Shown: positions 1 to 64,000 of the stretch, piece by piece | Numbering within the stretch: the first letter of the stretch is position 1 | How the letters are laid out: every line of letters starts with the position of its first letter | Assembly: GCF_024741795.1 (NCBI RefSeq) | Contig: NZ_CP102950.1 | Span: 4,340,001 to 4,404,000, forward strand | DNA: 64,000 nt | Source of the DNA: Arthrobacter sp. CJ23 | GTDB taxonomy: Bacteria; Actinomycetota; Actinomycetes; Actinomycetales; Micrococcaceae | Reading direction: 5' to 3' | Position numbers and translations under genes: made by a program | Notes under the pieces: generated by a model | Seen by the model: the letters and a program-made list of their open reading frames with translations, nothing else | Database searches by the model: none | What the model was told of the DNA's origin: nothing

Positions 1-793
1 CGCCCGGGCCGCCGGAGATGTTGCGCGGGTTGCTGCGCTGGGCCATCTGGGCCTTCTTGCTGGCGGGATCGGCGGCGATGTCGGCACGACCGGCGTTGAT
101 GGCGCCCTTGGAGTCGAGCAGGACGACGTCCTTGACGCCGGCGGTCAGCAGGATCTCGGCGACGGCGATGCCGGCTGCTCCGGCGCCGGAAACGACCACC
201 TTCAGGCCTTCAAGCTCGCGCTGGGTCACCTTGGCGGCGTTCGTCAGGGCCGCGAGGACCACGACGGCGGTGCCGTGCTGGTCGTCGTGCATGACCGGGC
301 AGTCGAGGGCTTCGATGAGGCGCTCTTCGAGTTCGAAGCAGCGCGGGGCCGAGATGTCTTCCAGGTTCACGGCGCCGAAGCTGGGGCGCAGGCGGACCAG
401 GGTCTCGATGATTTCGTCCACGTTGGTGGTGTTGAGCACCAACGGGATGGAGTCCAGATCGCCGAAGGCCTTGAACAGGGCGGACTTGCCCTCCATGACG
501 GGCAGGGAGGCGCTGGGGCCGATGTCGCCCAGGCCCAGGACGGCGGTGCCGTCACTGACGACCACCACCAGGCGCTCGGCCCAGGTGTGGGTGCGGGCGA
601 GCCCGGGGTTCGCGTGGATGGCGCGGCTGACCTGGGCAACGCCCGGGGTATACGCAATGGAGAGGTCGCGCTTGTTGTTCAGCGGAACGGTGCTGGAAAT
701 CGTCAGCTTGCCGCCCACGTGGGCGTCGAAGATTTCCTCGTCGCTCAGGACAAGGGCGGATTCGGTTTCGGCGGGGGTTGTCTCAATGGACAC
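1..793 (-). CDS. NAD(P)-dependent malic enzyme, C-terminal part cut by the window edge
   Basis: Oxidative decarboxylation of malate to pyruvate in the cytoplasm. The visible 264 residues start at a GTG (complement of 791-793) with a GAGGAG ribosome-binding site about 8 bases upstream, which decides the start. Residues 48-53 read YTPGVA and are followed by a VVSDGTAVLGLGD stretch near residue 80, both typical of bacterial malic enzymes. The NAD-binding glycine motif SGAGAAGIAV lies near residue 210, so both the catalytic and the start of the nucleotide-binding domain are present. The reading frame stays open to base 1, so the protein is truncated only by the window. It stands alone on the minus strand behind a roughly 280-base upstream region. 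Coenzyme preference cannot be told from what is visible. Confidence 0.93.
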   Translation of the reverse strand, partial: MSIETTPAETESALVLSDEEIFDAHVGGKLTISSTVPLNNKRDLSIAYTPGVAQVSRAIHANPGLARTHTWAERLVVVVSDGTAVLGLGDIGPSASLPVMEGKSALFKAFGDLDSIPLVLNTTNVDEIIETLVRLRPSFGAVNLEDISAPRCFELEERLIEALDCPVMHDDQHGTAVVVLAALTNAAKVTQRELEGLKVVVSGAGAAGIAVAEILLTAGVKDVVLLDSKGAINAGRADIAADPASKKAQMAQRSNPRNISGGPG

Positions 794-813
794 GTCTTTG
801 TCTCCTCAGGCTA

Positions 814-829
814 GCCGTGGACCCACGGC
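814..829. promoter_or_regulatory. Palindrome upstream of malic enzyme
   Basis: GCCGTGG and CCACGGC form a 7-base inverted repeat with a 2-base spacer, about 20 bases upstream of the malic enzyme start. It could be an operator or a 5' UTR hairpin. The rest of 794-1075 is AT-rich near its right end (a TTTAAAT-ctt-ATTTAAA repeat at 1004-1020) and shows no gene. Confidence 0.35.
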
Positions 830-1017
830 ATCAATACGGCAAGAACAGGAATCCGCCGATGGCCAAGGGTGGCTGGCCGGTTCGGTGGATCGCCTGCGGG
901 AATGGGCTGCTAGCCGCTTCGGTTTCGCCATCGTAGGCAGCCGCAGCACACAGACTGATTCCATACAAAGCAAGACGATTCGAGAGTTAAACGTTTATCC
1001 TCATTTAAATCTTATTT

Positions 1018-1042
1018 AAAAGGGCCAAAAAAGCCGACTTTT
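1018..1042 (-). terminator. Probable terminator of the TetR gene
   Basis: AAAAGGGC and GCC-GA-CTTTT pair around an A/T-rich loop just beyond the stop of the minus-strand TetR gene at 1076. The flanking TTTAAAT inverted repeat adds to the unusually AT-rich character. The fold is short and its strength is uncertain. Confidence 0.4.
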
Positions 1043-1075
1043 GACCCGGGTGGTCTAGACCGGTTACGGAGAAGT

Positions 1076-1681
1076 TCAGGGGCCGGCGAGCAGGCCGCAG
1101 GCCTGCTTGAGATCCTTTTCGGCCTCGAACAGCGACAACCGGCGGCAGCGGACGGACTGGACCAGACCACTGACCAGATGCAGCAGGATCCGGGCCTTCC
1201 CGGCGTCGTCCGTTGCGGCCGTGACCACCTCTTCCGCAAGACCATCAATTTCCCGCAGCAGCGCCGCGGTGTCCCCGTCCTTGCTGGTGGAGGGGCGGAT
1301 CAGGCAGTACTCCACGCCCGGCTGCATGACGCGCAGGTGGAAGATCTCCATGACGAGGCTGCTCAGCACATGCTGGCGGCCGCGAGCAGGACCCGGCCTG
1401 GCGCCGTCCCGGAGCTCGCGCAGTTGCTGCCGGTAGACGGCCAGCATGAGGTGGGTTGGGGAGGGGAAGTAGCGGTAAAGGGTGCCGAGCGGGACATCGG
1501 CCTTCGCGGCGACGTCTGACAGGCTGAGCGTGTCGAAGCGGCGCTGCGCAAACCCTGCCGCGGTCTTCAGGATCCGGGCGTAGCGCAGCTGCTGGCGCGG
1601 GGTGGTGGGGGCCGCGGCCATGTGCGGCAACCCAGCGGCCAGATCCAGGGAATACGGTTCCAGGGAATACGATTCGGACAT
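1076..1681 (-). CDS. TetR/AcrR-family transcriptional regulator
   Basis: A 201-residue DNA-binding repressor-type protein. The N-terminal helix-turn-helix reads LSLSDVAAKADVPLGTLYRY, resembling the KstR-like branch of TetR regulators (VAxxADVxxGTLYRYFPS). The rest is the variable ligand-binding part, so the effector is unknown. The start at 1681 (MSESYS) is preferred over an open frame reaching 1762 because it gives the normal length, although no strong ribosome-binding site is seen. The first codons contain a 15-base direct duplication (1645-1674), giving the repeated peptide YSLEP/YSLDL. The MFS gene at 1811-3118 lies upstream on the same strand, so the two may be functionally linked. Confidence 0.85.
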   Translation of the reverse strand: MSESYSLEPYSLDLAAGLPHMAAAPTTPRQQLRYARILKTAAGFAQRRFDTLSLSDVAAKADVPLGTLYRYFPSPTHLMLAVYRQQLRELRDGARPGPARGRQHVLSSLVMEIFHLRVMQPGVEYCLIRPSTSKDGDTAALLREIDGLAEEVVTAATDDAGKARILLHLVSGLVQSVRCRRLSLFEAEKDLKQACGLLAGP

Positions 1682-1810
1682 TTCCGGCGATCTCTTGGGA
1701 GGGCTTGCAGGGAAGCGGCCTGCCGGGTTCCCCATGACCACGCAGCCAGCCGACCGTGACAATGATACGGCAGCAAAATGTCAGTTCCCTGAAAGGCCTC
1801 CGAACCCGCC

Positions 1811-3118
1811 CTACGCCACGCTCTTGATCTTCACCACGAACACCGCGCCCAGCAGCCCGATCACCGCCGCAGCCACATACAGCGAGACGTAGCCGCCCCA
1901 GTACGTGACGAACGGGAAGGCAATGAGCGGCGCGATCACCTGCGGCAGGGAGTTGGCCACGTTGATGACGCCCAGGTCCCGGCCGCGGTCCAGGGCCGTC
2001 GGCAGGACCTGGGTGATCAGCGCGAAGTCCACGGCCAGGTAAGCGCCGAAGCCGATGCCCAGCACCGTGGCGCCCACCAGTGCGCCCGCCCAGGTGGGCG
2101 CGAACCCCAGGATGAGCGAGGCCGCGGCGATGATCACGGAGGACGCGATCACCAGCGGCTTCCGTTTGCCCATGCGGTCGCTCAACGATCCGCCCAGGAC
2201 GCTGGTGATGATCACCATCACCGCATAGATTCCCGTCAGGATCAGGACGCCGAACGCGGGTTCGATGCCCTCGGTCTCCTTGAGGTGGACGGCATCGCTG
2301 AGGAAGAACAGCAGGTACAGGGTGACCATGTGGTTGCCGATGTTGACCAGCAGCCGCGTCAGCCAGGCCCAGCCGAAGTCCGGATACAGCTTCGGAGACA
2401 CCCAGAAGCCCTTGAGGAACGCGGCCAGGCTGAACGGCGGGCGTTCCTGCGCGGGAAGGGGCTGGTCGTCGTTCTTGAAGAAGTAGAGCACGACGCCGGC
2501 AAGGAGTGCCGCCGCGCAGACCAGGTAGCCGGCGGCAAAGTTTCCCGCCACGGCCGCGGCGATCACCGCACCGAGCAGGATGCCCACGGTCTGCCCCATG
2601 GCGGCCAGGCCGCCCACGGTTCCGCGCTGCAGCACCGGAACCCGGTCCGGTATGGCCGCCGTGGTGGCGGCATAGGCCCCGTTGCAGCCGGCCTGGACCA
2701 GGCACCATAGGAGGGTCATGACGGCAACGTTGGGTGCGCCGGCCAGCGCCACGAGGGCCACCGCACCCAGGACGGCACCGAACACCACCCATGGAACGCG
2801 GCGGCCGAAGCGGGAGGTGGTCCGGTCGCTGAAGGCGCCGAACAAGGGATTGGCCACGAGCGACACTGCGGCGCCGCAGCCCGTCACCAGGGCAAGGATG
2901 GCTTCCTTGCTTCCTTCGTCGAAGTGCGCGGCCTGCTGGCCCAGCAGCACCTGGATGGGCCCGAAGAAGGCGGCGTTGATGCCCAGGTTGATGAGCACGA
3001 TTCCGGTGATCCACAGCGGGCGGACACGGTCCACCGGTTCGGCGAGCGCCGTCGTCGTCGGGGATTTCGGGAGCCCGGAAGGCTCCGGTACCGGACCGGA
3101 CGGTTCGGATAGTGCCAT
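1811..3118 (-). CDS. MFS transporter, SLC45/GPH-like
   Basis: A 435-residue polytopic membrane protein with about twelve hydrophobic segments and a roughly 35-residue Ser/Pro-rich N-terminal extension before the first one. Loop 2-3 carries an MFS motif (FGAFSDRTTSRFGRRVPW) and the second half a matching GGSLSDRMGKRKP, the two-fold signature of major facilitators. The pattern LINLGINAAFFGPIQVLL in helix 1 and the SDRTTSRFGRRxPW motif resemble sugar-type SLC45/GPH carriers, so a sugar or glycoside is the likely cargo; this is an inference. The ATG is preceded by an AAAGGGGAAAG ribosome-binding site. It is divergent from the RraA-like gene and shares a roughly 150-base promoter region with it. 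Confidence 0.85.
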   Translation of the reverse strand: MALSEPSGPVPEPSGLPKSPTTTALAEPVDRVRPLWITGIVLINLGINAAFFGPIQVLLGQQAAHFDEGSKEAILALVTGCGAAVSLVANPLFGAFSDRTTSRFGRRVPWVVFGAVLGAVALVALAGAPNVAVMTLLWCLVQAGCNGAYAATTAAIPDRVPVLQRGTVGGLAAMGQTVGILLGAVIAAAVAGNFAAGYLVCAAALLAGVVLYFFKNDDQPLPAQERPPFSLAAFLKGFWVSPKLYPDFGWAWLTRLLVNIGNHMVTLYLLFFLSDAVHLKETEGIEPAFGVLILTGIYAVMVIITSVLGGSLSDRMGKRKPLVIASSVIIAAASLILGFAPTWAGALVGATVLGIGFGAYLAVDFALITQVLPTALDRGRDLGVINVANSLPQVIAPLIAFPFVTYWGGYVSLYVAAAVIGLLGAVFVVKIKSVA

Positions 3119-3192
3119 GGCGCTTTCCCCTTTGGATCGATGCGTCTGCAGCCAGAATAGCGCGGCAGGCCGGCAACGGAGCCGCGATTCCT

Positions 3193-3214
3193 TGTCACAG
3201 ATGACCCCGTGACA
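3193..3214. promoter_or_regulatory. Inverted repeat between divergent MFS and RraA genes
   Basis: TGTCAC and GTGACA are separated by 10 bases, placing the half-sites about 1.5 helical turns apart. The repeat sits in the shared divergent promoter region and could be an operator for either gene. No regulator is identified. Confidence 0.35.
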
Positions 3215-3270
3215 CGACGCCTCCCGGCCGCAGGGTTTAGGGTGGCCTTATCCGAGTGAGGAGAACCATT

Positions 3271-3744
3271 TTGAGCACGCAGATCAACACCGCCGACCTC
3301 TACGACGAGCGCGGTGAAGAAGTCGAATCGATCGCCATCCAGTTCCAGAACCTGGGCGGGAACAGCCACTTCAACGGCCCCGTCCGCACGGTGAGGTGCT
3401 TCGAGGACAACGCCCTGGTGAAGGCGGTCCTGGGCACCCCCGGCGAGGGCGCCGTGCTGGTGGTGGACGGCCAGGGGTCGCTGCGCACGGCCCTCATGGG
3501 GGACATGATCGCCGAGAGCGCCGTGGCGAACGGCTGGGCCGGCGTGGTGATCAACGGCGCCATCCGCGACCGCGAGGCCATCGCCACACTGCCGCTGGGC
3601 GTCAAGGCCCTGGGCAGCAACCCCAAGAAGAGCGCCAAGACCGGCGTGGGCGAGGTGGATGTGCAGCTGGTGATCGACGGCGTCCGGATCCAGCCCGGCG
3701 TCCTGATCTACTGCGATCCCGACGGCGTCCTTGTGGAGCGCTGA
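3271..3744 (+). CDS. RraA-family protein (RNase E inhibitor-like / HMG aldolase family)
   Basis: A 157-residue soluble protein of the RraA fold, which includes the RNase E regulator RraA and metal-dependent 4-hydroxy-4-methyl-2-oxoglutarate aldolases and oxaloacetate decarboxylases. The signature is in GWAGVVINGAIRDREAI, with the Arg-Asp pair that binds substrate and metal, and in the closing YCDPDGVLV. The preferred start is TTG at 3271, giving MSTQINTADL, because GAGGAG lies seven bases upstream; an in-frame GTG at 3256 overlaps that site and is less likely. Sequence alone cannot separate the RNA-regulator role from the aldolase/decarboxylase role, and in actinobacteria the enzyme role is plausible. 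It appears monocistronic with its own terminator. Confidence 0.88.
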   Translation: MSTQINTADLYDERGEEVESIAIQFQNLGGNSHFNGPVRTVRCFEDNALVKAVLGTPGEGAVLVVDGQGSLRTALMGDMIAESAVANGWAGVVINGAIRDREAIATLPLGVKALGSNPKKSAKTGVGEVDVQLVIDGVRIQPGVLIYCDPDGVLVER

Positions 3745-3747
3745 CAG

Positions 3748-3785
3748 CCGGCCATTTGGCGGGGCCGGGGAAGCTTTTTCTTCAG
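3748..3785 (+). terminator. Rho-independent terminator after the RraA gene
   Basis: CCGGCC and GGCCGG form a stem with a 9-base loop, followed within ten bases by the T-rich run CTTTTTCTTC. It begins four bases after the stop codon. Confidence 0.65.
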
Positions 3786-3793
3786 GCGGGAAT

Positions 3794-3840
3794 GAATGAG
3801 GGATTAGGATAGTTACTGAAAGCAACTATCCTGCTCATTC
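3794..3840. promoter_or_regulatory. Nested operator-like inverted repeats before the DHA2 exporter
   Basis: A perfect 9-base inverted repeat, AGGATAGTT (3806-3814) and AACTATCCT (3824-3832), has a 9-base spacer. Outside it, a second pair GAATGAG (3794-3800) and CTCATTC (3834-3840) is also perfect but asymmetrically spaced. The block ends 29 bases before the exporter start and lacks a T-tract, so an operator of the MarR or TetR kind is more likely than a terminator. No regulator gene is adjacent. Confidence 0.6.
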
Positions 3841-3869
3841 CCCACTTCCTGCCACCGCTTGGAGAAGCA

Positions 3870-5522
3870 ATGTCCAAAACCACGCCCGTGCGGGCCGCCG
3901 GCGAGGTCCTGACGCACCGTCAGACACTCACGGTCATGGTGGGCCTCATGCTCGGCATGTTCCTGTCCTCCCTTGACCAGACCATCGTCTCGACGTCCAT
4001 CTACACGATCGCCAACGACCTCGACGGGCTGTCCCTGCAGGCGTGGGCCACCACCGCGTACCTCATCACGTCCACGGTGAGCACCCCGCTGTACGGCAAG
4101 CTGAGCGACATCTTCGGCCGCCGCCCGCTGTACCTGGCCGCCATCGTGATCTTCCTGGCCGGCTCGCTGTACGCCGGCTCGGTGCACTCGATGACCGAGC
4201 TGGCCATTGCCCGCGGCATCCAGGGCATGGGCGCGGGCGGCCTGCTGGCCCTCGCACTGACGATCATCGGCGACATCGTGGCACTGAAGGACCGGGCCAA
4301 GTACCAGGGCTACTTCATGTCCGTCTTCGGCATCTCCTCCGTGCTGGGGCCCGTGATCGGCGGCGCCTTCGCGGGCACCTCCACCATCCTGGGCTTCGAC
4401 GGCTGGCGCTGGGTCTTCTTCATCAACCTGCCCATCGGCCTGGCGGCACTCGCCGTCGTGTTCCTCTACCTGCACCTGCCCGCACGGCACGTGAGGCAGA
4501 AGATCGACTACTGGGGCGCGGCCGCCATCACGCTGGCCATTGTGCCGCTGCTGCTCGTGGCCGAACAGGGACGCAGCTGGGGCTTCACCTCGCTGAACTC
4601 CTTCCTGTGCTACGGCCTGGGCGCGATCGGCATCGTCTGGTTCCTGCTCGCCGAAAGGCGCGCCGGCGACTACGCCCTGATCCCGCTGCGGCTCTTCACC
4701 AACATCACCTTCGGCCTGTCCTCGCTGCTGAACTTCATCATCGGCATCGGCATGTTCGGCGCCATCGCGATGCTGCCCATGTACCTGCAGCTCGTCAAGG
4801 GCCTCACGCCCACCGAGGCCGGCCTGATGATGATCACCTTCACCGTGGGCATCCTGTTCGGCTCGATCACCGCTGGCCGCACCATCTCGGCGTCGGGCAC
4901 CTTCCGGATCTTCCCCATCCTCGGCACGGCCATCCTGACGGCGGCTGCCGTGGTCATGGGCCTGTCCCTGGGCGTGGACACCGGACTCTGGGTTCCCGGC
5001 CTGATCGCCGTGTTCTTCGGCATGGGCCTGGGCTTCTGCATGCAGCCGCTCACCCTGGCCATGCAGGTCTCGGTGCCGCCGAAGGACATGGGCGTGGGCA
5101 CTTCCTCCGCGGCCTTCTTCCGCTCCATGGGCGGCGCCGTGGGAACCGCCGTGTTCATCTCCATGCTGTTCAGCCTGGCCGCGGACAAGATCGCCGAGGG
5201 CATGAAGTCCGCGGTGGCGAGCCCGGACTACCAGGCGGTGCTGCGCGACCCGGCCGTGGCAGCGGACCCCGCCAACGCCAAGCTGTACGACTTCTTCAAG
5301 AACGGCGCCAACAACGAGTCGCTCAACGACACCAGCTGGCTGCACTCGGCCAACCCGGTGCTCACCCGGCCCATCACCGAGGGCTTCGCCCAGGCGATCG
5401 ACGCCGTCATGCTCACCGCCGCGGCGCTGACGCTCCTCGCGTTCCTGATCAGCTTCGCGCTGCCGAACAAGAAGCTCACGGACCCGACGGCGGCGCCGAA
5501 GGAATCGGTTTCGGCACACTAG
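3870..5522 (+). CDS. MFS multidrug exporter, DHA2 (EmrB/QacA) family, 14 membrane segments
   Basis: A 550-residue proton-driven exporter of the inner membrane. It shows motif D1 in helix 1 (LSSLDQTIVSTSIYTI), motif A (GKLSDIFGRRPLY) between helices 2 and 3, and the antiporter motif C (VLGPVIGG) in helix 5, which together mark 14-helix drug:proton antiporters. Length and hydrophobic pattern fit the family. The cargo is not predictable. A GGAG ribosome-binding site lies just before the ATG, and the upstream inverted repeats suggest ligand-responsive repression. It converges with the lyase gene at 5547, with only about 25 bases between the two stops. Confidence 0.9.
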   Translation: MSKTTPVRAAGEVLTHRQTLTVMVGLMLGMFLSSLDQTIVSTSIYTIANDLDGLSLQAWATTAYLITSTVSTPLYGKLSDIFGRRPLYLAAIVIFLAGSLYAGSVHSMTELAIARGIQGMGAGGLLALALTIIGDIVALKDRAKYQGYFMSVFGISSVLGPVIGGAFAGTSTILGFDGWRWVFFINLPIGLAALAVVFLYLHLPARHVRQKIDYWGAAAITLAIVPLLLVAEQGRSWGFTSLNSFLCYGLGAIGIVWFLLAERRAGDYALIPLRLFTNITFGLSSLLNFIIGIGMFGAIAMLPMYLQLVKGLTPTEAGLMMITFTVGILFGSITAGRTISASGTFRIFPILGTAILTAAAVVMGLSLGVDTGLWVPGLIAVFFGMGLGFCMQPLTLAMQVSVPPKDMGVGTSSAAFFRSMGGAVGTAVFISMLFSLAADKIAEGMKSAVASPDYQAVLRDPAVAADPANAKLYDFFKNGANNESLNDTSWLHSANPVLTRPITEGFAQAIDAVMLTAAALTLLAFLISFALPNKKLTDPTAAPKESVSAH

Positions 5523-5546
5523 CGTCCACCGAAGCGCGCCGCGCGC

Positions 5547-6995
5547 TCAGTACGTGGCCCGCACCAGCACGTGCGCCGTATCCAGGTCCCCACGCAGGTC
5601 CCGGTCCTCGACATCGGCGGACAGCGTGAGGCCCGCGGCCATGACGGCGCGAAGCCTTGGGCTGGCGAACTCCCCGGGGCTGCGTCCCTGCAGGCGAAGC
5701 GCCCGGCTGGCGCACAGAAGCTCGACGGCGGTGATGGTCGCCAAGGCGTGCGCGGTGGACTGCAGCTGGACCGTGGCCACGCTGGCAAAACTGGCGTCCT
5801 CCTCGGCGCCGAGTGACAACACCACGGTCTGCAGGCTGCTGGGCTGGGCGTTGGCCCGGATCCGGCCCGCGGCCGCTGCGGCGACGTATTCGAGCATCAT
5901 GACGCCGGACTGTCCGGAGCCGTCGGCGGCCAGGAAAGGGTGCTGGCGCGTGTAGTTGGGGTCGCAGAGGAGGTCGATCCTGCGCAGGCTGGTGGCGCAG
6001 GCGGCCCCGATGGCCAGCTGCAGGGTGTCCGCCCGGCGGGCGAGGTTGGTCATCTGGAACAGGCCGTGGTGCGCTACGTCGTTGGTGCCGTCGGCCGGCG
6101 ATCCGTGGACCAGCGGGTTCTCGTTGCCTGCGGTCACGAGCCGCTCCAACAGCTTCCCGAGGGCTTGGAGTTCCTCGGCTTGGGACCCGATGATCTGCGG
6201 CAGGGTGCGCAGGCAGTAGGGGTCCTGGATCCGGGCGGGGTCTCCTGTTCCTTCGACGAGGACGCGGATTGTCCGGGCCGCTTCGCCGACCGCGGGCGTG
6301 TCTGCGGCAGCTGCCACGGCCGGGCCGAATGCCTCCGTGTTGCCGGACATCGCGACGAAGGACATGGCGGCAACCGTGGTGGCGTTGGCCAGCAGCCGTT
6401 CGAGTTCCTGGTGGGCCAGGACGGCCTGGGCGATGGTGAGGGCGCTCGAGCTGATGAAAGGCAGGGCGTCGGCTGTGGCCCATTGCTCGAGGCGGAAGGG
6501 GAGGGATCCGCCGTCGAGCGGCTTTCGCTCCCCGAGCATGGTCAGCGCCGTCCCGGCAAGGGCGGGGAGATCGGCCGTCCCGATCCCGCCGAATTCGCGG
6601 ACCTCGGGGAGGACATCGGCGTTCAGCAGCTCAGCGAGGGACTCGGCCACGGCCGGGTTGATGCCGGAGCCGCCGGCGGCCAGCTGGGACAGCCGGACCA
6701 CAAGCATGGCGCGGACTGTTGGTCGGTCCAGGGGCCTGCCGGCGTCTACGGCATGGCTGCGGAGCAGTTTGAGTCCATGGGAATCCTGACCGTCGCGTGC
6801 CGAGAGGGACACTGTGCGGTTGGCCCCGACGCCGGTGGACCGGCCGTAGACGGGCCGTCGCCGTGCGGTGGCCTCCGCCGAGCGTTGGGATTCGGCCATC
6901 CGGGCCAAGGCCTCGGGAGAAAGCCTGACCTGTTGGCCGTGGGCCACGTAGACAATGTCCGACAAGTCCAACTGCAGGCCATCGATCTCAATCAT
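5547..6995 (-). CDS. Histidine ammonia-lyase homologue lacking the MIO-forming triad
   Basis: A 482-residue member of the aromatic amino acid lyase (HAL/PAL/TAL) family, about the usual HAL length. Conserved family segments include VYGRSTGVG near residue 70, SHAVDAG, RIQDPYCLRTLPQI, NENPLV, RRIDLL and EEDASF. The Ala-Ser-Gly motif that cyclises to MIO is normally GASGDLAPLA and is here GTA-DLPALA (residues 139-147), with T140, A141 and D142 at the MIO position and one residue missing. The frame is intact on both sides, so this is not a simple sequencing shift. The ATG at 6995 has GGGAG seven bases upstream. It follows urocanase on the same strand but is separated by a 66-base palindrome. It may act without MIO, on a substrate with a better leaving group than ammonia, or be inactive. 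See findings. Confidence 0.8.
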   Translation of the reverse strand: MIEIDGLQLDLSDIVYVAHGQQVRLSPEALARMAESQRSAEATARRRPVYGRSTGVGANRTVSLSARDGQDSHGLKLLRSHAVDAGRPLDRPTVRAMLVVRLSQLAAGGSGINPAVAESLAELLNADVLPEVREFGGIGTADLPALAGTALTMLGERKPLDGGSLPFRLEQWATADALPFISSSALTIAQAVLAHQELERLLANATTVAAMSFVAMSGNTEAFGPAVAAAADTPAVGEAARTIRVLVEGTGDPARIQDPYCLRTLPQIIGSQAEELQALGKLLERLVTAGNENPLVHGSPADGTNDVAHHGLFQMTNLARRADTLQLAIGAACATSLRRIDLLCDPNYTRQHPFLAADGSGQSGVMMLEYVAAAAAGRIRANAQPSSLQTVVLSLGAEEDASFASVATVQLQSTAHALATITAVELLCASRALRLQGRSPGEFASPRLRAVMAAGLTLSADVEDRDLRGDLDTAHVLVRATY

Positions 6996-7050
6996 GGAAT
7001 GCTCCCTTGGAAGTTGCTTGAGTTTCTTGAACCTACCGGCCCCCGCCGTC

Positions 7051-7116
7051 CCCAACTAGGTAGCAGCAAGTGTCGTTTTGAGCGCTCAAAACGACACTTG
7101 CCGCTACCTAGTTGGG
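7051..7116. repeat. 66-base near-perfect palindrome between urocanase and lyase genes
   Basis: Two 33-base arms meet at a GAGC|GCTC centre with no loop and differ at one position only. The outer ends are CCCAACTAGG and CCTAGTTGGG. It lies 17 bases past the urocanase stop and 56 bases before the lyase start. There is no T-tract. It could block readthrough, protect the upstream mRNA 3' end, or be a dispersed palindromic element. Confidence 0.9.
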
Positions 7117-7132
7117 TTCGGATCGCCGGGGG

Positions 7133-8974
7133 CTAGCGGGTTTCGTTCATGGCTGGGCCCCCGTGAACAGGGTTCCCTGGCCGTGGGGCCACACCGGCGA
7201 GGGACCCGGCCTGAGCTTGCGAAGGCTGGGAGCTGGTGGGGACTTGCGAGGCTAGGGGGTTCATGGGGATGCGGACGCCGCGTTCGGCGGCGACCTCGAC
7301 GGCGCGTTCGTAGCCGGCGTCGACGTGGCGGATGACGCCCATGCCGGGGTCGTTGGTGAGGAGGCGCTCGAGCTTCTCGGCAGCGAGGTCCGTACCGTCG
7401 GCCACGGAGACCTGGCCGGTGTGGATGGACCGGCCGATGCCCACGCCGCCGCCGTGGTGGATGGACACCCAGGTGGCGCCGGAGGAGGCGGCGGTCAGGG
7501 CGTTCAGCAGCGGCCAGTCGGCGATCGCGTCGGAGCCGTCCTTCATGGCTTCGGTCTCGCGGTACGGGGAGGCCACGGAGCCGGAGTCGAGGTGGTCACG
7601 GCCGATGACGATCGGGGCCTTGACCTTGCCCTCGGCGACGAGCTTGTTGAAAAGCAGGCCGGCCTGGTGGCGTTCGCCGTAGCCGAGCCAGCAGATCCGG
7701 GCCGGGAGGCCTTCGAACTCCACGCGCTCCTGGGCGGCGTCGATCCACTTGTGCAGGTGCTTGTTCTCCGGGAAGAGCTCCTTGATGGCTTCGTCGGTGA
7801 CGCGGATGTCTTCCGGGTCGCCGGAGAGCGCCACCCAGCGGAACGGGCCCAGGCCCTCGCAGAACAGCGGGCGGATGTAGGCCGGGACGAAGCCGGGGAA
7901 TTCGAACGCCCGCCCGTAGCCGCCCTTGCGTGCTTCGTCACGGATGGAGTTGCCGTAGTCGAAGACCTCGGCGCCGGCGTCCTGGAACTCGACCATGGCC
8001 TGTACGTGGCGGGCCATGGAGGCCTGCGCCTTCTTGGTGAAGCCTTCCGGGTCCGCGGCGGCCTCGGCGTGCCATTCCTCGACGGTGATGCCCTCGGGAA
8101 GGTAGGACAGCGGGTCGTGGGCGGAGGTCTGGTCGGTGACGACGTCGATGCTCAGCTCGCCGGCCTTGTGGCGGCGCAGCAGTTCGGGGAAGACCTCGGC
8201 AGCGTTGCCGACGTAGCCCACGGACCAGCCGCGGCGCTCTTCCTTGGCCTTCTGGACCTTGGCGATGGCGGCGTCCAGGTCGGTCTCGACCTCGTCCAGG
8301 TAGCGCTTGCCGACGCGGCGGCGCAGCCGGGTCTCGTCGACGTCCACGATCAGGCAGGCGCCGTCGTTCAGGGTGACGGCGAGCGGCTGGGCGCCGCCCA
8401 TGCCGCCGCAGCCGCCCGTCAGGGTCAGCGTCCCGGCCAGCGGGCCCTCGGTGGAGCCTTCCGCAGCGGGAGCGGGGTGGCGGCCTTCGGCTGCCAGCTT
8501 GTTGCCGACGGCGGCGAAGGTTTCGTAGGTGCCCTGCAGGATGCCCTGGGTGCCGATGTAGATCCAGGAACCGGCGGTCATCTGCCCGTACATCGTCAGG
8601 CCCTCGGCCTCGAGGCGGCGGAATTCGGGCCACGTTGCCCAGTCCCCGACGAGGTTGGAGTTGGCGATCAGCACGCGCGGGGCCCACTTGTTGGTGCGGA
8701 AGACGCCCACCGGCTTGCCGGACTGGACCAGCAGGGTCTCGTCCTCTTCCATGTCCCTCAGGGTGTCCGCGATCGCGTCGAACGCCTTCCAGGAGCGCGC
8801 GGCGCGGCCGGTGCCGCCGTAGACCACGAGGTCCTCGGGGTGCTCGGCGACCTCGGGATCCAGGTTGTTCATCAGCATGCGCAGCGGCGCTTCGGTCTGC
8901 CAGCTCTTGGCGGACAGCTCCGTGCCGCGGGGCGCCTTGACCGGACGGGTTCCGGTGGTGAAATCGGCAGTCAT
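7133..8974 (-). CDS. hutU: Urocanate hydratase (urocanase)
   Basis: Converts urocanate to 4-imidazolone-5-propionate in the cytoplasm with tightly bound NAD. The 613-residue protein keeps the family's hallmarks: [11 protein letters not shown] near residue 50, [13 protein letters not shown] for NAD binding near residue 195, [19 protein letters not shown] and [16 protein letters not shown] in the C-terminal third. The ATG at 8974 follows a GAGGAG site. Urocanases usually end around RGVRIPM (near residue 571); this one continues for about 42 residues of Ser/Pro/Gln/Gly-rich sequence to NETR. It lies 23 bases after the importer's binding-protein gene and is part of the same minus-strand operon. 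Confidence 0.97.
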
Positions 8975-8997
8975 TGTGTTCTCCTCAAGATTCCGGA

Positions 8998-9909
8998 CTA
9001 TGCCAGGTTCTTCGACTTGAGCCAGTCCTTGGCGATCTGTCCGATGTCCTCGAACTTGGCGGTCCGGCCGTTCATCTGAATCAGGTCTTCGGTGGTCAGC
9101 GCCGCGGAAACCTTGTCCAGAACACTCTTGACCGTGTCCGTGGCCTTCTTCTGGCTGATGACGGGCACGATGTTTTCGGACAAGAACAGGTTCTTGTCGT
9201 CTTCGAGGGCAACCAGGTTGTTGGCGGCGAGTGCAGGATCGGTGCTGAAGAGGTCGGCTACCTGTACCTGGCCGGAAAGGAGGGCGTTCAGCGTGAGCGG
9301 ACCGCCGGCGTCGAGCGCCGAGAATTCCTTGAACTCGAGACCGTAGACGGACTTCAGGCCGGCAACACCGTTGATGCGCGTCTTCCACTCCGGCGGGCCG
9401 CCCAGGACGAGTTCCTTGGCCACGGGCTGGAGGTCGCTGATGGACTTGAGGTTGTGCTTTTCGGCTGTCTCCTTCTTGACGGCCAGGACGTCCTTGTCCT
9501 GTGCCTTCGACGCCGTCAGCTGGGTCAGCCCGGACGGGATCTTGGTGCTCAGCTCCTTGGTGACTTCATCCGAGGTCACCGCCTTGGTGGCGGAGTCGAG
9601 GTACTGAAGGAGGGCTCCGCCGTACTCCGGCATGAGGTCGATGGAGCCGTCCTTCAGCGCCGGAATGGTGACTTCGCGGCTGCCGATGCTGGGCTTCTCG
9701 GTGACCTGGACGCCCTTGGCCTTGAGTGCCTCGGCGTAAATCTTCGCGATGAGCTGGCTTTCCGGGAAGTCGGCGGAGCCCACGATGATGCTGTCCGTGG
9801 AGGCAGCGGCCTGGGAGGTGTTGGAGGAGCCCATGGGGTCTCCGCCGCAAGCACTCAGGGCGATAGCGGTGGCTGCCGCCAAGGCGAAGCCGGGAAGGTA
9901 TTTTTTCAT
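8998..9909 (-). CDS. OpuC/OsmF-type substrate-binding lipoprotein
   Basis: Extracytoplasmic binding protein of a quaternary-amine-type ABC importer, 303 residues. A basic MKK start, hydrophobic stretch and lipobox LSACG show a lipid-anchored secreted protein. The mature part matches the glycine-betaine/choline (ProX/OpuCC/OsmF) class: [18 protein letters not shown] at the start, IDLMPEYGG in the middle and [17 protein letters not shown] later. This class binds trimethylammonium compounds or, in Hut-type systems, histidine. The start at 9909 is chosen over 9954 because the signal peptide begins there. It sits between the permease genes and urocanase, so the cargo is very likely the substrate of the pathway. 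Confidence 0.93.
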
Positions 9910-10025
9910 GTCAATTCTTTCTGGGAGGGCCGTTGCGGGGCATGCGGTGGCCAAGTGGGGGTGGGCTGAGTGGTGTTGCCGCCGTGGGGCGGGGTGCCCG
10001 ACGGCGGATGACGCGGGGTAGCGAG

Positions 10026-10745
10026 CTAGACCGTGACGGGGGTCTTCACGGGTTCGGCTGCAACAGCCGACTTGATGGTGCGCCGCGTCAGTCCTGGTGA
10101 GACAACCCGGCGGGTGATGAATGCGAGCAACTGGTCAAAGAACAGGGCCAGCAAAGCGACCAGGACGGCGCCGGCAACCATCTGGCTGTAGTCGTTCTGG
10201 GCCTTGCCGTCGATCAGCAGGCGGCCCAGGCCACCGAGCGAAATGTACGCCGCGATGGTGGCCGTCGAGATGATCTGCAGCAGTGCACTGCGGACACCGG
10301 ACAAAACCAGCGGAAGCGAGCACGGGAGCTGGACATCCGTGAGGATCTTCATGGTCCGGAAGCCCATGCCCCTGGCGGCGTCGACGGCGGCGGCATCCAC
10401 AGCTCGGACGCCGGCATAGGTGTTGGTCAGGATGGGCGGGACAGCCAGCAGCACCAGGACGATGAGGCTGGGCAGGATGTAGCCCATCTTGGACGGGAAA
10501 GCCGGGGAAATCAGCAGGACCAGCAGGATGAGCAGGCCCACGCTGGGGAGTGCGCGCAAGGCGTTGGCCAGGCCGGCGATCATGAAGACGCCCTTGCCGG
10601 TGACGCCGATGTAGATGCCCAGGGGAACGGCGATGACGGCCGCGATGGCCAGGGCGATGAGCGAGTAGAGCAGGTGCTCGCCGATCAGGTTGGGGATGCC
10701 GTCTGCGCCGCTCCAGTGTGCGGGGTCGAACAAGTAGTTGATCAC
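10026..10745 (-). CDS. OpuC-type ABC permease, second subunit
   Basis: A 239-residue membrane subunit of the betaine-type importer. It starts with GTG at 10745 (VINYLFDP), overlapping the stop of the preceding permease as GTGA; a longer open frame upstream is the shadow of that gene. About five to six membrane helices are visible, and the cytoplasmic EAA-like loop is DAARGMGFRTMKILTDVQLPCSLPLVLSGVR, shown here by its key residues G, M and P. It pairs with the 10742-11392 permease to form the heteromeric channel. Confidence 0.92.
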   Translation of the reverse strand: MINYLFDPAHWSGADGIPNLIGEHLLYSLIALAIAAVIAVPLGIYIGVTGKGVFMIAGLANALRALPSVGLLILLVLLISPAFPSKMGYILPSLIVLVLLAVPPILTNTYAGVRAVDAAAVDAARGMGFRTMKILTDVQLPCSLPLVLSGVRSALLQIISTATIAAYISLGGLGRLLIDGKAQNDYSQMVAGAVLVALLALFFDQLLAFITRRVVSPGLTRRTIKSAVAAEPVKTPVTV

Positions 10746-11392
10746 GATGCCACCACCTTGGGGGTCCACGGTGTCAGCCACCGGTTGAGAAGGATGATCA
10801 GTCCGTCCAGGATCATGGCCAGGACCACGCAGAGGATGATGCCGGCGATGATCGGGGTAAAGAAGCGCAGCTGGAAGCCTTGGGTGAAGAGCGAGCCAAG
10901 CTGCGGGATGCCCAACAGTGCGGCCACGGATACGAGGCTCACGTTGGATACGGCGGCCACGCGCAGGCCGGCGCTGATGACGGGGACACCCACGGGCAGT
11001 TCCACCTTCACCAGGCTTTGGTATCCGCGGTAGCCCATGGCCTTGGCGGCCTGGACGGTGTCCTCGGGAACGGAGTCCAGGGCGTCTGCCACTACGCGCA
11101 CCAGCAGGGCCACGGTGTAGATGGTCAGTGCGGCCACGATGTTCATGGGGTCCAGGATCTTGGTGCCAAGGACCAAGGGCAGCAACACGAACAGCGCAAG
11201 CGACGGAACGGTGTAGAGGAGGCCTGCGACACCCACCAGCAGCGGGTAGATGCGGCGGCTCCGGTGTGCCCACCAGCCCAGGGGCAATGCGATCAGCAGG
11301 CCCAGGATCAGCGGGGTGACGGCCAGCAAGACGTGCCAGCCGAGCAGGAAGACAATGTTGTCGAACTGGCGGCCCAGCCACTCGAAGTTCAT
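10742..11392 (-). CDS. OpuC-type ABC permease, first subunit
   Basis: A 216-residue inner-membrane permease with five to six hydrophobic segments. The BPD-transporter loop AAKAMGYRGYQSLVKVELPV, near residues 125-145, is the contact site for the ATPase. The start codon overlaps the stop of the ATPase gene (ATGA), showing translational coupling. Together with the second permease, the ATPase and the binding lipoprotein it makes a complete importer. Confidence 0.93.
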   Translation of the reverse strand: MNFEWLGRQFDNIVFLLGWHVLLAVTPLILGLLIALPLGWWAHRSRRIYPLLVGVAGLLYTVPSLALFVLLPLVLGTKILDPMNIVAALTIYTVALLVRVVADALDSVPEDTVQAAKAMGYRGYQSLVKVELPVGVPVISAGLRVAAVSNVSLVSVAALLGIPQLGSLFTQGFQLRFFTPIIAGIILCVVLAMILDGLIILLNRWLTPWTPKVVAS

Positions 11393-12495
11393 CGCGCCGT
11401 CTCCAGGTGTGGCTCGGCTTCAATGGCCTTGACGACGTCCGTGGCAGTCACGGTGCCGATCAGTTCGCCGTGCTCATTGACCACCACGCCGCGGCGGCTG
11501 GGCGAGGAGAGGGCGGCGTCGAGCAGCTGGCGCATGGTGCCGGATGCGGCCGCCGAGGTGCCGCTGAGGTTCAGGTGCTCCCTCTTCAGCTCACCATCGA
11601 GAAGCTCCGGCTGCGCCCAGCCGAGAGGCTTCCGGCCGCCGTCGACTACCAACACCCAAGCACCCGAGGCCTTGGCGCGGGCCTCTTCCGCAGAAGCGCC
11701 GAGCTGGACCACGGCCTCTTCGCCGATGGCCACAGCCCCGGCCGTCTTGGTGAAACCGAGCGAGCGGTAGCCGCGGTCACGGCCGACGAAGTCCGCCACG
11801 AATTCATCCGCCGGCGAGGTGAGCAGCTCCGACGGGGAAGCCATCTGGGCCAGCTTGCCGCCGACGCGCATCACGGCAACCTGGTCGCCGAGCTTGAGGG
11901 CTTCATCGATGTCGTGGGTGACCATGATGATGGTCTTGCCGATCTCGCGCTGCAGGCGAAGGAACTCCTCCTGCAGCTGCCCGCGGACCACGGGATCCAC
12001 GGCGCTGAAAGGCTCATCCATCAGCATGAACGCCGGGTCGGAAGCCAGGGCACGGGCAACGCCAACGCGCTGCTGCTGGCCACCGGAGAGCTGCCACGGG
12101 TAACGCTTGGCGAAACTGGCGGGCAGGCCGACGCGCTCCATCAGTTCAAGCGCCTTGGTGCGGGCCTTCTGCCGGCTCTCGCCCAGCAGGACCGGCATGG
12201 TGGCGACGTTGTCCACGATGGTGCGGTGCGGGAAGAGTCCGGCGTGCTGGATGACGTAGCCGATCCTGCGTCGAAGCAACGCTGCGTCCATGCCGGAGGT
12301 GGGCTGGTCATCCAGGTAGATGGTGCCGCTGGTGGGTTCGATGAGGCGGTTGATCATCCTCAAGGACGTCGTCTTGCCGCAGCCTGACGGGCCAACCAAG
12401 ATGGTCAGCTTGCCGGTGGGCGCCTCCAGATTGAGGCCGTCGACGGCGACAGTACCGTCGGGGTATGCCTTGGTGACATTTTCAAACTTGATCAT
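11389..12495 (-). CDS. OpuCA/ProV-type ABC ATPase with C-terminal CBS domain
   Basis: A 368-residue energising subunit of the importer. Walker A is GPSGCGKT near residue 36, the signature LSGGQQQR near residue 140, Walker B FMLMDEP and the switch histidine in VTHDIDEA. The family-typical LRRRIGYVIQHAGLFPH follows Walker A. After residue 250 a regulatory CBS region is present, including RRGVVVNEHGELIGTVT. In known betaine transporters CBS domains sense ionic strength or nucleotides; whether this one does is unknown. The ATG overlaps the IclR stop (ATGA), so regulator and transporter are co-transcribed. Confidence 0.95.
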   Translation of the reverse strand: MIKFENVTKAYPDGTVAVDGLNLEAPTGKLTILVGPSGCGKTTSLRMINRLIEPTSGTIYLDDQPTSGMDAALLRRRIGYVIQHAGLFPHRTIVDNVATMPVLLGESRQKARTKALELMERVGLPASFAKRYPWQLSGGQQQRVGVARALASDPAFMLMDEPFSAVDPVVRGQLQEEFLRLQREIGKTIIMVTHDIDEALKLGDQVAVMRVGGKLAQMASPSELLTSPADEFVADFVGRDRGYRSLGFTKTAGAVAIGEEAVVQLGASAEEARAKASGAWVLVVDGGRKPLGWAQPELLDGELKREHLNLSGTSAAASGTMRQLLDAALSSPSRRGVVVNEHGELIGTVTATDVVKAIEAEPHLETAR

Positions 12496-13178
12496 TTTGC
12501 TTCCATGCTTTCCTGGGGTAGCTCATGGTTTTCGGTGTTCAGTGTGAGGACGTTGTCAGCTTCCTCCACCAGTTGCTGGCCGATCTTGAGGGCCTTCAGC
12601 TCGTCCACGCGGTAGCTGGGAACCACGATGCTCAAGGAAGCCACCGTCCGTCCCCCCATGACCACCGGCGCGGCGATGGCCGTGACGTCGTCCTCCACAC
12701 CGCTCCGCACCACGGCAAAGCCACGCTCGGGCTGTTCGCCCTTGAGTACTTGGCCGGAGGCTGTGCCTTCGAGCGGGATGCTCCGCCCCACCCAGCTGGA
12801 GTGCCTGATCGAATGAGTGCCCTCAACAATCGCGATGTAGATTCCCGTGTCCCCAACCCCGGGAATGCTCAGATAGCAGGATTCGCGCGTTTCAGCGACG
12901 AGTCGCTTCATGGCGGGTGTGCACAACGCCACGAGCGATTCTTTGCCGAGAGCCAGTGCACCCAGCTGGATGATGCTGGCGCCGGGGCGGAAGTTCCCGC
13001 CGCCGTCCCTGGAGACAAAGCCGCTGCCTTCAAGCGTGCGCAGGAGGCGAAGGGCGGTGCTTGGCGAGAGGTCCGCGAACCTCGCGGCATCGCTCAGGGC
13101 AATGGCTCCTTCGGAACAAACTGCTCCCAAGAGGGCGAGCGCCCTCTCTACTGTCCGGGTGGAGGAATCTGCCATCAC
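12492..13178 (-). CDS. IclR-family regulator of the cluster
   Basis: A 228-residue regulator with an N-terminal winged helix (TVERALALLGAV, then LSDAARFADLSPSTALRLLR) and a C-terminal effector domain (IPLEGTASGQVLKGE, then VVRSGVEDDVTAIAAPV). This layout is standard for IclR proteins that bind small catabolites. It is the first gene of the minus-strand operon and is divergent from the amidohydrolase gene. The intergenic region carries two inverted copies of a 20-base motif that may be its binding sites. Control of both arms of the cluster is likely. Confidence 0.93.
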   Translation of the reverse strand: MMADSSTRTVERALALLGAVCSEGAIALSDAARFADLSPSTALRLLRTLEGSGFVSRDGGGNFRPGASIIQLGALALGKESLVALCTPAMKRLVAETRESCYLSIPGVGDTGIYIAIVEGTHSIRHSSWVGRSIPLEGTASGQVLKGEQPERGFAVVRSGVEDDVTAIAAPVVMGGRTVASLSIVVPSYRVDELKALKIGQQLVEEADNVLTLNTENHELPQESMEAK

Positions 13179-13215
13179 ACACCTTCACTTTCCGTGGCCC
13201 ACATCACAACCTTCT

Positions 13216-13235
13216 TGCCATCCAGTAAAAACCAC
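13216..13235 (-). promoter_or_regulatory. 20-base motif, copy facing the IclR operon
   Basis: Read on the minus strand this is GTGGTTTTTACTGGATGGCA, 38-57 bases upstream of the IclR start. It matches the plus-strand motif at 13380-13399 in 17 of 20 positions. Candidate operator or promoter element shared by both arms of the divergent cluster. Confidence 0.6.
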
Positions 13236-13379
13236 TTTTCACACCACGGCAAGAGGTTTCGCCAAATTTCCTGAGATTCCGGGATTTGAGACGCTGCACG
13301 TCACCGGGAGGTGTCGGCGGTGTTTCGGGGCTGTTAATTGTGCCGGTTTTCCACTCAAGCCCTTGTCATGGAGTGGCAT

Positions 13380-13399
13380 GTGCTTTTTACTTGGTGGCA
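13380..13399 (+). promoter_or_regulatory. 20-base motif, copy facing the amidohydrolase operon
   Basis: GTGCTTTTTACTTGGTGGCA lies 23-42 bases before the amidohydrolase GTG start, in inverted orientation to the copy at 13216-13235 and with 17 of 20 positions identical. The matching placement on each side argues for a common regulator, most simply the IclR protein. Confidence 0.6.
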
Positions 13400-13421
13400 G
13401 TCTTCAACATCGGAGGAACAC

Positions 13422-14621
13422 GTGGAAACCGTTAATAAGCTCCTTGACTCGATCAAGGACGTAGGCCGCGATGCGGTGCGCGGAGGTTACTCCAGGGCCG
13501 TCTACTCGACGCCCGAGCTCGACCTCAGGCACTGGTTCATCGAGCAGGCCCAACAGCGCGGCCTCGACGTCGAGACCGACCGCAACGGGATCATCTGGGC
13601 CTGGTGGGGAAAACCCCACGACGGCGCCCTGGTCACCGGCAGCCACCTCGATTCAGTCCCGGGCGGAGGAGCATTCGACGGACCGCTCGGCGTCGCTTCG
13701 GCGCTGGCCGCCGTCGATATCCTCAAGGCGCGCGGAGTTCAGCCGCCGCGCTCTTTGGCCATCACGGTCTTCCCGGAGGAAGAAGGGTCCCGCTTTGGTG
13801 TGGCCTGCCTGGGGTCGCGGCTCCTGACCGGGGCCATCGACGTCCACAAGGCGCTGAACCTGCGCGACGTCAACGGCGATACTTTCGCCGACGTCGCGCG
13901 GGGCAACGGGCTGGATCCCCGGCATGTCGGCCCCGATCCGGAGGCTTTGGCACGGATCGGCGACTTCGTTGAATTGCACGTGGAACAGGGCAAGGGGCTG
14001 GGGCAGGGCGGGCCGGCCATCGCCGTCGGAAGCTCGATCCTGGGCCATGGACGCTGGAAAATGAGCGTGGGCGGCCAAGGTAACCACGCCGGCACCACCC
14101 TCATGGCCGACCGCTCCGATCCGATGGTGGCGGCCGCGCAGATCGTACTCGCCGTGCGCGATATCGCCGCGAAGCAGCCGGATGCCCGGGCAACCGTCGG
14201 CCGCTTGACGCCCGTCCCGGGCGGTACCAATGTGATCGCGTCGCGCGTCGATCTGTGGCTTGATGCCCGCCACCCGGACGACGCCGTGACGGCGCAACTC
14301 ATCGAAGCGATCTACCGTTCGGCCAGGGAAGTCGCGGCTGGCGAAGGATGCACGGTGACCCTCACCGAGGAGTCGTATAGCGATACCGTGCACTTCGATG
14401 CCGAGCTGAGCCGACGCATCAGCGGGGTCCTGCCGGGCGCTCCCGTGCTGGCAACCGGCGCAGGGCACGACGCGGGCGTGCTGGCCGGATACGTTCCCTC
14501 CGCGATGCTCTTTGTCCGCAATCCCAGCGGAATCTCGCATTCGCCGGAAGAGTACGTGGCTGACGAGGACGCCTCGGCCGGCGCGGCTGCCCTGGCGGAT
14601 GTTCTGGAGGAACTTCTGTGA
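13422..14621 (+). CDS. M20-family Zn amidohydrolase (allantoate / N-carbamoyl-amino-acid hydrolase type)
   Basis: A 399-residue cytoplasmic hydrolase of the AllC/HyuC branch of peptidase family M20. Metal ligands are visible in VTGSHLDSVPGGGAFDG, FPEEEGSRFG, ELHVEQG and GAGHDAG, and the dimerisation-domain motif is GNHAGTTLM. The GTG at 13422 with GGAGG five bases upstream is the chosen start; the frame is open further upstream without a good site. The enzyme removes an N-carbamoyl, formyl-like or ureido group. Overlap with hutF (GTGA) makes deformylation of N-formylglutamate, or hydrolysis of N-carbamoylglutamate, the likely job here. This is inferred from context. Confidence 0.9.
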   Translation: METVNKLLDSIKDVGRDAVRGGYSRAVYSTPELDLRHWFIEQAQQRGLDVETDRNGIIWAWWGKPHDGALVTGSHLDSVPGGGAFDGPLGVASALAAVDILKARGVQPPRSLAITVFPEEEGSRFGVACLGSRLLTGAIDVHKALNLRDVNGDTFADVARGNGLDPRHVGPDPEALARIGDFVELHVEQGKGLGQGGPAIAVGSSILGHGRWKMSVGGQGNHAGTTLMADRSDPMVAAAQIVLAVRDIAAKQPDARATVGRLTPVPGGTNVIASRVDLWLDARHPDDAVTAQLIEAIYRSAREVAAGEGCTVTLTEESYSDTVHFDAELSRRISGVLPGAPVLATGAGHDAGVLAGYVPSAMLFVRNPSGISHSPEEYVADEDASAGAAALADVLEELL

Positions 14622-15973
14622 ACGGGTTCTGGTGCGAGAGTGCCCTCATCACAGTCAACGGCGGCACGGGCGCTCCGGAAGTGGCCGCCGGCGTACGCCT
14701 GGAGACACAGGACGGCCGCATCTCGAACATCACCACGGGAGTCCAGCCCCAGCAAGGTGATACGAAACTGCTTGGCATAACCTTCCCGGCAGCGGCCAAC
14801 GCCCATTCGCACGCTTTCCACAGAGTCCTGCGCGGGCGTACCCATGACGGTCGCGGAGACTTCTGGGTGTGGCGGGAGCAGATGTACCGGAGCGCGTCCG
14901 AGCTGACTCCGGAGAAATACGAGAAGCTGGCCACTGCCGTCTTCGCTGAAATGGTGGTAGCCGGCTTCAGCAGTGTGGCCGAATTCCACTATGTCCACCA
15001 CCAGCTCAGCGGCGCACCCTATGCTGAACCGCATGCCATGGAGCTGGCCCTCGTCCGGGCGGCAATGTCAGCCGGGATCCGCCTCACCCTCTTGGACACT
15101 TTGTATCTGGCCGGAGGAATTGGAACGCCACTCAGCCCCGAACAGGCAAGGTTCGGGGACGCCGGTGTCGAAGCCTGGCTGGACCGCCTCTCCTCGCTTC
15201 GGACTGCGATAGCGAAGGACTATTCACCGGATCTCGTGAGCGTGGGTGCTGCCCTGCATTCCGTCCGTGCCGTGCCCGAAGAAGACCTCAAGGTTGTTGC
15301 CCGGGAGTTGCCTGCCGATATCCCCCTCCACATCCACCTGAGCGAACAACCCGCGGAAAACGAAGCCTGCCTGGAGGCCTACGGCACCACCCCGGCCGGA
15401 CTCTTGGAGCGCCACGGGCTGCTGTCCCAAAGGCTCTCCGCCGTCCACGCCACGCACCTGACGCACGACGACATCGCCCTGCTCGGAAAAGCCGGGGCAA
15501 CCGTGGTGATGTGCCCAAGCACCGAGGCCGACCTCGCGGACGGGATCGGCCCCGCAAGGGAGCTTTCCGACGCCGGAGCCGCCATAGCCCTCGGCACGGA
15601 CCAGCACGCGGTGATCGATCCCTGGATTGAAATGCGGACGCTGGAACACGGGGAACGCCTGGGCACCGGGCAGCGCGGCAGGTTCTCCCCGCAGGAACTG
15701 CTGCGGGCCGCAACGGATGGGGCCGCACGATCCATGGCCACCCCCATCGCTTCCTCGGCGCTGCACATCGGCGCAGTCTGTGACCTCATGGTCATCGATC
15801 CCGCTTCGACCCGCACCGCCGGATCCCGGCCGCTCCAGATGACCTTCAGTGCGACTGCGAGCGACGTTACCGACGTCGTCATCGCCGGAGAGCTGCTCGC
15901 TTCCCAAGGCGTGCACAGGCGCCTCGGCAGGCCGGGCAGCCTCCTGACCGAAGCGTTGAAGGAGCTCTCCTAG
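14618..15973 (+). CDS. hutF: Formimidoylglutamate deiminase
   Basis: A 451-residue amidohydrolase-superfamily enzyme converting N-formimino-L-glutamate to N-formyl-L-glutamate and ammonia. It shows NAHSHAFHRVLRGR near residue 60 (metal-binding HxH), VAEFHYVHH, HIHLSEQ, VHATHL and the late aspartate in LGTDQHA, a pattern specific to HutF among close relatives. The GTG start overlaps the stop of the M20 gene. HutF marks the five-step histidine route that ends with a deformylase, which is not present as a classical HutG. No imidazolonepropionase (HutI) gene occurs in the window, so that step must be encoded elsewhere if the pathway is complete. Confidence 0.94.
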   Translation: MNGFWCESALITVNGGTGAPEVAAGVRLETQDGRISNITTGVQPQQGDTKLLGITFPAAANAHSHAFHRVLRGRTHDGRGDFWVWREQMYRSASELTPEKYEKLATAVFAEMVVAGFSSVAEFHYVHHQLSGAPYAEPHAMELALVRAAMSAGIRLTLLDTLYLAGGIGTPLSPEQARFGDAGVEAWLDRLSSLRTAIAKDYSPDLVSVGAALHSVRAVPEEDLKVVARELPADIPLHIHLSEQPAENEACLEAYGTTPAGLLERHGLLSQRLSAVHATHLTHDDIALLGKAGATVVMCPSTEADLADGIGPARELSDAGAAIALGTDQHAVIDPWIEMRTLEHGERLGTGQRGRFSPQELLRAATDGAARSMATPIASSALHIGAVCDLMVIDPASTRTAGSRPLQMTFSATASDVTDVVIAGELLASQGVHRRLGRPGSLLTEALKELS

Positions 15974-16313
15974 CGACTCACCTTGGGTGTGATCCAGTTA
16001 GCAAAAGGCTCGACGGCGGCACGTGGCTGGTGCGCCCAGGCCCCTGCCGCCGTCGTTCCTTGCGTTCAACTAGTTGACTCAAAAGGCACCCTTCCGGCCA
16101 TTCAGGCACGTTTGCGCGTGTTCCTCGCGAACCTTCTGCCGACAAGCCGGGCTTCTGTGTTAACAATGTGAATTCATGTCATGCAAGTCACCTTGGCTGG
16201 AACTTTCTTGTTATGACATGCCACACTGTGTAGCGCGAGTGCACCGGCGTCCCCGTCGGAACAGCCGACGACGTCCGCACCGCAGCAACCCACCCCATTC
16301 CCAAGGGAGACCC
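15974..16313. other. 340-base gap with a terminator-like hairpin
   Basis: No gene is seen. It holds the hairpin at 16011-16055, the sequence ACTAGTTGAC near 16070 and the promoter region of the sugar porter. Short open frames here have no ribosome-binding site or recognisable product. Confidence 0.6.
16011..16055 (+). terminator. Hairpin after hutF
   Basis: CGACGGCGGCA and TGCCGCCGTCG form a perfect 11-base stem with a 23-base loop, 38 bases after the hutF stop. Only a weak T-rich tail follows, so termination is probable but not certain. Confidence 0.55.
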
Positions 16314-17768
16314 ATGTCCAATTCCAGCTCCGAAGGCCTGCCCCCGGTGCCCCGCAAGGTGATCGGCCTTGCCGTCGCCGGCGCGGTCGGCGGATTCCTG
16401 TTTGGCTTCGACTCCTCCGTGGTCAACGGCGCCGTGGACGCCATGAAGGACGAGTTCCTGATGAGCGAGGCCGTCACGGGCTTCGCCGTGGCGGTGGCGC
16501 TGCTCGGCTGTGCCGCCGGCGCCTACCTGGCCGGGAAAGTCGCCGACAAGTACGGCCGCATCCCCGCCATGAAGCTGGGGGCCCTTCTGTTCCTTGTCAG
16601 CGCCGTGGGCACCGGCCTGGCGTTCGGCGTGTGGGACCTCATCGTGTGGCGCCTGGTGGGCGGACTCGGCATCGGCCTGGCATCGGTGATCGCACCGGCC
16701 TACATTTCCGAGATCTCCCCGCGGCACGTGCGCGGCCGCCTCGCCTCACTGCAGCAGCTCGCCATCACCACGGGCATCTTTGCCGCACTGCTGTCCGACG
16801 CCGTCCTGGCCACCTCCGCGGGCAGCGCGGGCCAGCCGTTCTGGCTGGGCATCGAGGCCTGGCGCTGGATGTTCATCGCCTGCGCCGTGCCTGCCGGCAT
16901 CTACGGCTGGATCGCGTTCCGCCTGCCCGAATCCCCGCACTTCCTGGTCCTGAACGGCAAGGAGGACGCGGCCCGCAAGGTCTTCGACACCCTCATGCCC
17001 GGCGACGACACCGAGCGGCACATCCGCGAAATCCGCGAATCGATCGAGCAGGACCAGCTTTCCACCAAGAAGGGCTCCCTGCGCGGGAAGACCTTCGGCC
17101 TGCAGACGGTGGTGTGGATCGGCATCATCCTGTCCGTGCTGCAGCAGCTCGTGGGCATCAACGTGATCTTCTACTACTCCACCACGCTGTGGAAGGCCGT
17201 GGGCTTCCACGAGCAGGACTCCCTGGCCATCTCCGTGGCCACCTCCGTCACCAACATCCTGGTGACCCTCGTGGCGATCGCCCTGGTGGACCGCATCGGC
17301 CGCCGCCCCATCCTGCTGGCTGGCTCCATCGGCATGGCCGTCTCACTGGGCGCCATGGCCCTGGCCTTCTCCTCCTCGGTGGGCACCGGCTCCGAGATTT
17401 CCCTGCCCGGCGCGTGGGGTCCCGTGGCGCTCGTTGCCGCCAACGTCTTCGTGGTGAGCTTCGGCGCTTCCTGGGGCCCGCTGGTCTGGGTGCTCCTGGG
17501 CGAGATCTTCCCCTCCCGCATCCGTGCCCGGGCCCTGGGTCTCGCGGCGGCCGCGCAGTGGATCGCGAACTTCGCCATCACGCTCAGCTTCCCGGTCATG
17601 GCCGCGGGTTCGCTGCCGCTGACGTATGCCATGTACGCGCTGTTCGCGGCGGCGTCGTTCTTCTTTGTCATGTTCAAGGTGCCGGAAACGAACGGTATGT
17701 CGCTGGAGCAGGCCGAAACGCTGTTCGTGCCCAAGGGCGCCAAGGTGGCAGCGCTGGCCAGCAAGTAG
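16314..17768 (+). CDS. MFS sugar porter (XylE/GalP-like)
   Basis: A 484-residue sugar:proton symporter with twelve membrane segments. Family marks are GGFLFGFDSSVVNGA in helix 1, GKVADKYGRIPAMK after helix 2, the loop LPESPHFL, and DRIGRRPILL in the second half. The helix-7 region WIGIILSVLQQLVGINVI carries the QQLxGIN sugar-specificity motif. The ATG at 16314 has AAGGGAG upstream; the frame extends 46 codons further but without a signal. The specific sugar cannot be read from sequence. It is monocistronic and converges with the GNAT gene across a palindrome. Confidence 0.93.
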   Translation: MSNSSSEGLPPVPRKVIGLAVAGAVGGFLFGFDSSVVNGAVDAMKDEFLMSEAVTGFAVAVALLGCAAGAYLAGKVADKYGRIPAMKLGALLFLVSAVGTGLAFGVWDLIVWRLVGGLGIGLASVIAPAYISEISPRHVRGRLASLQQLAITTGIFAALLSDAVLATSAGSAGQPFWLGIEAWRWMFIACAVPAGIYGWIAFRLPESPHFLVLNGKEDAARKVFDTLMPGDDTERHIREIRESIEQDQLSTKKGSLRGKTFGLQTVVWIGIILSVLQQLVGINVIFYYSTTLWKAVGFHEQDSLAISVATSVTNILVTLVAIALVDRIGRRPILLAGSIGMAVSLGAMALAFSSSVGTGSEISLPGAWGPVALVAANVFVVSFGASWGPLVWVLLGEIFPSRIRARALGLAAAAQWIANFAITLSFPVMAAGSLPLTYAMYALFAAASFFFVMFKVPETNGMSLEQAETLFVPKGAKVAALASK

Positions 17769-17788
17769 CCTCCGCACCCTCCTTCACG

Positions 17789-17850
17789 CGCGAGATGGCA
17801 CGTCGCGGCAGTGTTCCAAATGGAACATTGCCGCGACGTGCCATCTCGCG
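17789..17850. repeat. 62-base palindromic hairpin at a convergent junction
   Basis: Two 30-base arms flank a two-base AA loop and differ at one position, which is a G-T wobble in RNA. Outer ends are CGCGAGATGGCACG and CGTGCCATCTCGCG. It lies between the sugar porter and GNAT stops and can act as a bidirectional terminator. Its ends resemble those of the hairpin at 49943-49991. Confidence 0.9.
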
Positions 17851-17864
17851 TTCGGGGCTGATTC

Positions 17865-18371
17865 TCAGAGGGTGAGCTTCATGCCTTCATGGCTCGCGAC
17901 GAACCCCAGGCGCTCATAGAAGCGGTGCGCGGCGATCCGGGACTTGTCCGTGGTCAGCTGCACCAGCGAGCAACCCCGCCCGCGGGCCTGGTCAATGGCC
18001 CACTGGATCATCAGCGCGCCGACGCCCTGGCCGCGGAGCTCCCCGGATACACGGACGGCCTCGATCTGGGCGCGCCATGAACCCTTGCGCGACAGGCCCG
18101 GAAGATAGCTGAGCTGGAACGTCGCCACCACAGCGCCACCCAGTTCACCCACCACCAGAAGGTGGGCCGGGTCGGCGTCGATCGCGTCAAAAGCCTGCTC
18201 ATACGGAGCCAGATCGTCGGCGCTTTCGCGCGCGGCACCCAGCTGGTCGTCGGCGAGGAGCCGCAGGATCGCGGGGAGATCCGCCCTGACCGCCTGGCGC
18301 AGGGCGAACGTCCCGCCGTCGACGTCGGTAGTCAGCAGGGCGGGCACGGCGGCGGAATCTGAAGTCACCAC
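17865..18371 (-). CDS. GNAT-family N-acetyltransferase
   Basis: A 168-residue acetyl-CoA-dependent acyltransferase. The acetyl-CoA-binding motif A is in IEAVRVSGELRGQGVGALM near residues 105-125, and the closing AAHRFYERLGF is motif B. The acceptor is unknown. It stands alone between the sugar porter and the PadR module and shares its upstream region with the latter, since the two are divergent. Confidence 0.9.
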   Translation of the reverse strand: MVTSDSAAVPALLTTDVDGGTFALRQAVRADLPAILRLLADDQLGAARESADDLAPYEQAFDAIDADPAHLLVVGELGGAVVATFQLSYLPGLSRKGSWRAQIEAVRVSGELRGQGVGALMIQWAIDQARGRGCSLVQLTTDKSRIAAHRFYERLGFVASHEGMKLTL

Positions 18372-18395
18372 CCCAGCATGCCATTTTCCTTGGAA

Positions 18396-18456
18396 CTCAG
18401 TATTGCTAAGTACCGGTACCTAGTTCTACTATGTAGTGGTAGCTAGTAATACTGAG
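18396..18456. promoter_or_regulatory. Long inverted repeat in the PadR promoter region
   Basis: CTCAGTATTGCTA and TAGTAATACTGAG are a 13-base inverted repeat with one mismatch, framing a 35-base core that contains GTACCGGTAC and CTAC-TAT-GTAG palindromes. The block ends 19 bases before the PadR start, as expected for autoregulation. Confidence 0.55.
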
Positions 18457-18475
18457 TAGTGAAGGGAGGTGTCCG

Positions 18476-18805
18476 GTGGGCAAGCAAACAACGGAGATGC
18501 TCAAGGGGACACTGGAGGGCATCGTTCTGGCCCTCCTGACCGGAAACCCGGCATACGGATACGAGATCACCACGCTGCTCCGGGCGCAGGGTTTCACCGA
18601 AATCGCCGAGGGCACCGTGTACGCGCTGCTGGTCAGGATCGAGCAAAAGGGCCTGGTGGACGTCGAGAAGGTGCCGTCCGAAAAGGGGCCGCCCCGCAAG
18701 GTGTACACGCTCAACGCGCAGGGCGAAAAGGAACTGGACGAATTCTGGAACACATGGAGCTTCTTGTCCGAACGGCTTGAACAGCTCCGCAAGGGAGGAA
18801 ACTGA
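18476..18805 (+). CDS. PadR-family transcriptional regulator
   Basis: A 109-residue winged-helix repressor. The typical MLKGTLEGIVLALL and YGYEI segments open the protein, followed by IAEGTVYALLVRIEQKGLV and the wing GPPRKVYTLNAQG. The GTG start has GGGAGG seven bases upstream. PadR proteins next to DUF1048 and ABC exporter genes usually control that exporter in response to toxic compounds, and the spacing here supports a four-gene operon with 18807-20721. Confidence 0.93.
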   Translation: MGKQTTEMLKGTLEGIVLALLTGNPAYGYEITTLLRAQGFTEIAEGTVYALLVRIEQKGLVDVEKVPSEKGPPRKVYTLNAQGEKELDEFWNTWSFLSERLEQLRKGGN

Positions 18806-18806
18806 A

Positions 18807-19178
18807 ATGGCAGCGAAGTGGATCGAGCTGGTCACCGGCTCGCTTGAACAGAAGAAGCAGTACAAGCAGTCCAAGGCGCGGCTGGATGCCCTGCCCGAGC
18901 CCTACCTCAGCGTGGCAAACGCCTTCAACCGGTACTTCATGTACTACGGCGGCGTCACTGAAGGGGAGACGATCGTGCAGATGCACTCGGACCTCGCGGA
19001 CCTGTGGGAACGCGCCGCCATCGACGGCACTCCCGTGAGCGAGATCGTCGGCGAAGATCCCATCGAGTTCGCCGAGAGCTTCGCCCAGGCCTACGGCGGA
19101 ACGCGGTGGATCGACAAGGAACGGGCGCGTCTCAACGAGGCGGTCGACAAGGCGAAGGCGAAGGAGGCAGGGCAATGA
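18807..19178 (+). CDS. DUF1048-family protein
   Basis: A 123-residue, mostly helical, charged protein of unknown function with no membrane segment. DUF1048 proteins occur almost always between a PadR gene and ABC exporter genes, as here. GGGAGG precedes the ATG, which is one base after the PadR stop, and the end overlaps the ATPase start (ATGA). A role in modulating the regulator or exporter is possible but unproven. Confidence 0.85.
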   Translation: MAAKWIELVTGSLEQKKQYKQSKARLDALPEPYLSVANAFNRYFMYYGGVTEGETIVQMHSDLADLWERAAIDGTPVSEIVGEDPIEFAESFAQAYGGTRWIDKERARLNEAVDKAKAKEAGQ

Positions 19179-19960
19179 CGGCCACGGCAATCCGGGTGCA
19201 GGGCATGGAGAAGTCCTTCAAGGATCTGCACGTGCTGCGCGGCGTGGACTTCGAGGTGGCGGCGGGCAGCATCTTCGCCCTCCTCGGCTCGAACGGGGCC
19301 GGGAAGACCACGCTCGTGCGCATCCTCTCGACGCTTCTGAAGGCCGACGCGGGAACCGCGACAGTGCACGGCTTCGACGTCGCCGCCAACCCGGGCGATG
19401 TGCGCGAGTCGATCAGCCTGACCGGGCAGTTCGCCGCGGTGGACGAAGTGCTCACGGGCCGGGAGAACCTCGTGCTGGTCGCGAAGCTCCGGCACCTGAA
19501 GAACCCGGGGGCGATCGCCGACGAGTTGCTGGGGCGCTTCTCGCTCACCGAGGCCGGCGGCCGCAAGGCAGCCGAATACTCGGGCGGCATGCGCCGCCGT
19601 CTCGACATCGCAATGAGCCTGATCGGCCAGCCGAAGGTGATCTTCCTCGACGAGCCGACCACCGGGCTCGACCCGCAGGCGCGCATCGAGGTGTGGAACA
19701 CGGTCAAGGATCTCGCCCAGAACGGCACAACAGTGCTGCTCACCACCCAATACCTCGACGAGGCCGAGCATCTCGCCGACCGCATCGCGATCCTGCACAA
19801 GGGCACGATCATCCAGAACGGCACGCTCGACGAGCTCAAGCGGCTGTTGCCGCCGGCCGAGATCGAGTACGTCGAGAAGCAGCCCTCACTCGAAGACGTC
19901 TTCCTGGCGCTTGTCGGCGAGACGGCTGAAGAGCAGAAAGAACAGGAGGCATCCCGATGA
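19175..19960 (+). CDS. ABC exporter ATPase, DrrA-like
   Basis: A 261-residue ATPase. Walker A is GSNGAGKTT near residue 44, the signature YSGGMRRRLDIA near residue 138, Walker B VIFLDEPTTGLDP and the switch TTQYLDEA. This set and the LKRLLP tail region match daunorubicin-resistance-type ATPases. It drives the permease encoded next (stop/start overlap) to expel an unknown hydrophobic compound. Confidence 0.93.
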   Translation: MTATAIRVQGMEKSFKDLHVLRGVDFEVAAGSIFALLGSNGAGKTTLVRILSTLLKADAGTATVHGFDVAANPGDVRESISLTGQFAAVDEVLTGRENLVLVAKLRHLKNPGAIADELLGRFSLTEAGGRKAAEYSGGMRRRLDIAMSLIGQPKVIFLDEPTTGLDPQARIEVWNTVKDLAQNGTTVLLTTQYLDEAEHLADRIAILHKGTIIQNGTLDELKRLLPPAEIEYVEKQPSLEDVFLALVGETAEEQKEQEASR

Positions 19961-20721
19961 GCACCCACGTCCTCAGCGATACCCGCGTCCTCACCGGCCG
20001 CTCGCTGCGCCACATCCTGCGCAGCCCCGACACGATCATCACCACCGCGGTCACTCCGATCGCGCTGATGCTGCTGTTCGTGTACGTGCTTGGCGGCGCG
20101 ATCAATACCGGATCCGACGAGTCGTACATCAACTACATGCTCCCCGGCATCCTGCTGATCACGATTGCCTCCGGCATCGCCTACACCGCCTACCGCCTGT
20201 TCCTCGACATGCAGGGCGGCATCTTCGAGCGCTTCCAGTCCATGCCGATCGCGCGGTCGAGCGTGCTCTGGGCGCACGTGCTCACCTCGCTGGTGGCCAA
20301 CCTCGTCTCGGTGGCGATCGTCGTCGGAGTGGCCCTCCTTATGGGGTTCCGCACCGGAGCATCCGTGGGGGCCTGGCTTGCTATCGCCGGCATCCTGGTC
20401 CTGTTCACGCTCGCCCTGACCTGGCTGGCCGTGATCGCCGGGCTCTCCGCGAAAACCGTCGACGGCGCCAGCGCGTTCAGTTACCCGCTGATCTTCCTGC
20501 CGTTCATCAGTTCGGCCTTCGTGCCGACCGCGACGATGCCGGGCCCGGTGGCCTGGTTCGCCGAGAACCAGCCAGTGACCTCGATCGTGAACTCCATCCG
20601 CGCGCTGTTCGCGCAGCAGCCGGTGGGCAGCGACATCTGGATTGCGCTGGCCTGGTGCTTCGGCATCCTGGTTCTCGCCTACGCCTTCGCCATGGCCGCG
20701 TACCGGCGGAAGACCGCCTAG
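19957..20721 (+). CDS. ABC-2 type exporter permease, DrrB-like
   Basis: A 254-residue protein with six membrane segments of the ABC-2 family. The characteristic GIFERFQSMPIARSSVLWAH follows helix 2, and the conserved PLIFLPFISSAFVPTATMP region lies before helix 5. It overlaps the ATPase gene by four bases and ends the operon, which is followed by a clear hairpin terminator. Confidence 0.92.
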   Translation: MSTHVLSDTRVLTGRSLRHILRSPDTIITTAVTPIALMLLFVYVLGGAINTGSDESYINYMLPGILLITIASGIAYTAYRLFLDMQGGIFERFQSMPIARSSVLWAHVLTSLVANLVSVAIVVGVALLMGFRTGASVGAWLAIAGILVLFTLALTWLAVIAGLSAKTVDGASAFSYPLIFLPFISSAFVPTATMPGPVAWFAENQPVTSIVNSIRALFAQQPVGSDIWIALAWCFGILVLAYAFAMAAYRRKTA

Positions 20722-20734
20722 GCACCCCACAGGC

Positions 20735-20763
20735 AAAGCTCCCCCTTCCGAGGCGGGAGCTTT
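20735..20763 (+). terminator. Terminator of the PadR/ABC operon
   Basis: AAAGCTCCC and GGGAGCTTT form a perfect 9-base stem with an 11-base loop, 14 bases after the permease stop. The A-rich start and T-rich end of the stem fit a rho-independent terminator. Confidence 0.75.
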
Positions 20764-20786
20764 CGCCATGCGGGCCGATTGGTCAT

Positions 20787-20815
20787 TTGTCAGACATTAG
20801 CTATAGCTTTATCGA
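20787..20815 (+). promoter_or_regulatory. Possible cycA promoter with internal palindrome
   Basis: TTGTCA and TATCGA are spaced by 17 bases. The spacer contains the palindrome AGCTATAGCT (20799-20808), a possible operator. The -10 match is weak. Confidence 0.35.
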
Positions 20816-20872
20816 ACAGATTTGTAACGGCCGTCACCATTATGGCGGGTCTCCCGAAGGGTTCTTGAACTA

Positions 20873-22333
20873 ATGTCCGACCAGACAACAACGGGGCAGC
20901 GCACTGCCTCAAGCCGGGACAGCGAGCCCCACCTGTCACGCTCGCTGAGCAACCGCCACATCCAGCTCCTGGCCATCGGCGGCGCCATCGGAACAGGCCT
21001 GTTCATGGGCTCGGGCAAGACCATTTCCGTGGCCGGACCCTCCGTGATCTTCGTGTACATGATCATCGGCTTCATGCTGTTCTTCGTCATGCGCGCCATG
21101 GGGCAGCTGCTGCTGTCCAACCTGAACTACAAGTCCTTCAGCGACTTCGCCGCGGACCTGCTGGGCCCCTGGGCCGGCTTCTTCACCGGCTGGACCTACT
21201 GGTTCTGCTGGGTGGTCACCGGAGTTGCCGACGTCATTGCGATCGCAGGCTACGCCAATGAGCTCATGCCGGGCATCCCGCTCTGGATCCCGGGCGTGGG
21301 CACCATCGCCATCCTGCTCCTGCTGAACCTGCCCACGGTCAAGGCCTTCGGCGAGACCGAATTCTGGTTTGCGCTCATCAAGATCGTGGCCATCGTCGCT
21401 CTGATCGCCGTGGGCCTGGTGATGATCTTCACCGGCTTCCAGTCCTCCGCAGGCACTGCAAGCTTCACCAATCTCTGGAGCCACGGCGGCCTCTTCCCCA
21501 AGGAATTCATGGGCTTCGTGGCCGGCTTCCAGATCGCCGTGTTCGCCTTCGTGGGCATCGAGCTGGTGGGCACCGCCGCAGCCGAAACCAAGAACCCGGA
21601 GCACAACCTGCCCCGCGCCATCAACGCGATCCCGGTGCGCGTCATGCTCTTCTACGTAGGCGCCCTCATCATCCTGATGTCCGTCACCCCGTGGACCGAG
21701 TTCAAGGCCGGCCACAGCCCCTTCATCGGCATGTTCTCCCTGGCCGGACTCGGCATGGCCGCCATGGTGGTCAACCTGGTCGTGCTGACCTCGGCGATGT
21801 CCTCGGCCAACTCCGGCATCTACTCCACCTCGCGCATGGTGTTCGGCCTGGCGAACGACGGCGATGCCCCCAAGGTGTTCGGCCGCCTGTCCCGCCGCAA
21901 GGTCCCGCAGAACGCGCTGTTCCTGTCCTGCGTGCTGCTGCTGGCCGGCGTCGTGCTGCTCTACGCGGGCAAGGACGTGGGCGTCGCGTTCGACATGGTC
22001 ACCACCGTGTCCGCGGTCTGCTTCATGTTCGTCTGGTCCATCATCCTGGCCAGCTACCTCGTCTACCGGAAGCGCCGGCCCGGGCTCCACAAGAGCTCCA
22101 CCTTCAAGCTGCCCGGCGGCATCCCGATGGTCTGGGTGGTCTTCGCCTTCTTCGCCTTCCTGATCTGGGCCCTGACCACGCAGCCGGACACGCTCACGGC
22201 ACTGCTGGTGACGCCCATCTGGTTCGCGGTCCTGGGCGCGGCCTACGCCGTGGTCCGCAAGTCCCCGCTCCACCAGGCCCGCGTGGCCGAGTGGAAGGCG
22301 ATGGCCGAGGCGGAAACCGCGGCGGCGCGCTAA
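20873..22333 (+). CDS. cycA: D-serine/D-alanine/glycine permease
   Basis: A 486-residue amino acid:proton symporter of the APC superfamily with twelve membrane helices. The sequence from NRHIQLLAIGGAIGTGLFM through SGKTISVAGPS, FVMRAMGQLLLSN, YKSFSDFA and FTGWTYWFCWVVTG follows E. coli CycA very closely, so the substrate class is fairly secure. Other members of this group accept related small neutral amino acids. It is monocistronic, with a strong hairpin between it and the convergent mtlD. Confidence 0.92.
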   Translation: MSDQTTTGQRTASSRDSEPHLSRSLSNRHIQLLAIGGAIGTGLFMGSGKTISVAGPSVIFVYMIIGFMLFFVMRAMGQLLLSNLNYKSFSDFAADLLGPWAGFFTGWTYWFCWVVTGVADVIAIAGYANELMPGIPLWIPGVGTIAILLLLNLPTVKAFGETEFWFALIKIVAIVALIAVGLVMIFTGFQSSAGTASFTNLWSHGGLFPKEFMGFVAGFQIAVFAFVGIELVGTAAAETKNPEHNLPRAINAIPVRVMLFYVGALIILMSVTPWTEFKAGHSPFIGMFSLAGLGMAAMVVNLVVLTSAMSSANSGIYSTSRMVFGLANDGDAPKVFGRLSRRKVPQNALFLSCVLLLAGVVLLYAGKDVGVAFDMVTTVSAVCFMFVWSIILASYLVYRKRRPGLHKSSTFKLPGGIPMVWVVFAFFAFLIWALTTQPDTLTALLVTPIWFAVLGAAYAVVRKSPLHQARVAEWKAMAEAETAAAR

Positions 22334-22350
22334 GCCCCACACGCCAAAGC

Positions 22351-22385
22351 CCGACGCCGGCACCCACCATGGGTGCCGACGTCGG
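22351..22385. terminator. Bidirectional terminator between cycA and mtlD
   Basis: A 15-base stem, CCGACGCCGGCACCC and GGGTGCCGACGTCGG, has one wobble mismatch and a 5-base loop. It lies 18 bases after the cycA stop and 17 bases beyond the mtlD stop on the other strand. Confidence 0.8.
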
Positions 22386-22401
22386 CCATCTTTAGGATGG
22401 T

Positions 22402-23562
22402 TTACGCCTCGGCCTTGCGCTCCTCGATCAGCTTCTGCACCTGCGCGAACAGCGGGTGCGCGGGCGGCAGCTCGGTGATGCGTTCCACCGCCTCGGCGGA
22501 GTCCATCTCGGCGAGCATCCGGGCGAGCTCCACGGCTTCGTCGTCCGCGCCGTCGTCGAAGCGCAGGGCCGCAGCCATCGCCTCAAGCAGGGCCACAGGC
22601 GTGACGCCGCGCTCGGCGAGTTCCGCGGCCGGGCCGATGAACCGTTCATGCCGGCCCAGCTTGCGCAGCGGGGCACGGCCCACCCGGTTCACGGTGTCCG
22701 GCAGGTGCGGGTTGGTGAAGCGGGACAGGATCTTCTGCACATAGGCTTCCTGCTCGGCCTCCACAAAGCCGTGTTTGGCCACCAGCAGCTGCTTGGTTTC
22801 CTCCAACACGGCCCGGACCTTCGCAGCCACAGACGGATCGGCCATGGCGTCCGAGATCTTTTCCAGGCCGGCGGCGTAGCCGAAGTAGGCGGCCGAGGCG
22901 TGGCCCGTGTTGACCGTGAACAGCTTGCGCTCAATGTACGGGCCGAGCTCGTCCACGAACGTCGCCCCGGGAATAACGGGCGCCTTGCCGTCGAACGGCG
23001 TGCGGTCGATGACCCACTCGTAGAACGTCTCCACCGTGACGTCCAGGCCCTGGCCCGGCGCCTGGTTGGGGACGATGCGGTCCACTGCGGTGTTCGCGAA
23101 CACCGCGACGGCGTCGAGCTCGCCCGCGCCTTCGCCGGTACCGGCGTCCCACGCGCCACGGATTTCCAGGTGCAGGAGGTCCGTGGCGTTGATGGCGTTC
23201 TCGCAGGCCATGACCTGCAAAGGCGGCAGCGACGGCGAACGGCCGGCCAGGCCGCGCGCGATCACGGGAGCCACGAACTTGAGGATGTGCGGCCCCACCG
23301 CCGTGGTGACCACGTCCGCCGTCGCGATTTCCGCGACGACGGCATCTTCTTCGCTGCCCGAGTTGAGGGCGCGGAACCCGGAGACGGTCTTCACCGCGGG
23401 GGTCTCGCCCACCTCATGGACCTGGTAGCTGTCTGCTGCGGCGAGCTGGCTGATCAGGGCGTCCGCGACGTCGGCGAACACCACCTCGTACCCGGCCTCG
23501 TGCAGCAGCAGGCCGACGAAGCCCCTGCCGATGTTCCCGGCCCCAAAATGGACTGCCTTCAC
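22402..23562 (-). CDS. mtlD: Mannitol-1-phosphate 5-dehydrogenase
   Basis: A 386-residue NAD-dependent enzyme converting mannitol 1-phosphate to fructose 6-phosphate. The N-terminal [15 protein letters not shown] is the MtlD nucleotide-binding signature; [10 protein letters not shown] and [12 protein letters not shown] further on are conserved in the polyol-dehydrogenase family. It starts with GTG and overlaps the mtlA stop by one base (TAGTG), so the two are translated together. Length is normal. Confidence 0.96.
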
Positions 23563-25529
23563 TATGCGTTGACCTTCCCGAACAGCTCCAGCACTTCCTC
23601 AACCGTGGTGGCTTCCTCAAGCTGGGCCACCTGGGCCTTGTTGGTGAAGATCTTGGCGATCGAGGACAGGATGTGGAGGTGCTCGTTGTTCATGCCGGCC
23701 ACGCCGACGACGAACTTGACCTGCTTGCCGCCCCAGTCGATGCCCTGCGGGTAGCGGACGATCGACACGGCCGAGTGCATGATGTGGCTCTTCGCTGCAT
23801 TGGTGCCGTGCGGGATGGCCAGGAAGCTGCCCATGTACGTGGAGACGGATTCCTCGCGCTCGTGCATGGCCTGCAGGTAGGCCGTGTCCACGGCGCCGCG
23901 GGCGAGCAGCAGCCTGCCGGCCTCGTCGATGGCCGAGTCGCGGTCCGTGGCGGTGCCGTTGAGGACAACGCTGTCGGGCCGAAGGACGTCCTTTGCAGGG
24001 GCGCCCGCCGCAGCAGGCTCGGCAACCGCCGTCGAGCCCGCCGAACCGGTGCCCGCATTGCTGCTCTTCACTAGCTCAACGATCTCGTCATACCGCGGGC
24101 TGTTCATGAAGTTGTCCACGGAGAAGTGCACGGCGCTGGACGTGACCGGCTTGGCGCGCTCGGTGAGGTCCTGGTGGGTGATCACGACGTCGAAGGTGTC
24201 GCTGAGGCTGGCGATGGCCGAGTTGGTGACCTTGACGTCCGGGAAACCGGCAGCCTTGATCTTGTTGCGGAGCACCGAGGCGCCCATCGCACTGGAGCCC
24301 ATGCCAGCGTCGCAAGCGAACACGATGTTCTGGACGGGACGGGTCAGGACAGCCGTGCCGACGCCGCCCGTGAGGGCCGAGGAAACGGAGCTCTTCTTGC
24401 CCTTCATGGCTTCCATCTTGGACGTGGCCGCGCTGAGGTCGCCCTCATCGCTGTGCTTGGTGGTCTTCAGGATCAGCGAAGCCACCAGGAAGGAGGCCGT
24501 CGTGGCGAGCAGCACGGAGAGAATGACGCCCACGTAACTGTCACGGGAGGTCTGCGCGATCACGGCGATGATGGACCCTGGTGCCGCCGGTGCGACGAGG
24601 CCGGAGTTCGTGATGGCCAGCGTTGCGATGCCGGTCATGCCACCGGCGATCGCGGCCAGGATCAGCAGAGGGCGCATCAGGACATACGGGAAGTAGATCT
24701 CGTGGATGCCACCAAGGAAGTGGATGATGGCGGCACCGGGCGCCGAAGCCTTCGCGGCGCCGCGGCCGAAGAACATGTACGCAAGCAGGATGCCGAAGCC
24801 GGGGCCAGGGTTGGCCTCGAGCAGGAACAGGATGGACTTGCCCTGTTCGAGTGACTGCTGGACGCCCAGCGGCGTGAGCACGCCGTGGTTGATGGCGTTG
24901 TTCAGGAACAGGACCTTGGCCGGTTCGATGAAGATGCTGGTCAGCGGCAGGAGGCCGTTGTCGACGAGGAACTGGACCGCGTTTCCCGCGCCCGTGGAGA
25001 ATGCCTTGACCACCGGGGTGAGGCCGTAGAAGCTGAGCAGGGCCAACCCCGCACCCCAGATGCCGGCGGAGAAATTGTTCACCAGCATTTCGAAGCCGGG
25101 GCGGATCTTGCCGTCCCAGAGGGCGTCGATCTTCTTCATGGTCCAGCCGCCCAGGGGGCCCATGATCATGGCACCGATGAACATCGGGATTCCGGCGCCG
25201 ACAACGACGCCCATGGTGGCGATGGCACCGACGACCCCGCCGCGCACGTCATAAACCATCTTGCCGCCGGTGTAGCCGATCAGCAGTGGCAGCAGGTAGG
25301 TGATCATGGGTCCGACGAGCCCGACGTTGGGAACACCCTCGGCGTTCGTACCGAAGCCGCCCAAGGCCGCGACCGGGATCCATCCCTTTTCAATGAACAG
25401 GGCTGTGATGATGCCCCAGGCAATGAACGCGCCGATGTTGGGCATGATCATGCCGGACAGGAACGTCCCGAACTTTTGGATCCCTACGCGCAGGCTGGTG
25501 CGCGGCTTCGCAACTGTCTCTGTTGCCAT
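23562..25529 (-). CDS. mtlA: Mannitol PTS permease, fused EIICBA
   Basis: A 655-residue phosphotransferase permease that imports and phosphorylates mannitol. Residues 1 to about 350 form the membrane EIIC domain ([14 protein letters not shown] at the start, [15 protein letters not shown] in the substrate region). The EIIB domain has the phosphorylated cysteine C406 in [16 protein letters not shown], and the EIIA domain has H574 in [10 protein letters not shown] roughly 30-residue Ala/Pro/Gly linker joins B and A. Phosphate comes from the EI and HPr encoded at 26427-28453. The TetR-type gene upstream on the same strand probably regulates the cluster. Confidence 0.96.
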
Positions 25530-25588
25530 TGTGAATTCCTAACGTGGGTCCCGCAGCTGTGCGGAATCAGACGAAGTCGACCAGCAGA

Positions 25589-26311
25589 CTAGGAACTGCT
25601 GGAGATGCGGTGCAGCCACTCGAGGAAGAGTTTCAGCTCCGAACTGGAAAGTTGGTCCGAATGCGAGGCCTGGAGGGCCGCATTCAGGGCGATTGCCGCA
25701 ACAACCACCGACGACTTGCCGGAGTCGTCGGCCGCGGCGCCACGGGTTTTTTCCGTGGAGACGGCGAAGATCATGGAGTCCCGGGTCATCGTTGAGAGCT
25801 CGAGATTCCTGTCTTCCACCGGATCTGCGATCAGCATGAGCGTGACGCCCACATTGGCCGCAAGGATGCTTCTGGCCGCCTCACGCGGCGGCACGTTGAT
25901 CTGGCCGGCGATCGCGGCCTTGTTCAGCATTTCCTCCAGAAGCGCCTCGGCATCGGCCACAATGGCCGGGCGGCTTTCGGGACGGATATTGCCGAACATC
26001 ACCAAGTACAGGTGCGGCTGGGTCAGCCCGAACTGGACGTGGTTGTCCCACATCCGGCGGATGTCCTCCAGGGGTTCTCCCGAAGGCGCAAAGTCGCGCT
26101 CCCCCGCCACGTACTCCTCGAAGCCGGCTGCAACGACGGCGTCGAACAGCCCCTCCTTGTCGCCGAAGTGGTGGTAAAGCGTGGGGGCCGTGACCCCGGC
26201 AAGCTTGGTGATCTGGCGCGTGGAGACCGGTGACCCGTCCGAATTTGCCAGCAATTCGGCTGCCGCACGGAGCAGCCGGATCTTTGGCGGAAGCTGGTCA
26301 TCGAAACTCAT
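25589..26311 (-). CDS. TetR-family regulator of the PTS cluster
   Basis: A 240-residue regulator with the helix-turn-helix VSTRQITKLAGVTAPTLYHH near residues 28-47. The C-terminal part is specific and of unknown ligand. It lies between mtlA (same strand, 59 bases downstream) and ptsI (divergent), and an inverted repeat 19 bases upstream of its start sits in the shared promoter region. Repression of ptsI-ptsH and of its own operon is the simplest model. TetR control of a PTS is less usual than MtlR-type activation. Confidence 0.88.
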   Translation of the reverse strand: MSFDDQLPPKIRLLRAAAELLANSDGSPVSTRQITKLAGVTAPTLYHHFGDKEGLFDAVVAAGFEEYVAGERDFAPSGEPLEDIRRMWDNHVQFGLTQPHLYLVMFGNIRPESRPAIVADAEALLEEMLNKAAIAGQINVPPREAARSILAANVGVTLMLIADPVEDRNLELSTMTRDSMIFAVSTEKTRGAAADDSGKSSVVVAAIALNAALQASHSDQLSSSELKLFLEWLHRISSSS

Positions 26312-26329
26312 AACCGCTACCCTAGCACC

Positions 26330-26344
26330 TATAGCAACGCTATA
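26330..26344. promoter_or_regulatory. Candidate TetR operator before ptsI
   Basis: TATAGC-AAC-GCTATA is a perfect 6-base inverted repeat of 15 bases overall, in the divergent TetR/ptsI region. Its size fits a TetR-dimer site. Confidence 0.55.
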
Positions 26345-26426
26345 TGAAGTGAATCACAGGAGATTTTTTCGGACCCCGAGGCGCCGCAGCCAGTGAGTCC
26401 GACCAAGAGCAGGGACAGAGGATTCA

Positions 26427-28127
26427 ATGCAGAATTTCCAGGGAGTGGGCGTCAGCCCCGGCCGCATCATCGGCACCATCCGCCAGATGCCCAAGCCAGT
26501 CAGCGAACCGCCGTCGGGCGAGCGCCTGGCCGCGGACACCACAGCGGAGGACGCCGTCGCCGGCCTGAAAACCGCGGCCCGGGCCGTCCACGACGAACTC
26601 AAGGCGCGGGCGGAGAGGGCCAGCGGGGACGGCAAGGCCGTCCTCGAGGCAACCGCCCTCATGGCCACGGACACCATGCTCCTCAAGGCCGCCGCCAAGC
26701 TGGTCAACGCCGGGTCCTCCGCAGAGCGCGGCATCTGGGAAGCCGGGGCCTCCGTCGCGGAGATGCTGCACAACCTGGGCGGCTACATGGCCGAGCGTGC
26801 CACGGATGTCCTGGACGTCCGCGCCCGCATCGTCGCCGAACTGCGCGGCGTCCCCGCCCCGGGGATCCCTTCGTCCGATACGCCGTTCATCCTGGTGGCC
26901 GAGGACCTGGCCCCCGCGGACACCGCCACGCTGGATCCCTCCCTGGTCCTCGCGCTGGTGACCTCTGGCGGCGGGCCACAGTCGCACACCGCGATCATTG
27001 CCCGTTCCCTGGGCCTGCCCGCGGTGGTCGCCGCGCATGGCGTTGATTCGGTTTTGGATGGGTCCGAGGTTTATGTGGACGGCGCCGCCGGTTTCGTGGC
27101 CGTTTCTCCCTCGGAGGAGCAGCGCGCTGCCGCGGCCGCTTGGGCCGAAACCTCCGCGGTCTTGGCGGTGTTCGACGGAAACGGCACGACGGCGGACGGC
27201 CACTTGGTGCCGCTGCTCGCCAACGTGGGCGGGGCCAAGGATGCCGTGGCCGCTGCCGGTTTGGGCGCCCAAGGCGTGGGCTTGTTCCGCACCGAATTCT
27301 GCTTCCTGGAACGGGACACCGAACCCTCCGTGGACGAGCAGGCGGCCGCATACAAGGCCGTGTTTGATGCGTTCCCCGGCAAGAAGGTGGTGCTCCGCAC
27401 CCTCGACGCCGGCGCGGACAAGCCCCTGCCGTTCCTCACGGATGCCAGCGAACCCAACCCGGCCCTGGGCGTACGCGGCTATCGCACCGACTTCACCACC
27501 CCCGGCGTGCTGGAGCGCCAGCTCCAGGCCATCGCCCTGGCGGCAGCCGGTTCCGAGGCCGAGGTCTGGGTCATGGCCCCCATGATCTCGACGGCGGCCG
27601 AAGCCGCGCGCTTCGCGTCGCTCTGCGAGGCGGCCGGGATCAAGACGCCGGGTGTCATGGTGGAGGTCCCCTCAGCCGCCCTCACCGCAGCCACCGTGCT
27701 GGCCGAGGTGGGCTTCGCGTCCCTGGGCACCAACGACCTCACGCAGTACGCCATGGCTGCCGACCGGCAGCTCGGCCCGCTTGCGGAACTGAACACCCCG
27801 TGGCAGCCCGCCGTGCTGCGCCTGGTCCAGCTCACCGTGGAAGGCTCGGCCTTGGAAGGTCTGGGCCGGGAGGGCAACAACAAGCCCGTGGGCGTCTGCG
27901 GCGAGGCAGCCGCGGACCCGGCCCTCGCCGTCGTCCTCACCGGGCTCGGCGTCTCCACCCTGTCCATGACCGCCCGCTCGCTGGCCGCCGTGGGGACCGT
28001 GCTCAAGACCGTCACGCTGGAGCAGGCCCGGGAGCTGGCCCGCCTGGCGCTGTCGGCCCCGAGCGCCACCGAGGCCCGCGACTGGGTCCGTGCCAAGCTG
28101 CCCATACTGGACGAACTCGGGCTCTAA
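26427..28127 (+). CDS. ptsI: Phosphoenolpyruvate-protein phosphotransferase (PTS enzyme I)
   Basis: A 566-residue soluble enzyme that takes phosphate from phosphoenolpyruvate and passes it to HPr. The phosphorylated histidine is H187 in GGGPQSHTAIIARSLGLPAV. The PEP-binding part contains GVGLFRTEFCFLERD, VVLRTLDAGADKPLPF, GVRGYRTDF and the cysteine loop KPVGVCGEAAADP. Length is typical. It begins an operon with ptsH and is divergent from the TetR gene; linkage of the general PTS proteins to the mannitol permease suggests mannitol is a main PTS sugar. Confidence 0.96.
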   Translation: MQNFQGVGVSPGRIIGTIRQMPKPVSEPPSGERLAADTTAEDAVAGLKTAARAVHDELKARAERASGDGKAVLEATALMATDTMLLKAAAKLVNAGSSAERGIWEAGASVAEMLHNLGGYMAERATDVLDVRARIVAELRGVPAPGIPSSDTPFILVAEDLAPADTATLDPSLVLALVTSGGGPQSHTAIIARSLGLPAVVAAHGVDSVLDGSEVYVDGAAGFVAVSPSEEQRAAAAAWAETSAVLAVFDGNGTTADGHLVPLLANVGGAKDAVAAAGLGAQGVGLFRTEFCFLERDTEPSVDEQAAAYKAVFDAFPGKKVVLRTLDAGADKPLPFLTDASEPNPALGVRGYRTDFTTPGVLERQLQAIALAAAGSEAEVWVMAPMISTAAEAARFASLCEAAGIKTPGVMVEVPSAALTAATVLAEVGFASLGTNDLTQYAMAADRQLGPLAELNTPWQPAVLRLVQLTVEGSALEGLGREGNNKPVGVCGEAAADPALAVVLTGLGVSTLSMTARSLAAVGTVLKTVTLEQARELARLALSAPSATEARDWVRAKLPILDELGL

Positions 28128-28174
28128 GGCCTCCCCACCCCTGCTGTCTTCAAGCCACAATTTAGGAGAAAACC

Positions 28175-28453
28175 ATGTCCGAACGCACCGCCACCATCGC
28201 CAGCCGCTCCGGGCTGCACGCCCGCCCCGCGGCCATCTTCGCCGAAGCCGCGGGCGAGCTGCCCGTTGAGGTGACCATCGCCCACGTGGGAGAGCCGGCC
28301 GAGGACGCGCTCGACGCCGCCAGCATCCTCTCGCTCATGACGCTCGGTGCCGCTAAGGGCGACGTGGTGGTGCTCCGGGCCGAGGGCGACGGCGCGGACG
28401 CGGCCCTCGATTCCCTGGTCACGCTGCTCGAAACGGACCTCGACGCCGAGTAG
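28175..28453 (+). CDS. ptsH: Phosphocarrier protein HPr
   Basis: A 92-residue phosphocarrier. H15 in SRSGLHARPAA is the site phosphorylated by enzyme I. ASILSLMTLGA carries a serine at the place of the Ser46 regulatory site known from Firmicutes, but whether it is phosphorylated here cannot be told. TTAGGAGAAAACC precedes the ATG. The gene is 47 bases after ptsI and ends the operon. Confidence 0.96.
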   Translation: MSERTATIASRSGLHARPAAIFAEAAGELPVEVTIAHVGEPAEDALDAASILSLMTLGAAKGDVVVLRAEGDGADAALDSLVTLLETDLDAE

Positions 28454-28490
28454 CTTCTGCCGCGGCTTCCAGGATTGGCTTCCAGGGACA

Positions 28491-28548
28491 TCGATTGCTC
28501 CGCAACTGCCGTTTTGGCTGCCTAAAAGGGCCGTTACGGAGCAATCGA
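28491..28548. repeat. Imperfect palindromic hairpin between ptsH and the levanase gene
   Basis: TCGATTGCTCCG and CGGAGCAATCGA form a perfect 12-base outer stem. An inner, less perfect stem pairs AAC-GCC-TTTT elements around a small loop. It separates two convergent genes and probably ends transcription from both sides. Confidence 0.8.
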
Positions 28549-28553
28549 CGTGC

Positions 28554-31500
28554 TCAGAGTGCCGTCACCACCAGATCCTGGTAGGCGGCGCGGCCGTCGA
28601 AGACGTTCACGCCCACTTTCCCGGCGGCGAACTGCGCATCGGAGATGTCGATCAGCTGCGCGCCGTCCACGGACACCGCGATCCGGTTGCCGTCGATGGC
28701 GGCGTCCAGCTGGTAGCTGACGCCGTGGCTCAGCGCCAGGGGAACGCTCGCCAGGATGCTCGACGCCGGGCTGAAGACGCCGTTTGCCAGCGTGAACACC
28801 CGGACCACGCGCAGGTTGGGGTCCAGGTTCACGTAGTACGCGCTGGAACCGTCGGCAGACGACCGCAGCAACACCGAGCCCGCCCCGCCGTACCCGCGTT
28901 CAGGCGCGAGATCCCGGTTCAGCATGGCCCCGGCAAAGGGCTCCCCGCCGAAGCGGACCGTCGCCTGCACGCGCACGTCGGTGAAGGAACCCGGGCTCAT
29001 GGCCGTGGAGTCCTTGTCGAAGGTGCCCGCCAGCCCGGCACCTGTGCTTTCCCAGCGCCCGCCGGGCACCACGGAGTACGCGCCCAGGTTGTGCCGGGCG
29101 GTGCCGCTTACGGCGGGCAAGGGGTCCGACGGCGGGACCGTGCTTTGGGCGGAGCCGCTCAGGCGCGCCGTGTCGGCCAGCTGGTGGACCTTGACGGAGA
29201 CCAGCCGGGCGTTGCCTCCGCTGGACTCGAAGGACAGCCCTGTGGAGGAAGGGTCGGGGAGGATCAGCGAGGTGAGGGACGCCGTGCCATCGCCGCCGAA
29301 CACCTCCACCGAGGAGGCATCCACCAGGATCCGCAGCTTCACGCGGCGTTCGCCGTCCACAACGGTTGAGCTCCACGGCGCCGAGGAGTTCTCGGCAGCC
29401 GTCCCGGCGAAGTACCGGCTAAAGTCCGCCCGGCCGGACGCCGAGCGGTCCACCGTCACGGTGCCCGCCGGACCCGCGCCCGCACCGGCGTCGTACCTCA
29501 CCGAGGTCTCCTGCGCCCCCGTGGTGCCTGTCCCCTTCCGCAGCCCGAACTCGAAGGACGTCGCGCCTCCAGCGGGAGGCAGGGCCACCTCGGCCTCGAG
29601 CTCGAAGGAACGCCCGGAGGCCGCGGCCAGGGGGTTCGCCGAGCTTGGCGTCACCGTGACATCCGTGGCCTGCAAGGTGGAAGCCCGCAGTGACTCTTCC
29701 TCCACAACCGGCGCCTGCGACAGCCGCAGCCCCGCGCCCGGGATATCGAGCAGCTTGAGCTCGCGCGGCATGCTCAGCTGACCGTTCCAGCGGCCGGTGG
29801 GCGGGCTGAAGGCGTAGTCCCAGTTGCTCATCCAGCCGATCATGATCCGCCGCCCGTCGGGGGCGCCGAAGAAGCTCATGGCCGCATAGTAGTCCCTGCC
29901 GTGATCGGCCTGCAGCACCTGCGAGGCAGCGGTGTCGGGCGTGAATGCCGTGCCGTTCCAGCTCCCGGTGACGTACTGCGCGGCGGATCCCTTGGTGGCG
30001 CGGACCGCCCCGGTGCTCCAGTACAGCACCCAGCGCGAGACGCCGGGCTGCCCTTCCACGGGCATGGAGAAGAAGTCCGGGCATTCCCACACGCCGCCGC
30101 GGATCCAGTCCCCGTACCCGAAGGAACTCGTGTAGCTCCAGGCGAGCAGGTCTGTGGAGGTGTAGAAGCGGATGTGGTCGCCGGCGGCCACCACCATCAC
30201 CCACTTGGCCGCAACAGAGTCCCAGCTGACCTTGGGGTCGCGGAAGTCCCAGCCGCCGTCCGGTCCGCCGGGGTTCTGTACCACGGGAGCCTCCTGCACG
30301 AGCTGCCAGGAGCGGCCCTTGTCCGTGCTGAAGGCGGCGCGGACGGCCTGGTTTCCGTTGGCGACATCGTGGTTGAAGGTGGTGAAGAAAGCGATCAGGC
30401 CGCCGCCCGGCTGGCCGCCGAACAGGCCGCTGGCATTGGAGGCGTCCACCACCGCGGAACCGGACCACGATTCCCCCGCGGCCAGGTGCGGCAGCGCAAT
30501 GGGCAGCTGCTTCCAGTGCAGCAGATCGCTGCTGACGGCGTGCGCCCAGCGTCCGCGGTCCTGGTGGAAGAGGTGGTATTCGCCGTCGAAATAGACCAGA
30601 CCGTTGGGATCGGAACTGCTGCCGGCCTGCTGCGTGTAGTGGTAGCCCGGCTGGTAGAGCCCGTTCATGTAGTCCCCTGCGGCGTCCGCGCGGACGTTCT
30701 GGAACCAGGCGGTTCCGCCGCCGGCCAGCAGGGCGAAGCCCGTGCCGGCGGCCGTGCCCACCGAGCCGCTCAGCACGGAAGTGCCGTTGATCAGTACGGA
30801 CGCCTCGCTGCCGCGCACCGTGAACTGGACCCGGGCGGGAGACGACGTTCCGAAACTCCCGGCCGGCAGCGTGCTGGACAGCAGCAGGGCGGACGCCGCC
30901 CGCTCGTACACCTTCGCGGTGCCGGCCCCCGGATCGATCCGCAGCTCCGTGCCGCCGCTGCCGTCGGCGTCGCTCCGCACCACTACCGAGGCGGTCGCCG
31001 GCGCGGTGACGGCCAGGTCCAGGGAGGCGACGACGTCGGACGCCACCGCCGGGAGGTACCGAGCCGCGGTGCCGCTCGAGGCGGTAGCCCGGAGCCCGCG
31101 TACGTCCGGTTCCCAGGCTCCGGACGAGGAACGCCAGCCCTGGAGCCGGGATTCCAGGCCGCGGAGGGTCATGCCCTGGAAGACCGCGGTGCCGTTGTAG
31201 GAGAGCAGGCCGACATGTCCGGCGGCGTGCGTGGAATCCGTGGCGGTGATGGCGGGCAGGTAACCGTCGCGGTCCAGGAAGTCTGTCTGCCAGTGGACGG
31301 CCAGCTGGGTGCCGATCGCCGTGACCCTCAGCCGGTAGACCTTGCCGAGCGTAATGGCCGTCGTAAAGGTGCCCAGCGTGGCGTTGTCCGAGGCACGGTA
31401 CAGCCGCAGCCGGCCCGCGTTGGGATCCACCTCGGCGCCATAGCCGGACGTGCCGGCCGCGTTGCTGCGGAACAGCACGGCCGCCACGCCGTAGGGGGAG

Positions 31501-32267
31501 GTGAGCTGGACGTCGGCGGTGAAATCGGTGTCCGCCGGGGCCTGCCCGGTGGCGATGCTCCGGATGTTGGTGTCGGCCGGAGCCACGCCCCGGAAACCCG
31601 TGGCGCTCGCCTGCCAGCCTGTTCCGGAACCCGTCCAACCGTCCACATTCCCGTCCACGGTCCGCACGCCGGGCGTTCCGAACGCCACCGTGCCGTTGAA
31701 GGCGTGCAGGCCCACGTGGCCCGACTCGTAGCGCTGGTCGCTGGCGTCGATCGTGGCCACGCCGTCCACCGCCACGTAGATCCGTGGCCCGTCCACGTGG
31801 ACATCCACGCTGTACGACTGGCCGGTGTTGAGTTCCACGGAAGCCGGGGCCACGATGTCCTCGCCCGTGGCGAGGTCGAACAAGCGCACGCGGTCCAGAT
31901 TCGGATCGATCGTGGCCGCATAGCCGGCCCCGGCGTCGGGGGCCGCGCGGAAGACGAGCGCCCCCACCCCATAGGGACTCCCGGCGTCGACGGTTATCCC
32001 GGCAGTGTACCGGGCGGTGCCCGCCACGAGCTGTTCACTGACGGCCGCGATGTTCTGCCCGGACGGCGCGACGGCGGTGTACCCGCCCTGCGCGGTCCGG
32101 GTCCAGGTGCCGCTCACGCCGACGGCGTCCGGGATGGGGCTGGTGGTGCTGTTGAGGGTGACGGGGCCCGCCGGGTCCACGGCCGCAGCCGGCGCGACGA
32201 CCCCCGTTCCCGCGAAACCGACACTGAGGACTGCGGCCGCGAGGCCGGCCACTATTCTGTTGTGCAT
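28554..32267 (-). CDS. Secreted multidomain GH32 fructan hydrolase (levanase-like)
   Basis: A 1237-residue exported glycosidase. A Sec signal peptide (about residues 1-33) ends in APAAAVDP. Three accessory repeats of about 165 residues follow (near 45-205, 205-370 and 372-535), each with features like SPYGVxAxLFR and GHVGLxxxNGTxxF, resembling the concanavalin-like sugar-binding modules attached to levanases. The GH32 core has nucleophile D553 in SSDPNGLVYFDGEYHLFHQ, D677 in WDFRDPK and acid/base E728 in WECPDFF. A fourth accessory copy closes the protein. The tryptophan-Met/Leu-Asn normally before DPNG is replaced by SSS. There is no LPXTG anchor. It is the last gene of the fructan locus, 43 bases after the intracellular GH32 gene. 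Confidence 0.92.
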   Translation of the reverse strand: MHNRIVAGLAAAVLSVGFAGTGVVAPAAAVDPAGPVTLNSTTSPIPDAVGVSGTWTRTAQGGYTAVAPSGQNIAAVSEQLVAGTARYTAGITVDAGSPYGVGALVFRAAPDAGAGYAATIDPNLDRVRLFDLATGEDIVAPASVELNTGQSYSVDVHVDGPRIYVAVDGVATIDASDQRYESGHVGLHAFNGTVAFGTPGVRTVDGNVDGWTGSGTGWQASATGFRGVAPADTNIRSIATGQAPADTDFTADVQLTSPYGVAAVLFRSNAAGTSGYGAEVDPNAGRLRLYRASDNATLGTFTTAITLGKVYRLRVTAIGTQLAVHWQTDFLDRDGYLPAITATDSTHAAGHVGLLSYNGTAVFQGMTLRGLESRLQGWRSSSGAWEPDVRGLRATASSGTAARYLPAVASDVVASLDLAVTAPATASVVVRSDADGSGGTELRIDPGAGTAKVYERAASALLLSSTLPAGSFGTSSPARVQFTVRGSEASVLINGTSVLSGSVGTAAGTGFALLAGGGTAWFQNVRADAAGDYMNGLYQPGYHYTQQAGSSSDPNGLVYFDGEYHLFHQDRGRWAHAVSSDLLHWKQLPIALPHLAAGESWSGSAVVDASNASGLFGGQPGGGLIAFFTTFNHDVANGNQAVRAAFSTDKGRSWQLVQEAPVVQNPGGPDGGWDFRDPKVSWDSVAAKWVMVVAAGDHIRFYTSTDLLAWSYTSSFGYGDWIRGGVWECPDFFSMPVEGQPGVSRWVLYWSTGAVRATKGSAAQYVTGSWNGTAFTPDTAASQVLQADHGRDYYAAMSFFGAPDGRRIMIGWMSNWDYAFSPPTGRWNGQLSMPRELKLLDIPGAGLRLSQAPVVEEESLRASTLQATDVTVTPSSANPLAAASGRSFELEAEVALPPAGGATSFEFGLRKGTGTTGAQETSVRYDAGAGAGPAGTVTVDRSASGRADFSRYFAGTAAENSSAPWSSTVVDGERRVKLRILVDASSVEVFGGDGTASLTSLILPDPSSTGLSFESSGGNARLVSVKVHQLADTARLSGSAQSTVPPSDPLPAVSGTARHNLGAYSVVPGGRWESTGAGLAGTFDKDSTAMSPGSFTDVRVQATVRFGGEPFAGAMLNRDLAPERGYGGAGSVLLRSSADGSSAYYVNLDPNLRVVRVFTLANGVFSPASSILASVPLALSHGVSYQLDAAIDGNRIAVSVDGAQLIDISDAQFAAGKVGVNVFDGRAAYQDLVVTAL

Positions 32268-32310
32268 TCAGATCGCCTTTGATCTCGGAAGAACCCAAAC
32301 GGACATGAGG

Positions 32311-33852
32311 TCAGGGGAAGAGGGTGCGCGCACCTCCGAAGATCCCGCCCATGGTCCAGGCGTCGAAGGACAGGAGCCTTGCGGTTCCTGCGGCGGCCGT
32401 GAGGCTGACGCTTTCCCCGCCCAGTGTGGGGTACACGCGGGCAGTGAGCGGCTTGCCGTTCGCGAAGATCTCGACGGCGGAATGGTCCACCAGGATGCGC
32501 AGGTGCACGCGCCCGTCGGACATCGGGACGGGGCCCGACTTCTGCTCCACATCCACGAGCGGGTCGAGGCTGCTGCGGGTGCGGTCGAGGCGGAGGGTGC
32601 CTTGGCCGCCGGATCCGCGGCTCAGTTCCACCGCCGTCTCCTCAACACCGTCCTGGGAACCGAGCAGTCCCAGCCGCACCACGGCACCGGGCGCGAGCTG
32701 CAGCTCCAGTTCCAGGTCCAGCTGGTTTCCGGAGACCCCCGTTTCCACGGGCGTTCCGCCGCCCGCCAGCACGCGGCCCGGCAAGTGCACGTGCTGCGAG
32801 CGCAGCTGTTCCAGCTCCGGCACGGGCGCGAAGGACAGTGTGCCGTCGGCGGCCAGGGTGGTGACGCGGGGCAGGCTCATGACGCCGGACCAGCCGGCCT
32901 CCACCATGGCGGCGTCGCTGCGGCCTTCCTGCAGCCAGCCGAACATGATCCTCCGGCCGGACTCGTCCGCGAAGGACTGCGGGGCGTAGAAGAAGCGTCC
33001 GCCGTAGTCGAGGCGGTGCAGGGCAGCCGGTTCGAAGGAGTCGCCGGAATACTGGCCGGTCCAGTACAGCGGGTGGCGGGTATCGCCGTCGTTCCAGGCG
33101 GAAAAGACGAGCACGTCGTCGGCCGGGCCGCCGCCGGAACCGAGCGTCCCGGGGCCGGCGCGGAAGAGGTCCACGCATTCCCACATGGTGCCGGTCCAGT
33201 CGCTGGCCGCTTCGTCACGGTCCGCGGCGTCCCCGATGAGCAGCGGCCCGATGTAGCCCCAGGAGCGCAGGTCCGCCGATTCGTATAGGAACGCCGTGCC
33301 GCCGCGGCCACGGATGCCCGAGCCCACCAGCTGCCGCCATATGGTGCCTTCGCGCCACACGCAGTGGTCCCGGTAGGCGGTGATCTCGACCCCGGCCGGC
33401 GGGGCCGCGATGACCGGGTTCTCCGGCGCCTTCGCCCAGCTGAGCAGGTCCGGGGTCCCGACGGCCACACACGGCAGTTCGTGCTCCCCGTGCCGGCCGG
33501 AGTACACCAGCGTGGGCGTGCCGCCGTCGTTCACCAGCACGCCGGACCAGCAGCCGTCGCGGTCCGGCGAATCCGGCCCGCCGGACGGTTCCAGCGCCAC
33601 CGGGAGGTCGCTCCAGCTCACCAGGTCCGTGCTGCTGGCGTGCCCCCACTGGATGCGGTGGTGGAAGGCGCCCTCGGGGTTGTACTGGTAGAAGAGGTGG
33701 TAGGTGCCGTTCCACTGGCTCACGCCATTAGGGTCGTTGAGCCAACCGGCCGGGGACACGAAGTGGAAGCGCGGCCGGTGCGGATCGGCCTCGGCGCGGG
33801 CCACGAGCTCGTCCCGGGGCACGGTGGCGAGCGGGTGGGTCAGTTCAGTCAT
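32311..33852 (-). CDS. Intracellular GH32 beta-fructosidase / sucrose hydrolase
   Basis: A 513-residue hydrolase without signal peptide. GH32 signatures are WLNDPNG with nucleophile D40, D162 in YRDHCVW (the RDP position, with His instead of Pro) and acid/base E225 in WECVDLF; the N-terminal FHFVSPAGWLND and HLFYQYNP are typical of invertase-type enzymes. It should cleave terminal fructose from sucrose or small fructans imported by the adjoining ABC transporter. The start overlaps the stop of the transporter ATPase (ATGA), strong evidence for joint function. A sucrose-6-phosphate substrate is possible but less likely because no matching PTS is linked. Confidence 0.94.
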   Translation of the reverse strand: MTELTHPLATVPRDELVARAEADPHRPRFHFVSPAGWLNDPNGVSQWNGTYHLFYQYNPEGAFHHRIQWGHASSTDLVSWSDLPVALEPSGGPDSPDRDGCWSGVLVNDGGTPTLVYSGRHGEHELPCVAVGTPDLLSWAKAPENPVIAAPPAGVEITAYRDHCVWREGTIWRQLVGSGIRGRGGTAFLYESADLRSWGYIGPLLIGDAADRDEAASDWTGTMWECVDLFRAGPGTLGSGGGPADDVLVFSAWNDGDTRHPLYWTGQYSGDSFEPAALHRLDYGGRFFYAPQSFADESGRRIMFGWLQEGRSDAAMVEAGWSGVMSLPRVTTLAADGTLSFAPVPELEQLRSQHVHLPGRVLAGGGTPVETGVSGNQLDLELELQLAPGAVVRLGLLGSQDGVEETAVELSRGSGGQGTLRLDRTRSSLDPLVDVEQKSGPVPMSDGRVHLRILVDHSAVEIFANGKPLTARVYPTLGGESVSLTAAAGTARLLSFDAWTMGGIFGGARTLFP

Positions 33853-34952
33853 GCGGAAGCCTTCTTGTCATTCGGTTCGCTCGCAAATATGGGTTCCCCA
33901 GCAAGCGCGGGTTCGGTGGCCAGGGCGTGTCCGCCCGCGCCGGCCAGCGGCCGGTACAGGTGGCAGCGCACCCAGTGGCGGCTTCCGGCGTCGCCCACGC
34001 GGTGGCGGACCGGACGGTCCGCGGAGCAGGGTTGCTCCGGGTCGCCGTCGAACGCGCACGACGTCGATGCCATCACCGCGGCTCTCAGTTCCGCCCTCCG
34101 GACGGGGTCATAGGAGCCGGCACGGGCAGGGTCCGGCACGGCCGAAACCAGCAGCTGCGTGTACGGGTGGGCCGGGTTGGCCAGGAGGTCCAGGGACTCG
34201 CCTTCCTCCACGATCTCGCCGGCGAACATCACGGCCGTGCGGTCGGCCAGGTAGCGGGCCGAGGCAAGGTCGTGGGTGATGTAGAGCATCGAGATGCCCT
34301 GTTCGTCGCGGAGTTTGCGCATCAGGTTCAGGACCCCGATCCGCACCGAGACGTCCAACATGGAGGTGGGTTCGTCGGCCAGGATGACCTGCGGTTCCAC
34401 GGCCAGGGCCCGGGCGATGGCCACGCGCTGGCGCTGCCCGCCGGAGAGTTCGTGCGGGTAGGAGTTGAGCATGTCGGCCTGCAGGCCCACGGTGGTCATG
34501 AGTTCCTCGAGCCGCCGCTGGGTTCCCTGCTCCGCGGCGGCCTTGCCGTGGATCGCCAGGGAGCGGCGCAGGAAGTGCTCGATCCTGTGGACCGGATTCA
34601 GCGAGCCGAAGGGATCCTGGAAGACCATCTGCAGCTGGGAGCGGAAGGCCCGGGAGGCCTGGAAGCGGTCGTGCTTGAGGACGTCGACGCCGTCCAGCAG
34701 GATCTGCCCGGAGCTGGGCTTCTCGAGCCGCGCCACGCAGCGGGCCAGGGTGCTCTTGCCGGAACCGGACTCCCCCACGAGCGCCACGATTTCGCCGCGT
34801 TCCAGGCTCAAGTCCACCTTGTGGAGCGCCCGGACGGACTTCCGGGAAAGCAGTCCGCCGATGGGGAAGGTCTTGCCCAGGCCGCGGACCTCGAGGGCCG
34901 GCACTGTGATGCCGGGGGCAGGTGTTGTTGATGCCAAAACGGTGGCGCTCAT
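33849..34952 (-). CDS. Oligopeptide-type ABC ATPase (OppF/DppF-like) of the fructan locus
   Basis: A 367-residue ATPase. Walker A is GESGSGKST near residue 56, the Opp-type MVFQDPFGSLNP follows, the signature is LSGGQRQR, Walker B VILADEPTSMLD and the switch ITHDLA. The C-terminal CAFDGDPEQPCSADRP is a cysteine region seen in peptide/oligosaccharide importers of this family. The ATG at 34952 overlaps the preceding ATPase stop; the longer open frame upstream is a shadow. It is coupled to the GH32 gene downstream. Confidence 0.93.
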   Translation of the reverse strand: MSATVLASTTPAPGITVPALEVRGLGKTFPIGGLLSRKSVRALHKVDLSLERGEIVALVGESGSGKSTLARCVARLEKPSSGQILLDGVDVLKHDRFQASRAFRSQLQMVFQDPFGSLNPVHRIEHFLRRSLAIHGKAAAEQGTQRRLEELMTTVGLQADMLNSYPHELSGGQRQRVAIARALAVEPQVILADEPTSMLDVSVRIGVLNLMRKLRDEQGISMLYITHDLASARYLADRTAVMFAGEIVEEGESLDLLANPAHPYTQLLVSAVPDPARAGSYDPVRRAELRAAVMASTSCAFDGDPEQPCSADRPVRHRVGDAGSRHWVRCHLYRPLAGAGGHALATEPALAGEPIFASEPNDKKASA

Positions 34953-35896
34953 CGCGAGGCTCCTTCCAGGGCGGGTGCAGTGGCAGCGACAGGTGCCGCG
35001 AAGTGGCCGGGACGCACCTCGGCGAGATCGGGGATGTTGCTGAACTTCACGCCGTCGGGCAGTCCGGTCAGCGGAAGGCGCGGGCCAGTGAGCGGCGGGA
35101 ACGCGCCCATGAGCGCCTGCGTGTACGGGTGCTGCGGGCTGGCATACACCTCGTGGGCCTTGGCGGTCTCCACGATCCGGCCGCCGTACATGACGGCCAT
35201 GCGGTGCGAGAGCTCCACCATCAAGGACATGTCGTGCGTGATGAACAGGACGGAGAAGCCGAGCTCGCGCTGGAGTTCCTTGATCTGCGCCATGATTTCC
35301 TGCTGCACCACCACGTCCAGGGCGGTGGTGGGTTCGTCCAGGATCAGCAGGGACGGCTTGAGGGCCACGGCCATGGCGATGACCGCCCGCTGCCGCATGC
35401 CGCCGGAGAGCTGGTGGGGGTAGGACTTGAGCCGCGCGGGGTCGATCCGCACGAGTTCCAGCAGTTCGGCCGCGCGCCGCAGGGATTCCTTGCGCGAGTA
35501 GCCGGAGTGCGTGGTGTAGACGTCCACGATCTGCTCGCCGATGGTCAGCACCGGGTTGAGCGAGTTCATGGCCGACTGGAAGACCATGGCCACGTCCTGC
35601 CAGCGGAAGCGGCGCAGCTCCTCCGGGCTCATCGCCAGGACGTCCTTGCCGCCAAAGGAGATGCTGCCGCCGGCGATCTTTGCCGGGTCCTTCAGGAGGC
35701 GCATGATCGAGTTGGCGATGGTGGACTTGCCGCAGCCGGACTCGCCGGCCAGGCCGAAGATTTCGCCCGTCCCGATGCTGAACGAAACGCGGTCGACGGC
35801 GGTGGTGGAGCGGGTATCGCCGATGTACTGGACGGTGAGGTCCTTTACCTCCAGGACCGGCTCGTGCGAGCCGAAGGAGACTTGGGAGATGGTCAC
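34949..35896 (-). CDS. Oligopeptide-type ABC ATPase (OppD/DppD-like) of the fructan locus
   Basis: A 315-residue ATPase starting with GTG at 35896, which overlaps the permease stop (GTGA). Walker A GESGCGKST, Q-loop MVFQSAMNSLNP, signature LSGGMRQR, Walker B LLILDEPTTALD and switch ITHDMS are all intact. It forms the heterodimer with the 33849-34952 ATPase. The usual cysteine-rich C-terminal tail of DppD proteins is absent, and the protein ends in an Ala/Pro-rich stretch. Confidence 0.93.
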   Translation of the reverse strand: MTISQVSFGSHEPVLEVKDLTVQYIGDTRSTTAVDRVSFSIGTGEIFGLAGESGCGKSTIANSIMRLLKDPAKIAGGSISFGGKDVLAMSPEELRRFRWQDVAMVFQSAMNSLNPVLTIGEQIVDVYTTHSGYSRKESLRRAAELLELVRIDPARLKSYPHQLSGGMRQRAVIAMAVALKPSLLILDEPTTALDVVVQQEIMAQIKELQRELGFSVLFITHDMSLMVELSHRMAVMYGGRIVETAKAHEVYASPQHPYTQALMGAFPPLTGPRLPLTGLPDGVKFSNIPDLAEVRPGHFAAPVAATAPALEGASR

Positions 35897-36918
35897 GCGG
35901 CACTCCTTCCTGGGGTCTTGGTGGTAGTTGGGGAGGCCTTGGCGGCCGTGATTTTCCGGAGGCGGGGGTTGGTGACCTCGTCCACGGCGTAGTTGATGAG
36001 GGCCAGGGCGAAGGCCACCAGCGCGATGCAGAGGCCGGAGGGGACGAACACCCACCAGCTGCCGGTGAGCAGGGCGCCCTCGTTGCCGGCCCAGAAGAGG
36101 TTGTTGCCCCAGGAGACCGTGCTGACGTCGCCCAGGCCCAGGAATTCCAGGCCCGCCTGGGCGCCGATGCCGTAGATGACGCAGGCCAGCAGGGTCCCCA
36201 TGACGATCGAGGCCATGTTGGGCAGGATCTCACGGAACATGATCCGCCCGGCCCGCTCACCGGACACAGCGGCAGCGGCCACGAAGTCCTTGGAGCGGAT
36301 GGAGAGGGCCTGCGAGCGCAGCACCCGGGCCGAGCCGGCCCAGCCGGTGATCACCAGGACCAGGATCACGGTGCCCAGTCCCGGCGGCAGGAATGCGGCC
36401 AGGATGACCAGCAGCGGCAGTCCGGGCAGGAGCAGGAAGACGTTGGTGACCAGGGACAGGGCCTCGTCGATGAACTTGCCGAAATAGGCCGAGGCCAGGC
36501 CCACCAGGATGCCGATGAAGGTGGACGCGAGGCCCACGGTGAGGCCCACCAGGAGCGAGCTGCGGGAGCCGTGGATGGTCAGTGCCATCACGTCCTGGCC
36601 CTTGGCGGTGGTGCCGAGCCAGTGCTCGGCGGACGGCTCCAGGCTGGCCATGTCCGTGATGCGCGAGGGGTCGCCGGGGAACATCAGCGGCGCCAGGAGC
36701 GCCAGCGTGATGAACGCCAGCATCACCGCCATGCCCACCATGGCCTTCTTGTTGGTGAGGAGCCCGTGGACGAAGCCCTGCTTCGAGCGGCGGACACGCC
36801 GCGGTGCCCTTGAGGGCTGCCGGACGGCGGCAGAAGACTCGGGTGCGGGGCCCGCCGTCGTGAGGGCCGCCGTCGTGCTTTCCACGCCGGACGGTGAGGG
36901 GTCGATAAAGGTGGTCAT
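35893..36918 (-). CDS. Oligopeptide-type ABC permease (OppC/DppC-like) of the fructan locus
   Basis: A 341-residue membrane subunit. A long, basic, Ala/Pro-rich cytoplasmic N-terminus (about 60 residues) precedes six helices. HWLGTTAKGQDVMALTIHGSR is the family-typical HxLGTDxxGxD-like region, and the EAA loop is AAAVSGERAGRIMFREILPN. Spacing to the OppB-like permease is eight bases. It forms the translocation channel with 36927-37916. Confidence 0.93.
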   Translation of the reverse strand: MTTFIDPSPSGVESTTAALTTAGPAPESSAAVRQPSRAPRRVRRSKQGFVHGLLTNKKAMVGMAVMLAFITLALLAPLMFPGDPSRITDMASLEPSAEHWLGTTAKGQDVMALTIHGSRSSLLVGLTVGLASTFIGILVGLASAYFGKFIDEALSLVTNVFLLLPGLPLLVILAAFLPPGLGTVILVLVITGWAGSARVLRSQALSIRSKDFVAAAAVSGERAGRIMFREILPNMASIVMGTLLACVIYGIGAQAGLEFLGLGDVSTVSWGNNLFWAGNEGALLTGSWWVFVPSGLCIALVAFALALINYAVDEVTNPRLRKITAAKASPTTTKTPGRSAA

Positions 36919-36926
36919 CGTGGCTC

Positions 36927-37916
36927 CTAGTTGCTGCGCACGCGCGGGTCGAGGCGGACGTAGAGGATGTCCACCAGGAAGTTGGCCAGCAGCACGGCGG
37001 CGGTGATGGTGAGGAACAGCCCCTGCATGAGCGGGTAGTCCAGGCCCTGCACGGCGTTGAGCAGCTGGTAGCCGACGCCGGGGTAGGCGAACACCACCTC
37101 GGTCAGCAGCGCCCCGCCCACCACGAACCCCAGGCCCATGCCGAAGCTCGTCACGGACGGGAGCATGGCGTTGCGGGCAGCGTAGCGGAACATGATGCGG
37201 CCCGGCCGCAGGCCCTTCGCCTCGGCCATGGTGATGTAGTCCTCGGCGTTGGTGGCGATCATGGTGTTGCGCATGCCCAGCATCCAGCCGCCGATTGAGA
37301 CCAGCACGATGGTGAGTGCCGGCAGCACCAGGTGCGCGGCTGCGTCGGAGATGAACTCCCAGGTGAAGCCGGGTTCCAGGCCGTCCGTAAACGCGTGGCG
37401 GAGCGGGAACCAGCCCAGCACCACGCCGAAAAGGTACAGGGCACCCATCGCCAGCCAGAAGTACGGGAACGAACCGATGAACACCAGGACCGGCGGGAGA
37501 GCCGAGTCGATCGCTCCGCCGCGCCGCCAGGCGGCCAGGATGCCCAGCAGATTGCCCACGACGGCGGCAATCACCAGGGCGGTGCCGCCCAGCAGGAGGG
37601 TCCAGCCGATCTGGGAGGCGATGACCTCGGTGACCGGGGTGGGGAAGCGGGAGATGGAGACGCCCATCTGGCCGGTGACGATGCTGTGCAGGTAGTCGAC
37701 GTACTGCTCCCAGATGGGGCGGTCGTCCACGCCGAGCAGCTTGCGCAGGGCCTCGATCTGTTCGGGCTGCATCCGGCCCGTGGAGCGGGCGAACATGCGC
37801 GAGACGGGGTCGCCGGGCATGAAGCGCGGGAGCAGGAAGTTCAAGGTGATGGACGCCCAGAAGGCGATCAGGTAGAAACCCAGGCGGCGCAGGATGAAGC
37901 GCACGGTTTCCTCCAT
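36927..37916 (-). CDS. Oligopeptide-type ABC permease (OppB/DppB-like) of the fructan locus
   Basis: A 329-residue inner-membrane permease with six helices. The N-terminal RFILRRLGFYLIAFWASITLNFLLPR, here described by its LRRL and F-LPR ends, and MPGDPVSRM are typical for OppB. The EAA loop is AEAKGLRPGRIMFRYAARNA. It follows the binding-protein gene after 154 bases that contain two hairpins. Confidence 0.93.
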   Translation of the reverse strand: MEETVRFILRRLGFYLIAFWASITLNFLLPRFMPGDPVSRMFARSTGRMQPEQIEALRKLLGVDDRPIWEQYVDYLHSIVTGQMGVSISRFPTPVTEVIASQIGWTLLLGGTALVIAAVVGNLLGILAAWRRGGAIDSALPPVLVFIGSFPYFWLAMGALYLFGVVLGWFPLRHAFTDGLEPGFTWEFISDAAAHLVLPALTIVLVSIGGWMLGMRNTMIATNAEDYITMAEAKGLRPGRIMFRYAARNAMLPSVTSFGMGLGFVVGGALLTEVVFAYPGVGYQLLNAVQGLDYPLMQGLFLTITAAVLLANFLVDILYVRLDPRVRSN

Positions 37917-37932
37917 TCAGGTATTGCGGAGA

Positions 37933-37958
37933 TGGGGCCCCGTTACCGAGGGGCCCCA
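37933..37958 (-). promoter_or_regulatory. Intra-operon hairpin before the OppB-like gene
   Basis: TGGGGCCCC and GGGGCCCCA form a perfect 9-base GC-rich stem with an 8-base loop, 17 bases upstream of the permease start. Confidence 0.6.
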
Positions 37959-37999
37959 AGCGAGCTTGCGAGTTTGGGGAGGTAATGGGGAGGGGAGGG

Positions 38000-38038
38000 C
38001 GGCATGCCTGGCGCGGTGATCCTGCGCCGGGCATGCCG
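38000..38038 (-). terminator. Intra-operon hairpin after the binding-protein gene
   Basis: CGGCATGCCTGGCGC and GCGCCGGGCATGCCG make a 15-base stem with one mismatch and a 9-base loop. It lies 32 bases past the binding-protein stop. It may stop most transcripts or protect the 3' end, giving more binding protein than permease. Confidence 0.65.
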
Positions 38039-38070
38039 GTCCAAGCGGCCCTTGCTGGGCTCGGGGTGGG

Positions 38071-39741
38071 CTACTTGCGCGGTTCCAGCGTGGTCAGCAC
38101 CAGCACGGTGGTGGGTGCACGGACCGAGAGGGTGGCGTACGGGTTGTCCTCGGTGGGCCAACCGGTGAAGCGCGTGTCGTTGAAGGCACCCCACTCCGGG
38201 CCGGAGAACAGCGGCACCAGCGGCGCGACGTCGTTGTACTCCTCCTGGAGCTTGTAGGCGATGTCCTTCTGCTTGCCGGCATCGGCCTCGGCGGCGAACT
38301 GGGCGAGCAGGGCATCGGCCTTGGGGTCGCCGAAGCGGTGGTAGTTGTCGAAGGTCTTGGTGCCTACCGGCTTCACGGTTGCCGTGCCCATGGAGGTGTT
38401 GAAGTACTTGTGCGGGCTGGGATCGTTGGCGCTCCAGACGATGCCGGAGTCGAAGTCGCCGGTCTCGTAGCCGGCCACCACGGCGGCCCAGTCCGGGGAG
38501 TCCACCTTGGCGGTGACGCCCACGTCGGCCAGGTTCTGCGAGATCACGTTGGCCACGGACAGCCAATCGGAGGAGGTGGCGCCCACGGAAATCTTGAACT
38601 CGAACGGCTTGCCGTCCTTGAGGGTGCGCTTGCCGTCGGCGCCCTTGGGGTAGCCGGCCTGGTCCAGGAGTTTGTTGGCTTCGTCCACGTTCCGCTTGGT
38701 CCAGGTGCAGTTGTCCTTGAGGGCCGGGTTCTTCCAGGTTTCGTAGTTGCCGGAGAGGCCGGTGCAGTCGGCGGGCTTGGCGTAGCCGCCCATGCCGATC
38801 TTGGTGACCTGGTCGCGGTCAACGGCCATGCTGAGGGCCTTGCGGACGGCAGTGTCGGTGAACGGTGCCTTGGTGGTGTTCAGCTGCCAGTTGATCATGG
38901 AACCCGTGGCCGGGAACCAGTACTGGCGGTGTTCCTTGTCCTTGGAGATGAAGGTCTTTTCGATGTTGGGGATGTACTGCGGCGCCCAGTCCACGTCGCC
39001 GTTGGCGGCGGCGAGGTTGGCGCCGTCGTTGCCCGCAAAGGCGAGCATCTTGATGCCGGCGATTTTCTGCTTCTCCGGCTGCCAGTAGTTGGGGTTCTTC
39101 TTCAGGACGAAGGACTGGGCCTGGAAGTTGTCCACCTCGGTGTAGGGACCGGTGCCCACTGGCTTGGCGTTGGCGTCCTTTTCGGGGTCGGCCAGCGCGG
39201 ACCAGATGTGCTTGGGCAGGATGGTGAGCTGTCCGACGTCGTAGAGGGCCGGGGACCACGGCTTGTTAAAGGTGAAGGTCACCTTGTTGGTGCCTTCGGC
39301 GGTGACGGCCTCAAGGTAGTCGAAGCCGCCCTTGATCTTCTTCTGCAGTTCGAAGGTGTAGGCAACGTCGTCGGCCACGAAGGGCTTGCCGTCGGACCAC
39401 TTCACGCCCTCGCGCAGGGTGAAGGTGACGGACTTTCCGTCCGCCGCCGAGGTCCATTCGGTGGCGAGCCACGGCACGGTGTCGCCCTTGGCGGGGTTGA
39501 AGATCAGCAGGGATTCGTAGATGGACTGCTGGACCATCGGGTTGACGGCCGGTGCGAACGGGTTGAAGTTCTGGATGAACGTGCCCATGTCCTCGCGGGG
39601 GATGGTGAGGAAGGCGCTGGCGTTCTCCGCGCCGGCGGCGGGCTTGCTGGCGGTGGCTGAACAGCCGGTGAGTACCAGTACGCCCATGGCCAGGCCGGCC
39701 GCGGCAATGCGGGCAGACCTCAGGAACCGGGATTGTGTCAT
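38071..39741 (-). CDS. SBP_bac_5 family substrate-binding lipoprotein of the fructan locus
   Basis: A 556-residue extracytoplasmic binding protein with signal peptide and lipobox LTGCS. Family marks of the peptide/oligosaccharide class 5 group include VTFTLREGVKWSDGKPF near residue 105, DVAYTFEL, and VRKALSMAVDRDQV near residue 295. Such proteins bind peptides, nickel or, in several bacteria, oligosaccharides. The position between a LacI regulator and two GH32 genes points to fructo-oligosaccharides. It is the first gene of the transport operon, 72 bases after lacI-type gene 39814-40887. Confidence 0.92.
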   Translation of the reverse strand: MTQSRFLRSARIAAAGLAMGVLVLTGCSATASKPAAGAENASAFLTIPREDMGTFIQNFNPFAPAVNPMVQQSIYESLLIFNPAKGDTVPWLATEWTSAADGKSVTFTLREGVKWSDGKPFVADDVAYTFELQKKIKGGFDYLEAVTAEGTNKVTFTFNKPWSPALYDVGQLTILPKHIWSALADPEKDANAKPVGTGPYTEVDNFQAQSFVLKKNPNYWQPEKQKIAGIKMLAFAGNDGANLAAANGDVDWAPQYIPNIEKTFISKDKEHRQYWFPATGSMINWQLNTTKAPFTDTAVRKALSMAVDRDQVTKIGMGGYAKPADCTGLSGNYETWKNPALKDNCTWTKRNVDEANKLLDQAGYPKGADGKRTLKDGKPFEFKISVGATSSDWLSVANVISQNLADVGVTAKVDSPDWAAVVAGYETGDFDSGIVWSANDPSPHKYFNTSMGTATVKPVGTKTFDNYHRFGDPKADALLAQFAAEADAGKQKDIAYKLQEEYNDVAPLVPLFSGPEWGAFNDTRFTGWPTEDNPYATLSVRAPTTVLVLTTLEPRK

Positions 39742-39813
39742 GATGGTGGTCTCTTTCCTATCTTCATAGCTGAACGGTGGGTGAGGGGTTGTTCTTCAGG
39801 AGTGATTTCGCGG

Positions 39814-40887
39814 TCAGACTGAAGAGCGTTCTAGCAGCGGACAGTCGACCAATTGCTGGTCGGCAATGATCGGCTGTCCTGCTGTAAGGGCGGCGAGCGT
39901 CTGGACTCCCAGGGCGCCCATCTTTTCGAAGGGCAACGCCACCGTGGTCAGTTTGGGCCTGAGGTAGGCCGCAATCAGTTCCTGGTTGTCGAAGCCGATC
40001 ACGGCGATGTCTCCGGGGATGGTCAGTCCCCGTTCCTTGATGGCGTCATAGGCGCCCATCGCCATCCGGTCGTTGAGGCAGAACAGTGCTGTGGGCCTGC
40101 CCGCCCCTGCCGGATACTTATCAAGAATTTCGCAGGCGGCCTCGTAGCCGCCGTCTGCGGTCGCATGTCCCGAGACCACGAGTTCCGGGTCCAGTTCCAG
40201 CCCGGCGTCGGCGAGTGCTTCGCGGCACCCCGCCAAACGCCCCACGGCCGCAGGAATGTCCGGGTCCAGGTTGATGACACCGATTCGGGTGTGCCCGGCC
40301 TGGAGCAAGCGCTCGACGGCGACGCGGCCCCCGGCGCGCTCGTCCGGGACGATCGAGGGCAGCTTCCCGTCCGCGTCGAAGCAGTTGATGAGGACGGTGG
40401 GCACCTCGTTGGCGCTTTCCGGAACGTGCACGGGCCGGTGGTAGGTGGCCGCGTAGAGGAGTCCTTCCACTCGCTGCTCCAGGAGCTTTTCGATGGCTGC
40501 GTCTTCCATGCCCTGGTTGGGTCCGGCAGCATCGGCCTGGTCGGAGGGCGCGATGAGCAGGAAACGGCGATCCAGCCAGGCCTGGTCCTGCGCGCCCTTG
40601 ATGATGTCCACGGCGAACGGTGCCGTGACGATCTCAGTGACGATGCCGTACCAGTCGCTGCGCTGCGATGCCAGGGCGCGGGCGCCGGCGTTGGGCCGGT
40701 AGCCGAGGGCCTGGACCGCTTCGAGGATCCGGGTGCGCGTTTCCTCCGAGATGCTGGCGTTTTCACGGTTGCTCAGGACGAAGGAGACGGCGGTGCGGGA
40801 AACGCCTGCGTGGTTCGCGACGTCGGTCATGGTGACACCCCGCTGCCGCGGGGACGCGGGCCTGGTGGATGGGGTGCTGTTCGCCAT
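39814..40887 (-). CDS. LacI-family regulator of the fructan locus
   Basis: A 357-residue repressor. The helix-turn-helix and hinge are VTMTDVANHAGVSRTAVSFV and YRPNAGARALASQR, and the periplasmic-binding-like effector domain includes IPGDIAVIGFDN near residue 290, all standard for LacI regulators. The effector is probably a fructose-containing sugar, inferred from the downstream genes. Its upstream region carries a cluster of GTAACGCGCGTTAC-type palindromes that should be its operators, so autoregulation of the whole locus is likely. Confidence 0.94.
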   Translation of the reverse strand: MANSTPSTRPASPRQRGVTMTDVANHAGVSRTAVSFVLSNRENASISEETRTRILEAVQALGYRPNAGARALASQRSDWYGIVTEIVTAPFAVDIIKGAQDQAWLDRRFLLIAPSDQADAAGPNQGMEDAAIEKLLEQRVEGLLYAATYHRPVHVPESANEVPTVLINCFDADGKLPSIVPDERAGGRVAVERLLQAGHTRIGVINLDPDIPAAVGRLAGCREALADAGLELDPELVVSGHATADGGYEAACEILDKYPAGAGRPTALFCLNDRMAMGAYDAIKERGLTIPGDIAVIGFDNQELIAAYLRPKLTTVALPFEKMGALGVQTLAALTAGQPIIADQQLVDCPLLERSSV

Positions 40888-40955
40888 TGAATGCTCCGGT
40901 AGTCGCAGTTGAGGCCGGCACAGTGGCTGGCGGAATCATGGAATCACTTACGGTG

Positions 40956-41008
40956 GTAACGCGCGTTACTTGGTGCGTGTGATTTAGATTACGCGCGTTA
41001 CTAACGCG
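40956..41008. promoter_or_regulatory. Cluster of LacI-type operators
   Basis: GTAACGCGCGTTAC (40956-40969) is a perfect 14-base palindrome. A second near-copy TTACGCGCGTTA (40989-41000) overlaps a perfect 15-base palindrome CGCGTTA-C-TAACGCG (40994-41008). The CG-centred symmetry is typical of LacI-family sites. The block is 69-121 bases upstream of the LacI start. Confidence 0.75.
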
Positions 41009-41079
41009 TGTCAACGACTATTTTCGAAGGGCCGCGTCAGGGACACACCAGCTGCATCGGGAGGGGCGGCGGCGGCCGA

Positions 41080-41862
41080 CTATGCCAGGGCTTCGCGGAC
41101 GGCCTGCAGGATCTGTTCCGTTCCAGCCGCCGGGTCCAGCACGGCCACCACGACGGCGGGACGGCCGGCGCTCGCTGCGGAACCGGACATCGCGGCACCC
41201 GAGAGAGGGGCACCACCCAGCACCGGACGGAAGGTGTCGGCCAGGGCCCGCAGTTCGCGGCCCAGCCGGGCGGCCAACTCGCGGTCCAACTCCGGCGGCG
41301 ATCCGGCGGCGGCCTCCCCCAGCCACATGCGCAGGACACTGTTGTGCACGGCCACCACGGACGCGGCATACGCTACGGCGCCATATTCCCGAGCGCCGTA
41401 CTCTCCGGCGCCGGACGCCTCACGCGTGCCGGGCTCCGAGCCCGGACCCTCCGGCAGCGCATACTGCAGGTACCTGCGGAAGGCGCGCTGGTAGCGGTGC
41501 GTCATGACAAGTTCGCGGTCGCGCAGGGCCGGGACCTGGTGCAGCAGCTCATGCCGGGTCAGGGACGTGCCGCGGTTCCGGACATGGTGTTCGAACACCA
41601 GTAGGGCAGCGTCCGCCACGGCCGCGAGTGGATCCTGCGCCGGGCGGGACAGCTGGTCCTCCACGCGGGCCAGGATGCGGTCGTGGTCGGCGAAGACCAT
41701 GTCCTCCTTGGAACCGAACTTGCGGAAGAAGGTGCTGCGGCTGATTCCCGCGGCGACGGCCAGATCGTCCACGGAGGTGGCGTCGTAGCCCTGGCGCACC
41801 AGCAGCTCGAGGGCCGCGGCCACGGCACGGCCGGGATCCGGGGTGGAGGGCTTGTTGACCAT
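41080..41862 (-). CDS. TetR-family regulator with a repetitive insert
   Basis: A 260-residue regulator. The helix-turn-helix TSVDDLAVAAGISRSTFFRK spans about residues 29-48. Near residue 155 a Gly/Ala/Tyr-rich repeat (GAGEYGAREYGAVAYAAS) interrupts the ligand domain and arises from a short DNA duplication. The ATG at 41862 gives a normal N-terminus; the frame is open further upstream without signal. No target is evident. It is divergent from the HTH gene at 41930. Confidence 0.85.
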   Translation of the reverse strand: MVNKPSTPDPGRAVAAALELLVRQGYDATSVDDLAVAAGISRSTFFRKFGSKEDMVFADHDRILARVEDQLSRPAQDPLAAVADAALLVFEHHVRNRGTSLTRHELLHQVPALRDRELVMTHRYQRAFRRYLQYALPEGPGSEPGTREASGAGEYGAREYGAVAYAASVVAVHNSVLRMWLGEAAAGSPPELDRELAARLGRELRALADTFRPVLGGAPLSGAAMSGSAASAGRPAVVVAVLDPAAGTEQILQAVREALA

Positions 41863-41929
41863 AGGCGTGAATCTAACACGGAGCCGGGCGCGGATCGGGG
41901 CCGGAAGCGGCGCGGGATAGGCTTCTGGC

Positions 41930-42340
41930 ATGGCATTGATAGCTCCCCGCGTCACGGCCGGCCTGGCCGCCGACGACGCCAGGAACCTCGCGCGTTCCCT
42001 CCAGGACAGCAACGACATCACCGTGTTCGTTGACGGCACGGTCCACCGCCTCCCGGGCGAGGCGAGGGACGCCGTCGTCGACCTCCTCGCACGGCTCAGC
42101 CGCGGCGAAGCGGTGACCGTGAGCAGCGTCGAGGAAATGCTGACCACCTCGCAGGCGGCCGAGCTCGCGGGCATTTCGCACACTTACCTGCGAAACATGA
42201 CGGACCGCGGCGAGATCCCCGTGGAATACCGCGGCACTCACCGGCGCATCCGGCTTGCAGCCATCATGGCCTGGCTGGAATCGCAGAAGAAAAAGGCGGC
42301 CGCGGATGGCCCGGATGACGCGGCCGGCGGCACAACGTGA
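41930..42340 (+). CDS. Excisionase/antitoxin-like HTH protein without a partner
   Basis: A 136-residue protein. The C-terminal half is an excisionase-type DNA-binding domain: LTTSQAAELAGISHTYLRNM followed by EIPVEYRGTHRRI and a charged tail. This form is typical of antitoxins encoded directly upstream of PIN-domain toxins. No PIN gene follows; the next gene is a small membrane protein. It may be an orphan antitoxin or a stand-alone regulator. Confidence 0.8.
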   Translation: MALIAPRVTAGLAADDARNLARSLQDSNDITVFVDGTVHRLPGEARDAVVDLLARLSRGEAVTVSSVEEMLTTSQAAELAGISHTYLRNMTDRGEIPVEYRGTHRRIRLAAIMAWLESQKKKAAADGPDDAAGGTT

Positions 42341-42413
42341 CGGAGTGATAAGGATCAAGCAACGATCCTTCCTTGGAGGCTGATGCCTGGAATGGCCGGG
42401 GTTACGCTTAAAT

Positions 42414-42665
42414 GTGGGCAATTTCAGAGGGTGGCATATCGTGGCTGGCGTAGCCGCCATGGCCTGCGCCATCCCCCTCGCCTACGCTATGGGGCTGAAC
42501 TTCGTGGCCACGTTCACGTTCGCCTGTGTGGTGTTTGTCGCCGTGGCCATGTGGGTTGAGTCGAAGATTGCCCGACGCCGGAGCGCAGGTGACGCGGCAG
42601 CCACGGCTGACGCCCCAATATCGGCAGCGGACCCGGCCGAGTCGGACGACGTAACGCGGGATTAG
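42414..42665 (+). CDS. Small membrane protein of unknown function
   Basis: An 83-residue protein with two hydrophobic segments (about residues 10-25 and 28-46) followed by a basic stretch (SKIARRR) and an acidic tail. No family is recognised. The start is uncertain: GTG at 42414 has no ribosome-binding site but follows an AT-rich stretch, while GTG at 42441 has AGGGTGG six bases upstream and would remove nine residues. Codon use fits the neighbourhood. It lies immediately before the riboswitch but ends before it. Confidence 0.6.
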   Translation: MGNFRGWHIVAGVAAMACAIPLAYAMGLNFVATFTFACVVFVAVAMWVESKIARRRSAGDAAATADAPISAADPAESDDVTRD

Positions 42666-42759
42666 GACCCCCCACCCCGTTACCCAAACGTGACATTAAC
42701 CCGCCGGCTCGTGTACCGTCGAAGGGCGACCCGGATCTCCAGCGGGCCGTTTCCGGGCT

Positions 42760-42922
42760 GACGCCGAGCTCTGCCGCAATCCGGAATCCGCCAGACCGCG
42801 GCAGAGACGGGGGACCCAGAGTTCCCGGGCCTGATTCTCCACAGGCCCTTGGGGTGAAGCCGCCATGCGCGGCCGGACGGCCTCGTCCGAACCCGACAGC
42901 TAACCTCGCAGGCGTTGAGAGG
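42760..42922 (+). promoter_or_regulatory. Cyclic-di-AMP riboswitch (ydaO/yuaA type)
   Basis: The invariant blocks of this riboswitch class appear in order: GACGGGGGACCCA (42806-42818), TTGGGGTGAAGCC (about 42849-42861) and CCGACAGCTAACCTCGCAGG (42893-42912). A P1-like pairing ACGCC/GGCGT (42761-42765 with 42911-42915) closes it, and a 9-base stem CTCTGCCGC/GCGGCAGAG (42769-42777 with 42798-42806) lies inside. GAGAGG follows at 42917-42922 and is the only ribosome-binding site for the ATG at 42931, so ligand binding may control translation. Riboswitches of this class are generally OFF switches and often precede cell-wall or osmolyte genes. Confidence 0.93.
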
Positions 42923-42930
42923 CAACCACC

Positions 42931-43986
42931 ATGTCCCCAACCATGGATCAGCCGCGCCGCGCCCAAATTGCGCGCGAGCGCACCCAGCCAACCGGGCGCC
43001 GTCGGGCCGAACCCAGCGGATCGTTCACCCCCGCGCCGACTTCAGAATCACTAAGTACGACGGAATCACTAAGTACGACGGCGGCACCCGCCACCGCGGC
43101 GATTCCTACGACGGCTGCACCCACCACGCGGGCGGCCGCGCGCGCAGCCGAGCGCGCTGCCGAGCTAAAGCAGGAATCCCAGGCCGCTGCCGGGCCGGCG
43201 GAACCGGCCATCGCAGCCATTCCGACGGTGACGGCCACGGCGGCACTGCCCGCGGCGGAACCGGCCACGGCAGCCATTCCGACGGTGACGGCCACGCCGG
43301 CACTGCCCGCGCTGCCCACGGCGGCCACGGCCACGGCGGCACTGCCCGCGACGCCGCTGCCCGCAGCTCCTCGCTCCGGCTTCGGTGCGGCGTCCTTTGC
43401 AGCTTCCTCCTTCAGCCGGGAACCACACGCTGTCCTGAGGAAGGCCGCGACCGTCCGGACGATGAGCCACAAGATGGCAGTGGTGGCAGGAGCCCTGGGA
43501 CTGGTGTTGACTGCCGGTTCCCTCGGCCAAGCCCTTGAGCTGCCCTTCTTCGGCCAGGAAACCCATGCGCAGGATGCCGGCGCAACACCTTCACCTTCGG
43601 CAGCCGCGACTGCCACCAAAACCGGCCAAGCCCCGGCGGCCCCGGCGGCCCCGGCGGCCCCGGCGCAACCCTCACAGCAAGCACCCGCTGCAGCACCCGC
43701 CGTCGTCGAACCGTCGAGTGCCGCGGCACGGCCGCTCCCTATTCGGGATCCTGCGGCACTCCCGTCACCTCTGCCCTCGTTCCTCGCTCCGGCGCCGGCC
43801 GCTTCCACACCTGTTGCGACACAGCCGGCCCCGGCACCCACCCCCGTTCCGACGGTCAGTCCCACCCCGGCGTCGACACCGACCCCCACATCCACCCCAA
43901 CGCCCTCTCCCACGAGCACGGAGCCGTCGGAGGACACAGAGTCAGCGAAGGACAAGCCCCAACCAACGAGCAGCCCGAGGCGCTGA
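42931..43986 (+). CDS. Riboswitch-controlled Ala/Pro/Thr-rich membrane protein with tandem repeats
   Basis: A 351-residue protein of unknown function. Residues 1 to about 165 are low-complexity and hydrophilic, with tandem repeats of SLSTTE and of a 19-residue unit beginning AEPA (43198-43311). One membrane segment follows near residues 176-195 (MAVVAGALGLVLTAG). The remaining 150 residues are Ala/Pro then Ser/Thr/Pro-rich, like wall-spanning linkers. Proteins behind this riboswitch in actinobacteria usually end in a peptidoglycan hydrolase domain (Rpf, NlpC/P60 or M23); none is visible here or in the 250 bases downstream in any frame. It may be a truncated relative or a structural wall protein. 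Confidence 0.8.
   Translation: MSPTMDQPRRAQIARERTQPTGRRRAEPSGSFTPAPTSESLSTTESLSTTAAPATAAIPTTAAPTTRAAARAAERAAELKQESQAAAGPAEPAIAAIPTVTATAALPAAEPATAAIPTVTATPALPALPTAATATAALPATPLPAAPRSGFGAASFAASSFSREPHAVLRKAATVRTMSHKMAVVAGALGLVLTAGSLGQALELPFFGQETHAQDAGATPSPSAAATATKTGQAPAAPAAPAAPAQPSQQAPAAAPAVVEPSSAAARPLPIRDPAALPSPLPSFLAPAPAASTPVATQPAPAPTPVPTVSPTPASTPTPTSTPTPSPTSTEPSEDTESAKDKPQPTSSPRR
43198..43311 (+). repeat. 57-base tandem repeat, two copies, inside the riboswitch-controlled gene
   Basis: Two in-frame 57-base copies (43198-43254 and 43255-43311) encode AEPAIAAIPTVTATAALPA and AEPATAAIPTVTATPALPA. A degenerate third part continues to about 43350. An 18-base duplication lies upstream, encoding SLSTTE. 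Confidence 0.9.
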
Positions 43987-44240
43987 GCGGTTCAGCCACA
44001 GTCACCTGAGTCTCTGCCAGGGTCCGGGGACGCGGCCAGCGAGTAGCTTGGCACAGGCCCGATAACTGTCAGCAAACGCGTCCCTGGCGAATTTCGCACG
44101 ACGTGGGACCGTCCGCTCTTTCGCGTTGTACAATCGTTCAACGTCCACGGGGTTCTGGCAACACTGAAGCAGGAGGCAACAGGCACCGTGGGCGGGGTTC
44201 CGGGCTCAGCCGGGGCCAGGGGGGAACAAAGGAATAGCTC

Positions 44241-45404
44241 ATGCCAGTGGATAAGTCGCCTACGCCTTCGACCAATGCCGGACACGGCCTGCGCCCGGCG
44301 GACGGGCCAACCACGCCGCCTGCAGACAGGGACCTGACGGCACTCCAGAAGCAGGCCGGGGAGATCATCGAGTCGGTCCTCGCGCAAAGCAACGCCAAGG
44401 GCGCTCCGCTCAGGGAACGCCTGCGCGCCACTGTGGCTGCGCACCCCGGAGATCCAGTTACCGCGTTGCGCGAACACCTTATTTACACCCGGACGCTGCC
44501 GCCCGAAGGCGCCGAGACCGCCGCACTTTCGGCGCCTGGACCGAGCCGTGTTGCCCTGCGGCCGGAAGTCCCGGACCCTGCCGCCCCCACCGGGCACGAC
44601 GCCGATGACGACCTCAGCCGGTCGCGAATCGAGGCGGTCCTGGACCAGGGCATGCTGCTGACGGCATTTCAGCCCATTCATGACCTCGGCTCCGGCCAGG
44701 CCGCCGGCGTGGAAGCATTGTCACGGTTCGTCAGCGACGACGGGGAAAGCGCCGACCACTGGTTCGCCAACGCCGCAAGCGTCGGGCTCGGGGCGGACCT
44801 GGAATTCGCGGCCTTGGCGTCCGCCCTCAAGACAGCCGAGGAACTCCCGGCCCATCTCTTTGTGTCATTGAACGTGTCGCCGGCCTTATGCCTGGATAGC
44901 CGGCTGCCGTACGTTCTTGAGCAATCACCCTTGGCGATTGAGCGCATCGTCCTGGATATGACCGAAAGCCTGGCGCCGGATGATCCGGCGCCGCTCGTGG
45001 CGGCACTTGCGCCGCTTCGAGAGCAGGGCCTCCGCATCGCCGTCGACGAGGCGGCTGCCGGGCCGTCCTTCATGCGCGCCATTCTTGTGCTCCGGCCGGA
45101 CTTCATCAAACTCGACCACCACCTCATCGTGGAGTTCGATGACGAAACCGACAAGGAGACGCCAGCTGCAATCGTGAAGTTCGCCAAGCAGATTGGGGCA
45201 GTGCTGGTCGCCCAGGGCATCGAAACCGCGGAGGACCTCGCCGCAGTGGCCGGACTGGGCATCACCGCTGGGCAGGGCTACTTCCTGGGAAGACCCTCCA
45301 TCCAGCCCCGCGATTGGGACCTCTGGCAAGATTCCTCCGAACCCTCGTCAGATTCTGCGCGCCCGTCCGGCGAAGAAATGGAGCAGGTCCTTCCCCCGTC
45401 GTGA
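44241..45404 (+). CDS. EAL-domain protein (c-di-GMP phosphodiesterase-like)
   Basis: A 387-residue cytoplasmic protein. About 125 N-terminal residues match nothing recognised; the rest is an EAL domain. Present catalytic residues are E158 in GVEALSRF, the Asn in SLNVSP, Glu in LDMTES, Lys and Asp in IKLDHH, Glu in QGIET and the final GQGYFLGRP. The metal-binding DDFGTG loop is changed to DEAAAG (D269, E270), so metal binding and loop-6 function may be weakened. It may be a slow phosphodiesterase or a c-di-GMP sensor. No GGDEF domain is fused. Roughly 250 bases without a gene precede it. Confidence 0.9.
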   Translation: MPVDKSPTPSTNAGHGLRPADGPTTPPADRDLTALQKQAGEIIESVLAQSNAKGAPLRERLRATVAAHPGDPVTALREHLIYTRTLPPEGAETAALSAPGPSRVALRPEVPDPAAPTGHDADDDLSRSRIEAVLDQGMLLTAFQPIHDLGSGQAAGVEALSRFVSDDGESADHWFANAASVGLGADLEFAALASALKTAEELPAHLFVSLNVSPALCLDSRLPYVLEQSPLAIERIVLDMTESLAPDDPAPLVAALAPLREQGLRIAVDEAAAGPSFMRAILVLRPDFIKLDHHLIVEFDDETDKETPAAIVKFAKQIGAVLVAQGIETAEDLAAVAGLGITAGQGYFLGRPSIQPRDWDLWQDSSEPSSDSARPSGEEMEQVLPPS

Positions 45405-45414
45405 GCCGGGCCAG

Positions 45415-45556
45415 CTAGAGCGTGTCTCCTAGAACAGCCAGCCAGATGGTCACCGCCCGGAGAACGGCGCCACCGCGGTAGGTGAGGGCGAGTTTGTCGT
45501 ATCGGGTGGCCAGGCCGCGCCATTGCTTGAAGGTGTTGAAGTTCCATTCGACTTTC
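45415..45556 (-). pseudogene. Remnant of an IS5-type transposase gene (C-terminal end)
   Basis: On the minus strand this encodes VEWNFNTFKQWRGLATRYDK and then LALTYRGGAVLRAVTIWL before a stop at 45415-45417. That is the conserved C-terminal end of IS5-family transposases (NFNxxKQWRGLATRYDKLA). Nothing else of the transposase is present upstream, so the element is a fragment of about 47 codons. It lies 10 bases after the EAL gene and marks a past insertion and deletion. Confidence 0.85.
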
Positions 45557-45685
45557 GTTGCGGCCTTTGTAGTCCTCTTCTCCGTCACGGTCGGGACCTA
45601 CATGCTGGCAGGCGGCCGCCACTGGTCAGATGCCTGGGGCTGGGAGCAGGGTGCCGACGTGGGGAATAGGACAGCGCCAAAATGA

Positions 45686-45713
45686 TTGACACATATCCCC
45701 ACATAGGTATGGT
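45686..45713 (+). promoter_or_regulatory. Promoter for a probably leaderless HTH transcript
   Basis: TTGACA (45686-45691) and TATGGT (45708-45713) are spaced by 16 bases. The ATG at 45721 lies seven bases after the -10 box, where transcription should start, and no ribosome-binding site is present. Confidence 0.7.
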
Positions 45714-45720
45714 TTAGTGT

Positions 45721-46410
45721 ATGCAGACGATGAACTGCCTCACCGTGGCCGAGGTAGTGGAGAAGCTCGGGATCACGCGCGCGTCGGTCCATGACCTCCT
45801 TCGTTCCGGCCAGCTGACGGCCGTCGGCCAGGCCGGACGGACGCTGCTCATTGACCGGTCCTCGGTTGAACGGCTGGCAGCCGCCGGGACCCGCCGCGGC
45901 CGCGCCTGGACGGCCAAAACTGCGTGGGCTGCCCTGGCGCTGCTGTCCGGGCAGAACCCGACCTGGATCTCCTCCTCTGAGAAGTCCCGGCTCAAATCCC
46001 GGCTGCGGGAGCTCGACGCCAACGCAGTCTGTGTCCTGGCCCGGAACAAGGACAAAACGATCCGCTTCAGGGCCACGCCCGACGGGCTCACCGCGCTCAC
46101 CGATCACCTGATCGCCAGCGGCGCCTCCGCGATGCGCGACGAGGAAACCGCCGATACCTTCGGCATGTCCGGCGGCAGCGGGATTGCCGAAGGCTACGTC
46201 ATGGCCGGCGACGCACGGGCTTTGGCCGAGGCCTTCGGGCTGGTCGAAGATCCCGACGGGAACGCCATCATCCACGAGGTGGAGATCGCTGACGCCTTCA
46301 CCGAAGGGCGGGTGCCGGTCGCGGCGATCGCCGTGGACCTGATGGGCTCACTGGCCGCCCGCGAACGCAGCGCCGGACAGCGCGTCATCAACGAACTCCT
46401 CCATGTCTGA
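45721..46410 (+). CDS. HTH protein, putative antitoxin of a nucleotidyltransferase system
   Basis: A 229-residue protein. Residues 5-55 form an excisionase/MerR-like helix-turn-helix (LTVAEVVEKLGITRASVHDL). The C-terminal part is not recognised in detail but includes VPVAAIAVDLMGSLAARERS near the end. Its stop overlaps the start of the nucleotidyltransferase pseudogene by eight bases. The pairing resembles AbiE-like systems in which a DNA-binding protein neutralises a nucleotidyltransferase; that assignment is inferred. The gene is intact although its partner is broken. Confidence 0.75.
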   Translation: MQTMNCLTVAEVVEKLGITRASVHDLLRSGQLTAVGQAGRTLLIDRSSVERLAAAGTRRGRAWTAKTAWAALALLSGQNPTWISSSEKSRLKSRLRELDANAVCVLARNKDKTIRFRATPDGLTALTDHLIASGASAMRDEETADTFGMSGGSGIAEGYVMAGDARALAEAFGLVEDPDGNAIIHEVEIADAFTEGRVPVAAIAVDLMGSLAARERSAGQRVINELLHV

Positions 46411-46889
46411 ACCGGAACTGGCCGACGAGTCCGCCGACAACCGCGAAACCTGGGACGTCCCCGTCCCGCCCGGCGGCTGGGGCACACTCTGGCCACAATG
46501 CGTGGAGCTGGCCAGGGAAATTCCCTCAACCCAGTGGACACTCGTCGGCGGGCTTATGGTCCAGCTGCACGCGGCCGCGGCCGGCCTGGCCGTCTCCCGG
46601 CCAACCGCTGACGTCGACATTGTTCTGCACGTTCCAGGTCGCCGGCGGAACCCAGGCGGTGCAGCGGACCGTGAGTTGCCGGATGACCGCCGACGACGAC
46701 GGCGCCGTGCTCATCGGCATTCCGAACGCGCTCGGTGCGCTGGTTCTCAAGGGTGCCGCCTACCGGGAGGATTCCCGGGACAAGGACCGCCACCTCGATG
46801 ACGCCGTCGTTCTCTGTGCCACCATCAAAGCTCCGCTGGCCACCGCCGCGCAGATGAAGGGCAGCGACAAGTCCCGCGTCCTGAGATGA
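46403..46889 (+). pseudogene. Frame-broken nucleotidyltransferase (AbiEii/MNT-like toxin)
   Basis: The first part encodes WTLVGGLMVQLHA and then RPTADVDIVLHV, the substrate-binding and metal-binding (DVD) start of nucleotidyltransferases. After about 46637 the frame becomes meaningless. A second frame beginning near 46630 continues the family with QVAGGTQAVQRTV, GALVLKGAAYREDSRDKDRH and LKGSDKSR-like features. Compared with intact relatives, roughly 50-60 residues between the halves are missing, so an internal deletion shifted the frame. No functional toxin is expected. Translation would start inside the HTH gene. Confidence 0.75.
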
Positions 46890-46935
46890 CGACGGGGCGG
46901 CTTAGATTCGACATTCGATACTTCTGGGGGAAATC

Positions 46936-47286
46936 ATGAACGCAAAATACGTTGCCGGGCTGTGTCTTGGAGCGCTCCTGCTCGTTGCGGGCTGTGCCGC
47001 CAAACCGCTGCCGACACCGCAGATCGAAAGCCTGGGGCAGGTCTGTGACCGGCTCGCGCCTTTGAAGGACGCCACACCCCAAACCCGTGACGAGGAAGAT
47101 GAGTACCTCCGGGTGCTGGGAAATGCCCGGGCCAAGTCATCCGGCGAGATCACAGGGGCCATCATCGGTGTGCAGGACTACTCCATGGAAGCCTTCAAGG
47201 AGAACCCCGACCAGGCCCTGCTTGATGAACTGCGCCCTGACTACGAACGGGGCACCGCCCGCATGGCCCAGCTGTGTGCCTGGTGA
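46936..47286 (+). CDS. Small lipoprotein of unknown function
   Basis: A 116-residue exported lipoprotein. The signal peptide MNAKYVAGLCLGALLLVAGC ends in the lipobox LVAGC with the lipidated Cys at residue 20. The mature part is charged and mainly helical, with two further cysteines that could pair. No family is recognised. GGGGGAAATC precedes the ATG. It is followed by a strong hairpin terminator. Confidence 0.8.
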   Translation: MNAKYVAGLCLGALLLVAGCAAKPLPTPQIESLGQVCDRLAPLKDATPQTRDEEDEYLRVLGNARAKSSGEITGAIIGVQDYSMEAFKENPDQALLDELRPDYERGTARMAQLCAW

Positions 47287-47313
47287 TTGCCGACGGCTTC
47301 TAATCCCACTGAC

Positions 47314-47351
47314 GATGCCGTGGGGGTCGGACCCCCGACCCCCACGGCATC
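47314..47351. terminator. Perfect 17-base hairpin between convergent genes
   Basis: GATGCCGTGGGGGTCGG and its exact complement flank a 4-base ACCC loop. It lies 27 bases after the lipoprotein stop and 8 bases beyond the regulator stop on the other strand. No T-tract, but very stable. Confidence 0.8.
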
Positions 47352-47359
47352 GCCCCGCT

Positions 47360-48574
47360 CTAGATCCGCGGCCGCCGGGCCCAGCGCCTGGCCTTCAGGG
47401 CCGAGTGCAGTTCGAGCCGCAGCTGGCCGTGCAAGGGGTCCACGCCGAGCAGCTGGCGGATCCTGCCGAGCCGGTTATAGATGCTGCTGCGGTGAAGATG
47501 CAGCTTGGCCGCCACGTCCTGCACGGAGCCGTCGCTGTCGTAGAGCAGTTCCAGCACCGGCAGCAGCTCGCCGTTCTTGTCGCTGTCCTCCAGCGTGCGG
47601 AAGTGGATAGATCCGGTATCGTCCCAGCCGCCCGGGGCCAGCAGCCGGTCGAACAGCTGGTAGACCCCCACGGAGCGGCTGTCCACCAGCTCGCCCAGGG
47701 GAGGATCGACGGCGGCCGCCTGGGCAGCCAGCTTGGACTGCCTGTAGGCGGTGGAGAGTTGCCTGACCACAGAGAACGGCTCGCTGATGCCCAGAATGAT
47801 CCGGTCCACGGTCCGGCCTGCACGTTTGGCCAGCTCCAGGCGGTAGTGCACCAGGATCTGGGCGTGTTCGGCCCTGCCCACTGTCTGCTGGAACAGCATG
47901 ACCGAGTGAGTTTCCGTGCCGGCGCTGAACAACACACCCTTGACGCCGATGCTCGACTGCAGTGCAGCGGAACGGTGCGTCAGCATCGCGGCGAGGGGAT
48001 CGCTTTCGGGGCCGCCGCCGTCGGCGTCCAGCACGGTGACCAGCTGCCACGGCCCGCGGCCCTGGACCTCCTTCCAGCCCGCCACGGCCGCCACGGCGTT
48101 CGACTCCCCCTGGCACGCGGCCAGGAACTCCTGCTCGCGGCGCCGGCGGAATTCCGATTCGGCCGTGTTGGAATCCAGCAGCAGCCCGGCCAGCAGGTCC
48201 AGATCGTCCCGGACACCGGGCAGCTGGGCGAGGATCGCCGTGGCCGACTGCTCCTCCGCGTCCTGCTGGACCCACAGGTATCCCACCCGGAAACCGCGCA
48301 CCAGCAGGGGGACGCAGACGCGTCCCAGCATGCCGAGTTCTTCATTCGCGGGCACCACCACGGGACGCACCGCCGTGGCGATGCCGTGCGAGAGCTGCCA
48401 CGCGCCCACGTCGGCGGGGACCCGCTTGCTGAGGAGGAAGTTCACCCGCACGCGGTCCGCGTGGGACTGGTTGGAACTGTAGGCGAGGAGGACGCCGTCG
48501 AGGTCTTCGAGGGAGAGCCCGCGGCCGAGCTTGAGCGCCACGTGTTCCACGAGCTGTTCGACGTCCTGCTGCAT
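47360..48574 (-). CDS. PucR/CdaR-family transcriptional regulator
   Basis: A 404-residue regulator. The C-terminal helix-turn-helix is VQDVAAKLHLHRSSIYNRL near residues 355-373, the PucR-type HTH_30 domain. The preceding GGDEF-like region (LVTVLDADGG, VMLFQQ) and N-terminal sensory part are of unknown ligand. It is divergent from alanine dehydrogenase, so regulation of ald by nitrogen or alanine is the likely role. Length is normal for the family. Confidence 0.9.
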   Translation of the reverse strand: MQQDVEQLVEHVALKLGRGLSLEDLDGVLLAYSSNQSHADRVRVNFLLSKRVPADVGAWQLSHGIATAVRPVVVPANEELGMLGRVCVPLLVRGFRVGYLWVQQDAEEQSATAILAQLPGVRDDLDLLAGLLLDSNTAESEFRRRREQEFLAACQGESNAVAAVAGWKEVQGRGPWQLVTVLDADGGGPESDPLAAMLTHRSAALQSSIGVKGVLFSAGTETHSVMLFQQTVGRAEHAQILVHYRLELAKRAGRTVDRIILGISEPFSVVRQLSTAYRQSKLAAQAAAVDPPLGELVDSRSVGVYQLFDRLLAPGGWDDTGSIHFRTLEDSDKNGELLPVLELLYDSDGSVQDVAAKLHLHRSSIYNRLGRIRQLLGVDPLHGQLRLELHSALKARRWARRPRI

Positions 48575-48640
48575 CCTGCCAGCCTACTGCCCAGGGGCAG
48601 TATCCGTACGAACATCAGGCGACACCTGCCGCCCTGCTGT

Positions 48641-48654
48641 TCGACAAATGTCGA
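48641..48654. promoter_or_regulatory. Palindrome in the divergent PucR/ald region
   Basis: TCGACA-AA-TGTCGA is a perfect 6-base inverted repeat in the 230-base divergent region. It is a candidate site for the PucR-type regulator, though it could also be read by another repressor. Confidence 0.5.
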
Positions 48655-48666
48655 GCCGCACAAGTC

Positions 48667-48693
48667 AAAAACCCCGGACTTCCGGGGTTTTTT
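48667..48693. terminator. Rho-independent terminator inside a divergent promoter region
   Basis: AAAAACCCCGGA and TCCGGGGTTTTT form a 12-base stem with a 2-base loop, ending in six T residues on the plus strand and starting with A residues, so it works in both directions. No gene ends here; both neighbours start away from it. An attenuator in the ald leader or the end of an unannotated short RNA are possible. Confidence 0.8.
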
Positions 48694-48804
48694 CGCATGG
48701 GTGTCCAGGCTTTGCTGTCGCGCCGCTCACAGCCGGATTTATTCTGGAATCACAGCCCCCAGCACATCCCCCGGCCCGAAAAGCCGCTGAACATGGAGCC
48801 AAAA

Positions 48805-49923
48805 ATGATCATCGGCGTCCCCAAAGAAATCAAGAACAACGAATTCCGCGTAGCCATCACGGCCGCCGGCGTCCACGAATTCCGCACCCACGGACACACT
48901 GTTCTGGTGGAGCGCGGCGCAGGCCTGGGGTCGGGCATCACGGACGAGGAATACTCGATCGCCGGCGCGGAAATCGTTGCCGACGCCGATGACGTTTGGG
49001 GCCGTGCAGACATGGTCATGAAGGTCAAGGAACCCATCAAGGCGGAATACCACCGCTTCCGCAAGGGCCTGATCCTCTTCACCTACCTGCACCTCGCAGC
49101 CGAGCCGGAACTCACTGCCGAGCTCATCAACTCCGGCGTCACCGCGATCGCCTACGAAACCGTGCAGGAGGGCCGCGCGTTGCCGCTGCTGGCCCCGATG
49201 TCCGAGGTTGCCGGCCGCCTGTCCGTAGTGGTCGGCGCATCCTCGCTCATGGCCCCGGCCGGCGGCAAGGGTGTCCTGCTTGGCGGCGTACCGGGCGTTC
49301 GTCCGGCCAAGGTTGTTGTCCTCGGCGCAGGCGTGGCAGGCACCAACGCCGCCGCCATGGCCCTGGGCCTCGGCGCCGATGTCACCATCCTGGACATCAA
49401 CATCAACCGCCTGCGTGAACTGGACGCCCTCTACCAGGGCCGCCTGAAGACCGTTGCCTCCAACGCCTACGAGATCGAGAAGTCAGTTGTTGACGCAGAT
49501 CTCGTGATCGGCTCCGTGCTGATCCCGGGCGCCAAGGCTCCCAAGCTGGTCACCAACGAGCTCGTGGCACGCATGAAGCCGGGCTCCGTGCTGGTGGACA
49601 TCGCGGTGGACCAGGGCGGCTGCTTCGAGGACACGCACCCCACCACGCACCAGGAACCGACGTACAAGGTCCACAACTCGATCTTCTACTGCGTTGCCAA
49701 CATGCCCGGCGCCGTTCCGAACACCTCCACGTACGCACTGACCAACGTCACCCTGCGCTACGCCGTGGCCCTGGCCAACCTGGGAGTCAAGGCCGCCTTC
49801 GACCGCGACCCCGCCCTGGCCGCCGGCCTCAACATCGCCGCAGGCCACGTGGCACACCACTCGGTCTCCGAGGCGCACAACCTGCCCCTCGTCGCCGACT
49901 GGCACAGCCTGGTCTCCGCCTAG
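48805..49923 (+). CDS. ald: Alanine dehydrogenase
   Basis: A 372-residue NAD-dependent enzyme interconverting L-alanine and pyruvate plus ammonia. The N-terminus MIIGVPKEIKNNEFRVAITA, MKVKEPIKAEYHRF, TYLHLAA and the NAD-binding VVVLGAGVAGTNAA are diagnostic. The start at 48805 is chosen because GGAG lies six bases upstream and the protein then matches the usual beginning; an in-frame ATG at 48793 would add four residues. Its long upstream region contains a palindrome and a terminator-like hairpin. It converges with the anti-sigma gene across a palindromic hairpin. Confidence 0.96.
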   Translation: MIIGVPKEIKNNEFRVAITAAGVHEFRTHGHTVLVERGAGLGSGITDEEYSIAGAEIVADADDVWGRADMVMKVKEPIKAEYHRFRKGLILFTYLHLAAEPELTAELINSGVTAIAYETVQEGRALPLLAPMSEVAGRLSVVVGASSLMAPAGGKGVLLGGVPGVRPAKVVVLGAGVAGTNAAAMALGLGADVTILDININRLRELDALYQGRLKTVASNAYEIEKSVVDADLVIGSVLIPGAKAPKLVTNELVARMKPGSVLVDIAVDQGGCFEDTHPTTHQEPTYKVHNSIFYCVANMPGAVPNTSTYALTNVTLRYAVALANLGVKAAFDRDPALAAGLNIAAGHVAHHSVSEAHNLPLVADWHSLVSA

Positions 49924-49942
49924 CAAAGTAGGCGGCGCCGAG

Positions 49943-49991
49943 ATGACAGTTGACCCCAATGTCCTCCGTGGACATTGGGGTCAACTGTCAT
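49943..49991. repeat. Palindromic hairpin between ald and the anti-sigma gene
   Basis: Two perfect 22-base arms flank a 5-base loop. The outer sequence reads CGAGATGACAGT on one side and ACTGTCATTTCGCG on the other, like the ends of 17789-17850. The stop codon of the minus-strand gene (49988-49990) is inside the right arm. Confidence 0.9.
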
Positions 49992-50773
49992 TTCGCGGGG
50001 TTGCTAGGGTTGGCCGGCACGGTGGGAACAGGCACCGGGAGGCCTGACGGGGCGATATCCGACGGAGCAATGCCCGGTGGCGTGATGGGCGGCGCCGGGA
50101 TGGTGACATTGCCGGGCTGGAGGTTCCAGGGGCCCTTGGGGACGCGGAGAACCGCCCCGCCGCCCGGCGTGGGCTGTGGCTTTCCGTGTGCGGCACCGTC
50201 CGCACTGTTGGGGGCGGCCGGTGCGGGATTCGTCTGACCGGGCACAGTGGCGGGGCCGTAGCCGCCTGCCCCGGGCGTGGGCGCAGGTAGCTGCGGTGGC
50301 GAGTCGGGCCCGCCGTTCTGCGGTGGGTTGCCCGCCCCGGGCGTGAGCTGCGCGACGACCGTCCCCACCACCGCGCCGAAGTGCTCGAAGGCTCCGTGGA
50401 GGCCGCCCTCGGAGGCTGCGGCTGCGGTAACGCCGCCCGCGAGGGACACCACCACCGCGATACCGGTGATCGCAGCGTGGCGCTTCCGCCGCCGTCGGGC
50501 CGCGAGCTCGTCCACGGGGGCGGGCTCCGGTGCGGGGATCACCACGATGGGCACCGCCGTCGGCAAGACCGCGGACGGTACCGTGGCCGAGGGCACCATC
50601 AGCGCCCGGACTGCAGCGGAGGGAGCCGGCGCAGAGCCGGCGAGGGCGCGCAGTTCGAGCAGTTCGGTGCGGATCCCGTACGCCTCGTCGAGGCCGGCGT
50701 CGGCCAGCAGGCGGTCGATGGCTTGCCCGGCGTCGCCGGTGTTCCGCGCGCCCGGTGCGGTCTGTTCGCTCAT
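49988..50773 (-). CDS. Probable anti-sigma factor with Pro-rich extracellular tail
   Basis: A 261-residue single-pass membrane protein. About 95 cytoplasmic residues (IDRLLADAGLDEAYGIRTEL at the start) are followed by a basic stop (RRRRKRH) and one membrane segment near residues 100-120 (ITGIAVVVSLAGGVTA). The outer 140 residues are Pro/Gly/Ala-rich. Its start overlaps the stop of the ECF sigma gene (ATGA), the usual arrangement for a cognate anti-sigma factor. No zinc-binding HxxxCxxC motif is present, so it is not a classical ZAS protein. Function is inferred from position and topology. Confidence 0.75.
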   Translation of the reverse strand: MSEQTAPGARNTGDAGQAIDRLLADAGLDEAYGIRTELLELRALAGSAPAPSAAVRALMVPSATVPSAVLPTAVPIVVIPAPEPAPVDELAARRRRKRHAAITGIAVVVSLAGGVTAAAASEGGLHGAFEHFGAVVGTVVAQLTPGAGNPPQNGGPDSPPQLPAPTPGAGGYGPATVPGQTNPAPAAPNSADGAAHGKPQPTPGGGAVLRVPKGPWNLQPGNVTIPAPPITPPGIAPSDIAPSGLPVPVPTVPANPSNPAK

Positions 50774-51321
50774 GATGTGCCGTTCCTTAGTTGTGCACGC
50801 TTTCTCAGCGCACTCAATGCCCTGCGCTGCAGTTGTTTCACGGCTCCTGGGGACTTGCCCATGATGTCCGCGGTTTCGTCCACCGACAGGTCCGCGACCA
50901 CCCGCAGGGCCAGGACTTCCCGGTAGTCGGTGGCGAGGTCGTCCAGGAGTTCCGTGACCCCCAGCCCGGATCCCCGGCCGAACGCCTGGTCTTCCGCCGA
51001 GGGTGAGCGCCGTCCGTCCAGGTCCGCCTCATACGGCGTGGAGTCCGGGGTGCGTTCCCGCTTGCGGTAGTGGTCCACCATCCGCGCATGCGCAATGGAG
51101 AAGAGCAGGGTCCTGGCCCCCTGAAGCCCACCATGGAGAGTGGCCAGCTTCGGGTAAAGCGCGAGGAAGACGTCCTGGGTGACGGCTTCCGGATCGTCCA
51201 CTCCCCGGGCGCGCAGGTAGCCAAAGACCGGTCCGGAAAAGTTGTTGTAGGCAGCCGTGAAGAGCAGAGCGGGATCGTCGTCGTCCGTCTGCACATATTC
51301 ATCAGTTAAAGGGTCCAGCAC
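50770..51321 (-). CDS. ECF-type RNA polymerase sigma factor
   Basis: A 183-residue extracytoplasmic-function sigma factor. Region 2 contains VFGYLRARGVDDPEAVTQDV and FSIAHARMVDHYRKRER; region 4 contains LPxxYRE-like LATDYREVLALRVVADLSV followed by the helix-turn-helix DETADIMGKSPGAVKQLQRR. The start is set at GTG 51321, which has GGAGG nine bases upstream; an ATG at 51342 lacks such a site. It is co-transcribed with the putative anti-sigma gene. The secreted proteins encoded just upstream are possible regulon members. Confidence 0.9.
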   Translation of the reverse strand: MLDPLTDEYVQTDDDDPALLFTAAYNNFSGPVFGYLRARGVDDPEAVTQDVFLALYPKLATLHGGLQGARTLLFSIAHARMVDHYRKRERTPDSTPYEADLDGRRSPSAEDQAFGRGSGLGVTELLDDLATDYREVLALRVVADLSVDETADIMGKSPGAVKQLQRRALSALRKRAQLRNGTS

Positions 51322-51399
51322 CCGCGGATGCCTCCATCCCACGCAGCGCAGTGACGTCCCGGAGTCCGTGGAACCACTGCCGCTGCTGTCTGTTGCGTA

Positions 51400-51432
51400 G
51401 CGGGGCTCCTGGCCTCAGCCAAGGAGCCCCGC
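51400..51432 (-). terminator. Terminator after the Ala/Pro-rich protein gene
   Basis: GCGGGGCTCCT and AGGAGCCCCGC form an 11-base stem; GGC and GCC inside extend it. It lies 26 bases past the stop of the 51458-52111 gene. Confidence 0.7.
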
Positions 51433-51457
51433 ATTCAAGAGCGTAGCCGCCGAGTGG

Positions 51458-52111
51458 TTAGCGGACAGAACCGGCGGGTGCGCCGGGAACGGCCGGGACG
51501 CCCGTGGGAAGCTGCGAGGGGAGGGCAGGAACGGCCGGAACCGCAGGGTCGGCCGGAACGGCGGGAACAGCCGGAACTGCAGGCACGGCGGGAGCCTTCG
51601 AGGAAACGGAAGCATCGGCGTCGACTGCGGCATTCGCGGAACCGTCAGCCTTCAGGCCGGCGGCCTTGCCGGCCTCCACCACAGCCTCGCAGTGCGCCTC
51701 AACTTCGGCGTCGCCGCCTGCGGCAATTGCCAGGGATTCGTAGCCGGGAACCTTGGTGCCGGCCGTCAGGCCGCCGTTGAGGAACGCGGTGCAGAGGCCG
51801 AAGGCTTCGGGGGACGTGGCATCGGCAACAGCCTTCTCGGCCTTGGCCTTGGCGGCTCCAACGGCATCTTCGGCTGTTGCCTTGCCGGCTGCGGCGGCCT
51901 CGGCGGCCTTGGCCTGTGCGGCTGCGGCGGCGTCGGCTGCCTTCTCCACGGCCGGGGCGGGGGCACCGAGCAACTCGTGGGCGCTCTGCTGGACATCGCT
52001 GGGGAGCACGCCGTTGTAGGCGGCAATACCGGTTCCACCAAGCGTTACGGCTCCGGCGGCCAGGACGCCGGCGGCGATTTTGCTGGTGGCAAGGACAGAG
52101 AACAAGGACAT
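51458..52111 (-). CDS. Ala/Pro-rich exported protein of unknown function
   Basis: A 217-residue protein. An N-terminal hydrophobic stretch (residues 10-32, IAAGVLAAGAVTLGGTGIAA) is a signal or anchor. Residues 50-100 are Ala/Lys/Glu-rich and probably form a long helix or coiled coil. A central part has two cysteines, in FGLCTAF and EAHCEAV, likely a disulfide. The tail repeats the triplet PAV about eight times (near residues 175-197). No family is recognised. The adjacent ECF sigma operon suggests envelope function. Confidence 0.75.
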   Translation of the reverse strand: MSLFSVLATSKIAAGVLAAGAVTLGGTGIAAYNGVLPSDVQQSAHELLGAPAPAVEKAADAAAAAQAKAAEAAAAGKATAEDAVGAAKAKAEKAVADATSPEAFGLCTAFLNGGLTAGTKVPGYESLAIAAGGDAEVEAHCEAVVEAGKAAGLKADGSANAAVDADASVSSKAPAVPAVPAVPAVPADPAVPAVPALPSQLPTGVPAVPGAPAGSVR

Positions 52112-52255
52112 GGAACCCTCCGAAAAACGTGTAGGACTACTTCGGCAACGGTTCTGCCCGCCAGCGCTCGGTCGGCTGCGGGCCCGTTCCGTACTCCCCC
52201 TACATCGTCCGCGGCCACGGAAAAGTTACGGCCGCGCCGAAAATTCTTTCCTAGG

Positions 52256-52308
52256 GCACGGCGGCGGGTCCCCGGCTTCCGAGCGAAACCGGGGACCCGC
52301 CGTCGTGC
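52256..52308. terminator. Long hairpin after the subtilase gene
   Basis: A 20-base stem with one mismatch (outer ends GCACGGCGGCGGG and CCCGCCGTCGTGC) has a 13-base loop. It is 30 bases past the subtilase stop and about 145 bases upstream of the Ala/Pro-rich protein gene, so it separates two same-strand genes. Confidence 0.7.
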
Positions 52309-52337
52309 TTTAGTCGCTGCGAACCAGTGAGTGCGCG

Positions 52338-53846
52338 TCAGCCGCCGATCGCGCGGAGGGCGTTCACCTGGCCATGGCCGTTGAAGCCGTTGTAGCCGGC
52401 ACCGCCCTGGCACACCTGGGGTGCGCCGTTGTCGACGGCCGGGAACGGCGCGTAGACGGACATGTCCACCGGGCAGGCCAGATTGTCGGCGGTGTTGTTG
52501 ATCCGCGACGCCACCGTGCCGGGGCTGCTGACGCCGGTGCTCACCACCAGCGCAGCCACGCCGGCCACGTGCGGTGAAGCCATGGACGTTCCCTGCAGGT
52601 AGCAGTACGTCGCGCCCGCATCCACCACGGTCAAAGCGGCGGGGCAGGGTGAAGCGGACGGCCAAGTGGACAGCACGCGGCCGTTCACGGCTGCAGGGGT
52701 GACCTGGAGACGGCGGTCCCCTCCGGGAGCCACCACCGAGGCCGTGCCCACGCCATAGCTGGAGTAGTACGACTTGAACTGCTTGTTGCCGTTGGCCGTC
52801 ACGCCGATCACGCCGGGAACCTCCACGGGAACCACGGCACAGGCGTTGCTGATGTCACGGGTGACGGGGGTGGTGTCATCCGGACTGGTGACGTCCTGGG
52901 TGGGGTGCGCCAGGTCGTCGGACTGGTTGCCCTCGGCCGCCACCACGGTGGTGCCGCTTTGCTGGGCGAACCTGATGGCGCGGCGTTCGGCTTCCCAGAT
53001 GGCCCGCTGGCCCGGATCGTTCTTGCAGTTGAAGAGCCAGGGATCGGCGAAGTAGCTGTTGTTGGTCACCTGGATCCCGTTGGTGCCTGCCCACATGAAG
53101 GCGCAGATCACGGCCTCCGGGAAGAAGAACCCGTCATCGTTGCCGGCCTTGATGCCGGCGATCTTCACGTTCGGGGCAACGCCCACCATGCCGATGCCGT
53201 TCTTGGCGGCGGCGATGGTCCCGGCCGTGTGCGTGCCGTGGCCGTTGGCGTCCATCCACGCCGCAGGGTCCTGGTTGGGGACGCCGCCAACGCAGGAAAC
53301 GCTCTTGGAGAAGTCGACGTTCGGGGCAAGGTCCGGGTGGGTGTAGTCCAGGCCGGTGTCGATGTCGCCCACCACCACGGAGGCGCTGCCGCCGTTGATG
53401 GCCCGCGCGGCCGGGGCCTGGATCTGGTCCATGTCCCACTGCAGCCCGGAAAGGTTGTCGTTGCCCGGAGCCGGCGTTCCAGGTTCCACCGGCGCGGCGG
53501 CCGCGTCGGTTGTGTCCTCCTGGAGCCCGACGCCGAACGACGCCGTGGCGGCGGCACCCTGGACGGCCCCGTCCTTGGCGCGCAGCGTGGAGTCGAAGCC
53601 AACGCGGTCCGATTTCACGATTGCCACGCCGATCTGCGGGTACGTCTGGACCAGGGTTCCGCCGGCCTGCCGGAGCGCGGCCAGCGAAGCGGCGCCCACG
53701 CTGTTGGCCTTGTACAGGACCACGTAGTTCTGCATCTCCCCGCTTTGGGCGGGTGAAGAGACGGCCGGCGGCGCCGTTGCCGCAAAGAAGCCTACGGCCA
53801 GGCCAAGGGCGCCCAGGGGTGCCACGAATCGTGTGAGTTTTCGCAT
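52338..53846 (-). CDS. Secreted subtilisin-family (S8) serine protease
   Basis: A 502-residue preproprotease. A signal peptide (residues 1 to about 30, MRKLTRFVAPLGALGLAVGF) precedes an I9-type propeptide (YVVLYKANSVG). The catalytic triad is D163 in GDIDTGLDYTHPDL, H203 in NGHGTHTAGTIAA and S421 in GTSMASPHVAG. The oxyanion asparagine lies in AAEGNQSDD. Several cysteine pairs fit an extracellular enzyme. The start at 53846 is chosen from the signal peptide and GGAGCAGCAGC upstream; the open frame reaches 53981. It stands apart from its neighbours and may supply peptides to the oligopeptide importer. Confidence 0.94.
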   Translation of the reverse strand: MRKLTRFVAPLGALGLAVGFFAATAPPAVSSPAQSGEMQNYVVLYKANSVGAASLAALRQAGGTLVQTYPQIGVAIVKSDRVGFDSTLRAKDGAVQGAAATASFGVGLQEDTTDAAAAPVEPGTPAPGNDNLSGLQWDMDQIQAPAARAINGGSASVVVGDIDTGLDYTHPDLAPNVDFSKSVSCVGGVPNQDPAAWMDANGHGTHTAGTIAAAKNGIGMVGVAPNVKIAGIKAGNDDGFFFPEAVICAFMWAGTNGIQVTNNSYFADPWLFNCKNDPGQRAIWEAERRAIRFAQQSGTTVVAAEGNQSDDLAHPTQDVTSPDDTTPVTRDISNACAVVPVEVPGVIGVTANGNKQFKSYYSSYGVGTASVVAPGGDRRLQVTPAAVNGRVLSTWPSASPCPAALTVVDAGATYCYLQGTSMASPHVAGVAALVVSTGVSSPGTVASRINNTADNLACPVDMSVYAPFPAVDNGAPQVCQGGAGYNGFNGHGQVNALRAIGG

Positions 53847-54019
53847 GCTGCTGCTCCATTCCACCAGCATCCGGCAGCCTGCGATGGCAGGCGGCCGCGC
53901 TGGGATAGATCTCTGTTCACGTTTCCGCCGACGGTTTGTCGCGGTCCATTTCCAGGGTGCATCCGGCCCATGTTTTGGCATGCGCCCTGCGTGTTAGACC
54001 TTAGTGACTTGGCTCACAA

Positions 54020-55066
54020 TTAAACAAGGGTCCGGGCCTGTTCAATCAGCTTGAGGACCTCCACCGGGCCGGCAGGATCGACCGGGAGGGGCAGCGCGGA
54101 GGAGGCCCCGCCGTCGTCGATTTTTGCGGCGAGGATGCGGTAGAACTCCGGGTACGCGCCGCGTTCGGTGGGCAGCGGCGTGCGCCGGCCGTCCCGTTCC
54201 AGGGTCCCCTGGTTTCCTTCAGGCTCGACGCCGTAGGCCGGGTCCGTGGGCAGCCCGCCGCCCAGCAGGTAGGGTTCCTGCGGGTCGGCCCCGAACTTCA
54301 CGAAGCCGCCCTCGCTGCCCAGGATGCGGAAGCGCGGGCCCTGCAGCTGGCTGTTGAGGTTGAGCGTTAGGTGGCTCACCACGCCGGAGTCGTGCCGGAG
54401 GACGAGGAAGATGTCGTCATCGGCGTGCTCCTGTGGGCGGCGTGCCGTGATCTCTGCGTAGGTGACCCGCGCGGGGCCGAAGAACTGCACGGCGAGGTCC
54501 AGGACGTGCGTGCCCAGGTCGAACAGCACCCCGCCGCCGTCCTCCGCCGTGGCGCCGGCCTTCCAGGCCTTGGCGATCGCCGGCGCCCAGCGCTCCATGC
54601 CCGACTCGAACCGCGTCACGGTCCCCAGCGTGCCGGCGTCGAGCAGTTTCTTCACGGTGAGAGCGTCGCCGTCCCAGCGGCGGTTCTGGTAGACCGTGAG
54701 GACGCGGCCCAGCCGCGCGGCCAGATCGATCAGTTCCCGTCCCTGTGCGCTGTGCACCACGAACGGTTTGTCCACGACGACGTCCAGCCCGGCTTCCAGC
54801 GCCGCCTTGGCCAGCGCGAAATGCGTCGACGGCGGCGTGCCGAGCACCACGAGGTCCAGCTCCCCGGCGAGCGCCAGGATGTCCGCTGGGGCGTCCACGA
54901 ACCGCACCCCCGGGTACCGGGCGTCCGCCGCGGCCCGCCGGCCGGCGTCGGAGGTGGCGATGACGTCAAGGGAATACGCGGGGCTGGCGGCGATGAACGG
55001 CGCGTGGAACACGCTGCCGGACAGCCCGTAGCCGGCGACTGCGGTGCGGATGGGTTTGGCCGTCAT
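54020..55066 (-). CDS. Gfo/Idh/MocA-family oxidoreductase
   Basis: A 348-residue NAD(P)-dependent dehydrogenase. The N-terminal Rossmann motif is TAVAGYGLSGSVFHAPFI, and the conserved DKPFVV (residues near 98-103) supplies the catalytic lysine. GGGVLFDLGTHVLDLAVQFFG is the second family signature with its histidine. Substrates of close relatives are sugars, inositols or sugar acids; the specific one is unknown. The start at 55066 fits the motif position; the frame is open to 55120. Confidence 0.9.
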   Translation of the reverse strand: MTAKPIRTAVAGYGLSGSVFHAPFIAASPAYSLDVIATSDAGRRAAADARYPGVRFVDAPADILALAGELDLVVLGTPPSTHFALAKAALEAGLDVVVDKPFVVHSAQGRELIDLAARLGRVLTVYQNRRWDGDALTVKKLLDAGTLGTVTRFESGMERWAPAIAKAWKAGATAEDGGGVLFDLGTHVLDLAVQFFGPARVTYAEITARRPQEHADDDIFLVLRHDSGVVSHLTLNLNSQLQGPRFRILGSEGGFVKFGADPQEPYLLGGGLPTDPAYGVEPEGNQGTLERDGRRTPLPTERGAYPEFYRILAAKIDDGGASSALPLPVDPAGPVEVLKLIEQARTLV

Positions 55067-55106
55067 GGCACCACGGTACCCGGACCCGCCGCTGCCGGAC
55101 ACACGG

Positions 55107-55133
55107 CGGCCGGCACCCATGGGATGCCGGCCG
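55107..55133 (-). terminator. Hairpin after the oligopeptide-binding-protein gene
   Basis: CGGCCGGCA and TGCCGGCCG form a perfect 9-base stem with a 9-base loop (CCC and GGG inside may extend it), 28 bases beyond the binding-protein stop. No T-tract is visible. Confidence 0.6.
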
Positions 55134-55161
55134 ACGTGCCAGGTGTTGCTTTTGCTGCGCT

Positions 55162-56889
55162 TTACTTCTTGGCGCCCTTTTCCCAGCCGATGGTGGTCCA
55201 GTCCGGAACGTTGGACAGGCTCTTGAACAGCGACGGGCCGTAGTTGGCCAGGCCGGTGCGGACGAACTGGATTTCCGGACCGTTCAGCACGGTGCCCATG
55301 GAGAAGTACTTGGCCATGTGCTTGCGCTCGACTTCCATGGCTGCCTTGTTGCGCTCGGTGTCGTCCTGGATGGATGCGAGCTTGGCAATGTCGGCGTCCA
55401 GTTCGGCGTCGCCGAGTTCGTTCTCGTTCGTCTTGGAATCGTAGAACTGCTTCACCGAAGCGGTGGCGTCCGGGGCCACGGTGTAGCCGGAGATGGTGAC
55501 GTCGAAGTCACGGCCGCCCACCACCTTGCCGAAGTCGGCGTCGCCTCGCTGGTCGATGCCGACGTCCATGCCGGCAGCCTGGAGCTGCTTCTGCAGGGTC
55601 TGGGTGGTGGCCAGTGCGGTGGGGTCGTCACCGAAGTTGGTGATCTTGAAGGCGACGGGGACGCCGTCCTTGGCCATGATGCCCTTGTCGTTGGCCTTGT
55701 AGCCGGCGTCGGCGAGGACCTTCTTGGCGGCCTCGGCGCCGGTCTCCTTGACCGGGTAGTTGTCCTGGTAGTACTTGGAGAACGGCATCAGCATCATCGA
55801 TCCCGAGCTCTCCTCTTCCCAGTTCAGGCCGTTGAAGCGGACGTTGCGGATGGCCGCGCGGTCCACGGCGGCGAAGATGGCCTTGCGGACGGCCACATCG
55901 GTCAGCGAGGGGCGGAGGGCGTTCAGGTTCAGGCCGCCGGCAAAGAGGCGCTGGCCACGGCGCACGTCCGCGTTCTTGGAGCCTTCGAGCTGCTTGTAGC
56001 GGGTCAGGGTGCGTCCGCTGGTGGCATCGATTTCGCCGTTCTTGAAGGCCGCGATGGTGGCTGCGCTCTCCATCTGGCGGAAGACCACCTTGGACAGGAC
56101 CGGCTTGGCGCCCCACCACTTGTCATTGGGGACCAGGGTGACCGTCTTGGCGGCGGAATCGAACTGCTCGAGCTTGAACGGGCCGGCCATCCATTCCGGG
56201 TGCAGGTTGCCGGTGAAGCCGGTGTTGAAGATCTCGGGCGTGTTCACGGCCGGGTGCACGATGCCGGAGAAGAGGTCGCTCAGCGGGAACACCGGCTGCT
56301 TGGTGGTGACGATGACTTCCTTGTCATTGGCGCCGGCCTTGACCGAGTCAACGAATTCGTAGGCACCCGAGGAAACGATATCAATGGACTTGTCCGCGCC
56401 CTTGAGCATGTTCCAGGTGTTGGTGAAGGCCTTCACGTCGATGGGGGTGCCATCGTTGTATGTGGCCTTGTCGTTCACCTTGATGGTGATGGTCTGCTTG
56501 CCGTCCTTGACCTCGCTCTTGAAGTCCTCGCAGAAGTTCTTGTTGAGTACAGCGGTACCGTCGAAGTCCGCGGTCCAGCAGCCGCCGAAGGTGGACCCGT
56601 CCGCAGACGCCTGGTCCATGGGGGCGTGAAGGGCCGTGTTGTCGGCGCTGTTTCCGACGTTGGAGAAGCCGTTGAAGTCCGGGCCGATGCTGCCCAGGGC
56701 CAGGGTGAGCGTGCCGCCCTGCTCCAGGTCCTTGGCGTCCTTGGCGTTGATGCTGATGAGTTTGTTGATGTCGCCGCCGGAGCTTTGGCCCTTCTGCGTC
56801 TCCGGGCCGGACGGCGTTCCCCCGCCGCAGCCGGACAGCATCAGTGCCGCGGCAATGGCCGCGCCGCCGATTGTCATGTACTTCTTCAT
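55162..56889 (-). CDS. Oligopeptide-binding lipoprotein (SBP_bac_5 family)
   Basis: A 575-residue exported binding protein with signal peptide and lipobox LSGCG. ITIKVNDKATYNDGTPIDVKAF near residue 135, described by its YNDG and DVKAF ends, and VAVRKAIFAAVDRAAIRN near residue 325 are typical for peptide-binding class 5 proteins. Three cysteines in the mature part (GGCWTADFD, NFCEDF and the lipid Cys) include a likely disulfide pair. It is the last gene of the importer operon, 62 bases after the ATPase. The substrate is probably peptides but unproven. Confidence 0.92.
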   Translation of the reverse strand: MKKYMTIGGAAIAAALMLSGCGGGTPSGPETQKGQSSGGDINKLISINAKDAKDLEQGGTLTLALGSIGPDFNGFSNVGNSADNTALHAPMDQASADGSTFGGCWTADFDGTAVLNKNFCEDFKSEVKDGKQTITIKVNDKATYNDGTPIDVKAFTNTWNMLKGADKSIDIVSSGAYEFVDSVKAGANDKEVIVTTKQPVFPLSDLFSGIVHPAVNTPEIFNTGFTGNLHPEWMAGPFKLEQFDSAAKTVTLVPNDKWWGAKPVLSKVVFRQMESAATIAAFKNGEIDATSGRTLTRYKQLEGSKNADVRRGQRLFAGGLNLNALRPSLTDVAVRKAIFAAVDRAAIRNVRFNGLNWEEESSGSMMLMPFSKYYQDNYPVKETGAEAAKKVLADAGYKANDKGIMAKDGVPVAFKITNFGDDPTALATTQTLQKQLQAAGMDVGIDQRGDADFGKVVGGRDFDVTISGYTVAPDATASVKQFYDSKTNENELGDAELDADIAKLASIQDDTERNKAAMEVERKHMAKYFSMGTVLNGPEIQFVRTGLANYGPSLFKSLSNVPDWTTIGWEKGAKK

Positions 56890-56951
56890 GGTGTTCCCTT
56901 CACTTTTTTACGACTGGAATACTTGGAGTCTAGAAATAGCCGGCACTGTTC

Positions 56952-59164
<2,213 letters not shown>

Positions 59165-59168
<4 letters not shown>

Positions 59169-60130
59169 GCGCTTGTCTTCTTTGCGGTCTTCGTCTTGGC
59201 GCTGCCAATGGAGCTGGAGCTGGGGTCGAACGCGTCCCGGAGGCCGTCGTTCATCATGGCCAGCGAACCGGTCAGGAGGAACATGATGGTCAGCGGCACC
59301 CAGAACATCCACGGGAATGACGACACCTGGCCGGTGGCCTGGCCGATCAGCACGCCCAGGCTGATGTCCGGGGTCTTGATGCCGATGCCGATGAAGGAGA
59401 ACGCCACCTCGGCCAGGATGGCGCCGGTGACGCCGCGGGTGAAGTCCAGGACCAGCAGGGAGCCGATGTTCGGGACCAGGTGGCGGCGCACAATCTTCAT
59501 GGACGGGACGCCCATGTACTTCGCGGCCTTGACGTAGTCCCGCTGCATGAGGGACATGGACAGGGACCGGACCAGGCGGGCCGTGCCCATCCAGCTGAAG
59601 ACGAGCAGGACCACGATGAGGAGCAGCCAGCTGGGCAGCGCCCTGAGTCCGTCGCTGCCGCCGCCCCCGGTGGCCACGGCCACCACCAGGATGGCCGGCA
59701 TCATGATCAGGGCCTCCAGGATGAACAGCATGATGGAGTCCACCTTGCCGCCGAAGAACGCCATGCTGCAGCCGTAGATCGCGGAGATCAGCACCGAGAG
59801 GCCGCCCACGATCACGCCGATGAGGATCGAGATGCGCGTTCCCTCCACCGCCATGGCCAGCAGGTCGATGCCGGCCTGGGAGGTGCCCAGGAAGTGCTCG
59901 GGCGAGGGGCCCATGCCGATGTTGAAGGGGTCGATGGTCTCCTTGTCCCAGGGGGTCAGGAAACCGCCCACCCAGGAGAAGAGGAAGAGTGCCAGGAAGA
60001 TGAATAAGCCGGCGACGGCGGTCCGGTTCCGCATGAAGCGGCGGAAGATGATGCGCCACTTGGCGATGACAACGTCCTGCGCCGCCCGGGCCTCGTCGAT
60101 TTCCGAAATGGGGTCGATGAGATTCGTCAT
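59165..60130 (-). CDS. Oligopeptide ABC permease (OppC-like)
   Basis: A 321-residue membrane subunit with six helices. HFLGTSQAGIDLLAMAVEGTR is the family-typical GTDxxGxD region, and the EAA loop is AAKYMGVPSMKIVRRHLVPN. The ATG at 60130 shares a base with the stop of the upstream permease (TAATG). The C-terminus is rich in Lys and Ser. Confidence 0.94.
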
Positions 60131-61113
60131 TACTGGACCCTCACTCGCGGATCGACGATTGTGGTGGCGAAATCGGCCAGGATGGCGCCCACCGCGAAGA
60201 TCACGGAGCCGTAGGCGAGCATGGCCGTGGCCACGTTGACGTCCTGCATGCCGATCGACTGGATGCTCCACAGGCCCACGCCGGGCCACGCGAAGATCGC
60301 CTCGGCAAAGAAGCCGCCCGTGAAGATGGCCGGGATGGTGAACGCGATGCTCTGCGCCACCGGGATGAAGGACACGCGCAGGGCATGCCGGGTGATGGCC
60401 TGGTTGCGGCTGAGGCCCTTGGCACGGGCCGTGCGGACGAAGTCTGCGTTGACGTTGTCCAGCAGGTACTGGCGCTGCGCGATCTGGTATCCGGCCCAGC
60501 CGAACACGGTCATGGCGAAGGTGGGCACGGCGTAGTGGGCCACCAGGTCCACGAAGGCCGGCCAGCCCGGGTCGATGCCCGGCGTCGAGATTCCGGTGAC
60601 GAAGAAGATCCGCTGCCCCAGGGCCTCATTGATGTTGATGGCGCCCAGCTGGACCAGGAAGTAGGCGATCGGCGCGGGGAGGATGTGCACCAGGTAGCTG
60701 TACGAGGTGATGGCCCGGTCCTGGAACTTGTACTGCCGGGCCGCCGAGTAGACGCCCAGGGCCACGCCGATGACGAGAGTGAGGATGATGGACGCAATGA
60801 ACAGCCGGGTGGAGACCATCACACGGTCAGCGAACTCGGCATTCACGTAGGCGCCGTTGGGGCTGCGGCCCCAGTCCCACCTGGTGATGATTCCGCCGAG
60901 CCAGTCGACGTAGCGTTCCCAGGGATTCTTGGTGGGGTCCAGCCCCAGGAGCCGGAAGGAGTTGGTGACCTGCTCAGGGGTGGGCCGCGGAATCTTTTCC
61001 TGTTCGAGCAATGCAGGTTTCAGCGAAGAAACGGCCAGGAAATAGCCGGCACTGGTGGTCAGGAAAATCATGACCAGGTAGATGCCTGAGCGCTTCAGAA
61101 GATACTTCAGCAT
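60130..61113 (-). CDS. Oligopeptide ABC permease (OppB-like)
   Basis: A 327-residue membrane subunit, first gene of the importer operon. The N-terminal LLKRSGIYLVMIFLTTSAGY helix and the EAA loop RTARAKGLSRNQAITRHALR are typical, although the usual PGDP element is replaced by an extended segment. Six helices are visible. The 352 bases upstream must hold the operon promoter. Confidence 0.93.
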   Translation of the reverse strand: MLKYLLKRSGIYLVMIFLTTSAGYFLAVSSLKPALLEQEKIPRPTPEQVTNSFRLLGLDPTKNPWERYVDWLGGIITRWDWGRSPNGAYVNAEFADRVMVSTRLFIASIILTLVIGVALGVYSAARQYKFQDRAITSYSYLVHILPAPIAYFLVQLGAININEALGQRIFFVTGISTPGIDPGWPAFVDLVAHYAVPTFAMTVFGWAGYQIAQRQYLLDNVNADFVRTARAKGLSRNQAITRHALRVSFIPVAQSIAFTIPAIFTGGFFAEAIFAWPGVGLWSIQSIGMQDVNVATAMLAYGSVIFAVGAILADFATTIVDPRVRVQ

Positions 61114-61465
61114 GTTGGGCGTCTGCCTTGAGCACGGAGCTCCGGATCATGGCGTGACGCCCGCGTGCGGGGCGCCATGGCTGTGGCAATAAAGGTCAAC
61201 GCTCGTCCTTCCGCCGTTTCCCGGCTGTGGCCGGAAGTGGCACTAAGTCGGGCAGGCGGTGGTTACCAGTGCTGCCGTCCAATCAGTCCCCGCCTGTATG
61301 GTGCAGGTCACATTCAAAAGGAAACTACCATAAGAACTGCTTCACATTTTTCACGGACGCGCGTTCCTGCAAGCATGGTCCCAGATTGTTATGAACATCA
61401 CCACGGGTAACATGACAATTCCGGTCAAGATCGAGTTTTTCGCGCTGCGGAAATTGCACGGGGAA
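61114..61465. other. 352-base gap: promoter region of the oligopeptide operon
   Basis: No gene is seen. ATTGTTATG (61385-61393) and CATGACAAT (61411-61419) are inverted repeats with one mismatch, set in an AT-richer stretch around 61310-61430, the most likely promoter or operator area. Short open frames lack ribosome-binding sites. Confidence 0.5.
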
Positions 61466-62068
61466 TTAGACGGGATTGACAATCCGGGTCACGAGTTGCC
61501 GCCAGGAGGCTGCCAGGCGCTTGGGTGATATGCCATGGACGCGGACATCATTGACGATCCGCTCAGGGTCCAGCGCCGAGCACAGGGTCATTGCCATGAC
61601 CCACGGATCCTCATCCATCCCGGCTTCGCGCAGGAGCAGTTCCACGTGGCGGTGGGCCAGCATCGCCGGAGGGGCGTCGAAGCGGTTGCGTGGCGTCACC
61701 CCGGCACCCTTCAGCAGTTCGCCGTATTCAAGGACGAAGTAGATACGGCCTTCGCCGTAGGCGGCAAGGCGCTCGAGCGGAGGCGCCCCGGGGCCCAGCG
61801 GGGGCGGCCCGAACATGAACTGCCGCTGGAAGGCGGCCTCGGCGTCGCTCAGGAGATTCATCATGAGCCCGGCGCGGTTCCCGAACCGCCGGAAGACGGT
61901 CCCTTTCCCCACGCCCGCCTTGCACGCGAGCGCGTCCATGGTCAGGGCCTCGGCACCGTACTCGGCCACGAGTTCCCGGGCGGCCTGCAGGAGGCGCTCA
62001 CGGTTCCTCGCGGCGTCGCTGCGCTCCGCGGGGGCGCCGAAGGGCACCTCCGGCCGGATGGGGATCAT
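61466..62068 (-). CDS. TetR-family regulator divergent from FMN reductase
   Basis: A roughly 200-residue regulator. The helix-turn-helix is LTMDALACKAGVGKGTVFRR near residues 42-61. The start is uncertain: ATG 62068 gives MIPIRPEVPFG, while ATG 62083 and GTG 62092 would add five to eight residues, and none has a clear ribosome-binding site. A perfect palindrome lies just upstream. It probably represses the FMN reductase gene at 62199 and itself, a common arrangement for redox or quinone-stress regulators. Confidence 0.88.
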   Translation of the reverse strand: MIPIRPEVPFGAPAERSDAARNRERLLQAARELVAEYGAEALTMDALACKAGVGKGTVFRRFGNRAGLMMNLLSDAEAAFQRQFMFGPPPLGPGAPPLERLAAYGEGRIYFVLEYGELLKGAGVTPRNRFDAPPAMLAHRHVELLLREAGMDEDPWVMAMTLCSALDPERIVNDVRVHGISPKRLAASWRQLVTRIVNPV

Positions 62069-62104
62069 GCTCACAAGAAACATTCTAGTCACGGGAATAT
62101 TAAC

Positions 62105-62118
62105 CGGACCATGGTCCG
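62105..62118. promoter_or_regulatory. TetR-type operator CGGACCATGGTCCG
   Basis: A perfect 14-base palindrome between the divergent TetR and FMN reductase genes, 81 bases before the reductase start and 37 bases upstream of the TetR ATG at 62068. Confidence 0.7.
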
Positions 62119-62198
62119 TTTAGCATGTACGAAGGCTTCAAACGCCTCACCATCCGCCGGCCGGGGGCCCAGCCCCAGGCCAGACCCAAGGAGACTCC

Positions 62199-62765
62199 AT
62201 GTCGAAGAACACCGTTCTCGCCCTCGTCGGCAGCCTGCGCGCCGATTCACACAACCAGAAGCTGGCCGAAGCCATCCAGCAGAACGCCCCGGAAAACGTA
62301 GACGTACAGATCCACGGCTCCCTGGGCAACATCCCGTTCTACAACGAGGACATCGACGTCGAGGGCCAGGTCCCGGCCGAGGCAGCCGCCCTCCGCGCCG
62401 CCGCCAACAGCGCCGACACCCTCCTGCTGGTCACCCCCGAGCACAACGGCACCATGCCGGCATCGCTGAAGAACGCCATTGACTGGCTGTCCCGCCCGTA
62501 CGGCGCCGGCGCGCTGGCCGGCAAGCCGACCGCCGTCGTCGGTACCGCCTTTGGCCAGTTCGGTGGCGTCTGGGCACAGGACGAGGCCCGCAAGGCCGCA
62601 GGGATCGCCGGCGCCAAGGTCCTCGAGGACGTCAAGCTGGCCGTTCCGGGTTCCATGATCCGCTTCGCCGATCTGCACCCGAAGGACGACGCCGAGGTTG
62701 TTGAGCAGATCAAGGGCATCTTCGAGCCCCTGACGGCCGTCCAGGAAGAAGAAGCAGCAGCCTAG
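62199..62765 (+). CDS. NAD(P)H-dependent FMN reductase
   Basis: A 188-residue flavodoxin-fold reductase. VLALVGSLRADSHNQKLAEA binds the FMN phosphate, and TPEHNGTMPASLKNAIDWLS is the second flavin contact with the conserved PEYN-like PEHNG. Such enzymes reduce flavins, quinones or chromate. The ATG at 62199 is preceded by AAGGAGACTCC. It is monocistronic with a hairpin terminator and probably controlled by the divergent TetR regulator. Confidence 0.93.
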   Translation: MSKNTVLALVGSLRADSHNQKLAEAIQQNAPENVDVQIHGSLGNIPFYNEDIDVEGQVPAEAAALRAAANSADTLLLVTPEHNGTMPASLKNAIDWLSRPYGAGALAGKPTAVVGTAFGQFGGVWAQDEARKAAGIAGAKVLEDVKLAVPGSMIRFADLHPKDDAEVVEQIKGIFEPLTAVQEEEAAA

Positions 62766-62807
62766 CCACGGCCTGCCCTGCCGGTCCTTGATGGACCGTG
62801 CACGTGA

Positions 62808-62845
62808 GACGCCCCCGTTCCACCCACTGGCGGAGCGGGGGCGTC
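62808..62845 (+). terminator. Terminator after the FMN reductase gene
   Basis: GACGCCCCCG and CGGGGGCGTC form a perfect 10-base stem with an 18-base loop, followed by TTGCT. A smaller CGGTCC/GGACCG hairpin lies just before it (62782-62798). Confidence 0.65.
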
Positions 62846-62924
62846 TTGCTGCCGCGTGGGTGTTTTGCCTCCGCCCGTGGGCGGCGCGCCGGGCGTCTTG
62901 CTTCCGCCTGTGGGCGGCGCAATT
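62841..62924 (+). repeat. Degenerate direct repeat in the gap before the GerMN lipoprotein
   Basis: A unit like GCGTCTTGCTTCCGCC recurs at 62841, 62860 and 62893. The last two copies continue with CGTGGGCGGCGC or TGTGGGCGGCGC, so each can fold CCGCC/GGCGG. The first copy is shortened and overlaps the terminator stem. Confidence 0.6.
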
Positions 62925-63045
62925 GGGGGTGCAACCATTCCGTGACGGAGCTGAGGCCGAACTGTCACCGCGTGGCCGTTCCGCCACCCCGGGCCGCGCC
63001 GTAACGTTGAATTACAGGTGGACCAGGCAGGATTGCGGGGCTGTC

Positions 63046-63891
63046 ATGCGGACCAGGCGCAGCGGGAAAACGTCGACGACGGCGGTTGTGGCCGTGTGCC
63101 TGGCGCTCCCCCTGTGGCTCAGCAGCTGCGCCGTTCCTCCTGAGTTCCCCGTCCAGGGCGGCGCCACTCAGGCCGCCGGTCCCCTGCCGTCCCCTGCCGC
63201 GGCTCCAGCCCCGAGCCCTTCACCATCACCCATGCCGGACGCTGTCCCGACGCCGGCAGGCACCGGCGGAGCGTCCACCAGCCCCGGCTCCGGGGAACCA
63301 TCGGGGAGTCCCGCCGGCACCACGGCACCACAGACCACTCCGGGCGGAACCGCGCCTGGCACGGGCAACGGGACAGGTACGGGCACCGGAGGCCCGCCCT
63401 CGGCGCCGCAGCCAGCTGCCCCGTCCGGCAGCGGCACCTCGACGGCGCCGGCCCAACCGCCCGCAACCACGCTTCCACGGGTTGCCGTGCCTTCTGGGCC
63501 CGCCGTGTACTACGTTGCCATCGACGACGGCGGCAGCCGCGGGGTGCGCTTCGGCTGCAACGACAGCCTGGTCCCGGTCCGCAGCGGCGTAGCCACGGAC
63601 GACCCCCTGACCACGGCACTGGGCAGGCTGTTCGATCCGGCCAACACCACCGCCCAGGAGTCCGGTCTGTACAACGCGCTGTCCGGCTCGGCCCTGCACT
63701 TCGTCTCGGGCTATTTCAGCGGCACAACGGTTGTGGTGGACCTCAGCGGCTCGCTGCGGCCCGGCGGTGTATGCGACAACCCCCGGATCGAAGCGCAGCT
63801 GACCCAGACAATCGTGGCCGCCACCGGCGCCTCGCGGGCCGAAATCTACATCGACGGAAAGACCCTGGACGAGGCACTGAGCCTTCGCTGA
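63046..63891 (+). CDS. GerMN-domain lipoprotein
   Basis: A 281-residue exported lipoprotein. A basic MRTRRSGK start, hydrophobic core and lipobox-like LSSC place the lipidated Cys at residue 28. Residues 30-145 are a Pro/Ser/Gly/Thr linker. The C-terminal 130 residues form a GerMN domain: VYYVAIDDGG, DDPLTTALGRLF, and GTTVVVDLSGSL followed by a final IYIDGK. GerMN domains occur in germination and cell-envelope proteins and in LpqB of actinobacteria, and may bind a small ligand or partner protein. The start at 63046 is chosen by the signal peptide; the frame is open to 62788. Confidence 0.88.
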   Translation: MRTRRSGKTSTTAVVAVCLALPLWLSSCAVPPEFPVQGGATQAAGPLPSPAAAPAPSPSPSPMPDAVPTPAGTGGASTSPGSGEPSGSPAGTTAPQTTPGGTAPGTGNGTGTGTGGPPSAPQPAAPSGSGTSTAPAQPPATTLPRVAVPSGPAVYYVAIDDGGSRGVRFGCNDSLVPVRSGVATDDPLTTALGRLFDPANTTAQESGLYNALSGSALHFVSGYFSGTTVVVDLSGSLRPGGVCDNPRIEAQLTQTIVAATGASRAEIYIDGKTLDEALSLR

Positions 63892-63918
63892 ACTGGAGAA
63901 GGCCGCGTTCGGGCAACC

Positions 63919-63994
63919 GTGTTCAGCCGGCAGTCGGGCCGCCATGCTCAGCGGCCGTTCAGAACGACATGCTCAGCCGGCCGTGGCAATCGCC
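63919..63994. repeat. 25-base degenerate tandem repeat at the window edge
   Basis: GTGTTCAGC (63919), ATGCTCAGC (63944) and ATGCTCAGC (63969) begin units 25, 25 and about 26 bases long. A fourth may start at 63995 but is cut by the window. It follows the GerMN gene stop; no gene is recognised in 63892-64000. Confidence 0.5.
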
Positions 63995-64000
63995 ATGAGG

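Follow-up and report, generated by a model that had tools for sequence, protein, structure and literature searches.

A conserved Arthrobacter gene cluster with a MIO-less relative of histidine ammonia-lyase and a betaine-type importer: a candidate module for scavenging histidine derivatives, possibly hercynine

A real, conserved and under-described gene cluster is present in Arthrobacter sp. CJ23 and, judged from its sequence, probably works like an ergothionase-type elimination that feeds the hut pathway. It lies in a 64-kb window, the whole stretch of DNA analyzed, which is part of a 4.63-Mb genome. The explanation that is tentatively proposed here, and that is held at a little under even confidence, is that the cluster is a scavenging module with hercynine (N-alpha-trimethylhistidine, histidine betaine) as its most likely substrate. 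An F-III ABC importer would bring in not free histidine but a derivative of it that bears an imidazole, and a lyase lacking MIO would eliminate the alpha-nitrogen group of this derivative to give urocanate, without the MIO electrophile, because this group would leave more easily than ammonium. From hercynine, urocanate and trimethylamine would be formed, and HutU2, HutI (encoded elsewhere), HutF and an M20 amidohydrolase would convert urocanate to glutamate. The general form of this proposal, in which urocanate is made from a histidine derivative, is considered fairly probable; that hercynine itself is the substrate is quite possible, at somewhat less than an even chance.

The genes are arranged in two divergent operons. 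The minus-strand operon has the order IclR-type regulator (12492..13178), ABC ATPase of the ProV family with a weak CBS match (11389..12495), ABC permease A (10742..11392), ABC permease B (10026..10772), OpuAC-type (F-III) substrate-binding lipoprotein (8998..9906; PF04069, 174 bits), urocanase hutU2 (7133..8974; TIGR01228, 877 bits, cut-off 375) and a MIO-less HAL-superfamily lyase of 482 aa (5547..6995, ATG start at 6995; PF00221, 312 bits). The regulator and the permeases were assigned by profile matches, and the binding protein likely starts with the ATG at 9906, the longest ORF being read from 9954. The plus-strand operon comprises an M20 amidohydrolase of the allantoate amidohydrolase/carbamoylase type (13422..14621; 613 bits, cut-off 372), with a likely GTG start at 13422, and hutF, encoding formimidoylglutamate deiminase (14618..15973; 544 bits, cut-off 362). 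The M20 enzyme would act as N-formylglutamate hydrolase. Neighboring genes overlap by 4, 4, 31 and 4 nt or are separated by gaps of 23, 71 and 137 nt, the gap of 137 nt being the hutU2/lyase interval. All cluster genes named in the first-pass annotation could be recovered by ORF calls and profile matches. In the hutU2/lyase interval, a long inverted repeat of 68 nt was observed (7050..7117, unstranded), the 34-nt core of which an exact-pattern search finds at a single place in the genome; similar hairpins are found at the same position in L034, L029 and L030, and many relatives are without one. A DHA2-type efflux MFS gene (window positions 3870-5522) is convergent with the lyase gene, and such a gene, 90-93% conserved, adjoins the lyase at several Paenarthrobacter and Arthrobacter loci.

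At the MIO site, the lyase carries G-T-A-D-L, where HutH of P. putida has G-A-S-G-D-L and HutH of the same genome has G-C-S-G-D-L. The motif GT[A/G/S/P]DL was found in 118 of the 120 lyase homologues listed; the other two are P0119, with GTGDM, and P0089, a fragment of 325 residues. In a pattern check, the MIO-type motif [A/C]SGD[L/I] was absent from the window lyase and from 120/120 listed homologues, which bears out the earlier reading of a HAL homologue without the MIO triad. The lyase further differs from HutH, which is encoded elsewhere in the genome, by N195S and by its score of 244.7 bits against the curated hutH model TIGR01225, under the cut-off of 539.15. The formation of a Thr-based MIO-like group from G-T-A/G was also considered; in P0082 the third position is Pro, so cyclisation to such a group should be blocked. 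Public sources label many lyase homologues as histidine ammonia-lyase or aromatic amino acid lyase, and with these names histidine catabolism may be over-called.

The HutH residues Y53, H83, Q277, R283 and E414 are retained in 35/35 lyase orthologues; H83 and E414 presumably contact the imidazole and R283 the carboxylate (HutH numbering). Values of dN/dS were between 0.084 and 0.207 in 9/9 pairs, thus the lyase is under purifying selection, and these values together with the invariant residues ruled out that it is a pseudogene. New to the lyase clade are H325, H326 and E385. In the phylogenetic tree that had been suggested as a check, the lyase forms a clade of its own, separate from the MIO enzymes and from the ergothionases compared; a grouping of the lyase with the ergothionases is not seen in the tree and was not rejected by a tree test (p-AU 0.405). 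The closest relatives are of the Arthrobacter/Paenarthrobacter type. Two other lyases were observed in this comparison: a HAL of Promicromonospora that adjoins the importer (L046:2720-4255), with a hutH score of 515 bits, no MIO triad and G in place of F329, and a sister of the lyase at 43% in L061 (G201:C22), in which S replaces H83. A D-amino-acid dehydrogenase and a different ABC system are found in the neighborhood of the latter, and the binding protein of the cluster recurs as an orphan ∼10 kb away.

The function of MIO is the expulsion of ammonia. To our knowledge, ergothionase is the only MIO-less HAL relative that has been studied, and its leaving group is trimethylammonium. What this relative expels is trimethylamine. 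The lyase, the urocanase and the linkage would all be accounted for by a histidine derivative whose alpha-nitrogen group leaves readily and which gives urocanate, and on chemical grounds hercynine would be the leading candidate. A trimethylamine-handling gene could not be recognised in the cluster. The first-pass annotation had described ergothionase as a lyase that releases trimethylamine without MIO, and PMC13405746 agrees with this.

The lyase and ergothionase have in common the HAL fold, the deletion at the MIO site, N195S and H83/R283/E414. In a sample of 18 ergothionases, E143, L280 and E330 were found in 18/18 and K386 in 17/18 (HutH numbering), whereas each of the four was found in 0/35 lyase orthologues. 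Compared with the ergothionase of Treponema denticola (PDB 6s7j), the lyase has T instead of E at position 143 and no E at position 330, the orthologues have Y or F (one A) instead of L at 280 and Y (one A) instead of K at 386, and H325 and E385 are new. The gene next to the lyase encodes a true urocanase and not a thiourocanate hydratase: HutU2 scored 623.7 bits with the thiourocanate hydratase model, under its 930-bit cut-off, and no protein exceeded this cut-off in the 149 genomes of the family (0/149). The M20 protein scored 269.2 bits with the model of ErtE (N-carbamyl-glutamate amidohydrolase), under the cut-off of 520. On the urocanase and M20 models and on the lyase residues, the ergothioneine pathway was set aside. 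The first-pass proposal is thus supported in part: its route via ergothioneine and thiourocanate is not supported, but its MIO-less HAL relative, the dedicated importer and the route from urocanate onward are, in a genome that retains hutH and hutI. By residues and model scores, the cluster is neither an ergothionase nor a HutH system. The genome encodes four PF00221 proteins in all, among them a second MIO-less HAL with G-S-S-D-L (L017:7451-9001, C1:4183552), which adjoins an NtaA/DmoA-type FMN monooxygenase, a pair also found in G200; among solved structures, this HAL matches ergothionase (162 bits) about as well as HAL (176 bits).

HutU2, for which the TIGR01228 score confirmed the earlier call of an intact urocanase, is 99.65% identical in protein over 571 aa and 99.0% in DNA to HutU1, which is encoded beside the canonical HutH (hutU-hutH pair at C1:396102-399274). 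This identity makes urocanate the most likely product of the lyase. Within-genome pairs of hutU show 96.4-99.0% likeness in four genomes and 92.2% in G177, where the canonical copy is in pieces; between genomes, hutU is 84-94% alike in partial comparisons. The likeness of paired copies stops near the gene ends, and gene conversion between them is likely, which would argue for one substrate, urocanate. Draft contigs are broken inside the hutU beside the lyase in L019, L020, L022, L024, L028 and L031 (also G190 and G201), a pattern that near-identical hutU copies would produce by misleading the assembler. One hutI is present at C1:1481552 (304.8 bits, cut-off 298), so that the search proposed earlier for a second hutH and a hutI elsewhere in the genome found both, and the cluster as sole hut system was rejected. 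Like actinobacterial hut operons with HutF and M20 (such as L069 and L087), the system comprises HutU, M20, HutF and, somewhere in the genome, HutI, but a MIO-less lyase replaces HutH and the cluster has its own importer and its own IclR regulator.

Among 61 genomes of the genus, canonical HutH was found in 61/61 (intact in 60, in pieces in G177), and HutF in 13/61, six of them without the lyase; as hutH is present in all, most must complete histidine breakdown in another way. The ubiquity of hutH would be compatible with plain histidine use, in which histidine would enter through the importer and be degraded by a true HutH acting in trans, the lyase being a paralogue with a regulatory role or with no activity, and the acidic binding pocket described below would suit a free amino group. 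This reading is nevertheless the least probable of those considered, as the lyase is under purifying selection with pocket residues invariant in 35/35 orthologues, and as its linkage to the importer persists at loci without nearby hut genes (L085, L089-L091).

The binding protein is a member of the betaine family (OpuAC-type, F-III), and together with the two permeases and the ProV-family ATPase it substantiates the betaine-type ABC importer noted in the first-pass annotation. The histidine importer HutXWV has a one-permease architecture; the window has two permease genes. For EgtUC, PMC9732360 describes a cage of Y341, Y419, Y443 and F293 with N339, carboxylate contacts by K242, T296 and R379, and an imidazole contact by E375. 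In an alignment-only comparison of 25 binding proteins (18 + 7) with EgtUC, E375 (imidazole) and R379 (carboxylate) were kept in 25/25. Cage position 293 is Y in 25/25, 419 is F in 24 and Y in 1, 341 is D in 24 and N in 1, and 443 is E in 18 and Q in 7; position 296, T in EgtUC, is A or V. In the window binding protein, 2/4 cage positions are aromatic (293 Y, 419 F), with D at 341 and E at 443. A binding-protein paralogue of the same genome has T375, but D341 and Q443 as well, thus the loss of the cage is not special to the cluster, and E375 is. The window protein resembles EgtU and the AfProX/OpuC (F-III QAC) binding proteins in its OpuAC fold family, E375 and R379, and differs in that two of four cage aromatics are replaced by D and E/Q; in contrast to EgtU, it is separate and not fused to a permease, and the importer has two permeases.

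The comparison with EgtU ligand residues had been suggested at the outset, and its outcome was divided: the alignment points to an imidazole carboxylate as ligand, the nitrogen of which would lie in a pocket with more acidic and fewer aromatic residues than a typical cage, and the two lost aromatics weaken the betaine reading. The same module might act on a different histidine derivative, one whose alpha-ammonium group is free or only in part methylated (for example Nalpha,Nalpha-dimethylhistidine) or one that has another leaving group; urocanate would again be formed, and the new H325/H326/E385 would help the elimination. This is favored by the greater acidity and lower aromaticity of the pocket relative to EgtUC and by the residues new to the lyase clade; however, no abundant substrate of this kind is obvious, and the studied MIO-less relative uses a trimethylammonium leaving group (PMC13405746). 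Such a substrate is considered rather unlikely.

In the genus sample, a binding protein of the cluster type (at least 84% identity) was identified in 7/61 genomes, and the lyase in the same 7/61, in pieces in G177; G201 has an extra, orphan binding protein of this type. In a class sample, the binding protein was found with an E-value of at most 1e-85 in 8/394 genomes, window included, and the lyase adjoins it in 7/8; at L086, the importer is present and no lyase was found within 19.5 kb. At L085 and L089-L091, importer and lyase occur, and a search of 17-19.5 kb found no hut gene; at L087 and L088 they lie beside a complete HutH-HutU-M20-HutF-HutI operon, and one locus of Sediminivirga (L043) has a MIO-type HutH in addition to importer and lyase. 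As the lyase occurs beside complete HutH operons or without nearby hut genes, it is not simply a stand-in for HutH. Among 32 lyase-homologue loci, 8 were cut off by contig ends; in the 24 with a visible neighborhood, the importer was present in 17 and absent in 7 (L037, L039, L040, L041, L044, L045, L048). In one Pseudarthrobacter (L048:3666-6376), an NMT1-type ABC importer replaces the OpuC-type and adjoins hutU and a lyase, which is visible only as two tblastn pieces.

The loci without a nearby hut gene (L085, L089-L091, and those in Kocuria, Rothia and Nocardiopsis) and the 43% relative in G201, with its S for H83 and its different neighbors, would also agree with a lyase product other than urocanate, the hut genes being neighbors for another reason. 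This is regarded as improbable, because H83 and E414 are kept in 35/35 orthologues and because the linkage of the lyase to hutU, M20, hutF and hutI recurs in distant genera (L043, L047, L050, L087, L088). In addition, hutU was found somewhere in all 9/9 distant genomes searched, although hutU is common (urocanase-type match in 125/149 genomes of the family). With respect to hercynine as substrate, no EgtD match was found in the 7/7 genus genomes with the cluster, so there would be no futile cycle there; two lyase-bearing Nocardiopsis genomes differ in this respect, EgtD exceeding the cut-off in one and being represented in the other by pieces that score below it.

Upstream of the M20 gene, a motif TTTTTACTTGGTGGCAG was identified (13384..13400, plus strand) that is identical at 10 distinct loci (an alignment of 11 rows, L025 and L072 being the same), and an inverted and looser copy precedes the IclR gene (13214..13231, minus strand). 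The looser pattern occurs only at these two sites in the window. It was absent from the 19 kb scanned at the canonical hut locus (L015); of six loci that have M20 and hutF but no lyase, two carry it before M20 (L064, L067); and it occurred in 0/14 of the other relatives' loci scanned, distant loci included. The two copies are putative operators of the IclR protein, which may mediate induction of the cluster.

PMC8550315 names hercynine as one of the quaternary ammonium compounds of soil. Histidine betaine released by a soil cyanobacterium was depleted in intact biocrust, and none of the isolates tested, one Arthrobacter included, took it up (PMC4595634). A hercynine lyase was not named in the literature searched, most subscription journals being outside its coverage. 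More speculatively than the proposal as a whole, the cluster may represent a third way in which the HAL superfamily achieves catalysis without MIO: its lyase would release trimethylamine from hercynine by means of a new His/Glu residue set and be served by an importer of its own, and the whole would be the first dedicated histidine-betaine catabolic module. On its sequence, the lyase clade appears to be a further case, besides ergothionase, of an ammonia-lyase fold that works without MIO. The cluster is a gene set in culturable soil bacteria that is a candidate for the role of histidine-betaine consumer and, if the proposal is true, a hercynine lyase module could explain the unknown consumers of histidine betaine in soil.
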